From positions 1 through 39,234 of the forward strand of contig CAINFC010000061.1 in assembly GCA_903847975.1 (NCBI GenBank): DNA of 39,234 nt, in the 5' to 3' direction. A model generated the notes under the pieces. It had not been told where the DNA came from. It searched no databases and saw only the letters and a program-made list of their open reading frames with translations. How positions within the stretch are numbered: position 1 is the first letter of the stretch; the number at the start of each line of letters is the position of its first letter. Origin of the DNA: an uncultured Acidobacteriota bacterium (GTDB taxonomy: Bacteria; Acidobacteriota; UBA6911; CAINFC01). Of this stretch, positions 1 through 39,234 are shown in pieces. The position numbers and the translations under genes were made by a program.

Positions 1-219
1 AAGGGCCATGGAGGTCACCGGCGGTGAAGTATCAACGTATCGATGTCTGGTCTATGTGGCCCAGACGATGGAGTATCGTTGGAGTTTTCATCCCCTCTCC
101 CAGTGGGCCTCAATTTACACACAAAATGCCGCTTGACCCCGGAAAAAGGTGTTGGCGATATCCGGATTGAAAGGGACCGACGCATGTTTGGTGTTAAATT
201 GGGCCAGTGTCCAGTGACT
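1..219. other. Foreign sequence joined to truncated hsdM, possible end of a mobile element
   Basis: Protein similarity to HsdM stops near position 220 and the sequence to the left is unrelated. It holds an imperfect inverted repeat: GTGGGCCTCAATTTACAC at 103-120 against GTGTTAAATTGGGCCAG at 191-207. Such repeats are common at transposase-binding ends of insertion sequences. No transposase gene is visible before the window edge, so the element type is unknown. The right-end IS repeat (CCCACATTCCTCACCCT) does not occur here, so this is not a second copy of that element's end. Confidence 0.4.
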
Positions 220-657
220 CATCAGGTACTCGTAGGCATCCCCGAGGATATCGTCCCCTTCGGCCCGGTTCCGGGAGAAATCGAGCGACTTGTTTTCGAA
301 TATGGCGATGAGATTGGTCAGCCGGTCCACCATCTCCTTGCCGCTGCCGAGCTTTCCGGCATCATTGAAATCCGGCAGGTCGGAGAGTCGGTTGGCCGCG
401 GCCAGCGGGGCGACGATCTTTTTGTTGATCTGATCGCCGATATCCGCTTTCCCTTTCAGAGCCACCATATCGCTAAAGGAGGCTCCGGCCGGAATGGTGA
501 TCTCCGCATAGGGAAGGTCGGCATATTTGTCGCTGACATACTTGATGAAGAGCAGTACCAGCACATAGTCCTTGCACTGGCTGGCATCCATCCCGCCGTG
601 CAGCTCGTCGCAGCTCGACCAAAGAGAGGAATACAGTTCCGATTTCTTCAGGGCCAT
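115..657 (-). pseudogene. hsdM: Type I restriction-modification methyltransferase subunit HsdM, N-terminal fragment
   Basis: HsdM is the N6-adenine methyltransferase and modification subunit of type I restriction systems. The 180-residue frame opens MALKKSELYSSLW and has the helical N-terminal HsdM domain (DASQCKDYVLVLLFIKYVSDKYAD, read here in two halves around KDYVLVLLFIKYVSD), then GDAYEYLM near residue 145. Intact proteins continue from there into the SAM-binding catalytic domain. Here the sequence becomes unrelated after EYLM and stops about 34 residues later. The SAM motif and the NPPY-type catalytic motif are both missing, and a full-length HsdM is around 500 residues. No hsdS or hsdR lies in the window. 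The frame is open and starts normally at ATG 657, so a short protein could still be made, but it cannot methylate. Truncation by insertion or recombination is inferred from the abrupt break. Confidence 0.8.
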
Positions 658-1188
658 AAGGGTCGGTTCAATGCATGTATCCGTCGATTAATGAAGAAAA
701 TAGAAGTCATCTTTTCTGATCTTCCAGCGTAAAGCGATTTTAAAAGGTTCTCGGGAGGGGGTCAATCCAACGAACGGCCATGAGAAGGCGACCTCCCTGT
801 TTCCCTTCCGTTGTGCGGGGATACAACCCAATTACTTCAGCTTGCGGGGCACAGCAGGTAGTCCGCTTGCAATTCGCTACTTTCGATGGAACTCCCACAC
901 GCTATTCTTTTGAGAGTCGGAACCATATCGATTCGCGGGAATTCCCGGTTCTTTGATGTCGCAGCAGGAAATGGTGGATGGGTCCGGCAGGGTCGTCCCT
1001 TACGGGACTTTTACCCTGGAATAACCGTCCTGTGCCGGTTTACGCGAAACCTCACCAGGCCATGGCCCGGGCACAACGGTACGATATCCGATATTCCGCT
1101 CCGCGCGGCACACACCCAGGCCCTGTCAAGGAACGGCAGCAGCATGATGGCGCCGCAAACAGTCGCGCAAATTCCCTCGCCCCCCGCT
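658..1188. other. Intergenic stretch with no supported gene
   Basis: About 530 bases lie between the start of the hsdM fragment and the stop of the DUF1080 gene, both on the minus strand. I see no convincing reading frame, RNA gene or strong terminator here. It should include the promoter for the hsdM fragment and the 3' untranslated region of the DUF1080 gene. Confidence 0.5.
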
Positions 1189-1890
1189 TCAGGGCAGTAC
1201 CTTGAGAAGAATATTACGGAACTGAATTTTCATCGGCGGGCCGACGTGCACCTGGAAAGCCAGCAGGCCGTCCATGGCCCGCTTTTCCGCCTGCTCATCC
1301 AGCACCTCGACCGTGGTTCGCCCGTTGATCCTGTGCTCCAGGCGGTTTCCCCGGGCCAGGATGGTGTAATCGTTCCAGTCGCCGTCCCGAATCGCCTTGC
1401 GTATCTCCTCGGGGTCTCCGGTCTGGCCGGTTACGGCAATTTTACCGTCCGCCCCGATGGTGGACTTTTCCCCTACCTTGGCCAGAATCCCCCGGCCCCC
1501 TTCCTCGTACAGAATGCCGGCAAATCTCTTGGCCATGTCGAAGTCGGCCTGGTATCCCTGGATGACCCATCCTCCGCGGTCGGCGCTACGATATTGGATG
1601 CCGGTGTTGCCGCCCTCCATCCGAAACTGCAGGCGAAGCTCAAAGTCGGCGACTTTGCCGCCTCTCCAGATGATAAAGGAATTCTTTTTCAGGGGATTTT
1701 CGGCCGTGGTCTGGCCCGTAATGGCGCCATCCCGGACGGACCAGAGCTGCGGATTGCCGTCCCATCCCTCCAGATCCCTGCCGTTGAAGAGGGAGACAAA
1801 TCCGTCCGGCGCCTTGGCATTCTGGGCCGGAACAAAGACGCACAGGAAAAAAAGGGCTACGAAAGCGGATACAAAAGCCGAAGGGCGCAT
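1189..1890 (-). CDS. Secreted DUF1080 (3-keto-disaccharide hydrolase-like) protein
   Basis: This 233-residue protein has a Sec signal peptide (MRPSAFVSAFVALFFLCVF followed by VPAQNA) and one DUF1080 domain. The domain is a concanavalin-like beta-sandwich with the family landmarks FVSLFNGRDLEGWDG, WSVRDGAITG, FELRLQFRMEGGNTGIQYRS, WNDYTILARGNRLEHRING and a C-terminal QVHVGPPMKIQFRNILLKVL. Some members of the family hydrolyse 3-keto-glycosides, and many are uncharacterised secreted proteins of Planctomycetes, Verrucomicrobia, Bacteroidetes and Acidobacteria. The length suits a single-domain member. The ATG at 1890 is preceded by an AAAGGA ribosome site. It lies 149 bases downstream of the PLP decarboxylase gene, with a strong stem-loop between them. 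The substrate cannot be read from sequence. Confidence 0.85.
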   Translation of the reverse strand: MRPSAFVSAFVALFFLCVFVPAQNAKAPDGFVSLFNGRDLEGWDGNPQLWSVRDGAITGQTTAENPLKKNSFIIWRGGKVADFELRLQFRMEGGNTGIQYRSADRGGWVIQGYQADFDMAKRFAGILYEEGGRGILAKVGEKSTIGADGKIAVTGQTGDPEEIRKAIRDGDWNDYTILARGNRLEHRINGRTTVEVLDEQAEKRAMDGLLAFQVHVGPPMKIQFRNILLKVLP

Positions 1891-1926
1891 ACCAGATTCC
1901 TTTCTTGCCAAAATGGCGGGTTTCCT

Positions 1927-1965
1927 GCCGCCGGGGAGGAGGAAAGACCGTTCCTCCCCGGCGGC
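1927..1965 (-). terminator. Strong GC-rich stem-loop between decarboxylase and DUF1080 genes
   Basis: A perfect 14-bp inverted repeat (GCCGCCGGGGAGGA at 1927-1940, TCCTCCCCGGCGGC at 1952-1965) encloses an 11-base loop. It lies after the decarboxylase stop and before the DUF1080 start. No T-run follows on the minus strand, so it is not a classic intrinsic terminator. It may protect or process the mRNA or work with Rho. Confidence 0.5.
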
Positions 1966-2039
1966 GCAAATCGGGAGAACAGCAGAAAATCCTTTCCAGG
2001 GCTTGTCGGGTCGGAAGAACAAGGGAAGCCTCCCGCCGC

Positions 2040-3455
2040 TCAACGCTTCTCCGCCTCGGCGCAGATCCATGTCCAGAGTTCTTCCACGTGGCAGCGCTCG
2101 GTCGGTTCCGCACCGATGGAAACGCGCACCATCCAGCGCCCCTGCAGAATGGCCGGGGTCAGATAGGCGTTCCCGGAGGCATTGATTCTTCCCACCCAGC
2201 GCAGCGTATGGGCATCGAGCGCCTCCCCCTCCAGCCCCGGCGGCTGGTGGCGCAGGCAGACCGTTTGCAGCGGCACGGGTGCCAGCCGCTGCCAGTCCGG
2301 ACGGGCATCCACCTGTCCGGCCAGCCATTGCGCATGGGCAATATCGCGGCGCAGCCGGGCCTGCAGGCGCTCCACCCCCTCCAGCCGTAGCAGGAACCAG
2401 AGCTTCAGGGCCCGGAACCGGCGGCCGAGCGGAATGCCCCAGTCGCGGTAATTCCGGACCTGGCTGTCGGCGGCGGTCTGCAGATAGCTGGGATTGGTGG
2501 ACATGACCCGGACCAGGTGCTGGGGATTGCGCAGATAAAAGAGAGAACAGTCGAATACCGCTCCCAGCCATTTGTGCGGATTCATAACCAGGGAATCGGC
2601 GCCTTCGATCCCTTCCCACATCCAGCGGCATTCCGGCAGCAGCATGGCCGAACCGGCCAGCGCCGCATCGACATGCAGCCACAATCCGTACTCCCGGCAG
2701 AGAGCGGCCACTTCCGCCACCGGGTCCAGGGCCGTGGTGGCCGTGGTCCCGGTGGTGGCCACCACCGCACAGGGCCGGCACCCGGCGGCCAGATCGGCCC
2801 GGATGGCCTCGCCCAGCAAATCGGCCCGCATGGCGTGTTTTTCGTCCGTGGCAATCAGCCGCAGGTGCGAGCGGCCGAAGCCGGCCAGCAGGGCCGCTTT
2901 TTCCACAGAGCTGTGGCTCTGGGCGGAGGCGTACACGGTGAAAGGCTGTTTCTCCCCCTGCAGGCCGCCGCGGCAAAGGCTGAATCCGCTGGCCTGCTCC
3001 CGGGCGCAGAGCAGGGCCACCAGGGTCGAACTGGAAGCGGTGTCCTGAATTACGCCGCTCCAGGCCTCCGAAAGGCCGAGCAGCTGGCGCATCCAGTCGG
3101 TCACCACCTCCTCCAGCTCCGTCAGAGCCGGACTGGCCTGCCAGTTCAGCCCGAGCTGGCCCAGCCCCGAGCTGAACATGTCGCCCAGGAGAGAAGCCAG
3201 GCAGGCATTGGAGGGGAAATAGCCGAAGAAGCGCGGATGCTGAAAATGGGAGAATCCGGGCTGCAGGATCTGCTCCAGGTCAGCCATGACCGCCTCGAAG
3301 CTCTCTTTCTGCAGCGGGGCGGCGGCGGGCAGCCGGGCGCGTAGCTCCCCCGGCTTCAAAGAGGAAAGAACCGGCCGGTCCGGCAGGCTGGTTCTGAATT
3401 CCGCGATCCAATCGACGGCCTGGTGCGCCGCCTGACGATATTCTTCCGGTGTCAT
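2040..3455 (-). CDS. Pyridoxal-phosphate-dependent decarboxylase (aromatic-L-amino-acid decarboxylase family)
   Basis: This 471-residue group II PLP decarboxylase belongs to the DDC / tyrosine and tryptophan decarboxylase family, which converts aromatic L-amino acids to amines and CO2. The PLP-binding lysine is in NPHKW at about residue 295. The cofactor-binding aspartate is in HVDAALAG near residue 262, and the stacking histidine is in SAQSHSSVEKA near residue 180. The N-terminal dimer domain carries the typical FQHPRFFGYFP. Length matches the family. The ATG at 3455 follows GAGGA by eight bases. An in-frame TTG five codons upstream overlaps that ribosome site and is less likely. It is downstream of uvrA on the same strand. 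Whether the substrate is tyrosine, tryptophan, DOPA or phenylalanine cannot be decided here. Confidence 0.9.
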   Translation of the reverse strand: MTPEEYRQAAHQAVDWIAEFRTSLPDRPVLSSLKPGELRARLPAAAPLQKESFEAVMADLEQILQPGFSHFQHPRFFGYFPSNACLASLLGDMFSSGLGQLGLNWQASPALTELEEVVTDWMRQLLGLSEAWSGVIQDTASSSTLVALLCAREQASGFSLCRGGLQGEKQPFTVYASAQSHSSVEKAALLAGFGRSHLRLIATDEKHAMRADLLGEAIRADLAAGCRPCAVVATTGTTATTALDPVAEVAALCREYGLWLHVDAALAGSAMLLPECRWMWEGIEGADSLVMNPHKWLGAVFDCSLFYLRNPQHLVRVMSTNPSYLQTAADSQVRNYRDWGIPLGRRFRALKLWFLLRLEGVERLQARLRRDIAHAQWLAGQVDARPDWQRLAPVPLQTVCLRHQPPGLEGEALDAHTLRWVGRINASGNAYLTPAILQGRWMVRVSIGAEPTERCHVEELWTWICAEAEKR

Positions 3456-3535
3456 GCTTTTAGTCCTCAATCAATAACCGATGCCGGTTTCGCCCCGTCC
3501 TGTTCCCCAACCTCCCCGCATCCTCTTCCCAAGCC

Positions 3536-6331
3536 TTAAAGCACCGGGCAAAGGGCCCTTCCCGTGTAGGAGGCGCGCACCTCGGCAACCTCTTCGGGCG
3601 TGCCGGCGGCAACCAGGTACCCGCCTGCTTCGCCTCCTTCCGGTCCGAGATCGATGATCCAGTCCGCACTTTTGATTACGTCGAGGTGGTGTTCGATGAT
3701 GATCACGCTGTTGCCGAGGTCCACCAGCTGCCCCAGTATGGAAAGCAGCTTGCGCACGTCATCGAAGTGCAGCCCGGTGGTCGGTTCGTCCAGGATGTAC
3801 AGGGTGCGTCCGGTGGCCCGCTTGCTCAGCTCCCGGGCCAGCTTGATGCGCTGCGCCTCTCCTCCGGAAAGAGTCGTGGCGGACTGCCCCAGCGAGATAT
3901 ATCCCAGGCCCACATCCAGCAGGGTCTGCAGCTTGCCGGCCACGGTCGGAATGTTTTCCAGCAGCGGGAACGCCTCCCGGATGGTCAGGCGCAGCAGGTC
4001 GGCGATGGAATGTTCCTTGTAGCGTACGGCCAGCGTTTCCCGCTTGTAGCGCGAACCGCGACAGGTCTCGCAGGTGACGTAAACATCCGGCAGAAAATTC
4101 ATCTCGATCCGTCGCAACCCGTCGCCTTCGCAGGCATCGCACCGGCCGCCCTTGACGTTGAAGCTGAAGTGACCCTTGGAATAGCCGCGGATGCGGGCTT
4201 CCGGCAGCATGGCATACAGGTCGCGGATCGGGGTAAACAGCCCGGTATAGGTAGCCGGGTTGGAGCGGGGCGTTCGCCCGATCGGCGACTGGTCGATCTC
4301 GATGACCTTGTCGATGTTCTCCGCGCCCAGCAGCTCGCGGTGGGCGCCGGGCACCTCCGCCGATCGGTAGAGCCGGCGCGCCAGGGAGCGGAAAAGGATG
4401 TCGTCCACCAGGGAGGATTTTCCCGATCCCGAAACGCCGGTTACGGCGATCAGCTTTCCCAGAGGGAAGGAAATGTCCAGGTTCTTCAGGTTGTGGTGCG
4501 TGCAGCCCAGCGCCTGCAGGAACCGGCCGTTGCCTGCACGCCGCTCCTCCTTGACTTCGATCCGCTCGGCTCCCTTCAGGTACTGCCCGGTCAGGGATTT
4601 TGCCTCCGCCAGGATCCGCTGCAGGGATCCGGCGGCCACAACCTCCCCGCCCTGCTCGCCGGCCCCGGGGCCCAGGTCGATGATGTGATCGGCGTGGCGG
4701 ATGGTATCCTCGTCGTGCTCCACGACCACAATGGTGTTCCCCAGGTCGCGCAGCTTGTCCAGCGACGACAGCAGCTTGCGGTTGTCGCGGGGATGAAGGC
4801 CGATGGACGGTTCGTCCAGAATGTACAAAACCCCGCGCAGCCGGCTGCCGATCTGTCCGGCCAGGCGGATCCTCTGGCTTTCGCCCCCGGAAAGGGAGGC
4901 GGTGGGGCGGTCCAGGGTGAGGTAGCCGACCCCCACCTCCCGCAAAAAGAGAAGCCGGTGGACGATTTCCTGCCGGATCCGGCCGGCGATGACCTGCTCC
5001 CGGTCCTGGAGGGCAAGCTGCTGCATCCGGGCCTGGGCCTCGTCAATCGGCATCTGGGTCAGCTCCTGGATCGACCGGCCTCCGATGCGGACGAAGCGGC
5101 TTTCCGGCCGCAGGCGGCTTCCGCCGCAGGCCGGGCAGGGGGCATCGCAGAAGAAAGTGGTCCACTCCTCCCGGGCTTTCTCATTGAGCGCCAGCTCACA
5201 GCGTTTTTCGAGCCACTTCCGCACACCGCAGAAAGGGGCGCGGAAGGTCCTTCCGCCGCTCTTGTTTTCCACCATTCGCGGGGTTCCGTTCAGAAAAACT
5301 TCGCGCACTTCCGGGTCCAAATCCCGGTAGGGGGCGTCCGCCGGGACGCTGAAATTGCGTATCAGCACCTGCACGGCCTCGTGCAGAAATTCCTCCGCCA
5401 GGGGGTTTTCGGTACGGAACTGCAGCCGCCGCAGCGGCTCTCCCAGATCGGCGATCAGGGCTTCCTCGCTGACCAGGCTTTGAATCCCAAGGCCGTTGCA
5501 TTCCGGGCAGGCGCCATACCGGCTGTTGAAGGAAAAGGATCGCGGTTCGGGATCCGGGGCGCTGATCCCGCAGTCCACGCAAGCCCTTTTTTCGGAAAAA
5601 AGCTGCTCCCGGCCGTCGGCAAAAACCGCGGTAACGACTCCGTCGGCCAGCTGGGATGCCGATCGCAGGGAGTGCTCCAGGCGGGCCCGCACCCCATCCT
5701 TGATCAGGATGCGGTCCACCCTTACATCGACCGAATGGGCGCGGTTGCGGTCCAGCAGAAGGCGGTCCTCCAGCTCGACGACCTCCCCGTCGACCCGGGC
5801 ATGCAGAAATCCCTGCTTGAAGTAGGTTTCCAGCTGCTTGCGAAACTCCCCCTTCCTGCCCCGGACCACCGGGGCGTACAGGGTTACCATTTCGCCTGCG
5901 CTCTGCGACTGGATGTCGTCGGCGATGCTTTCCAGCGTCTGCCGGGTGATCGGCTTTCCGCACTGCCAGCAATGGGGCGTGCCGACGGAAGCGAAGAGCA
6001 GCCGCAGGTAGTCGTAGATCTCGGTAACCGTGCCGACGGTGGAGCGGCGGCTGTGGCTGGTCGTTTTCTGCTCGATGGCGATTGCAGGCGACAGGCCTTC
6101 GATGGAATCCACTTCGGGCTTTTCCATCTGGGTCAGAAACTGCCGGGCATAGGAAGAGAGCGATTCCATATAACGCCGCTGCCCTTCGGCGTAAATCGTA
6201 TCGAAGGCCAGGCTGGATTTTCCGGAACCGCTCAGTCCGGTCACCACGGTAAGGCGGTTGCGGGGGATGGATACGTGGATGTTTTTGAGATTGTGCTGCC
6301 GGGCACCGCGGACATCGATGGATTCGATCAT
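3536..6331 (-). CDS. uvrA: Excinuclease ABC subunit A (UvrA)
   Basis: UvrA is the damage-recognition ATPase of nucleotide excision repair. It dimerises and loads UvrB at lesions. The protein is 931 residues, close to the usual 940. The first ABC module has Walker [10 protein letters not shown] at residues 32-40, signature [12 protein letters not shown] and Walker [14 protein letters not shown]. The second has [25 protein letters not shown] and [13 protein letters not shown]. Zinc modules are visible as CVDCG paired with CPECNG, CPACGG, and CDACEG paired with CETCRG. The product starts [18 protein letters not shown], the standard UvrA N-terminus. It begins 13 bases after the TPR gene and is probably co-transcribed with it. 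Nothing looks truncated. Confidence 0.98.
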
Positions 6332-6344
6332 AGCGCCTTGCGAA

Positions 6345-7169
6345 TCATGGGGATGCCCGGTACTTCATGCGTGCTTCCGACAGGAATAGCGCAAACTTGG
6401 AATCTCCGCGGATGGCATCGAAATCCGTTTCGGAGTCGACCCAGTCCAGATGGGTGAATCCATGCAGGAGCGCATCCGCCAGATGTTTGATGGTGCGATC
6501 CACGTCGCCGCTGGCGGCATAGATGCGAGCCAGGCTGTAGCTTTTCTCCGGATTGGGTTTGCCGGCCTGGGAGGGTATGGCCAGGCTGTTCTCCCGGCTG
6601 AAAACCGCCGGGTCCAGCTGCTTGGCTTTTCGCAGGCACTCCATGGCTGCCTCGAAGTTGTTTTTTTCCAGGTAAACCTGCCCCAGGTTGACATAAAAGG
6701 AAGCTACGTTGGGGGCCATTTTGATCGCGGCTTTAAAGCATTTGATCGCCCTTCCCAGGTCGCCCTGGGCAAAGTAAATGGTGCCCAGGTTGTTGTGGGC
6801 GTACAGATACTTGCTGTTCAGAGCCAGGGAACGCTTTACCGCCTGCTCCGCCTCCCGGAAGAACCCCAGGGCCGAGTAGGAAATTCCTATTTTATTGTGG
6901 ATGTACTCGTTATTGGGATTGAGCTTGACGGCCTCGGTATATTTGCCCAGCGCCGGGTAGTACTCCTTGCGGGAGAAAAACTGGTCCCCTTCCCGGACCA
7001 GCTGCGCGGACTGCTGTATTTTTTCCGGGGGAACGGTGATCCGGACGACTTTGGGCTCTCCGCAGCTGCCTACGGCAAAGAAGAAGAACAGCAACATGCC
7101 GCAGAAGCCGAAATCGGCTCTTTCGGTCGGCAGAAGAGTAACTATTGTCCGGCTCCAGTGGGCTCGCAT
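6345..7169 (-). CDS. TPR-repeat protein, probable lipoprotein
   Basis: This protein of up to 274 residues has a hydrophobic N-terminal stretch ending in a lipobox-like AVGSC, then at least four tetratricopeptide repeats between about residues 55 and 190 (for example [40 protein letters not shown] and [17 protein letters not shown]). A C-terminal helical region follows that resembles the tail of other TPR proteins ([19 protein letters not shown]). TPRs usually scaffold protein-protein contacts, here probably at a membrane face. The start is uncertain: ATG 7169 gives a long N-region before the hydrophobic segment, while an internal ATG at 7097 would leave a very short signal. The gene sits between a small membrane protein and uvrA on the same strand. 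Its partner is unknown. Confidence 0.8.
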
Positions 7170-7181
7170 AAAAGGCTCTCG

Positions 7182-7224
7182 CGGCTCGCGGGCAACGGCT
7201 GGTGGCTGTTGCCCGCCGGAGCCG
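7182..7224 (-). terminator. Stem-loop with short T-run between two co-directional genes
   Basis: GTTGCCCG (7208-7215) pairs with CGGGCAAC (7189-7196), and an outer CGGCTC/GAGCCG pairing extends the stem around an 11-base loop. It begins two bases after the stop of the small membrane protein gene. On the minus strand it is followed within eight bases by TTTT and then the ATG of the TPR gene. It looks like a weak intrinsic terminator or attenuator. Confidence 0.55.
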
Positions 7225-7226
7225 GG

Positions 7227-7604
7227 TCAAAGCGCGCCGAGAAAACTCTCCACGGTCCATTGAAAATGAAAGACTTTGGAATATACAGGGCTCTTGAATT
7301 CCCGATCATACTGTACTTCTACGCGGATCCGGTCGGACAGTTTCGTGATCCGGATATTATCTTTTTTCAGGGGAATCTCATGCCGCCCTGCAAAATCCAG
7401 GATTTCTGTGATCAGCTTTTCCTCATTGATCTGCCGCACGCTGACCCGTCGCACCAGCCCGTCCACATCGTCTTTGAATCCCTGGTTGTGCCAGTAAATC
7501 GGAACCAGCTGATAAGCCGCGTAGGCAAAAGCGCCTATCAGCAACAGGCTGAAGAGGCAACCCGTGGTTCCCCCTCCGCGCATCGAGCGAAATCGATTTG
7601 TCAT
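7227..7604 (-). CDS. Small single-pass membrane protein, DUF4845-like
   Basis: This 125-residue protein has a basic N-terminus, one transmembrane helix at about residues 15-35 (CLFSLLLIGAFAYAAYQLVP), then a soluble alpha/beta domain of about 90 residues (DDVDGLVRRVSVRQINEEKL, DNIRITKLSDRIRVEVQYDR). The layout, a membrane anchor plus a small domain ending in a beta-hairpin (VYSKVFHFQWTVESF), resembles DUF4845 proteins, which are often found near lepB or lepA. That assignment is from memory of the family and is moderate. No catalytic motif is visible. The gene lies 82 bases downstream of lepA on the same strand, so co-transcription is likely. Confidence 0.75.
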   Translation of the reverse strand: MTNRFRSMRGGGTTGCLFSLLLIGAFAYAAYQLVPIYWHNQGFKDDVDGLVRRVSVRQINEEKLITEILDFAGRHEIPLKKDNIRITKLSDRIRVEVQYDREFKSPVYSKVFHFQWTVESFLGAL

Positions 7605-7686
7605 ATTCCACTTCCCGTTCTACCAGGGCTCAGAGGCGGGCCCGGGTATGTCAAAGTTCGGCACGGAGCCCCGGCTCCGGGTCCCA

Positions 7687-9486
7687 TTACTCGTCCACTT
7701 TCAGGACTGCCAGAAACGCTTCCTGAGGAATTTCCACTTTTCCGACGCGCTTCATGCGCTTTTTTCCTTCCTTTTGCTTCTCCAGCAGCTTTCGCTTGCG
7801 GGTGATGTCTCCTCCATAGCATTTGGCCAGAACATTTTTACCCATTGATTTGATATTCATCCGCACGATAATCCGGCTTCCGATAGCCGCCTGCAGGGAG
7901 ACTTCAAACAGCTGCCGCGGGATGACCTCTTTCATTTTGGCAATCAGAGCGTGGCCCCGCTGGTAGGACTTGTCCCGGTGAACGATCAGGGAAAGGGCAT
8001 CTACCGGTTCTCCGGCCACCAGAATGTCCAGCTTGACCAGGTCCGACCGCTGGTAGCCGTGAAAATGATAATCCAAAGAGGCATATCCGCGGGAGGCGGA
8101 CTTCAGCTTGTCGTAAAAATCAAGAACGACTTCGTTCAGCGGCAGCAGATAGGTTAAAAGAACCCGTCCCGTGCCGACGTATTCGAATCCTTTCTGCGTT
8201 CCCCGCCGGTCTTCCACCAGCTTGAGGATGTTGCCCACAAACTCGTCGTGGGTCAGGATCATGGCTTCGATGATCGGTTCGGCTATGTGGTCGACTTCCT
8301 GATCCGGAGGCAGCTTGGCCGGGTTGTCGATTTCCAGGACCTCTCCCTGGACCGTGGTCACCTGGTAGCGGACTCCCGGGGCAGTGGTGATCAGCGATAG
8401 ATCGAATTCTCTTTCCAGGCGGGACTGGATGATTTCCATGTGCAGCAATCCCAGGAAGCCGCATCGAAAACCGAAGCCCAGGGCGCTGCTGGTTTCCGGC
8501 TCGTAGAAAAAAGAGCTGTCGTTGAGGCGCAGCTTTTCCAGGGCATCCCGCAGATCTTCGTACTCGGCGCTGTCGGTCGGGTAAAGCCCGGAGAAAACCA
8601 TCGGTTTGATTTCCTGGAATCCGGGGAAGGGAACGACTGCCGGTCGGGCGTCCTCGGTGATGGTGTCCCCGATTTTGATGTCCGCAGCTTTCTTGACTCC
8701 GGCAATCACGAAGCCTACCTCGCCGGCGGAAAGGCTTTCGATTTCCTCGAACTTAGGAGTAATGATCCCCACCTGGTCGACCTGAAAGACGGTCTGGTTG
8801 GACATCAGCCGGATCTTCATGCCCTTGCGAATGACTCCGTCCAGCATGCGTATGAGGACAATCACTCCCCGGTAGGAGTCGAACCAGGAATCGAAAATCA
8901 GGGCTTTGAGCGGATCCTGCGGATTCCCCCCGGGCGGCGGGATGCGATCGACGATGGCTTCCAGTATTTCGTTCGTGCCGATCCCCTGTTTGGCGCTAGC
9001 CAGAATGGATTCGTTCGGATCCAGGCCGATGATATCCTCGATCTGCTGTTTGATGCGGGGAATATCGGCGCTGGGGAGGTCAATCTTGTTGATGATCGGC
9101 AGGAGGGTCAGATTGTGGTTAATGGCCAGATAAGTGTTGGCCAGGGTCTGGGCTTCCACTCCCTGGGAGGCATCGATGACCAGCAGGGATCCTTCGCAGG
9201 CCGAAAGGCTCCGGGAGACTTCATAGGTGAAATCGACATGTCCGGGGGTATCGATCAGGTTCAGAACGTAATCCTGACCATCCCGGGCCGTATGCCGCAA
9301 TCGGACGCAGTGCGCCTTGATGGTTATGCCCCGTTCTCTTTCGAGATCCATGGCATCCAATACCTGATCCTTCATTTCGCGACTTGTCAGGGCATGCGTC
9401 GCTTCCAGAAGTCGATCGGCCAGAGTTGATTTTCCGTGATCGATATGAGCAATAATTGAAAAATTACGAATAAAAGATGGATCCAT
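7687..9486 (-). CDS. lepA: Elongation factor 4 (LepA) GTPase
   Basis: LepA/EF4 is a ribosome-associated translational GTPase involved in translation and ribosome biogenesis. With the chosen start it is 599 residues, normal for the family. G motifs are AHIDHGKST (residues 13-21), RERGITIK (switch I), [18 protein letters not shown] and a later SAK-type G5 region. The LepA-specific C-terminal domain is clear, with [42 protein letters not shown] (read as two adjacent stretches) and an end at [13 protein letters not shown] 9486 gives [19 protein letters not shown], matching typical N-termini, but it lacks a good ribosome site. An in-frame TTG at 9525 has AGGTGA upstream and would add 13 residues. 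This is the first gene of the minus-strand run. Confidence 0.97.
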
Positions 9487-9545
9487 AGTAAGATTGGCGG
9501 GTAATGTTACAGAACAACAGTTCAACCATTCACCTAATCGGTAGG

Positions 9546-9575
9546 ATTATGACTGATTCCGGCCTTAAAAGTCAA
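9546..9575 (-). promoter_or_regulatory. Sigma-70-type promoter for lepA
   Basis: On the minus strand TTGACT (9570-9575) and CATAAT (9546-9551) are separated by 18 bases and point at lepA. Each box matches the consensus at five of six positions. The -35 box lies over the ribosome-binding region of the divergent SDR gene. Confidence 0.65.
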
Positions 9576-9583
9576 AAGGAAGC

Positions 9584-10627
9584 ATGAGGTTGGCCGGCAA
9601 GCCCTGTTTTTCCATGACCGAAAAGGAATTATTCCGGGTGTATCAAAACAGAAGGGTGCTGATCACCGGAGGTCTCGGATTTATCGGCAGCAACCTGGCA
9701 CAGGTCCTGGTTCGCCAGGCGGGAGCCAGAGTGTGCCTGATCGATAACGAGGCTCCTCATTGCGGGTCCAATATCCGGAATCTGGATGGGATTGAAAAGG
9801 ATGCCGAGGTGCTCCTCGGCGACATAGGGGATGCCGACCTGGTGCGTCCCGTCGTGCGGAACGTGGAGATTATCTTCAACTTAGCCGGGTCGATTTCCCA
9901 CATCGACTCCATGACTCATCCGCATCAGGACCTTCATGCCAACGCCGGCGCCCATCTCTCCCTTCTGGATACCTGCCGGCGGGAAAATCCCGGGGTCCGA
10001 ATACTTTATGCCGGCACCCGCCAGGTTTACGGACGTCCCTGCTCATTGCCTGTGGACGAAAGCCACCCGGCCTGCCCGGTGGATTTCAATGGAGTCCACA
10101 AGCTTCTGGGGGAGGGATACCATTTCCTATATGCTTCGCTATGCGGCCTGCGCCCTACCTGCCTGCGTCTGACGAATACCTATGGCCCGCGGCAGCTGCT
10201 GCACCATCCGCGCCAGGGATTCGTGGGCTGGTTCATCCGGCAGGCGCTTCTCGGAGAAGAGCTTCAGCTTTTCGGAGGCGGACATCAGCTGCGCGACTTC
10301 AACTTTGTGGATGATGTCGTTGCAGCCATGCTCCTGGCGGCGGTATCGGAGAACGCCATCGGTAAGATCTACAACCTGGGTTCCGGAGCGGCTGTTTCCA
10401 TCAGAAATTTTGTGGAAACCCTTCTCACGGTCTGCCCGGGGCTGACTTTCCGGGACATCGATTTTCCCTCCGAACGCCGTTCGATCGACATCGGATCCTA
10501 TTACGCCGACTGTTCCCGGATTCGGGCGGACTTGGGATGGGAGGCGGCGACCCCGCTGGAAGAAGGGCTCCGAAAAACACTCCATTTCTACCGGGACAAC
10601 CGGTCTGCCTATATGATGCCGCGGTAG
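9584..10627 (+). CDS. NAD-dependent epimerase/dehydratase (extended SDR) with altered catalytic tetrad
   Basis: This 347-residue extended short-chain dehydrogenase resembles sugar-nucleotide epimerases and dehydratases. The Rossmann glycine motif TGGLGFIG is at residues 28-35. TRQVYG at 145-150 supplies the Ser/Thr position, and RLTNTYGPRQL resembles the sugar-nucleotide-binding segment. The normal YxxxK catalytic motif is replaced by NGVHK (residues 169-173), so the lysine is kept but the tyrosine is asparagine, preceded by Phe168. Other members with NGxxK at this site exist to my recollection, so this is probably a subfamily and not a mutant. ATG 9584 follows AAGGA closely. A later ATG giving MTEKELF has no ribosome site. 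It is divergent from lepA. The substrate is unknown, with cell-surface sugar synthesis the usual role. Confidence 0.88.
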   Translation: MRLAGKPCFSMTEKELFRVYQNRRVLITGGLGFIGSNLAQVLVRQAGARVCLIDNEAPHCGSNIRNLDGIEKDAEVLLGDIGDADLVRPVVRNVEIIFNLAGSISHIDSMTHPHQDLHANAGAHLSLLDTCRRENPGVRILYAGTRQVYGRPCSLPVDESHPACPVDFNGVHKLLGEGYHFLYASLCGLRPTCLRLTNTYGPRQLLHHPRQGFVGWFIRQALLGEELQLFGGGHQLRDFNFVDDVVAAMLLAAVSENAIGKIYNLGSGAAVSIRNFVETLLTVCPGLTFRDIDFPSERRSIDIGSYYADCSRIRADLGWEAATPLEEGLRKTLHFYRDNRSAYMMPR

Positions 10628-10691
10628 AAAGTCTCGATCTTCGCATTTCCGTTGGGAAAAACCCTACTGCTTTTTGCGCCGGCATCCTGTC

Positions 10692-10731
10692 GGAGGGGCC
10701 GGCGGGAATCCTTCTCCGGCCTCTCCTTTCT
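10692..10731 (+). terminator. Probable intrinsic terminator after the SDR gene
   Basis: GGAGGGGCCGG (10692-10702) pairs with CCGGCCTCTCC (10716-10726), allowing one G-T pair, around a 13-base loop. TTTCTT follows directly. It lies 65 bases past the SDR stop and before transaldolase. Confidence 0.55.
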
Positions 10732-10822
10732 TATGCCGATGAGGCTTTTCAGGTAAACTATACTTTTCAGGCTCGGCTTCATGCCGCCGGAACAAGCGAA
10801 TGGACTGGAGAAAGGAGATGCC

Positions 10823-11911
10823 ATGAAAGCGACCGAACTGCTTCACGATCTGGGACAGAGTCTGTGGCTCGACAATATCACCCGCGACCTTCTGGATAAC
10901 GGCACGCTGCCGCGCTATATCGAGGAGCTCTCCGTGACCGGGTTGACCTCCAATCCCACCATTTTCGAGCAGGCCCTGAAAAAAAGTTCGGCTTACGACG
11001 CGGCTATTCTTGCCGGAAAACGGCAAGGAAAATCGCCCGAAGAGATTTTTTTCGACCTGGCCCTGGAGGACCTGACCCGGGCCGCCGACCTGTTCCGTCC
11101 GATCTACGAGCGGACCAATACCGTGGACGGCTGGGTTTCCCTGGAGGTGTCCCCCCTCCTGGCCTACGATGCAGCCAGCACTCTGGCTGCGGCCCGGGAG
11201 CTGTATGCCCGCGCCGGCCGCCCCAACCTTTTCATTAAAATTCCGGGAACCCCGGAGGGGATCCCGGCCATCGAGGAAGCGATCTTCGCCGGAGTGCCGG
11301 TCAACGTCACCCTGCTCTTTTCCCGGGAGCAGTACCTGGCCGCGGCGGATGCCTTTTTGCGCGGCATCGAGCGAAGGATGGAGGCCGGCTTGAACCCCCA
11401 TGTGGGCTCCGTGGCTTCGGTATTTGTCAGCCGATGGGACGGAGCGGTTGCCGGCAAGGTTCCCGACATCCTGAAAAACCGCCTGGGGATTGCCGTGTCG
11501 CAGCGCACTTACCAGGCGGCCCGCGCCTGGCTGAATTCGCCCCGCTGGCTGCGGGCTTTCAATGCCGGTGCCCGCCCGCAGCGGCTGCTTTGGGCCAGTA
11601 CCGGGACCAAGGACCCGCAGGCGTCCGACATCCTTTATGTCGATTCCCTGGCCGCTCCGTTCACGGTCAACACCATGCCGGAGGGAACCCTTCATGCCCT
11701 TTCCCGGTACAGCGATATAGGAAAACCCCTGGCGGCTGACGGCGGAGATTGCGAAACCGTGTTGGCCCGGTTTGAGGCTGCCGGTATCGAACTGGACTCC
11801 CTGGCCACCCGGCTGCAGGGGGACGGGGCCAGGGCTTTCGTCAGATCCTGGCAGGAGCTGATGTCGGTGGTCGCTTCCAAAAGCGATACCCTGGCAGGTG
11901 CGGGTGCATAA
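10823..11911 (+). CDS. tal: Transaldolase
   Basis: Transaldolase moves a dihydroxyacetone unit between sugar phosphates in the non-oxidative pentose phosphate pathway. The 362-residue length fits the longer type found in actinobacteria and cyanobacteria. Landmarks are SVTGLTSNPTIFEQAL near residue 37, the Schiff-base lysine in NLFIKIPGT (K139), GVPVNVTLLFS, VGSVASVFVSRWD and LWASTGTKDP. ATG 10823 has AGGAG seven bases upstream. An upstream in-frame start would add 14 low-quality residues. The gene follows a terminator and is followed by ppk2 after 184 bases. No pentose-phosphate partner is adjacent. Confidence 0.96.
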   Translation: MKATELLHDLGQSLWLDNITRDLLDNGTLPRYIEELSVTGLTSNPTIFEQALKKSSAYDAAILAGKRQGKSPEEIFFDLALEDLTRAADLFRPIYERTNTVDGWVSLEVSPLLAYDAASTLAAARELYARAGRPNLFIKIPGTPEGIPAIEEAIFAGVPVNVTLLFSREQYLAAADAFLRGIERRMEAGLNPHVGSVASVFVSRWDGAVAGKVPDILKNRLGIAVSQRTYQAARAWLNSPRWLRAFNAGARPQRLLWASTGTKDPQASDILYVDSLAAPFTVNTMPEGTLHALSRYSDIGKPLAADGGDCETVLARFEAAGIELDSLATRLQGDGARAFVRSWQELMSVVASKSDTLAGAGA

Positions 11912-12011
11912 ACCGGCATCCGGAACGCGGCCCGACGGCTGCGCTCCCCGGAAGAATCGCCTGTAAAAAGATAAGGATTCCCAACCGTTGGCAACCCCCC
12001 GGACTTCCGCT

Positions 12012-12095
12012 CATACAGCGCTCCGCCTGGAAGGCGCCGACGGCCCATGCGCCTGGTCGCGAACAGATCATGAGGTGAGAGGAAAGGATGGAACC
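12012..12095 (+). promoter_or_regulatory. Leader of ppk2 with strong ribosome-binding site
   Basis: The leader ends in GAGAGGAAAGGATGG before ATG 12096, a purine-rich site that decides this start over an in-frame upstream start at 11988. No clear -35/-10 pair was found, so transcription may continue from tal. Confidence 0.35.
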
Positions 12096-13001
12096 ATGAA
12101 GCTCAATGAAAGGATCCGAAAGGCCCACCGTTTTTCCAAACCATACCGCATCGAGGACGGAAAGCGTTTCCGCCTGGCGGACATCGACCCGGAAGATACC
12201 GGCGGCCTCAAATCGGAAGACAAGCCCCGCGCTCAGGAAGCCCTGCAGGCGGGCATCGAAACCCTGGCCGAACTTCAGGACCGGCTTTACGCCCAGGATC
12301 GCTGGGCGGTCCTGCTGGTGTTTCAGGCCATGGATGCCGCCGGGAAGGACGGGGTGATCAAACATGTCATGTCCGGAATCAACCCCCAGGGCTGCCAGGT
12401 GGCTTCGTTCAAGGCGCCTTCCGCCGAGGAACTGGACCACGATTACCTTTGGCGCTGCCAGAAGTTTCTGCCGGAGCGGGGACGCATCGGGATTTTCAAC
12501 CGCTCCTATTATGAAGAAGTCCTCGTGGTTCGGGTGCACCCCGAGTTCCTGCAGGCGCAAAAGCTGCCCGCTTCTCTGCTGGGGAAAAAGATCTGGGATC
12601 AGCGTTACGAGGATATCCGCAATTTTGAGCGCTATCTGGGCCGGAATGGCGTTCTGATCCGCAAGTTCTTTCTGCATGTGTCCCGTCAGGAACAGAAACG
12701 CCGCTTCCTGGAGAGACTGGAAAACCCGGCCAAAAACTGGAAATTTTCTTCCGCCGACTTGAAAGAGCGGGCCTGCTGGGGCCGGTACCGGGAAGCTTAC
12801 GAGGAGATGATCCGGGCCACCGCCACCCGGGAAGCCCCGTGGTATGTGGTGCCTGCCGACAACAAATGGTTTACGCGGGTGGTGGTGGCAGCGGCGATCA
12901 TCGATGCCATGGGGGCGCTGGACCTGAAGTACCCCGAGGTGGGGAAGGAACAGCGGGCCGGGCTGGCGGCCGCCCAAAAAGCCTTGCGGGAAGAAAAGTA
13001 G
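12096..13001 (+). CDS. ppk2: Polyphosphate kinase 2 family protein (PPK2)
   Basis: PPK2 enzymes transfer phosphate between polyphosphate and nucleotides, usually to make NTP or NDP from polyphosphate. The protein is 301 residues with one PPK2 domain. Walker A is QAMDAAGKDG at residues 77-86. The Walker B region is IGIFNRSYYEEVLVVRVHPE, and the lid region includes WKFSSADLKERACWGRYREA. WYVVPADNKWFTR near the C-terminus is typical of the family. Size suggests a class I or III enzyme, and the nucleotide preference cannot be fixed from sequence. It lies downstream of tal on the same strand and ends at a bidirectional terminator shared with the convergent gene. Confidence 0.94.
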   Translation: MKLNERIRKAHRFSKPYRIEDGKRFRLADIDPEDTGGLKSEDKPRAQEALQAGIETLAELQDRLYAQDRWAVLLVFQAMDAAGKDGVIKHVMSGINPQGCQVASFKAPSAEELDHDYLWRCQKFLPERGRIGIFNRSYYEEVLVVRVHPEFLQAQKLPASLLGKKIWDQRYEDIRNFERYLGRNGVLIRKFFLHVSRQEQKRRFLERLENPAKNWKFSSADLKERACWGRYREAYEEMIRATATREAPWYVVPADNKWFTRVVVAAAIIDAMGALDLKYPEVGKEQRAGLAAAQKALREEK

Positions 13002-13011
13002 CGGCGGGCGG

Positions 13012-13063
13012 CGCGGATCGGGGAGCGCAATCCCTGCGCGGTTTTTCTGCGCCCCGATCCGCG
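13012..13063. terminator. Terminator between convergent ppk2 and small secreted-protein genes
   Basis: A perfect 12-bp inverted repeat, CGCGGATCGGGG (13012-13023) and CCCCGATCCGCG (13052-13063), spans the short gap between two convergent stop codons. The 28-base loop contains further GCGC pairing and a GTTTTT run. Its placement suggests bidirectional termination. Confidence 0.6.
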
Positions 13064-13075
13064 GCCCGAAGCCGA

Positions 13076-13504
13076 TTACTGGGGAGAGCAGACCAGCAGC
13101 TGCAGGAGGCGTTTGGCGGCGGCCTTGGACTGCTCCGCGTATTCCTCCTTCTCCATGGGGAGAGCGCTCTTGGTGATTTTGTTGGGAGCCGACCGGTTGT
13201 CCTTGTCCTCCAGGGTCAGCTCCATGAGCTTCAGGGCTCCTTTGGGTATGAGTTTGACGGAGATAGCCCAGGAGCAGTCCAGGGCCTGGGCTTTGTAGAT
13301 TTCCTGCAATTCGGCCGCTACCAGCTTCAGGTACTCGGCCACTGCGGCATCCTGCTTTGTGGCGGCATCCTCACCGCTGAAGACGATGCTTTTCTTTTCC
13401 TTGATTACAGTGATAGGCAGCTGCGCCGCCTGGCCCCAAAGATTCCCATCGGTTGAAAACACAGCCAGGAGTAAAATCCAGACGAAGTACTTTGCGGCTT
13501 TCAT
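13076..13504 (-). CDS. Small secreted protein of unknown function
   Basis: This 142-residue protein has a Sec signal peptide (MKAAKYFVWILLLAVFSTDG, likely cleaved near NLWGQA). The mature part is a mixed alpha/beta domain: ITVIKEKKSIVFSG, a helix (AAVAEYLKLVAAELQEIYKA), strands WAISVKLIPKGALKLMELTL, and a lysine and alanine-rich C-terminal helix ending LLQLLVCSPQ. The single strand-helix-strand fold recalls periplasmic TonB C-terminal-like or energy-transducer domains, but I do not recognise a family. AGGAGG lies just upstream of ATG 13504. It is monocistronic, convergent with ppk2 and divergent from the alcohol dehydrogenase. Confidence 0.75.
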   Translation of the reverse strand: MKAAKYFVWILLLAVFSTDGNLWGQAAQLPITVIKEKKSIVFSGEDAATKQDAAVAEYLKLVAAELQEIYKAQALDCSWAISVKLIPKGALKLMELTLEDKDNRSAPNKITKSALPMEKEEYAEQSKAAAKRLLQLLVCSPQ

Positions 13505-13822
13505 GGTCCTCCTTCCCTGACGTTGGATGAGTAAAAAACCTATTGTCTAATAAAAAATAAAAAATGAAATCGTGCGATTGGCACCTTCGAATTCTCTCTG
13601 CCTCACGATCAAAGAATAATATTATGGTTCGCCCGTTTTGAGAAGACGGGTATCCAATTTTTTGATGCCGCTTTGCCATTGGGGGTCGCCTGGCGACAAA
13701 TCTCCACAAAACGGCCCGCCCGGACCTCCTCCCCCCGCCTTCCCGGCAAGGTTGACAAGGGTACAGCCATGTTTCATACTTGACACCGTAAATGAGCCGA
13801 AGGCACAAAGGAGGGCCGGCAC
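13505..13822. other. AT-rich divergent intergenic region
   Basis: About 318 bases separate the small secreted-protein gene from the divergent alcohol dehydrogenase gene. The first 120 bases are visibly AT-rich and probably hold the promoter for the leftward gene. The right part holds a clear promoter for the rightward gene. I see no gene. Confidence 0.5.
13752..13780 (+). promoter_or_regulatory. Sigma-70-type promoter for the dehydrogenase operon
   Basis: TTGACA at 13752-13757 matches the -35 consensus perfectly. A 17-base spacer leads to CATACT at 13775-13780, matching four of six. The start codon GTG 13823 lies about 35 bases beyond the expected transcription start, with AAGGAGG in between. 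Confidence 0.65.
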
Positions 13823-14851
13823 GTGAAAGCATTAATCCTCAAGGAATACGGTCGTTTTGTCTATGAAGACGTGCCGGACCCGCAGCCCGGCGAGGGAGAT
13901 GTCCTGATTGCGGTGAAAGCCTGCGGCATATGCGGCAGCGATGTCCATGGCATGGATGGATCCACCGGGAGAAGGCGCCCGCCGGTCATAATGGGGCATG
14001 AGGCTGCCGGGACCATTGCCTTGCTCGGAAAGGGAGTTCATGGCTGGGAGGTGGGCGAACGGGTCACGTTCGATTCCACGGTCTTTTGCGGCAGCTGCTC
14101 TTTTTGCCGGCAAGGCTATGTGAATCTCTGCGAAAAGCGCCGGGTCCTGGGGGTCAGCTGCCAGGAGTACCGCCAGAACGGCGCCTTTGCCGAATACCTG
14201 ACCGTTCCCTCCCACATTCTTTACCGGCTTCCCGAACGGACATCCTTTTCTCAGGCAGCCATGGTGGAAGTGCTGGCCATCGCGGTACACGCTGTGGAGC
14301 GGGCGCCGCGCCGGCTGGGCGCCACCGCTGCGGTTCTCGGGGCCGGGATGATCGGGCTGCTGGTGATCCAGGTTCTGCGCGCCGCCGGGTACCGTCGGGT
14401 CATCGCCCTGGACGTGGCGCCGGAAAAACTGGAGCTGGCGCGCCGCCTGGGAGCCGATGAGGCGGTCCTGGTATCGGAAGCGGATCCGGGTCCGGAGATT
14501 TCGCGCCTCGTATCCGGCGGGGTGGACACGGCCTTCGATGTCGTCGGCATGGCCGGGACGGTTCGGACTGCCGTAGGACTGGCGCGCAAAGGAGGCAGCG
14601 TGGTCCTGGTGGGGAACCTGCATCCCGCCGTGGAGTTCCCTCTGCAGAGCGCGGTGACCCGGCAGATCACCCTCTATGGCAGCTGCGCTTCCGCCGGCGA
14701 ATATCCCGTCGCTTTGGACCTGATCGCCGAAGGGAAAGTCAATGTCGACGTACTGATCAGCGCGGTCGCTCCGCTGGCGGAAGGGGCCGGGTGGTTCGAC
14801 CGGCTGTACCGGCGGGATCCCGGCCTGTTTAAAGTGGTGTTGTGTCCCTAG
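13823..14851 (+). CDS. Zinc-dependent medium-chain alcohol/polyol dehydrogenase
   Basis: This 342-residue MDR-family enzyme probably oxidises a sugar alcohol or secondary alcohol with NAD(P). Catalytic zinc ligands are visible as Cys37 in CGICGSDVHG and His59-Glu60 in GHEAAG. The structural zinc set is Cys89, Cys92, Cys95 and Cys103. The cofactor Rossmann motif is VLGAGMIGLL, and an acidic residue in ALDVAPEKL suggests NAD. It resembles sorbitol, threonine and galactitol-1-phosphate dehydrogenases. GTG is the start, eight bases after AAGGAGG. The next gene, a Gfo/Idh/MocA oxidoreductase, starts 25 bases downstream, so the two form an operon likely acting in one sugar or polyol pathway. The substrate is unknown. 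Confidence 0.93.
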   Translation: MKALILKEYGRFVYEDVPDPQPGEGDVLIAVKACGICGSDVHGMDGSTGRRRPPVIMGHEAAGTIALLGKGVHGWEVGERVTFDSTVFCGSCSFCRQGYVNLCEKRRVLGVSCQEYRQNGAFAEYLTVPSHILYRLPERTSFSQAAMVEVLAIAVHAVERAPRRLGATAAVLGAGMIGLLVIQVLRAAGYRRVIALDVAPEKLELARRLGADEAVLVSEADPGPEISRLVSGGVDTAFDVVGMAGTVRTAVGLARKGGSVVLVGNLHPAVEFPLQSAVTRQITLYGSCASAGEYPVALDLIAEGKVNVDVLISAVAPLAEGAGWFDRLYRRDPGLFKVVLCP

Positions 14852-14876
14852 CGGGACGGAAGGAGTAGAGATCGGC

Positions 14877-15962
14877 ATGGAAAAGCTCAGAACGGCCATT
14901 ATCGGCTGCGGCAAGGTGGGCCATCTGCATGCCCGTGCCCTGCGCGCTGCCCCGGAATCCCTGTTTGCAGCGGTATGCAGCCGGGACCGGCAACGGCGGG
15001 AATCGTTTGCCGGCCAGTACGGAGTTGCCGCCTACGGGGATGTCGAGGAAATGATCCAGCGGTCGGGAATCCAGGTTCTGCACATCTGCACCCCGCACCC
15101 CGCTCATGCCGACCCGGCGGTAAAAGCGCTTCGTGCCGGAGTTCATGTCCTGGTGGAAAAGCCGCTGGCCTCCTCGCTGCAGGATTGTGACGACATGCTG
15201 CAGGCGTCGCGGGAAAGCGGGGCCCGCCTGGGGGTGGTCAGCCAGCGGCGCTTTTATTCCCCTTGTCAGCGAATCAAGAAGGCCATCGGGGAGGGGCGGA
15301 TCGGTTCGCCGGTCCTGGGCACCGTCAACATGCTGGGGTGGCGGGACGAGGCTTATTACCGCAGCGATCCCTGGCGCGGATCCTGGCAGCACGAGGGGGG
15401 CGGGGTACTGGTCAACCAGGCGCCGCACCAGCTGGACCTGCTGCAGTGGTTCCTGGGGCCGATCCGCGAGCTTTACGGCTTCTGGGATAATCTGAACCAT
15501 CCTTACATTGAAGTGGAGGACTCCGCCGTGGCTGTGCTCCGCTTTCAGAGCGGAGCCCTGGGAAATATCGTGGTCAGCAATTCCCAGAACCCGGCCCTGT
15601 TCGGCAAGGTTCATGTGCACGGCAGCAACGGGGCGTCCATCGGGGTTCAGACGGATGGCGGGGCGATGTTTATTGCCGGCATGTCCACCATCACCGAGCC
15701 GCCGGTCAACGATTTATGGACGGTTCCCGGGGAAGAGCACCTCCTTTCCCGGTGGCAAAAGGAAGATGGAGATTTTTTCCGCCAGGTCGATGCCATCGAC
15801 CACTATCACCTGCAGCAGACCCGGGATTTCCTGCAGTCCGTCCTGCAGGACCGACCGCCGATGATCCCGGGAGAAGAGGGTCGGGTTACCGTGGAAATCT
15901 TCACTGCCATCTACCGCTCTCAGCGGGACCGCCTGCCGGTTTCTTTTCCCGTGCCCGCCTGA
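14877..15962 (+). CDS. Gfo/Idh/MocA family oxidoreductase
   Basis: This 361-residue protein is of the glucose-fructose oxidoreductase / inositol dehydrogenase family, NAD(P)-dependent enzymes acting on sugars and cyclitols. The N-terminal Rossmann motif is IIGCGKVGHLHAR (GxGxxG at residues 10-15). The family EKP motif is at 94-96, and GGGVLVNQAPHQLDLLQWF holds His184 and Asp187, placed where the family's catalytic histidine lies. A C-terminal beta-sheet domain follows. GGAAGGAG precedes ATG 14877. It is second in an operon with the zinc dehydrogenase. Together they suggest consecutive oxidations of a sugar or polyol, which is inference. Confidence 0.93.
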   Translation: MEKLRTAIIGCGKVGHLHARALRAAPESLFAAVCSRDRQRRESFAGQYGVAAYGDVEEMIQRSGIQVLHICTPHPAHADPAVKALRAGVHVLVEKPLASSLQDCDDMLQASRESGARLGVVSQRRFYSPCQRIKKAIGEGRIGSPVLGTVNMLGWRDEAYYRSDPWRGSWQHEGGGVLVNQAPHQLDLLQWFLGPIRELYGFWDNLNHPYIEVEDSAVAVLRFQSGALGNIVVSNSQNPALFGKVHVHGSNGASIGVQTDGGAMFIAGMSTITEPPVNDLWTVPGEEHLLSRWQKEDGDFFRQVDAIDHYHLQQTRDFLQSVLQDRPPMIPGEEGRVTVEIFTAIYRSQRDRLPVSFPVPA

Positions 15963-16036
15963 TGCCGTCGCTCCGCACCCTATCCTGATTTCGGAAGGAA
16001 AATGATATTATTGTCTGCTTTAACGGAGGTAAAGCG

Positions 16037-16780
16037 ATGCGTTTGAAAACCGGTATAACCCTTTTACTATTTGCATTGGTAATTTCCATGTCCTGCACAG
16101 AGAAGAAAGAAGAGCCCCCTGTATCCACTACCGTGGCGCCCTCGCCCAGTACAACCGAGGCACCCGCTCCGAGCACTACGGTCGCTCCGCCGACCACCGA
16201 AGCGCCCAAGCCGGAAAACCCCCTGCTTTCTCCCCACGGCGCCGAAATGACCAGGCAGGCTCCCGAGAGCTTCCGGGCCCGCTTTGAAACCAGCAAGGGT
16301 AATTTTGTCGTCCAGGTTACCCGCAGCCTCGCCCCCCGGGGGGTGGACCGCTTTTACAACCTGGTTCGACACGGGTTCTATAACGACTGCCGCTTTTTCC
16401 GGGTGATTCCGCGCTTTGTGGTCCAGTTCGGGATCAACGGAGATCCCAAGTACAGCCGTTTCTGGATGGAAGCCCGTATCAATGACGATCCGGTCAAGGG
16501 GAGCAACAAGCGCGGAACCATCACTTTTGCCACCGCCGGACCCAATTCCCGGACCACCCAGGTATTTGTCAATTACATCGACAACGTCCGGCTCGATTCC
16601 ATGGGGTTTGCACCCTTCGGGGAGATTGTGGAAGGCATGGACGTACTGGATTCGCTGAACAGCGAGTACCAGGACAACGCTTCCAAAAACCAGGATAAAA
16701 TTCAGACGCAGGGGAATGCCTACCTGAAGTCCCGGTTTCCCAACCTGGACTATATCAAGAAAGCGGTCATTGCCAAGTAA
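16037..16780 (+). CDS. Lipoprotein peptidyl-prolyl cis-trans isomerase (cyclophilin type)
   Basis: This 247-residue protein has a lipoprotein signal peptide with lipobox ISMSC (Cys20). A low-complexity linker of STTVAP and TTEAP repeats follows (about residues 29-57), then a cyclophilin domain from about residue 78. Family landmarks are FETSKGNFVVQV, VDRFYNLVRHGFYNDCRFFRVIP, RFVVQFGINGDP, GTITFATAGPNSRTTQVFVN and GFAPFGEIVEGMDVLDSL. The arginine in FFRVIP is the expected catalytic position. It probably assists folding in the periplasm while tethered to a membrane. ACGGAGG lies just before ATG 16037. The repeat linker is a spacer that could also cross or reach into the cell wall. Confidence 0.93.
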   Translation: MRLKTGITLLLFALVISMSCTEKKEEPPVSTTVAPSPSTTEAPAPSTTVAPPTTEAPKPENPLLSPHGAEMTRQAPESFRARFETSKGNFVVQVTRSLAPRGVDRFYNLVRHGFYNDCRFFRVIPRFVVQFGINGDPKYSRFWMEARINDDPVKGSNKRGTITFATAGPNSRTTQVFVNYIDNVRLDSMGFAPFGEIVEGMDVLDSLNSEYQDNASKNQDKIQTQGNAYLKSRFPNLDYIKKAVIAK

Positions 16781-16829
16781 GCGGTCCGCTGCGCTCTGGG
16801 AAAGTAAACTTTGACACCGGACTGCAGTT

Positions 16830-16881
16830 CGCGGATTCCGGCCTCCGTTGGAGGACAGGTTCCGCGGCCGGGCCTTTTTTT
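16830..16881 (+). terminator. Probable terminator after the cyclophilin gene
   Basis: Nested inverted repeats (CGCGGA 16830-16835 with TCCGCG 16861-16866, CCTCC 16842-16846 with GGAGG 16850-16854) precede GGCC and seven T residues at 16875-16881. It ends 26 bases before the pepD start. Confidence 0.5.
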
Positions 16882-16907
16882 CAATAACCGGACCAGGAGA
16901 CAGGATT

Positions 16908-18371
16908 ATGAGCCATAGCGAGGATTTTTCGAACCTCAAGCCGGAGCCGATCTGGCGATATTTCCGGGAGATTTGCCAAATTCCTCACGAATCGAAAAAC
17001 GAGGAAGGGATCATCCGCTATGTATTGGGAGTGGCGGAGCGGCTTGGCCTTTCCGCTGCCCGGGATCCGATCGGCAACGTGGTGGTTCGCAAGCCGGCTT
17101 CCGCCGGATGTGAAAGTTATCCCTCGGTAGCCCTGCAATCCCACCTGGATATGGTCTGCGAAAAGAATGCCGGAACCGTTCACGATTTTGCTCAGGATCC
17201 CATTCAGTGGGTTCGCCAGGGGAATTTCCTTATGGCCAGGGGAACCACGCTGGGCGCCGACAACGGGATCGGCGTGGCTGCCGCCCTGGCCCTGATGGAG
17301 GATCGGCATTGCCCGCACGGCCCGCTGGAAATGCTCTTCACTGTGGATGAGGAAACCGGGCTGACAGGGGCGGCCGGCCTTTCGGGCGACTTTCTTGCCA
17401 GCCGGATTCTGATCAACCTGGATTCGGAAGAGGAAGGAATCCTTTACGTCGGCTGTGCCGGGGGAAGGGATACGTGCGCTTCCTGGCCGGTTCTCCGGGA
17501 GGTGGTGCCGGGCGGGTGCCGCGGGTTCCTGCTGAAAGTGGGCGGCCTTCTCGGAGGGCACTCCGGGATGGAAATCCATAAAAGCCGGGGGAATGCCATC
17601 AAGATCCTGAACCGGGTGCTCCTGGACCTGCTGCCGCTCGGAGTGCGCATCGCCTCTTTGCAGGGCGGAAACAAACACAATGCCATCCCCCGCGAAGCGA
17701 ATGCCCTTCTGGCCGTGCCGGCCGACCAGACCGGGACCGTGTCGTCCAAAGTAGCGGCCTGGGATCGGACGGTCCGGGAGGAACTGGCTTCCATCGACAG
17801 CGGTGTTTGGATTACTCTGGCTGCCGATGACGGCGCGGAACTTTCATCGGTCTGGGATGCGGGCATCACAGACAAAATCTGCCTGGCTTTATCCGCCGTT
17901 CCTCATGGGGTGGCCAAGATGAGTGCCGATATCCGGGATCTGGTGGAAACCAGCACCAACCTGGCCACGATTCAAACCGGGAAGGACGCTGTCAAGGTGG
18001 TGACCAGCCAGCGGAGTTCGGTCGCCTCCGAAATTGCGGAAATGCGCCAGACCGTGGCCTCAGTCTTCCGGCTATCGGGGGCGGAGGTCAGCGGCTCCAA
18101 AGGTTATCCGGGCTGGAAGCCCAACCTGGCTTCCCCCGTTTTGAACCTGTCGATTGTCACCTATCGGAATCTGTTCGGCAGGGAACCGGAAATCAAGGCA
18201 GTGCATGCTGGCCTGGAATGCGGGCTGATCGGGGAAAAATTTCCGGGCATGGATATGGTTTCGTTCGGGCCGACCCTGGAAGGAGTTCACTCCCCGGATG
18301 AAAAAGTGCATATCGACACGGTGGAGCGCTTCTGGCTCTATCTCTGCACCGTTCTGCAGAACGTCCGCTGA
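16908..18371 (+). CDS. pepD: Aminoacyl-histidine dipeptidase (PepD-like, peptidase family M20C)
   Basis: This 487-residue M20C metallopeptidase of the PepD / beta-Ala-His dipeptidase type cleaves dipeptides such as Xaa-His in the cytoplasm. Metal ligands are seen as His79 and Asp81 in LQSHLDMV, Asp118 in TLGADNGIGVAAAL and Glu148-Glu149 in TVDEETGLTGA, with a C-terminal histidine in EGVHSPDEKVHIDT. The inserted lid and dimerisation domain lies in between. Length matches the E. coli enzyme (about 485). ATG 16908 has AGGAG nine bases upstream. An in-frame start 20 codons upstream falls in the terminator. No signal peptide. Its stop codon touches the stop of the convergent flagellar-cluster gene. 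Confidence 0.94.
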   Translation: MSHSEDFSNLKPEPIWRYFREICQIPHESKNEEGIIRYVLGVAERLGLSAARDPIGNVVVRKPASAGCESYPSVALQSHLDMVCEKNAGTVHDFAQDPIQWVRQGNFLMARGTTLGADNGIGVAAALALMEDRHCPHGPLEMLFTVDEETGLTGAAGLSGDFLASRILINLDSEEEGILYVGCAGGRDTCASWPVLREVVPGGCRGFLLKVGGLLGGHSGMEIHKSRGNAIKILNRVLLDLLPLGVRIASLQGGNKHNAIPREANALLAVPADQTGTVSSKVAAWDRTVREELASIDSGVWITLAADDGAELSSVWDAGITDKICLALSAVPHGVAKMSADIRDLVETSTNLATIQTGKDAVKVVTSQRSSVASEIAEMRQTVASVFRLSGAEVSGSKGYPGWKPNLASPVLNLSIVTYRNLFGREPEIKAVHAGLECGLIGEKFPGMDMVSFGPTLEGVHSPDEKVHIDTVERFWLYLCTVLQNVR

Positions 18372-18614
18372 TCAGAGAAGCGGCCTGATCTCGTATTCCA
18401 GAAGGTCGGCTGCCCGGAGGTAGTCGCCCCGTTCCTGTGCCTCGACCAGCGCCTGGATATGGGGCAGCAAGAGAGGGAGCGGTGTGGCGGCTGCGATGTC
18501 CGGGCGGGCCAGGTGCCCGCTCAGCTTCTGAAGGAAGGTCGCCAGATGGTGGTTGCCCGCTCCCTCCATGCCCAGGCGCAGGCAGAAAACCGCCTTGCGT
18601 AAATCATCCTGCAT
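18372..18614 (-). CDS. Small helical protein at the end of the flagellar cluster
   Basis: This 80-residue acidic and leucine-rich protein (MQDDLRKAVFCLRLGMEGAG, ending EYEIRPLL) appears all-helical. I do not recognise a family. It starts inside the last codons of the maf-like gene, an 11-base overlap, so translation is probably coupled. A helical protein with LLPHIQALVEAQERGDYLRAADLLEYEI could be a TPR-like or FliS-like adaptor. The phrase ERGDYLRAADLLEYEI resembles the C-terminal part of helical flagellar chaperone-like proteins, but that is speculative. The last base of its gene abuts the pepD stop. Confidence 0.65.
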   Translation of the reverse strand: MQDDLRKAVFCLRLGMEGAGNHHLATFLQKLSGHLARPDIAAATPLPLLLPHIQALVEAQERGDYLRAADLLEYEIRPLL

Positions 18615-19947
18615 CGTGTTCCTCGTTCATCCATTCCGCCCCCTGAAGGTCGGCCCCCGCCTTTCCCCGTTTCAGGAACCGGACTTCCGGGTGCCGGGCA
18701 AGGTATTGTTCCAGGTCCCGAATATACCCGAGGAAATTGGCGTCGGTCGGCACCGGCCGTCCGCGCCCGTTCCGGGTGGTAAAGCGATGCGAGCTTTCTC
18801 CGGCGATTCGGGAGGCGGCCACGGCACCGGCCGCATGCGATTTGCCCTCCGGATAACTGAAGTCTACTCCCAGGAGTACGACTTCCCGTGCTCCCATGCG
18901 CACCGCCAGGTCAATCGCGGTATGCACCACGGTCCCCGAGCAATAAAGGGACGGCCGTGGCCATTGCCGGCGCAGGCTGTCATAGAGCGGTTCGTCCAGG
19001 TAAAAGGCCAGGCGTGGGCCGGGCCAGAACCGCAGCAGCTCCGGGCAGACCACCGGGGCATAGGCCAGAGTTACGGCCGCCAGCGGCTCTGCGGGCAGGG
19101 ATCGAACGTGGTCGAAAACAAAAGGGGAATGATCCAGGGCCAGGGCGATTTCCGGGAAAATCCCGGCATCCAGCAGAGGCTTGACCGCTCGGGTTACGGT
19201 AATCAGGGTCGCATCGGACCGGTTTTGCCGGAGCCAGTCCAGGTTTGTTTCCAGCGTCGGGCCGGCGCCCACGACGATAAACCGGCCCTCCGGCCTGGAT
19301 CCGAAAAGGATTCCCGTGTCTCCGTCCGACTTCAGGAAAGGGCGATTTTCCTCCAAGCGCTGATGGAACAGATCCTGCAGGCGGAGGAAGTGCTCTTCCT
19401 GGTAGGGGTGATTGAGCTCCAGAACCAACTGGTCCCGCAGGACCAGGGAGTCGTCCGAGGCCAGGCGCAGGTAGGCCGGCATGGCAAGCCATGGCTTCTG
19501 CAACTGCCTTTGGCCGGAGCCGAGCAACAATTCCACCCGGGGATCCCGGAGCCAGTCCAGGCGACCGCTTTGCTGCAGTACCAGCCGGTCGATGCCGGGG
19601 TGGAGAAGCACCACGTTGATCCGGGCCAGATGCCGCATTTCCAGGAGCACCGTGATCAGATCCCCGAAACCCATTCCATAAACCCAGACATTCCGGCTGT
19701 CGGGGGGCAGGCGCGAGGCCTGGAGCCTCGCCTCCCCGAGGCGGTCATAGGCGCTGGTAAGCTGCAGCCCATGAACGAGGAGCGTCGATTGAGGGGTATG
19801 GGCGGAAACCTGCCAGCTTTCGGGGAGCGGAGAGCGCTGAAGCCGCTGCCAGACATCGGGCCAGCGACGGCGCACGGCAGCGAGGTTTTCGTTCCCGGCG
19901 CTGCCGCAGGGTCTTTCCTGAAGGGAGCCGGAAAGGGGAGGGAGCAT
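18604..19947 (-). CDS. Motility-associated factor (MAF/DUF115) glycosyltransferase-like protein
   Basis: This 447-residue protein has the MAF_flag10 / MptE-like core: RFIVVGAGPTLETNLDWLRQ, DATLITVTRAVKPLLDAGI, PEIALALDHSPF, and VHTAIDLAVRMGAREVVLLG followed by VDFSYPEGKSHAAG. Maf proteins of Aeromonas, Campylobacter and others are thought to attach nonulosonic acids to flagellin. The N-terminal part (YGMGFGDLITVLLEM) is a methyltransferase-like fold seen in many family members. It is shorter than Campylobacter Maf proteins (about 600 or more), mainly from compact ends. It follows csrA by 18 bases in the flagellar cluster, which supports a flagellar role. No flagellin gene is in the window. 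Confidence 0.85.
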   Translation of the reverse strand: MLPPLSGSLQERPCGSAGNENLAAVRRRWPDVWQRLQRSPLPESWQVSAHTPQSTLLVHGLQLTSAYDRLGEARLQASRLPPDSRNVWVYGMGFGDLITVLLEMRHLARINVVLLHPGIDRLVLQQSGRLDWLRDPRVELLLGSGQRQLQKPWLAMPAYLRLASDDSLVLRDQLVLELNHPYQEEHFLRLQDLFHQRLEENRPFLKSDGDTGILFGSRPEGRFIVVGAGPTLETNLDWLRQNRSDATLITVTRAVKPLLDAGIFPEIALALDHSPFVFDHVRSLPAEPLAAVTLAYAPVVCPELLRFWPGPRLAFYLDEPLYDSLRRQWPRPSLYCSGTVVHTAIDLAVRMGAREVVLLGVDFSYPEGKSHAAGAVAASRIAGESSHRFTTRNGRGRPVPTDANFLGYIRDLEQYLARHPEVRFLKRGKAGADLQGAEWMNEEHDAG

Positions 19948-19965
19948 GCTGGGGAAACCCGGGGC

Positions 19966-20205
19966 TTACTTCCGGCGGAGGCTGGCAATGATTTTTTTCA
20001 GGGCCTCCGGGTCCTGTGCGGTTCCTGCCGCTGCGGCCAGGTTTTCACGGAGAATCTGTTCGTGTATTTCGTGGCGATGCACGGGAATGTGCCGGGGAGC
20101 CTCGATTCCCACCTTGACGTGATCGCGGTCGATGGTGAGAATTCTGACCTCAATCTCTCCGGCAATAACCAGGCCTTCCCCTGCTTTACGACTGAAAACC
20201 AGCAC
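19966..20205 (-). CDS. csrA: Carbon storage regulator CsrA
   Basis: CsrA is an RNA-binding dimer that blocks translation at GGA motifs. In flagellated bacteria it often represses flagellin and is held inactive by FliW. The 79-residue protein has the standard core MLVFSRKAGEGLVIAGEIEV and DHVKVGIEAPRHIPVHRHEI, and a C-terminal extension of about 25 residues (ALKKIIASLRRK) typical of FliW-containing bacteria. GTG is the start, seven bases after AAGGAG. The gene lies 32 bases downstream of fliW, consistent with the known FliW-CsrA partner switch. The extension could serve as the FliW contact. Confidence 0.96.
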   Translation of the reverse strand: MLVFSRKAGEGLVIAGEIEVRILTIDRDHVKVGIEAPRHIPVHRHEIHEQILRENLAAAAGTAQDPEALKKIIASLRRK

Positions 20206-20237
20206 AACAAATCTCCTTGCAGCTCTGAATCTATCTT

Positions 20238-20681
20238 CTAGGATGGCGGTTGGACCTCATCCTGAAACAGGATGTACTTGACCGGGTAACTGTTCTGCTC
20301 CTGAATGACCTGGCAGCCGCGCATGCTTTCGGCGTCGATGACCAGCGGGGCCAGGAGGTTGACCGTTGTCTTCTCCACTTCCGGAGAGGGGGTCACGATC
20401 ACCCAGTAGATCAGCCGGTGCTTCTCCTCAAAAAGCAGCGATTGACGGGCTTCTTCATGAATGCTGACCTCATAGTCAGGAATGATTTCCAGCGGACTGA
20501 TTACCAGAAAAGCGATTTCGGGAGTTTCGAGCGATACCAGATAACGAAAGGGTGCCAGATCGTCGCCTTCGCAAAGAATAAACTTCTTGAGGTTGGGCAA
20601 TCCGAACATTCCCTGGGGGAAAAAAATGACCGACTCCTCGTTGAACTCCAGGGTGCCCAGAAAAAGAGTTTTGATTTGCAT
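20238..20681 (-). CDS. fliW: Flagellar assembly factor FliW
   Basis: FliW binds CsrA and flagellin. When flagellin is free FliW lets go of CsrA less readily, coupling export to translation. The 147-residue protein has family features: an N-terminal strand (MQIKTLFLGTLEFNEESVIF), FPQGMFGLPNLKKFIL, FRYLVSLETPEIAFLVISPL and LLAPLVIDAESMRGCQVI near the end. ATG 20681 is preferred over an in-frame start 18 codons upstream because it matches family N-termini. The ribosome site is weak. It lies immediately upstream of csrA. Confidence 0.95.
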   Translation of the reverse strand: MQIKTLFLGTLEFNEESVIFFPQGMFGLPNLKKFILCEGDDLAPFRYLVSLETPEIAFLVISPLEIIPDYEVSIHEEARQSLLFEEKHRLIYWVIVTPSPEVEKTTVNLLAPLVIDAESMRGCQVIQEQNSYPVKYILFQDEVQPPS

Positions 20682-20798
20682 ATCGCCCGAATTCCGTAAA
20701 ATGTTTCGTTTTCTACCGGGGATCGACTCGTCCAAGCAAAGATAACCTCTTTAGGCACCGAAGTAAAGCGGGGATCGATAAAGCGGTTCGCATGGCAC

Positions 20799-21782
20799 TC
20801 ATCCGATGAAGTCGAACAAAGTGCTCTTCATCACGTTGCCCTGGGCGTACAAAGTAGCCTGATTGGCAGCCTGGTTCAGGGAAAGTTCGGTAACGCTCTT
20901 GGCAATGTCAACGTCTTCCACGCTGGACAGGCGCGTCTGAAGCTGCAGTTCCTGGTCCTGCAGATCAAACTCCACCTGCTGGATCAGGTTGAGTCGTGCC
21001 CCGAGCGCGCCTCTGGATTCGGAAATGCGCGCCCGGGCGCTTTCCAGGAGAGGGGCCATCTGCGTAAAAGAGGGCGTTCCCGATTGGATATTCCCCTGGC
21101 GGATCGCCTCGGCCATCTGTCGCAGGGTTTCAAATACGTCTTCCGGATTGGCCGGAGCCGGCGGAGGGCTCGGCACCGGAGAGGGATAGATGTCGGTGGC
21201 GAAAATCTGGATCCCGCTCATCGTATCCTGGATGTCGAGCGAAGAGGCGACCTGGATTTCGCGGTCGTTGTTGTCCCCGCGGAATGCGACGTAGCTGGTC
21301 AGTGGGTCGGGATTGGTGTTGGTGGGATCGGCCGGATCGATGAAAATATATGGCTTGATATTGTTTTGGGCCCCGGCGAAAATATAGACCCCCTGCAGGG
21401 AGCTGTTGGCCAGCTCGACCAGCTCCTTGCGGATGTTGAGGATCGCTTCGGCTGACCTTTTCAGCTGGCTGCTCGGCAGGAAAGATCCAGCGGCCTGGTT
21501 GGCGATCTGCTGCGCCTTGTACAGCAGCTGGGTGGCGCTGTCCAGGACGGAGTCCGCGTAGCTCATCGTGGAGCGGGCCCGGACGATGTTTTCCCTGTAA
21601 AGGGCCAGGTATCCAGCCTGTCGGCGGATCACCTGTGCTTCGGCCGCGCTGTTCGGATCTTCGGAATCCGCCAGAAAGCGGCGCCCCGAGGAGAGCTGCT
21701 GCGAAATCTGATCCTCGCGGGTGCGGTTGGTATCCAGCTGGCGAAGATGAAAAAGGGAAGTCCCGTATTCCGTGATTCTCAT
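20799..21782 (-). CDS. flgL: Flagellar hook-associated protein 3 (FlgL)
   Basis: FlgL joins hook and filament. The 327-residue protein has a flagellin-like N-terminal helix (MRITEYGTSLFHLRQLDTNR, with SSGRRFLADSEDPNSAAEAQ following) and C-terminal helix (SSVEDVDIAKSVTELSLNQA, ending MKSTLFDFIG). The middle region carries a proline-rich loop (PSPVPSPPPAPANPEDVFET). Length is near the E. coli protein (317). It starts two bases after the flgK stop, so translation is coupled. It is in the late module behind the sigma-28-like promoter of flgM. Confidence 0.95.
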   Translation of the reverse strand: MRITEYGTSLFHLRQLDTNRTREDQISQQLSSGRRFLADSEDPNSAAEAQVIRRQAGYLALYRENIVRARSTMSYADSVLDSATQLLYKAQQIANQAAGSFLPSSQLKRSAEAILNIRKELVELANSSLQGVYIFAGAQNNIKPYIFIDPADPTNTNPDPLTSYVAFRGDNNDREIQVASSLDIQDTMSGIQIFATDIYPSPVPSPPPAPANPEDVFETLRQMAEAIRQGNIQSGTPSFTQMAPLLESARARISESRGALGARLNLIQQVEFDLQDQELQLQTRLSSVEDVDIAKSVTELSLNQAANQATLYAQGNVMKSTLFDFIG

Positions 21783-21784
21783 AA

Positions 21785-23209
21785 TTAACCTGCCAATCGC
21801 AAAACCTCTTCGGTCAGCTGGTTGATCACGCTGAAAAACCGGGAAGAGGCTTCAAAAGCTTTCTGATAGCGGATCATGTCCGTGGCCTCCTCGTCCAGGG
21901 AGACCCCGGACACCGATTCGCGCTGCCGCTGGAGCTGCAGGATCAGAGCGGTCTGCGTTTCCAGGGAATCGTTGGCATTGGAGGTTTGCGAGGCAATATC
22001 CGTGGTCAGCTGCAGGAGATAGTCGCTGTAGGTCATCCCGGTCAGCGCAGCCGGAATGGGGATGGTGGAAGGCAGCTGTTGGGAAAAGTCGTACAGAGCC
22101 CGGATGTTGGTGTTGTCGCCGGGCCCGGCCGAAGTACCGGGTGTGGATCCGACGCCCGCCGCAGCGATCCGCTTGGGATCCGTGATCCCGACCTGGATCG
22201 TGGTCGCCGAAATCGTTCCCGTCGCCGGGACGAAGAACGCCTGACCGGCATTGCCCAGCAGGTCAAAGCCCTGCTGATGAACCGCGTTGAAGCGGTCGCG
22301 CAGGTCCTGCGCCAGCAGATCCAGCCGGGTGGAAACGTCCGCCAGGATGTTGGTCTGAAAATCGAGCTGGGCTCCGATGCTGCCCGACTCCGAGGAAAGG
22401 AGCTCGTCGGTGATATCTGTGCCGTCCACCAGAACCCGGCTTGTTCCGGTGGTTCCCGAAATGGAGGTGGAGATCGTCCGTTCCCCGGTTTCGGAGACCA
22501 GCACCCGCCCCTTGCCGGTCGTGACGATCAGGGACCCGTTCGGCGCTTCATAGGAGGATACTTCCATCAGCTGGCCCAGTTCCTGGAGGGCCACATTCCT
22601 CTTGTCCCGCAGGGCGCCGGAATCGATGGAGCCCGCTTCGGTCTGAACCAGCTGCCGGTTGAGGTCATCGATCTCATTCAACAGATCGTTGGCCTTTCCG
22701 GCCAGGAAATCGACTCTGCCGTTGGCCTGCTCTTTCAATTCCTGCACGGTGAGCGCCTTGGTCCGCAGGTTGGTGGTGAGGGTCTGGGCTTTGAGCAGAA
22801 CCCCCTGCCGCAGGGAAATGTTCGACGGGTCGGAGGACAACTCCAGGAGGCTCCCGAAAAAGTCCTGCAGCGTTTTCTGCAGACCGTTTTGCCCGCTTTC
22901 GTTGAAGACATCCTCCAGTTGCTTGAGCCCCGTGGAGAGGTCGCTGTAGTACCCGGATTTCTTCTGCTCCTGCGCCAGGCGGATTTCGATGAACCGGTCG
23001 CGGAGAGCCTGCACCTCGGAGACACTGGCGCCCTGCCCGAATATCAGTTTCCCTTCGCGGATTGGTGCGTTTTCCGTAATCCGGGCGCGAAGGCGGGAAT
23101 ATCCGGGCGTGTTGACATTGGCAATGTTGTTTTTGACCGTTTCCATCGCCGCCTGCTGCACCTGCATGGACTGGCGTGTGAATCCCAGAATGGAAAAAAG
23201 CCCTGCCAT
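21785..23209 (-). CDS. flgK: Flagellar hook-associated protein 1 (FlgK)
   Basis: FlgK is the first hook-filament junction protein. The 474-residue protein has the rod/hook N-terminal motif (MAGLFSILGFTRQSMQVQQA, ending VKNNIANVNTPGYSR) and the matching C-terminus (DEEATDMIRYQKAFEASSRF, then FSVINQLTEEVLRLAG). The variable middle domain is moderate in size. E. coli FlgK is about 547 residues, so this one is compact. The ATG at 23209 has AAGGAG nine bases upstream, which fixes the start. An in-frame start 51 codons upstream lies inside flgN. It overlaps nothing and precedes flgL by two bases. Confidence 0.96.
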   Translation of the reverse strand: MAGLFSILGFTRQSMQVQQAAMETVKNNIANVNTPGYSRLRARITENAPIREGKLIFGQGASVSEVQALRDRFIEIRLAQEQKKSGYYSDLSTGLKQLEDVFNESGQNGLQKTLQDFFGSLLELSSDPSNISLRQGVLLKAQTLTTNLRTKALTVQELKEQANGRVDFLAGKANDLLNEIDDLNRQLVQTEAGSIDSGALRDKRNVALQELGQLMEVSSYEAPNGSLIVTTGKGRVLVSETGERTISTSISGTTGTSRVLVDGTDITDELLSSESGSIGAQLDFQTNILADVSTRLDLLAQDLRDRFNAVHQQGFDLLGNAGQAFFVPATGTISATTIQVGITDPKRIAAAGVGSTPGTSAGPGDNTNIRALYDFSQQLPSTIPIPAALTGMTYSDYLLQLTTDIASQTSNANDSLETQTALILQLQRQRESVSGVSLDEEATDMIRYQKAFEASSRFFSVINQLTEEVLRLAG

Positions 23210-23231
23210 AATTTCAGCTCCTTGACCCCGG

Positions 23232-23687
23232 TCATCCCTTGTAGTGGAGATAACCAAGCGACTTGCTGTTCCTGTTTGCCGGGGAATAGGTTGCGTCCCT
23301 GCGGTTCTGATCCAGGAGAACCATTCCACGCATATACCCAAGCAAATTCTGAGCCAGAACATTCTGGATCTTGGCCAGTTTGCGAACCTGGTGGGCCAGC
23401 TCCTTCAACTGTTCGCCGGGAGAGGGCTCGGCGGGAGCTGCGGCATGGACCTCTTCCCATTGACGCAGGCTGTCAAATCCGGATGTTTTCAGCTTTTTCT
23501 GGAGCTCGGCGAGGGTAAAAAGAATTTTCTGGATATGGGTTTCGAGAGCAGGAGGGATATCGGAAAGCTCCGCCATCCGGGAATCGAGCCAGGGGGCTTG
23601 CGAACTTTCCAGATAAGCCAGCAGATCGGCAAACTGCCGGCTGAGCAGGGAGGAAGCCCTCCCCACCGGGGCGCCAGGGGTATTCAT
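23232..23687 (-). CDS. flgN: FlgN-like flagellar export chaperone
   Basis: This 151-residue, mostly helical protein sits between flgM and flgK, the normal place of flgN, which encodes the export chaperone for FlgK and FlgL. The sequence has two long helices (LLSRQFADLLAYLESSQAPW and LKELAHQVRKLAKIQNVLAQ) and a C-terminal tail NLLGYMRGMVLLDQNRRDAT that continues to SKSLGYLHYKG. Similar tails with a Y-x-x-G ending occur in FlgN proteins. The assignment rests mainly on gene order and helical content. ATG 23687 is chosen. A TTG four codons upstream is possible. Confidence 0.7.
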   Translation of the reverse strand: MNTPGAPVGRASSLLSRQFADLLAYLESSQAPWLDSRMAELSDIPPALETHIQKILFTLAELQKKLKTSGFDSLRQWEEVHAAAPAEPSPGEQLKELAHQVRKLAKIQNVLAQNLLGYMRGMVLLDQNRRDATYSPANRNSKSLGYLHYKG

Positions 23688-23711
23688 ATCGGGGTCCAAA
23701 AATTATTTCAG

Positions 23712-23909
23712 TTAGAGCGTCAAATCGACGACATGGCGTACTTCTTTTTCCGGCACTTCCTCCGACGTAACGGATTCCGATGGCGGACGCTTCCGATTGC
23801 GTTCCCGCTTCCGGCTTTCCGAATCCGTCGATTCATCCAGGGTACCCACACGGTGGACCGAATCCACCGGCAGGGCCCTTTGCCATCTTAATGACAGCAG
23901 GCCGTCCAT
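23712..23909 (-). CDS. Small charged protein between flgM and flgN
   Basis: This 65-residue protein starts MDGLLSLRWQRALPVDSVHR, has a highly charged, Arg/Glu/Ser-rich centre (ESRKRERNRKRPPSES) and ends HVVDLTL. No family is recognised. The charged middle suggests disorder. ATG 23909 follows GGAGAG at good spacing. It sits in line with the flagellar genes, 43 bases after flgM and 24 bases before flgN. Small proteins with an arginine-rich centre and a HVDV-like C-terminus occur in flagellar operons of some other bacteria to my memory, but I cannot name a family. Confidence 0.6.
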   Translation of the reverse strand: MDGLLSLRWQRALPVDSVHRVGTLDESTDSESRKRERNRKRPPSESVTSEEVPEKEVRHVVDLTL

Positions 23910-23952
23910 GGCGCTCTCCAACCCCGGCTACCCCTGGCAAGAGGGGCAGCTT

Positions 23953-24285
23953 TTACCCGCGAAAATCGATATAGTCACCTTTGGAAACGATCTTTTCCGC
24001 CAGCTGTTTGGGATCGGCAGAGTAATTGCCGCTGTCATACTTGTTTTTGATCTCCTGGACTTTATCCGTGCGAACATCGGGAAGCTGTCGTGCGGCATCA
24101 AGAAAAAGCTGCACGTCCCGGCCCGTACTGGACAATTCCACCTGATCCGATTGGCTGCCTACCCCCTGGGATCCTGCACGGTCCTCGCCGAGCGCACCTG
24201 TGCCGGTGCGCTCGAGACGGGAGGCCGACCCGGAGGTATTAATCTGATCCAAACGCGTTTGCGGATAAACCTCGCTCACCTTCAT
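23953..24285 (-). CDS. flgM: Anti-sigma-28 factor FlgM
   Basis: FlgM holds sigma-28 (FliA) inactive until the hook is complete and FlgM is exported. The 110-residue protein has the expected disordered N-terminal part and the conserved C-terminal region: VELSSTGRDVQLFLDAARQL, then DVRTDKVQEIKNKYDSGNYS and PKQLAEKIVSKGDYIDF. The C-terminal half contains the sigma-binding helices. ATG 24285 follows GAAGGATGG. A sigma-28-like promoter lies about 145 bases upstream, so FlgM is probably autoregulated through sigma-28. It heads the late module that leads to flgK, flgL, fliW and csrA. Confidence 0.92.
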   Translation of the reverse strand: MKVSEVYPQTRLDQINTSGSASRLERTGTGALGEDRAGSQGVGSQSDQVELSSTGRDVQLFLDAARQLPDVRTDKVQEIKNKYDSGNYSADPKQLAEKIVSKGDYIDFRG

Positions 24286-24429
24286 AAAAATCCATCCTTC
24301 ATACTTCCTGTGGCTTTTGGCCCAGGCAGCAAGCTAAGAAACTGCAGCAATTGTGCTTTGCTTTCCAGCAGCCGTAATTCCATAGTGAATCCCGGAGCTG
24401 AAAACGTTTCTCCTTTTCCTACATTCTCC

Positions 24430-24456
24430 ATATCGGTCAAAAGTGTTCAAGACTTA
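24430..24456 (-). promoter_or_regulatory. Sigma-28 (FliA)-like promoter for flgM
   Basis: On the minus strand TAAG (24453-24456) and ACCGATAT (24430-24437) are separated by exactly 15 bases, compared with the FliA consensus TAAA-N15-GCCGATAA. The core CCGATA is intact. It lies in the flgJ-flgM gap and points at flgM. Confidence 0.6.
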
Positions 24457-24506
24457 AGCACAAACCATTGGATCAAATCAAACTTTTCCTGCGATGGGAA
24501 ATTTTT

Positions 24507-24887
24507 TCACCAGGACCTGCCCGAAAGTCCCGGCCAGACACCCCCGTTTTCCCTGTCGCTTTTTTCCGGGGAGCTTTGCCTCATCTTTTCGATGGCGGCA
24601 ACCTTGGTCTTAAGCATCTCGGCAACACCCAGACGGGCATTCTTGCTGATAGCTCTGGCCAGCTGCTGATACATCAGGTCATAGCAAGTCTCCTTTCCCA
24701 GGCCGTCGCTGTCGTTCCACCCTTCTTCGGATTCCTCCTCCAGCGTATTTCGCATGCTTTGCATCATATTTTCCACCAGCATGGCCTCAAACTCATCGGC
24801 CGCCTCCTCCAGCTTTCGCTGGTGAGCGCTTTGCGGAGCCGACCACTGCATGGTTTTCAGATCCAGATTCGCCATAGAAATGCTCAT
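24507..24887 (-). CDS. flgJ: Rod-binding protein, FlgJ N-terminal domain only
   Basis: This 126-residue protein matches the N-terminal rod-binding (rod cap) domain of FlgJ: QRKLEEAADEFEAMLVENMM, QSMRNTLEEESEEGWNDSDG and YQQLARAISKNARLGVAEML. The peptidoglycan hydrolase domain of E. coli FlgJ (about 313 residues) is absent, as in many alpha-, delta- and epsilon-type flagella, which use a separate lytic enzyme. GGTGA precedes ATG 24887. It is 34 bases downstream of flgI in the rod and ring module. Confidence 0.93.
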   Translation of the reverse strand: MSISMANLDLKTMQWSAPQSAHQRKLEEAADEFEAMLVENMMQSMRNTLEEESEEGWNDSDGLGKETCYDLMYQQLARAISKNARLGVAEMLKTKVAAIEKMRQSSPEKSDRENGGVWPGLSGRSW

Positions 24888-24921
24888 AAAATCACCGGTA
24901 AGGTAAAAAATCCTGCCCTGA

Positions 24922-26004
24922 TTAAATTATCTCCAGGTCGGCGGCCAGGGCGCCGGCTTCCTTGATTGCCTGGAAAATGGCTACGATATCCCGCGGAGTG
25001 GCTCCAATGGTGCTCAAGGCGCGAATGACATCATCCACCTCGGCTCCTTCTTTCAGCTGAATCGCCTTCCCCACGGACTCTTTGACCGTGGTGGTCTCCG
25101 AGGGGACTACCTGCGTTTCCCCGACCCGCGACAGTTCGGGAGGTTGCGATACCTGCAGTTCCGTCTGTATCTGGACGGTCAAATTGCCGTGAATGATCGA
25201 AACTGCCGACAATTTGACATCCCGGCCCATCACCACGGTACCGGTGCGCTCATTCAGCACCACCCGAGCACGGGCATCGGTTTGCAGCTTCAGGTTTTCG
25301 ATCTCGGAAATGAAGGAAACCAGGCTCGCCTTCTGGTCGGGCGGCACGGAGATTTGCACCGTCCTGCTGTCCAGCGCCTGGGCGATGGAACCCTTGTATT
25401 TCGTATTGATGGAATCCATTACGTGTCGGGCGGTGGTGAAATCTTCCTGCCGAAGCACGTAAGTCAGAGTGCCCTGGCCGGCAATGAGAGTGGGAGGCTC
25501 TCTTTCGATCAGGGCTCCTTGGGCAATCCGTCCGACGGTGGGATGATTGCTCTGCACCCGGCTCATACCTCCCGCCGTAAATCCGGCAATGGCCAATGCC
25601 CCCTGGGCAACGGCATAAACCTGGTTGTCCGCGCCGTGCAGGGCGGTCATCAGCAGCACCCCGCCCTGCAGGCTTTGGGCATCTCCGACGGAGGAAACGG
25701 TCACATCCAGGGCGGAACCGGTTCTGGAAAAAGGAGGCAGGTTGGCAGTGACCATGACGGCGGCAATATTATTCACTTTAATGGCGGTAGGATTGATGGT
25801 AACCCCTTGCCGCTGAAGGAGGTTGGCCAGGGTCTGGGTGGTAAAAATGGTCTGCCGGCGGTCCCCGGTGCCGTTGAGGCCGACAACCAGTCCATATCCG
25901 ATGAGCGGATTGCTGCGCACCCCCTGCAGGGAGGCGATGTCCTTGATGCGGGCATCTGCGGCCCAGAGCGATGAGGATAACAGCAGCCATCCCGCCATCC
26001 TCAT
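24922..26004 (-). CDS. flgI: Flagellar P-ring protein (FlgI)
   Basis: FlgI forms the periplasmic P-ring around the rod. From the preferred start it has 360 residues, with a Sec signal peptide (MRMAGWLLLSSSLWAADA) followed by RIKDIASLQGVRSNPLIGYG and LVVGLNGTGDRRQTIFTTQT, the family N-terminus. The C-terminus (EVDDVIRALSTIGATPRDIV, then AIFQAIKEAGALAADLEII) is also typical. ATG 26004 has AGGAAAAGGG upstream. Two earlier in-frame ATGs (26031, 26061) would add 9 or 19 basic residues and lack good ribosome sites, so the start is probable but not certain. Confidence 0.95.
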   Translation of the reverse strand: MRMAGWLLLSSSLWAADARIKDIASLQGVRSNPLIGYGLVVGLNGTGDRRQTIFTTQTLANLLQRQGVTINPTAIKVNNIAAVMVTANLPPFSRTGSALDVTVSSVGDAQSLQGGVLLMTALHGADNQVYAVAQGALAIAGFTAGGMSRVQSNHPTVGRIAQGALIEREPPTLIAGQGTLTYVLRQEDFTTARHVMDSINTKYKGSIAQALDSRTVQISVPPDQKASLVSFISEIENLKLQTDARARVVLNERTGTVVMGRDVKLSAVSIIHGNLTVQIQTELQVSQPPELSRVGETQVVPSETTTVKESVGKAIQLKEGAEVDDVIRALSTIGATPRDIVAIFQAIKEAGALAADLEII

Positions 26005-26125
26005 GACGACCCTTTTCCTGCGTGAATCCATGGAAATCTTCGGTTTCATAGTTTTGCTCATTCGCTGCGATTTTTATCTAGCAATTCCCGATCCAAAAGC
26101 AAATCCGCGGCGAAGGAATTGCCGG

Positions 26126-26824
26126 TTAAAAGGGAAGCAGCCCCAGCAGAAGCCGATACAGCCAGCCGGGCTTCTGGTGGCTCGACACGATTCCTTTCCC
26201 CTGCAGCCTCACATCGAGGAAGGCAACGGCTGCCGAGGGTACCGTGTTGTTCGCCTGGACGTCGAGCGGGCGGATCACTCCGGTAAGCGTGACCGTTTGA
26301 TTTTCATTGTTGATCCGGATGTTTCGGGTGGTTTCCACGACCATGTTCCCGTTGGGGAGAACTTCCCTGACCACGGCGGAGAGCGTGGTGGTCAGCGTGG
26401 ACTGCCGGGTGGTATTCCCTTGCCCGCTGAAATTGGAAGCCCCGGTCGCTTCCATCAGGCTCGGCAGTTCTTTCACCTTGGCGCCGAAGAAACTGGGAAT
26501 CTGGACAGACTGGTCGGAAGCCCGCTGACCGGTGGTTGTAGCGGTGTCCGCGGCGTTGGTGCTTTCCGACACCACAATGGTGACCACATCCCCTTTCATG
26601 CGCGCCTTGGGATCGGAAACCGAATAGGTGGCGGCATCGTTCCAGATCGAACCGGGAGACTGGCTCCCCTGACTATTTTCCGTTCGGGCGGCTTTCAGGT
26701 ATTCCTCCAGAGGCGTGGCCATCCCGGATTTGGGCTTTTTTTCCGCCGCCTGCAGTCCCGCTCCGGATAAACCCAAAAGAAGGATCCATAAGACGGACTG
26801 TCTGATTGCGATTTTGGGGCACAT
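26126..26824 (-). CDS. flgH: Flagellar L-ring protein (FlgH)
   Basis: FlgH forms the outer-membrane L-ring. The 232-residue protein shows SPGSIWNDAATYSVSDPKAR, MKGDVVTIVVSESTNAADTA, LSAVVREVLPNGNMVVETTR, INNENQTVTLTGVIRPLDVQ and a C-terminal VAFLDVRLQGKGIVSSHQKP, all family regions. Classic FlgH is a lipoprotein. Here the signal region (LWILLLGLSGAGLQAAEKKP) lacks a lipobox cysteine and looks cleavable by signal peptidase I. ATG 26824 has AGGAAAAC just upstream. It lies between flgA and flgI. Confidence 0.95.
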   Translation of the reverse strand: MCPKIAIRQSVLWILLLGLSGAGLQAAEKKPKSGMATPLEEYLKAARTENSQGSQSPGSIWNDAATYSVSDPKARMKGDVVTIVVSESTNAADTATTTGQRASDQSVQIPSFFGAKVKELPSLMEATGASNFSGQGNTTRQSTLTTTLSAVVREVLPNGNMVVETTRNIRINNENQTVTLTGVIRPLDVQANNTVPSAAVAFLDVRLQGKGIVSSHQKPGWLYRLLLGLLPF

Positions 26825-26849
26825 ATGTTTTCCTGCCTTGAAGCGATTC

Positions 26850-27824
26850 TTATAAAAGGATTTCGACTTTCTGCCGGCCCACCACCCGTCCGATCATGTT
26901 CTTTTTCGTGCCGGCCTGGATCAGGCGGATCTTTTGTCCGGAAACGCCGGGCTGGTCCGCAAGCGCGGTAGTCTGCACGTGAAAGCCTTTCCCCCGGACG
27001 GTCACCTCCACCAGGTCGCCCTTGGCGATGAGCTGCTCCGGGAGGAGGGCGGAGTTGCGGATCAGCTCTCCGGCCGCTACGGGCAGCCGGAGTTTCATTC
27101 CCGCCAGCGGCTTGGGGTCCAGGGCCAGGTCAAGGGGAAACCCTTCGTGCTCCTGCCGGTTCCATTCGATGTCCTGATCCTGGAGAAGGCTTCCTGCCGG
27201 CAAATCCCGCCGGGCCACCGGAGCCCGTCCTTCCCATTTCATTTCCACGCGCACGGGGATCGAGCGGTATTTCTTCCCCTCCCGGAAAAGGCCGATGGTC
27301 AGCATGTTATCCGGCTTGCCGTGCTGGTGCTCGAAGTCCGGCTGAAAAGCGGTTCCGCTGGCCGGGACCAGGACCCTTCCCGGAACGGTTACTTTCAGGG
27401 TTCGCAGCTGGAATTTTGGCGCCGGGAAGTCCCGGGCCAAGGCCAGCCGGATGCTGTCGGCGATCCATTCCGGGTTCAGCGGAACCGTCAGGGCCCGCAC
27501 CCGCACCCGGTCCGCTCCCTGAATGGGAATGGCAGGGCCATCCGGTACGCTGCTTTTGACAAGCGCCCGGCGAACATCCGCCGCCGTAATAAACCGGTCG
27601 ATATCGCCGCTGGGCGACAATCCTAAAACTACGGCGGATAAGGCGTCGGTTCCTGGATGAGATCCCTCCAGGTCGGCAATGTCGCCCAGCCGGATCTGGT
27701 GGCCGGATACCCGGGCTTCGGCCCGCAACAGGATCCGGGCTTCTCCCCGTGCCGGCTCCAGCGGCAGGAGAAGTGCCAGCAGCAGGAGAGGATACCATGG
27801 GCGATATCGATTAACGTACCACAT
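26850..27824 (-). CDS. flgA: Flagellar P-ring assembly chaperone (FlgA)
   Basis: FlgA is a periplasmic chaperone for P-ring assembly. The 324-residue protein has a signal peptide (YPLLLLALLLPLEPARGEA), an N-terminal region of about 150 residues, and a C-terminal SAF-type domain (VARRDLPAGSLLQDQDIEWN, AAGELIRNSALLPEQLIAKG, GFHVQTTALADQPGVSGQKI, ending NMIGRVVGRQKVEILL). It is longer than E. coli FlgA (219), similar to long FlgA forms in other phyla. Its ATG lies inside flgG, a 14-base overlap, suggesting translational coupling. Confidence 0.92.
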   Translation of the reverse strand: MWYVNRYRPWYPLLLLALLLPLEPARGEARILLRAEARVSGHQIRLGDIADLEGSHPGTDALSAVVLGLSPSGDIDRFITAADVRRALVKSSVPDGPAIPIQGADRVRVRALTVPLNPEWIADSIRLALARDFPAPKFQLRTLKVTVPGRVLVPASGTAFQPDFEHQHGKPDNMLTIGLFREGKKYRSIPVRVEMKWEGRAPVARRDLPAGSLLQDQDIEWNRQEHEGFPLDLALDPKPLAGMKLRLPVAAGELIRNSALLPEQLIAKGDLVEVTVRGKGFHVQTTALADQPGVSGQKIRLIQAGTKKNMIGRVVGRQKVEILL

Positions 27825-28599
27825 TGTTAACTTGAGATACCATTTCGTCGGCGGTTCGCAGCACTTTGGAGCTGGCTTCGTAAGCCCTTTGGCTGACGAT
27901 CATATTCACCATTTCCTCCACTATGTTGACATTGGACTGCTCGAGGTAGGACTGCAGCAGGGAGCCGCGGCCCTCTTCGCCCGGCTTGCCGACAATCGGA
28001 TCCCCCGAGGAGTCCGTCGGCAGAAAAAGGTTTTTCCCGATGGAGTTCAGTCCGGCCGGGTTCTGGAAAATGGCCACCTCCAGGTTTCCGACCTGCTGGG
28101 CGCTGGTCTGGTTGGGCTGAGTCACGGAGACGGTCCCGTCGGGGCTGATGGTGATGCTCAGGGCGTCGGTCGGAATGGTGACCTGGGGCTCTGTCGGATT
28201 TCCGTCAGAGGTGACAATATTTCCCTCGCGGTCCAGATGAAAGGATCCTGCCCGCGTATAGGCCACTTCGCCGCTCGGCAGCTTGATGGGGAAGAAGCCC
28301 GCGCCCTGGACTACGATGTCCAGGGGATTGCCCGTCTGGGCATAGTCGCCCTGCAGGAAGATGGTTTCCGCCGCGGAGGCGCGGGTTCCCAGCCCGATCT
28401 GCATGCCGACGGGGTACTGCGTCTGGGTGGAGGCGGCGGTCCCCGCCGGGAGGAGGTTCTGGTAGAGCAGATCCTCGAAAAGCCCGCGCCGCTTCTTGTA
28501 GCCGGCGGTGTTCACATTGGCGATATTGTTGGAAATAATCTCGATGTTGGTCTGCTGCGCTTCCATTCCGGTTGCGGCAGTATACAGAGCACGGATCAT
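27811..28599 (-). CDS. flgG: Flagellar distal rod protein (FlgG)
   Basis: FlgG forms the distal rod. The 262-residue protein, the usual length (260), starts MIRALYTAATGMEAQQTNIE and continues with the rod/hook motif ISNNIANVNTAGYKKRRGLF. The C-terminus NVNIVEEMVNMIVSQRAYEA, then SSKVLRTADEMVSQVNNVV, is characteristic of FlgG. Internal sequence GNPLDIVVQGAGFFPIKLPS is the conserved core. It lies 35 bases downstream of flgF. Confidence 0.97.
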   Translation of the reverse strand: MIRALYTAATGMEAQQTNIEIISNNIANVNTAGYKKRRGLFEDLLYQNLLPAGTAASTQTQYPVGMQIGLGTRASAAETIFLQGDYAQTGNPLDIVVQGAGFFPIKLPSGEVAYTRAGSFHLDREGNIVTSDGNPTEPQVTIPTDALSITISPDGTVSVTQPNQTSAQQVGNLEVAIFQNPAGLNSIGKNLFLPTDSSGDPIVGKPGEEGRGSLLQSYLEQSNVNIVEEMVNMIVSQRAYEASSKVLRTADEMVSQVNNVVR

Positions 28600-28634
28600 A
28601 GGTTCTCCTTATGGTTCGGGCCGGCGGCGCAGGG

Positions 28635-29375
28635 CTACCGGCCTGTCTGATCGATCAGTCGCAAGGTCATCTCGTTCATGGAAAGCTGAATCGCTTTTTG
28701 CATGGCTTCAAACTGGCGGCGGGCGTCGAGCATTTCCGTCATCAGGCGCATGGTATTGACGTTGGAAGCCTCCAGCGCCCCCTGCTTCAGGTTGGGAGCG
28801 GAGGGCGCAATCTCGGGTTCGGTGTCGTCGGCCAGGGCATAGCGGCTGTTGCCCTCTTTGGCCAGTTTGGTCCGGTCGGAGAAATCCACCAGCTTCAGCC
28901 GGTCGATCTCCAGGCCGTCGACACTGACGTGACCGGCTTCGTCGATGTGAACCTGGCCGGGGGGGAGAGTGATGGCTCCATTTTCCCCCAGGACGGGATT
29001 CCCGTCGGCGGACTGAAGTTGTCCGGCGGCGTTGACCTGAAAGTTGCCCTGGCGGGTGTAGCGCCTTCCCTGGGCGGTCTGAACGACAAAGAAGCCGTCT
29101 CCTCCCATGGCCACATTCAGCGGATTGCCCGTTTCCAGGATGGAGCCGGTGGTGAAATCGGTCACCTCGCGCTGTCGGGTTACCGGGATCCCGGTGATTT
29201 CATTGACCTGGTCCGCTTCCGGAATGCCTTTGGTGCTGTACTGGATGATTTCCTCGAACAGCCGGTCTCCCTTGTAAGCTACGGTATTGGCGTTGGCCAG
29301 ATTGTTGGCCAGAACCGTGAGCTGGGAGAAGCGTGCCGCGACGGCAGAGTAATTTTGATAAAGCAGCGGATTCAT
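28635..29375 (-). CDS. flgF: Flagellar proximal rod protein (FlgF)
   Basis: FlgF is a proximal rod protein. From ATG 29375 it has 246 residues (E. coli 251): MNPLLYQNYSAVAARFSQLT, VLANNLANANTVAYKGDRLF, core GNPLNVAMGGDGFFVVQTAQ and C-terminus SNVNTMRLMTEMLDARRQFE followed by AMQKAIQLSMNEMTLRLID. GGAAAGGAAA lies before the ATG, fixing the start over longer frames. It is the first gene of the cluster, directly behind the sigma-54 promoter. A short 5' leader of about 15 bases is expected. Confidence 0.95.
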   Translation of the reverse strand: MNPLLYQNYSAVAARFSQLTVLANNLANANTVAYKGDRLFEEIIQYSTKGIPEADQVNEITGIPVTRQREVTDFTTGSILETGNPLNVAMGGDGFFVVQTAQGRRYTRQGNFQVNAAGQLQSADGNPVLGENGAITLPPGQVHIDEAGHVSVDGLEIDRLKLVDFSDRTKLAKEGNSRYALADDTEPEIAPSAPNLKQGALEASNVNTMRLMTEMLDARRQFEAMQKAIQLSMNEMTLRLIDQTGR

Positions 29376-29723
29376 ATTTTTTCCTTTCCACCCGATTCTT
29401 AAGCACCCGCCGTGCCAAGCGTCCGCGCCGCGGGTCGTCCCGTGGTGCACAGACACAAGTCCCCTCAGGGACGGCAAGATTGTAGCCGGGCAACTGATTG
29501 CCGGGTTGGTGTCGGGCACAGGGCAGGCCCCAGCGGGACGGCAGGACAAAATGGAATATTTGTTATGAGATTGTCTTCCGTGGCCCGTACGCCCCGGGAG
29601 GCGGCTTCGGGACCGCCCGCACCAACCGGATTGGGACCGGTTTTGCGGGGCCGGGTTTTGCCGCACGGCCGGAAAAACTTTCCGGGTCGCCATTCTTTTC
29701 CTGGAATAACTCGTGCGTATCTA
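29376..29723. other. Divergent regulatory region between flgF and rpsU
   Basis: This gap of about 350 bases separates the minus-strand flagellar cluster from rpsU. It contains the sigma-54 promoter near its left end and leads into the rpsU promoter on the right. No gene is supported. The middle part may carry binding sites for a sigma-54 activator, but I see no clear palindrome. Confidence 0.5.
29401..29418 (-). promoter_or_regulatory. Sigma-54 (RpoN) promoter for the flgF operon
   Basis: On the minus strand the sequence TTGGCACGGCGGGTGCTT has the -24 GG and -12 GC elements exactly ten bases apart and matches the consensus TGGCACG-N4-TTGCW at all but one core position. It lies 26 bases upstream of the flgF ATG. 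Confidence 0.8.
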
Positions 29724-29752
29724 TTGACAGTTGCCCGAGTTCGCTGTATTGT
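29724..29752 (+). promoter_or_regulatory. Sigma-70 promoter for rpsU
   Basis: A perfect TTGACA at 29724-29729, a 17-base spacer and TATTGT at 29747-29752 (four of six) form a good housekeeping promoter about 30 bases before the rpsU ribosome site. Confidence 0.75.
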
Positions 29753-29789
29753 AAACGCCTTATTCAGGAAAAGATAGGAGGTGTATTCG

Positions 29790-29990
29790 TTGGCAGAAGT
29801 AGTTCTTCAGGATGGAGAAAGCTTGGAAAGCGCATTGCGTCGCTTCAAGCGCAAGGTGCAGCAGGAAGACATTATCAAGGATGTTAAAAAGCACGCATTC
29901 TATATGAAGCCGGGCGAAAAAAAGCGCATCAAACAGGCTCTGGCCCGCAAGCGGCTGCGTAAAAAAATGTATTATCAGTCCCTGCACTGA
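29790..29990 (+). CDS. rpsU: 30S ribosomal protein S21
   Basis: S21 is a small basic protein of the 30S platform. From the TTG start the protein has 66 residues: MAEVVLQDGESLESALRRFK, RKVQQEDIIKDVKKHAFYMK and PGEKKRIKQALARKRLRKKM. This is the full family pattern. TTG 29790 is chosen because AGGAGG lies eight bases upstream and because it yields the standard start. A GTG at 29781 overlaps the ribosome site and is unlikely. It has its own promoter and terminator. Confidence 0.96.
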   Translation: MAEVVLQDGESLESALRRFKRKVQQEDIIKDVKKHAFYMKPGEKKRIKQALARKRLRKKMYYQSLH

Positions 29991-30058
29991 AGAAAGATCC
30001 GCACCGGTTATCCCGCGCTGCGGAAAGCCCACACCTTCTCCTGTTATTACCGAATCGC

Positions 30059-30112
30059 ATCGCTATCGCCTCTCTCCCTCTCGGGTGAACGGCGATAGCG
30101 ATTTTTATTTTC
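30059..30112 (+). terminator. Intrinsic terminator after rpsU
   Basis: A perfect 12-bp stem, ATCGCTATCGCC (30059-30070) with GGCGATAGCGAT (30091-30102), 20-base loop, is followed by TTTTTATTTT. It lies 70 bases after rpsU and ends only ten bases before the next start codon. Confidence 0.85.
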
Positions 30113-30122
30113 CGAGACAGCC

Positions 30123-31484
30123 ATGACTCTTGCCGTTCCTGAGATCATCCGCAAGAAGCGGGACGGAGAAAAGCTCTCCTGCGAAGAGATTCAATCCCTG
30201 ATTCGCCATTACCTGGGGGGCGAAATTCCGGACTACCAGATGTCGGCCTTGCTGATGGCCATCTTTTTTCGAGGCATGGATGCAGAGGAGACAGGAACGC
30301 TGACCCGTTCGATGATGAGCTCCGGCGAAGTCCTGTCCTTCGCGCACCTTCCGGAAGCCAAGGTCGACAAGCACAGCACCGGGGGCGTGGGAGACAAGAC
30401 GTCTCTGATCCTCTCCCCGGCGGTTGCCGCCTGCGGCCTGCGCATTCCCATGATTTCCGGACGCGGGCTGGGCTTTACCGGGGGAACGCTGGATAAGCTG
30501 GAGTCGATTCCCGGCTTTCGGGTCCGGCTGGAGCCGGCCGAAGTCCAGCGGCTGGTGGAGCAGGAAGGATTTGCCCTGGTGGGGCAGTCCGACAATCTCG
30601 TGCCGGCAGACCGGCGGTTATACGCGCTTCGCGATGTGACCGCCACCGTGGAGAGCATTCCCCTGATCGTGGCCAGCATTATGAGCAAGAAGCTGGCGGA
30701 AGGGATCGACGCTCTGGTTCTCGATGTCAAAACGGGCCTGGGCGCTTTCATGAAAACGCCGGAGCGGGCCCGGGCTCTGGCGGCCGCCCTGGTGGATACC
30801 GGCTGGAAGATGGGCAAGCGGATGGCGGCGCTGATCACCGCCATGGACCAGCCTCTGGGCCTCAAGGTGGGTAACGCCCTGGAGGTGGAAGAGGTATTGG
30901 AGGTTCTGGGCGGAGGCGGCCCCCCGGACCTTTGCGAGCTGTGCCGGGTGCTGGCCGCCTACATGCTCTGGATGGGGAATGCGGTCGACTCCCTGCCGGC
31001 GGGAATGGAGCGCTACGACCAGGTCATTGCCAACGGTCAGGCTTTGGCAAAATTCCGAAGCCTGGTGGCCGCCCAGGGAGGGGACCCGCGGGTCATCGAC
31101 CGTCCGCAGCTCCTGCCTCAGGCCGGGCAGTCGGAGAGCGTGGTCAGCCCTGGCTCCGGATATCTTTCTGTTCTTCATGCCGGAAAGATCGGTTGGGCGG
31201 CGGTGCTGCTGGGTGCCGGGCGGATGACCGTGCAGTCGGCGATCGATCCTGCCGCCGGAATCGTGTTTTTCAAAAAAATCGGAGATCCGGTGGAAAAGGG
31301 GGAGAGGATATGCGAGCTGCGTTTCCACCCCGGTGCTTCCCTGGAAGAAGCACGGAACCTGGTGCGGGATGCCGTCTGCATTTCGCCCGAGCCGGTCGAA
31401 AAAACCCCTCTGATTCTGGATACCATCGTGGGGGATTTTCTCTTCCCGTCCGTCCGAGAAAATGCCGGAATCACAGGAAGATAA
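30123..31484 (+). CDS. Pyrimidine-nucleoside (thymidine) phosphorylase
   Basis: This 453-residue enzyme splits thymidine or uridine with phosphate into base and (deoxy)ribose-1-phosphate for salvage. Family features are EIIRKKRDGEKLSCEEIQSL, MSALLMAIFFRGMDAEETGT, KHSTGGVGDKTSLILSPAVA (phosphate site), SGRGLGFTGGTLDKLESIPG (the phosphorylase signature), DVTATVESIPLIVASIMSKK and LDVKTGLGAFMKT. The C-terminal barrel-sandwich domain ends GDFLFPSVRENAG. The length fits Pdp/DeoA. It could be DeoA (thymidine) or Pdp (both substrates). The start is ATG 30123, with only a weak ribosome site directly after the rpsU terminator. It is the only recognisable gene before a 600-base gap. Confidence 0.95.
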   Translation: MTLAVPEIIRKKRDGEKLSCEEIQSLIRHYLGGEIPDYQMSALLMAIFFRGMDAEETGTLTRSMMSSGEVLSFAHLPEAKVDKHSTGGVGDKTSLILSPAVAACGLRIPMISGRGLGFTGGTLDKLESIPGFRVRLEPAEVQRLVEQEGFALVGQSDNLVPADRRLYALRDVTATVESIPLIVASIMSKKLAEGIDALVLDVKTGLGAFMKTPERARALAAALVDTGWKMGKRMAALITAMDQPLGLKVGNALEVEEVLEVLGGGGPPDLCELCRVLAAYMLWMGNAVDSLPAGMERYDQVIANGQALAKFRSLVAAQGGDPRVIDRPQLLPQAGQSESVVSPGSGYLSVLHAGKIGWAAVLLGAGRMTVQSAIDPAAGIVFFKKIGDPVEKGERICELRFHPGASLEEARNLVRDAVCISPEPVEKTPLILDTIVGDFLFPSVRENAGITGR

Positions 31485-32097
31485 GGAAGGACGGGAAGAA
31501 AAGCGAAAGGGCCTGTTGCCAGGAGATTGTGCATCACCTGGCTGCCAATGATCCTCCAGAGACAAAAGGCGGTAATACCCATACTACCACCCCGATGAAT
31601 GGAAGGGGTTCCTTCGCGGACAGGCGCTCGTACTTTGTGCTTTATGGCAATAGGGTGCATTGATCCAGGGTGGGACGGTGCAGGTTTGAGCTTGGGTGGT
31701 CGGGCCGCTATCCAGAATCCTTGACGGTTCCTTGAAAAACGTCAATTCGCGCGTTCTGATCCAAGAACTCGCGGGCCCAGAGAGGGGTAGCGATGGCTAA
31801 ACCATTCGTCCGGGAAATCCGGGATACCCAGGAACCTCCCAAATAGCCCACAGGCTGTTTGCCCTTATTTTTTGAGCGGTTACGATCTGGCTGGGATAAT
31901 TCTGCCATGGTTGCCCAGTATGAAAAGTCTTTTCCTGGGCCAGCGATATCAACGAGTTGTCTGCGGACAAAATCAGATTAAAACGGGGCATTTTCATCCT
32001 TCGGAAACCCTTTGGTTTCCATGAACTCTCCGGCATCCTCCAGGAGGCCTGGAATACAAAGGACCAGGTAACCAGCGCCAAGGAAGCCTCGGCACGA
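31485..32097. other. Intergenic region with possible gene relics
   Basis: About 610 bases separate the phosphorylase gene from the convergent GHL10 gene. No frame looks intact. A short plus-strand stretch at about 31957-32067 reads GIFILRKPFGFHELSGILQE, which resembles the end of a response-regulator receiver domain (KPF followed by a helix). It has no start or domain body, so it may be a decayed fragment or chance. No RNA gene is recognised. Confidence 0.4.
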
Positions 32098-33603
32098 TCA
32101 GAGCTTCACAATAATCGGGCGGGTTGGCTTGCTTTCGTTGTGCAAACGGTCCAGCGCCGAAATCCGGATTTCGTATCTTTGGGGAAACCTGGAGGAATCG
32201 GCCGGCAGGGGAAAGCGGAGCTCCCTTGTAATCGCCAGGATTTGCTCCGGATTCTCGGGATCGAATTTCTTTCCGACCGGATTCCGATAGACGATGAACC
32301 GTACGGCTTTGTCCGTTTCCTTTTTCGACTTGCCGGCCTCCCAGAATAAGGTGTTGCCCTTTTGGCGGAAGTTTTTAGGTGGGTGCGGCGCCCGGTGGTC
32401 GATCCAGGGCATCGCCGGGATTAAGGCAGGGAATCGGTAAAGCTTTTTCCGCAGGTCCGTGTCGAATCCGAGCAAATCGCGATCGAAGTGACTGCTGCTG
32501 AAGAAAGCGCTTCCTTGCACCTTAAGCAGACGGCGCGTTAACTCGACCTGCTGCGTAAGCTGGTCGGGGTCTTTCCAAGCCGGCACCGTGGCATTGCCAT
32601 CCAGCCGGTAAAGGGCATGGCCGATGTACAGGCTTCTTCCAAATGCATTGGCTGCCCACCAGCGGATGAGTTTCGAAAAATCGGCCAGGGGGTGTCCGAT
32701 CTGCCAGTAAATCTGCGGCAGGCAGTAATCGATCCAGCCCTTCCGGAGCCACTTCAGAACATCGGCGTAAAGGTGGTCGTAATTGGTCACGCCGGCCCTG
32801 GTGTCCGAGCCCAGCCGATCCTTGTCCTGGTTTCGCCAAACGCCGAATGGACTGATTCCGAATTTGACCCAGGCCTTGGTTTTCTTGATTTTTTCCGAGA
32901 GCGAATGGATCAGTTCATCGATGTTGCTGCGCCGCCAGTCCGCTTTGCGGGAGGCGGGAAGCCCGCGTTTGAAGCGCCGCCAGGAGGCCTCATCCGGAAA
33001 ATCCTCTTTCGTCGGGTAGGGGTAAAAATAATCATCGAAATGGATGGCATCCACGTCATAGCGGCTGACAATATCTACGACCACCCGGGAAATAAACTCG
33101 CGAACCGGAGGCCAGCCCGGATCGAAATACAGTTTCCCTCCATAACGGACCATCCATTCGGGATTTTTGTGGACCACATGGGTTCCCGATAGGGTCTCCT
33201 CGGCGTTCTGGGAAATGCGGAAGGGGTTGATCCAGGCATGCAGCTCCATATTCCGTTTATGGCACTCTTCGATCCAGAACTGCAGAGGATCAAAGGCCGG
33301 CTGCGGAGCTTTCCCCTGTGTGCCGGACAAATAACGTGACCAGGGTTCCAGCGTCGAAGGGTAAAAGGCGTCGGCTGCCGGGCGAACCTGCAGGATGATG
33401 GCGTTCATGCCGTTTCTGGCGTGCAGATCGAGCAGCTGTTGGGTTTCTTTTTTCAGCTGCTCCGAAGATAGGCCCGGCCGGGACGGCCAGTCGATGTTGT
33501 TGACGGTAGCCACCCAGACTCCACGAAACTCGCGCTTGGGTGCAACCTGCCCAAAGGAGCTTCCTGCCAGGAGCAGAAAAATTAAAAATTGAGATTTCTT
33601 CAT
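32098..33603 (-). CDS. Secreted glycoside hydrolase-like protein (GHL10 / DUF187) with FN3 domain
   Basis: This 501-residue secreted protein has a signal peptide (MKKSQFLIFLLLAGSSFGQ) and a GHL10 (PF02638-type) TIM-barrel domain: FRGVWVATVNNIDWPSRPGL, MNAIILQVRPAADAFYPS, ELHAWINPFRISQN, VDIVSRYDVDAIHFDDYFYP and KFGISPFGVWRNQDKDR. A C-terminal fibronectin type III-like domain (about 415-501) ends RISALDRLHNESKPTRPIIV. GHL10 proteins are thought to act on glycans or cell-wall material and catalysis in the family is little characterised. ATG 33603 has GGGAAGGA upstream. It is divergent from the beta-helix gene and belongs to the secreted carbohydrate island. Confidence 0.9.
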   Translation of the reverse strand: MKKSQFLIFLLLAGSSFGQVAPKREFRGVWVATVNNIDWPSRPGLSSEQLKKETQQLLDLHARNGMNAIILQVRPAADAFYPSTLEPWSRYLSGTQGKAPQPAFDPLQFWIEECHKRNMELHAWINPFRISQNAEETLSGTHVVHKNPEWMVRYGGKLYFDPGWPPVREFISRVVVDIVSRYDVDAIHFDDYFYPYPTKEDFPDEASWRRFKRGLPASRKADWRRSNIDELIHSLSEKIKKTKAWVKFGISPFGVWRNQDKDRLGSDTRAGVTNYDHLYADVLKWLRKGWIDYCLPQIYWQIGHPLADFSKLIRWWAANAFGRSLYIGHALYRLDGNATVPAWKDPDQLTQQVELTRRLLKVQGSAFFSSSHFDRDLLGFDTDLRKKLYRFPALIPAMPWIDHRAPHPPKNFRQKGNTLFWEAGKSKKETDKAVRFIVYRNPVGKKFDPENPEQILAITRELRFPLPADSSRFPQRYEIRISALDRLHNESKPTRPIIVKL

Positions 33604-33802
33604 CGATCCTTCCCTTTGTCGGAACATTTTTCCAAACGCTCCCGTCAGACCCTACCAAAATCAGGGGGAAAAATACAAGAGAGACCTCGCCCCGGGGAAG
33701 CCAAGGCGCGAGAAAATCCGGACCTTCCATTCTTCCTGCGAATTCATTATCTTTTACGGTAAGGAAGGGCCTTTCGTTATAAGATAAGGCGGGAGAAATA
33801 AT
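33604..33802. promoter_or_regulatory. Divergent promoter region of GHL10 and beta-helix genes
   Basis: This 199-base gap lies between divergent start codons. Near the right side TTTACG and TTATAA are 18 bases apart, a plausible but weak promoter for the beta-helix gene. The left promoter was not identified. Confidence 0.35.
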
Positions 33803-35254
33803 ATGAGATTCGAATCCCTGGTGCTGGCCTGGATGGTTCTGCTTTGTTTCCTCGTTCCGGCAGTCGGACAGCCGGCCTCTTCGGCTCCGGCAGGGTTTGC
33901 CGATGCCGCCGATTTCGGCTTTTCCCCAGCGGCAGGCGGCCTGGAAAACCAGCGGGCCCTGCAGCGGGCGGTGGACCGTGGCGGCACGATTGTGGTCAGC
34001 ACCCCCGGGACATACCGGATGGGCGGCACGGTATATCTGGGCAGCCACACCTCGCTGCTGTTCGGCAATGGCGTCTTCCTGAAAAAAACGGACGAGGCCG
34101 GCCCCTTCTGCCATGTGCTGCTGAACAAGGGGGCTTTGACGAAAACCTATGACCGCGACATTACGGTGCGCGGGCTGCAGGTCATCGTCAATGGCATGGA
34201 TATCCGAAAATTCGAAGTCTACGGGCTGCACGGGCAGATTGCCTTCTTTTATATTAAAGACCTGCGCATCGAACGCTTCCGCTGCCCGGATCTCGGCAAG
34301 GCCCAGTATGGAATCCACATCTGCACCTTTGAGGATGTGATCGTGGATGATGTGATGATCCAGGGCGACAAGGACGGCGTGCATCTCGGACGGGGCAAGC
34401 GGTTTACCATCCGCAACGGCGTTTTCCGGACCTACGACGACGCCGTGGCGCTGAACGCCCACGACTATTCGGTGGGCAATCCGGAGCTCGGCTGGATCGA
34501 GGACGGCGTTGTGGAGAACTGCCATGATCTGGCGGACGGCCGGCCGCCGGTGGGATTTTTCTGCCGGATCCTGGCCGGGGCCTGGGTCGACTGGCGCTCG
34601 GGCATGGAGGTGCAGCAGTCGGATACCGTGGTTTCGCAGGGCCGGCTTTACCGGGTGCAGGCCAGGCCGGACGGAACCGTTTACAAATCGATCACCGCCC
34701 CGACCCACGAAAGCGGCAGCCGGGAGCTGGACGGGATCAACTGGGGAGTGGTTCAGAAGGATGTAACCTACACCGCCGGCGTGCGCCGCGTGGTGTTCCG
34801 GGATATTTTTCTCGAAAAGCCGCGCATCGGCTTTTCGGTTCACTTCGACAACGACCGCTACAGCCGGTCCTATTATCCGGGGGCCGCCGTTCCGCAGCAG
34901 GAGCAGCTTCTGCTGGAAAACATCCGTGTCCTGCACGACCAGCCCACCGAGCTGGTAAGCATCGGGACCCCGGTGGACGTTCTGACCATTGCCCAGTCCG
35001 TATTCCGTAACAACCGGATCACCTTTCACGGCAATCGCGCCATGTCGGACTACCTTCCTACCCGGATCAATATCCTCGGCTGCGTTTTTCAGCAGAAAGG
35101 ACCGATGGACCTGCTGGTTAACAGCGTTGCCGGCAAGGAATTGATTCTGAAGACCTCGGCCAGCATGCCGCTCTGGAACGAATTCGAGGCCCGGGTGCTG
35201 CCGGGGAGCGGCCGGGTGCAGATCGAATCGGACCTGCCCGGCCTGCGAAAGTGA
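33803..35254 (+). CDS. Secreted right-handed beta-helix protein, GH28/pectate-lyase-like, with inserted module
   Basis: This 483-residue secreted protein has a signal peptide (MRFESLVLAWMVLLCFLVPA, cleaved near VGQ) and a parallel beta-helix fold. The N-terminal region (DAADFGFSP..NQRALQRAVD) is the pectate-lyase_3 / GH28 entry. IQGDKDGVHLGRGKRFTIRN and TYDDAVALNAHDYS (residues 187-225) look like the GH28 turns with paired aspartates. A clear GHG motif is not seen. At about 245-315 an inserted segment (GMEVQQSDTVVSQGRLYRVQ, TAPTHESGSRELDGINWGVV) resembles a carbohydrate-binding or phage-tail-type module. GGGAGAAA precedes ATG 33803. The substrate is probably an acidic polysaccharide, but this is inference. 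Confidence 0.82.
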   Translation: MRFESLVLAWMVLLCFLVPAVGQPASSAPAGFADAADFGFSPAAGGLENQRALQRAVDRGGTIVVSTPGTYRMGGTVYLGSHTSLLFGNGVFLKKTDEAGPFCHVLLNKGALTKTYDRDITVRGLQVIVNGMDIRKFEVYGLHGQIAFFYIKDLRIERFRCPDLGKAQYGIHICTFEDVIVDDVMIQGDKDGVHLGRGKRFTIRNGVFRTYDDAVALNAHDYSVGNPELGWIEDGVVENCHDLADGRPPVGFFCRILAGAWVDWRSGMEVQQSDTVVSQGRLYRVQARPDGTVYKSITAPTHESGSRELDGINWGVVQKDVTYTAGVRRVVFRDIFLEKPRIGFSVHFDNDRYSRSYYPGAAVPQQEQLLLENIRVLHDQPTELVSIGTPVDVLTIAQSVFRNNRITFHGNRAMSDYLPTRINILGCVFQQKGPMDLLVNSVAGKELILKTSASMPLWNEFEARVLPGSGRVQIESDLPGLRK

Positions 35255-35516
35255 GCACCGGCAGGCCCGGATCCCCTCCTGCGTACCAGGGGGCTTACAA
35301 GCCCCTATGGGCCGCTGTCACCGCCTTGTATGGGAACCAATATCCGCTTGAGCGCTGCATCCCCCGCTATCAGACTACGGTCCACACCGATGAACGGCAG
35401 GCAATCGACGCGAAAAGTTGGCTGGGAATGAGATTCTTTTGATACTATGTCAACCAGAAGCTTTCAACGATCAACCGAACGAACCGATCACCTCATGCAC
35501 ATTTGAATGGTCTGAA
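35255..35516. other. Intergenic gap between two polysaccharide genes
   Basis: This 262-base gap separates the beta-helix gene from the lyase-like gene. It holds a short hairpin (GGGGCT 35290-35295 with AGCCCC 35300-35305) without a T-run, perhaps a weak end for the first gene. No gene is supported. Confidence 0.4.
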
Positions 35517-36671
35517 ATGAAATTCCTGCCTCTCCTGCTGTTCTTTCCTGTTCTTCTCCATTCCCAACCCCTCACATGGGATCAGCTGGTGCGAATGGAG
35601 AAGGATCGCGTCATCGGTGCGGCAACCAGGTACCTTTCCGAATCGCCGGTCACGGTCACGGCGGCAAAAGCCGAACGAAGCGCCGGCGGACTGCACGACT
35701 ACTATTCCGAGGCGACGTACTGGTGGCCGAATTTAAAAGATCCGAACGGTCCGTATATCCGCAAGGACGGTTTGACGAATCCTGAAAATTTCGAATCGCA
35801 CCTTTTGGCGTTGCAGCGGCTCTCGATCCATGTCGCGGGACTTACCGCCGCATTCGTGTTGACGAACGATAAAGTATACGCCGACAAGGCGCAGGAACAC
35901 CTGCGGGCATGGTTCGTGGACGGGAAGACCAGGATGAATCCGAATCTCCTCTACGCGCAGGCCATCAAAGGCGTCGTGACCGGGCGGGGCATCGGGATCA
36001 TCGATGCCATCCATTGTATCGAGGTGGTGAAGTCGTTGATGGTGTTGGAGAAAAAGAAGTATCTTTCGCCACAGGACGTGAAACCGATCAAAGAATGGTT
36101 TCGGGAATTCCTTGGTTGGATAACGACCCATCCGTACGGTATTGACGAACGGGACAACGGGAACAACCACAGCACGTGGTGGGCGGCGCAGGTGGCGATG
36201 TATGCCACGTTCGTGGGAGACGAGGAACAAAAGGAATTTTGCCGGCGATTCTATCGGGGCACGCTCCTCACCAGGCAAATGGCGAAGGACGGCAGCTTCC
36301 CGGAAGAATTACGCCGGACCCGCCCGTACAGCTATTCGCTCTTCAACATGGAGGGAATGGCTTTGCTGTGCGAGATCCTCTCGGATACGAAATCGTCCCT
36401 GTGGGACGTCACGACCGCGGATGGCAGGGGCATGCGGAAAGCGATGGAGTTCCTCGTGCCGTTCGTCAAGAACAAGAAATCGTGGACCTACCCGAAGGAT
36501 GTGGCGCACTTTGATGAACTTCCGGTGCGGATGCAGTCCATCCTGTTCGCGGCATGCGCATTCAAAAAGGATGAATACTTCGAGGTGTGGAAATCTTTGA
36601 ATGCGGATTACACGGGAGAAGAATTGATCCGGACATTTCCTATCCATCAGCCGATTCTCTGGTGGAAATAG
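35517..36671 (+). CDS. Secreted alginate-lyase-superfamily protein (polysaccharide lyase, PL5/PL38-like)
   Basis: This 384-residue secreted protein has a signal peptide (MKFLPLLLFFPVLLHSQ) and an alginate-lyase (PF05426) alpha-toroid fold. DYYSEATYWWPNLKDPNGPY (residues 61-80), VVTGRGIGIIDAIHC and DERDNGNNHSTWWAAQVAMY, with the NNH triad position at 216-218, and RPYSYSLFNMEGMALLCEIL are the conserved cores. The NNHSTWW histidine and a YSY-type tyrosine are probable catalytic residues. It may cleave glucuronan, mannuronan or a related uronate polymer. ATG 35517 has only a weak ribosome site. Base composition is visibly less GC-rich than its neighbours, suggesting later acquisition. Confidence 0.85.
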   Translation: MKFLPLLLFFPVLLHSQPLTWDQLVRMEKDRVIGAATRYLSESPVTVTAAKAERSAGGLHDYYSEATYWWPNLKDPNGPYIRKDGLTNPENFESHLLALQRLSIHVAGLTAAFVLTNDKVYADKAQEHLRAWFVDGKTRMNPNLLYAQAIKGVVTGRGIGIIDAIHCIEVVKSLMVLEKKKYLSPQDVKPIKEWFREFLGWITTHPYGIDERDNGNNHSTWWAAQVAMYATFVGDEEQKEFCRRFYRGTLLTRQMAKDGSFPEELRRTRPYSYSLFNMEGMALLCEILSDTKSSLWDVTTADGRGMRKAMEFLVPFVKNKKSWTYPKDVAHFDELPVRMQSILFAACAFKKDEYFEVWKSLNADYTGEELIRTFPIHQPILWWK

Positions 36672-36694
36672 TCGTCGCCCCGAATTAAGGACCA

Positions 36695-36709
36695 CCACTT
36701 AAAAAGTGG
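36695..36709. terminator. Small hairpin between lyase gene and malectin remnant
   Basis: CCACTT (36695-36700) and AAGTGG (36704-36709) pair around three bases, followed by AATTTT. It is between convergent genes and is a possible weak bidirectional terminator. Confidence 0.4.
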
Positions 36710-36714
36710 AATTT

Positions 36715-37054
36715 TCATAAAACGGGCGCCGGCTCGATTACCGCACCGCAAATTACCGCCTGACCCGTAATGGGGGTGAGCCGTACCTCGATCCCGCCGC
36801 CCGCCTCGAGCCGTACAGGGTAGACGCGCTCGATCAGGTGCTGCGCGCCTCCGGCAAGCCTGGCAATATCTACGCGTTCCAGCCGGGAAAACTCCGAGCC
36901 GGATCCGGTCGCCGCCACCCGCACCGCAACCTCGAACACCCGCTGGCCCGCGGCGATGGCCTCGGGTTCCAGAAGCAGCAGATGCAACCGGTATTCCCCG
37001 GCAGGCAGCGGCACCGGCTTCGATTTCTTACGGCTGTCGTTGGCCATGATGGGC
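36715..37054 (-). pseudogene. Malectin-like domain remnant, C-terminal part of a gene cut by the IS
   Basis: The minus-strand frame from 37047 to 36715 encodes about 110 residues with a malectin-like carbohydrate-binding pattern: AGEYRLHLLLLEPEAIAAGQ, RVFEVAVRVAATG and GGGIEVRLTPITGQAVICGA followed by VIEPAPV. The pattern matches the end of malectin domains on large glycoside hydrolases such as GH2 enzymes. The IS terminal repeat begins at 37055, immediately upstream, and no ribosome site or proper start precedes the frame, so I read this as the 3' end of an interrupted gene. The missing N-terminal part should lie beyond the right end of the window. The domain call is by pattern only. Confidence 0.65.
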
Positions 37055-37071
37055 CCCACATTCCTCACCCT
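37055..37071 (+). repeat. Left terminal inverted repeat of the IS
   Basis: CCCACATTCCTCACCCT is the exact reverse complement of 39216-39232. Similarity ends just inside the next base. Confidence 0.88.
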
Positions 37072-37128
37072 TTCTGACTGGATTTCTTCGGATTTTCCCA
37101 GAAAGGGATTTTTTTTGTGTTTCAATGT

Positions 37129-37151
37129 ATAGCAATCTATATATATGCTAT
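37129..37151 (+). promoter_or_regulatory. Inverted repeat near the first IS gene
   Basis: ATAGCA (37129-37134) and TGCTAT (37146-37151) flank an AT-rich 11-base centre, ten bases before the first IS start codon. It may overlap the IS promoter or an operator. Confidence 0.4.
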
Positions 37152-37160
37152 TATTGGAAA

Positions 37161-37496
37161 ATGTCAAGTCGAATTGCAATGAAACTCATCGACGAGCGTT
37201 CCCAGTTGCTTACGGAACTGGGAACCCTTTCCGGACTGTTGCGAGGATCTTGGGTGGAACGGTACTCCACATGCTCCCGAGCGGAGTGCCGATGCCACCG
37301 GGGGGAGCGACACGGGCCACGACGCTATTTGGTGGTCAATGAATTTGGACGGCAACGGCAAAAGTACGTGCCCAACTCCTATGTAGAGGCTGCCCGGGAA
37401 GGAATGGATCAGTATCGTCGCTTGCAGGAAATCGTCGGGCGTATTACGGAAATCAATTTATCTTTAATGAAAGAGGAGGACCATGAAGCTCTGTGA
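37161..37496 (+). CDS. DUF6788-like accessory protein of the IS
   Basis: This 111-residue protein has the pattern LRGSWVERYSTCSRAECRCH, then RGERHGPRRYLVVNEFGRQR and a helical C-terminus (YVEAAREGMDQYRRLQEIVG). The Cys-x4-Cys-x-Cys-His motif followed by HGPRRYL is that of DUF6788, a family commonly beside IS transposases. The cysteine cluster could bind zinc. The stop overlaps the transposase start by 14 bases, so the pair is coupled. ATG 37161 is preceded by GGAAA only. The function is unknown. A DNA-binding or regulatory role in transposition is inference. Confidence 0.8.
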   Translation: MSSRIAMKLIDERSQLLTELGTLSGLLRGSWVERYSTCSRAECRCHRGERHGPRRYLVVNEFGRQRQKYVPNSYVEAAREGMDQYRRLQEIVGRITEINLSLMKEEDHEAL

Positions 37497-39222
37497 TGCT
37501 CCACTTGCCGGATGGGAGATTCTCGGGGGAGGTGAGATTTTCACCCATGGACATCTGCCGACGGCTGCTGCCTATTGCCGACGGCTGGGGTTGGTCGAGT
37601 TGGTGGACCGCCTGGTGCCCACTCAAATGGAACTGCGACCCGGCTTGGTGGTCCAAGCGATGGTTCTCGATACCCTGTCGGGAAGAACTCCGCTCTATCG
37701 AATCGAGCAGTTTCTGGCCGACCAAGATGTGGAACTGCTTTTAGGCGAAGCCGTTCCTGCGCACCGTTTCAACGACACCAATTTGGCCCGGTCTCTGGAT
37801 GCTCTGTTCGCTGCGGGGACTTCCAAGATTGTGACGGAGCTTGGAATCCGAGCCGTGGGTGCCTTTGGGTTGGATACTTCCATTCCCAGCTACGACACCA
37901 CCTCGACCAGTGTCTGGGGAGACTACCGTCCCTGCGAATCGGACTGTCCTCCGGCAGGTCCCGTCATCACCCACGGACACAGCAAAGATCATCTTCCGGG
38001 ACTCAAGCAGTTCATGACGGAATTGCTGTGCGTAGACCGAGGTGTGCCTATTTTTGGACGAACGCTGGACGGCAACTCATCGGACAAGACCTCCAACCAC
38101 AAGATGCTGTCCCGCATCAGTTCGATTATGGCTCTGCACGGATTAGGGCCCGGTGCCTTCGTCTATGTGGCCGACTCCGCCATGGTGACCGAAAAAAACC
38201 TGGAGGCGACCCATCCGAATTACTTCCTCACGCGACTTCCGGCAACCTATGGGGAATGTGAACGGGTGATTACGGCCGCCGTCGACGGGCAGAACTGGAC
38301 ATTCATCGGTCCTCTGGTGGAAACGATCACCGGAAAGAACCGGCCCTGTGCGGAATACAAGGTGACGGAAAGTTCGGTGGAGCTCCATGGGAAAACCTAT
38401 CGGACGGTGGTGGTCCATTCCAGTGCTCATGATAAACGGCGGCAGAAAAAGCTGGAGAAAACCATCGCCGGATCCGCCAAGTCCATTACCGAAGAGTTGG
38501 CCAAGTTGCCTTCGGTCTACTTTTGTGAAGCGGATGCCCGGGCGGCAGCCAAACGGGCCGAGGGTCTTTCGACTCCGTTGCACACCGTGGCCATTACGAT
38601 TTGTCCCGTGGAAGTTCGTCGTCGAGGGCGTCCACCCGCCCAGGGACCGGCACCCACCGACACCCGCTTCACCCTGTCTTGGAGTATCGCGGAAAACGCT
38701 GCCGAAGTGGAAAAGGAAAGAAGCCGAGCCGGTTGTTTCGTCCTGTTAACGAATGTGCCCTTGGAAGGAGACGGTGCCATGGATGCCGCCCGATTGCTAA
38801 AAACCTACAAAGGACAGTACGGCATTGAAAGCGATTTTGCCTTCCTTAAAGACCCCCTGGTGGTGAACGATCTCTTTCTTAAAACCCCCTCGCGGATCGA
38901 TGCTCTCGGTATGATCTTGATCATCGCCCTCATGATCTGGCGGCTTATGGAGCGGTCGATGCGGGTGTATGTACAGAACACTCAAACCACTCTGCCTGGT
39001 TGGGATCGTAAAACCACCGATAAGCCGACCTCCTTCATGATGATCACCACCATGACAGGAATCCTGGTGGCGCGAACTCAAGACCAGCGGTTGCTGTTAT
39101 GCCCACCGGGCCCCAATCAATTAGCTTTCTTGGTGGCCTTGGGTCTGGGTCCTTCCGCATTCATCGACCATCATGCTTGCTGTGTGCCAATAATTCCTCT
39201 CCGTTCCGTATCAAGAGGGTGA
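37483..39222 (+). CDS. IS1634 family transposase
   Basis: This 579-residue DDE transposase resembles the IS1634/IS4 superfamily. An N-terminal region reads HLPTAAAYCRRLGLVELVDR and FNDTNLARSLDALFAAGTSK. The first aspartate is in LDTSIPSYDTTSTSVWG, then HGHSKDHLPGLKQFMTELL and GVPIFGRTLDGNSSDKTSNH. The second is in AFVYVADSAMVTEKNL, and the late acidic residue in YKGQYGIESDFAFLKDPLVV (YREKxx-type motif, here YGIESDF). A GRPPAQGP linker sits in the insertion domain. Length suits the family. GAGGAGG precedes ATG 37483. The frame is intact, so the element may be active. The gene ends ten bases before the right repeat ends. Confidence 0.95.
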   Translation: MKLCDAPLAGWEILGGGEIFTHGHLPTAAAYCRRLGLVELVDRLVPTQMELRPGLVVQAMVLDTLSGRTPLYRIEQFLADQDVELLLGEAVPAHRFNDTNLARSLDALFAAGTSKIVTELGIRAVGAFGLDTSIPSYDTTSTSVWGDYRPCESDCPPAGPVITHGHSKDHLPGLKQFMTELLCVDRGVPIFGRTLDGNSSDKTSNHKMLSRISSIMALHGLGPGAFVYVADSAMVTEKNLEATHPNYFLTRLPATYGECERVITAAVDGQNWTFIGPLVETITGKNRPCAEYKVTESSVELHGKTYRTVVVHSSAHDKRRQKKLEKTIAGSAKSITEELAKLPSVYFCEADARAAAKRAEGLSTPLHTVAITICPVEVRRRGRPPAQGPAPTDTRFTLSWSIAENAAEVEKERSRAGCFVLLTNVPLEGDGAMDAARLLKTYKGQYGIESDFAFLKDPLVVNDLFLKTPSRIDALGMILIIALMIWRLMERSMRVYVQNTQTTLPGWDRKTTDKPTSFMMITTMTGILVARTQDQRLLLCPPGPNQLAFLVALGLGPSAFIDHHACCVPIIPLRSVSRG

Positions 39223-39232
39223 GGAATGTGGG
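39216..39232 (-). repeat. Right terminal inverted repeat of the IS
   Basis: AGGGTGAGGAATGTGGG, the exact reverse complement of the left repeat. It overlaps the transposase stop codon region and leaves two bases of flank (AT) before the window ends. Confidence 0.88.
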
Positions 39233-39234
39233 AT

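Follow-up and report, generated by a model that had tools for sequence, protein, structure and literature searches.

What kind of element has inserted at the end of this contig, what does it carry besides its transposase, and which gene did it probably interrupt? The window, 39,234 nucleotides in length, is an entire contig (G000:C61) in the genome of an uncultured Acidobacteriota bacterium (8.13 Mb in 326 contigs, 99% complete), and it terminates two bases beyond an insertion element. The element occupies positions 37055-39232 (2178 bp) and holds a pair of plus-strand genes inside 17-bp inverted repeats. We consider with good confidence that the best overall explanation is a complete two-gene IS1634 element with an exchangeable DUF6788 companion gene, whose insertion would have split a malectin-domain gene. 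As an insertion it is unremarkable, and its interest lies in the companion.

The left terminal repeat (CCCACATTCCTCACCCT, 37055-37071, plus strand) and the right one (39216-39232, minus strand) are exact complements at 17 of 17 positions, and the match does not extend further. None of 300 mononucleotide shuffles of positions 36001-39234 gave an exact 17-bp inverted repeat, the longest being 14 bp, in a count restricted to repeats whose arms were separated by 500 bp or more. The two repeats enclose the full-length gene of an IS1634-family transposase (37483-39222, plus strand, 579 aa), whose stop codon falls within the right terminal repeat. The protein matches the family model NF033559 over residues 23-554 (E=1.8e-79, 268 bits against a cut-off of 100). 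A sequence-only reading of this DNA had proposed a complete IS1634-like element with identical 17-bp repeats at 37055 and 39216, and the repeats, the completeness and the family type are all borne out.

The presumed catalytic residues, picked by eye, are D138, D231 and E449, with spacers of 92 and 217 residues, and the motif Y442-x2-Q445-x3-E449-x6-K456 has a glutamine in place of the YREK arginine. In the available excerpts of the family description, IS1634 (formerly the IS1549 group) is characterized by DDE residues with a long N3-C1 spacer, a YREK motif usually lacking the arginine, a duplication of 5-6 bp of target in tracts described as AT-rich, a typical length of 1500-2000 bp and, in a table, ends that follow the pattern C-----YT (PMC2266710). 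The window element resembles the family as excerpted there in its transposase model, its long second DDE spacer, its YREK motif without R, its 6-bp duplication (see below) and its end, CCCACATT, which fits the terminal pattern. It departs from the norm given in the same excerpts in its length of 2178 bp, in the DUF6788 gene upstream of the transposase and in a target site, ATGGGC, that is not AT-rich (PMC2266710). The extra gene would account for the unusual length.

Few close relatives of this transposase were found. Searches gave none at E<=1e-60 in the class (37 other genomes), at E<=1e-40 in 395 other genomes of the phylum (with at most three candidates scored per genome) or in viral contigs by a pattern-based scan, and there was no relevant solved structure among its relatives. 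In the viral contigs the 17-bp end was found once, in an unrelated setting. All plasmid matches were less than 60% identical, with identities of 29-31% among the 25 matches listed. A pattern-based search of the genome collection retrieved a single relative, at locus L013, and a search of phages with the protein of L013 as query gave no relative. IS1634 transposases of more distant kinship are common across the phylum, where 53 of 396 genomes have them, and the source genome itself has two further IS1634-type matches (G000:C162:5555-7093 and G000:C180:270-1172).

The second gene of the element, absent from the earlier reading, encodes a DUF6788 protein (37161-37496, plus strand; PF20586, 76.9 bits against a cut-off of 27.2). 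Its frame (37125-37496) also contains an ATG at 37125, but the likely start is the ATG at 37161, which gives a protein of 111 aa. The gene overlaps that of the transposase by 14 bases, and an AGGAGG at 37474-37479 (plus strand), the likely ribosome site of the transposase gene, lies within the last DUF6788 codons; given this overlap and the internal AGGAGG, the two genes are probably translationally coupled. The protein carries a C-x4-C-x-C...H motif, of which the three cysteines are conserved in 38 of 38 DUF6788 proteins and the histidine in 37 of 38. This count omits five of the 43 loci described below, namely L021 and L022, which resemble L019, L051, which has the motif and an atypical-looking start, and L039 and L059, where the lack of the histidine and of the cysteines, respectively, counts against full invariance. 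The variant without the three cysteines (L059:2670-2957) adjoins an IS4 transposase and is perhaps a natural test of the need for a metal.

The predicted structure of the DUF6788 protein is of low confidence (mean pLDDT 71) and consists of a helix, strands around the Cys-His loop, a hairpin and a long helix. A fold search gave no convincing match (best E 0.22), and we found no relevant solved relative, no viral relative by pattern-based search and one weak plasmid match. A literature search returned no publication naming DUF6788 and none linking PF20586 to an insertion sequence. Our guess is a zinc-knuckle-like helper or regulator of transposition, with nucleic acid or the transposase as its putative binding partner.

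How widespread is this companion? Across the phylum, 51 of 396 genomes have DUF6788, in a survey that scored at most 11 candidates per genome, and so, under the cut-off, does one of 14 control genomes. The 43 loci examined comprise the window, L013, 29 of 30 fetched loci and 12 chosen regions, a sample that favours strong matches; L028, which duplicates L048, was not counted. DUF6788 adjoins a transposase or recombinase in 25 of these 43 loci. The neighbours are of the types ISKra4 (11), IS4 (5), IS1634 (4), IS701 (2), serine recombinase (2) and ISNCY (1), the type being assigned by BLAST cluster for L026, L030, L033, L034, L037, L038, L041 and L046. Among the neighbours typed singly, at least one each of IS1634, ISKra4, IS4 and ISNCY exceeds the curated cut-off, the two IS701 neighbours fall under theirs (169 against 170 and 128 against 150), and L029 and the recombinase of L018 also score under the cut-off. 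The companion is not confined to DDE transposases, since at L018 and L026 the gene immediately downstream of DUF6788 resembles a serine recombinase (XisF-like, with a score under the cut-off). The source genome has four more DUF6788 genes (on G000:C123, C85, C294 and C168), three of them adjoining short ISKra4-type transposase frames.

Of 22 elements tested, 14 have the DUF6788 and transposase genes together inside an inverted repeat, which pairs at 22 of 22 bases in one IS701-type example and at 18 of 18 in an IS1634 one; the test allowed 30 bases at the edges and was made without a shuffle control, and some of its eight misses were truncated by the end of the available stretch. The proteins beside ISKra4, IS4, IS701 and ISNCY transposases are likewise small, bear the same C-x4-C-x-C...H motif and often lie within inverted repeats. 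The window protein differs from them in accompanying an IS1634 transposase, in the same direction. Available excerpts of a study of ISKra4 elements describe four that carry extra genes of unknown function (PMC3942029). They resemble the window element in being IS-like with additional genes of that kind; in those excerpts the genes are not named as DUF6788, nor are they tied to several IS families (PMC3942029).

Among IS1634 elements, DUF6788 is an optional companion. It lies beside 4 of 95 IS1634 matches (fragments included, at most three IS1634 candidates scored per genome) and was found in none of 30 fetched IS1634 loci with a model that recovered five of five held-out DUF6788 loci. This rarity indicates that IS1634 elements do not need it.

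The relation between element and companion is best seen by comparing the window with L013, an IS1634-type element on MPPA01000016.1, a single contig, possibly misbinned or misassembled, of a metagenome-assembled genome named Methanococcoides sp. EBM-47. The two transposases are 59% identical, the left ends are the same over 17 bp, each element has a DUF6788 gene in the equivalent slot, and both presumed left target sites begin with AT (ATAGAT in L013, where the right end lies off the contig). The DUF6788 proteins, in contrast, are 27% identical, are encoded on opposite strands relative to the transposase and belong to different lineages. In a tree of 36 DUF6788 proteins, from which L050 and L054 (near-copies) were left out besides the proteins omitted from the motif count, an AU test rejects a clade of the window and L013 proteins (p=5.9e-5) and a clade of the four IS1634 companions (p=2.3e-5). 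Support within the tree is modest, with 12 of 33 inner branches starred. The window protein falls among companions of IS4-type transposases and serine recombinases, on a branch that has 93/88 support and is not starred; its nearest relative by tree path is that of L029, beside an IS4-type transposase, and it is 42% identical over 93 residues to that of L018, beside a serine recombinase. The L013 protein groups with the IS1634 companion L031 (93/94) and then with the ISKra4 companion L055.

On this tree DUF6788 switches orientation with respect to the adjoining gene twice, against a mean of 5.5 in shuffled labellings, and none of 300 shuffles reached two; the count covers 23 labelled rows, with L059 (divergent) and L050 (co-directional) outside it. 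The neighbour family changes nine times against a shuffled mean of 12.1, with 2 of 300 shuffles as low, so the neighbours too are partly conserved. The window gene is co-directional with its transposase, and the other four IS1634 cases (L013, L025, L031 and G101:C533) are divergent. Since two elements alike in transposase and identical at the left end carry DUF6788 lineages that differ and face opposite ways, we read DUF6788 as a gene that has been exchanged between elements, with its orientation following the companion lineage.

Does an exchangeable companion also do something for the element? The main rival explanation, which we regard as a serious contender albeit somewhat short of an even chance, is that DUF6788 is a passive passenger that hitchhikes with the elements and has no role in transposition. 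It would fit with the large majority of IS1634 matches that manage without an adjoining DUF6788, and with the 18 of 43 loci where no transposase or recombinase was recognised next to the gene, though several of these are near contig ends. A passenger would be harder to reconcile with the conservation of the cysteines and the histidine (the two exceptions outside the count notwithstanding), with the recurrence of DUF6788 beside transposases of several families, with its confinement together with the transposase gene inside one pair of inverted repeats in most of the 22 elements tested, or with the overlap of the two genes in the window element. We read DUF6788 as an exchangeable IS companion, whose putative function would most likely be to assist or regulate transposition.

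The manner of insertion can be followed in other copies of the element. The end motif, searched across the whole source genome with up to two mismatches, gave six ends: left ends on C61, C311 and C165, and right ends on C106 and C36 in addition to that of C61 itself. The ends of the other copies are identical to those of the window element over the 138-139 bases present. Of six left-right pairs compared, only C165/C36 has a common suffix and prefix, of exactly 6 bases (ATTAAG). This copy interrupts a molybdopterin oxidoreductase gene whose halves lie on separate contigs (G000:C165 4428 and G000:C36 139). When the element is removed and one ATTAAG is kept, a stop-free frame of at least 656 codons runs across the site, and the rejoined halves give matches to the Fe4S4 (PF04879) and main (PF00384) domains of molybdopterin oxidoreductases; by eye, the gene begins with what we take to be a twin-arginine-like leader. 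The copy on C106 sits in a ParD antitoxin gene (PF03693; L002:1285-1500, minus strand), directly followed by a frame with a presumed resemblance to the partner toxin. The copy on C311 lies, by eye, shortly past the end of a gene.

The other edges read ATGGGC (C61), ATGAAG (C311) and ATCGAG (C106), so AT begins all four distinct target sites in this genome, and the right flanks of C106 and C36 also open with AT. The expected duplication of 5-6 bases is thus realized, as 6 bp, on the sister copy. We infer that the window copy made a 6-bp duplication as well, ATGGGC, whose left copy (37049-37054) would lie immediately left of the repeat, with a length taken from the C165/C36 copy. As had been noted from the sequence, the right flank reads AT (39233-39234), presumably the opening of the right target copy, and there the contig ends, ahead of the predicted GGGC. 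That it stops two bases beyond the element presumably reflects copies that are alike as far as the AT and differ from there on, and a shared AT at the start of the targets would explain its last two letters. The end-motif search found no contig of the source genome on which the right end of the element is followed by ATGGGC. Long variable duplications (8-514 bp), ascribed to IS1549 and IS1634 themselves in the excerpted family description (PMC2266710), have no sign in the window element, and no left-right pair agrees beyond 6 bases. The copy number is at least four if each copy has its duplication, or at least three if a rearrangement has made C106 the right-hand partner of C61 or C311; on C61, several copies may have been collapsed into one consensus for the element body. 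In the proposed mechanism, the DDE transposase would bind the 17-bp ends, excise the element and insert it at a 6-bp staggered cut whose top strand starts with AT, which would yield the 6-bp duplication.

Which gene did the window copy probably interrupt? Abutting the left end is a minus-strand frame (36715-37047, 110 codons) that resembles the C-terminal part of a malectin-like domain and ends at the insertion; its PF11721 score, 18.2 bits, misses the cut-off of 23. In a comparison with 60 genomes, the source genome included, the fragment had matches only in that genome and in G018, of the same class. Its identity is 31% with residues 1133-1215 of a 1222-aa stretch on G000:C83, and 28% with residues 1491-1568 of a 1577-aa frame in G018. 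Both relatives combine PQQ_2 propeller domains with a C-terminal malectin domain (49.2 and 29.7 bits with PF11721) and share the sequence GVNFGAPGDR, 96 and 87 residues ahead of the matched part. The fragment has no room for this sequence, so the element likely cut inside the malectin-like domain of a larger gene. Further left are a pyrimidine-nucleoside-phosphorylase-like gene (30123-31484), a glycosyl-hydrolase-like-10 gene (32098-33627, minus strand), a weakly pectate-lyase-like gene (33803-35254) and an alginate-lyase gene (35418-36671).

The sequence-only reading had described an open malectin-like frame without a start, left behind by a split hydrolase gene. The abutting frame is there and looks truncated, with the below-cut-off score and the matches in just two of 60 genomes weakening the case for a split malectin gene. 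That it lacks a start is not strictly right, as the frame has possible starts at an ATG (37047) and, inside the element, a TTG (37179). A hydrolase is not indicated, both relatives being PQQ-repeat propeller proteins and the sole hydrolase-like model listed being a weak one (NF049877, E=0.19); the parent gene could still differ from these relatives. Where, then, is the rest of it? Searches of the source genome with the fragment, with PF11721 and with the C83 relative did not yield the missing part, and the latter two (at E<=0.01 and E<=0.001, respectively) did not recover even the fragment itself. Its upstream portion presumably sits on a contig that the assembly lacks.

Alternatively, the fragment may be an older remnant, the rest having been removed on the right by a deletion or rearrangement after insertion. 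The absence of a contig with the partner right end from a genome that is 99% complete would accord with such a loss, as would the failure of the C83 relative to turn up another piece. We nevertheless consider it unlikely: a partner contig is absent for two of the three left ends and for one of the two other right ends, so missing partners are common here, and the parent gene may resemble the C83 protein within the malectin domain only. It is still less probable that the 110 codons are a complete short gene starting at ATG 37047, just upstream of which the element inserted. This in-frame ATG is 7 bases from the element, but in both relatives the matching stretch stands at the very end of a protein of more than 1200 aa, with GVNFGAPGDR at a distance the fragment is too short to span. 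Least probable of all is an assembler that fused the left flank and the element body from different copies, a risk raised by several copies identical over 138-139 end bases and by the other contigs breaking within the element, since at the left junction the element's end is perfect and the target, like those of the other copies, starts with AT, and the interior alone would be common to them. A probable interruption of a malectin-domain gene remains our reading of the left flank.

Taken at its broadest, the companion would be a roaming transposition factor with a CCCH zinc-knuckle-like motif, moving among the unrelated DDE families IS1634, ISKra4, IS4, IS701 and ISNCY, keeping its orientation preference, replacing other companion lineages while transposase and ends stay in place, and working with each transposase that it joins. 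This version is tentative, and we think it rather doubtful as a whole. The window element and L013 offer a natural pair, with the same end, a similar transposase and a different companion, and the DUF6788 companion provides a testable clue to a protein family of unknown function. Should DUF6788 indeed take part in transposition, unrelated DDE insertion sequences would have a helper in common.
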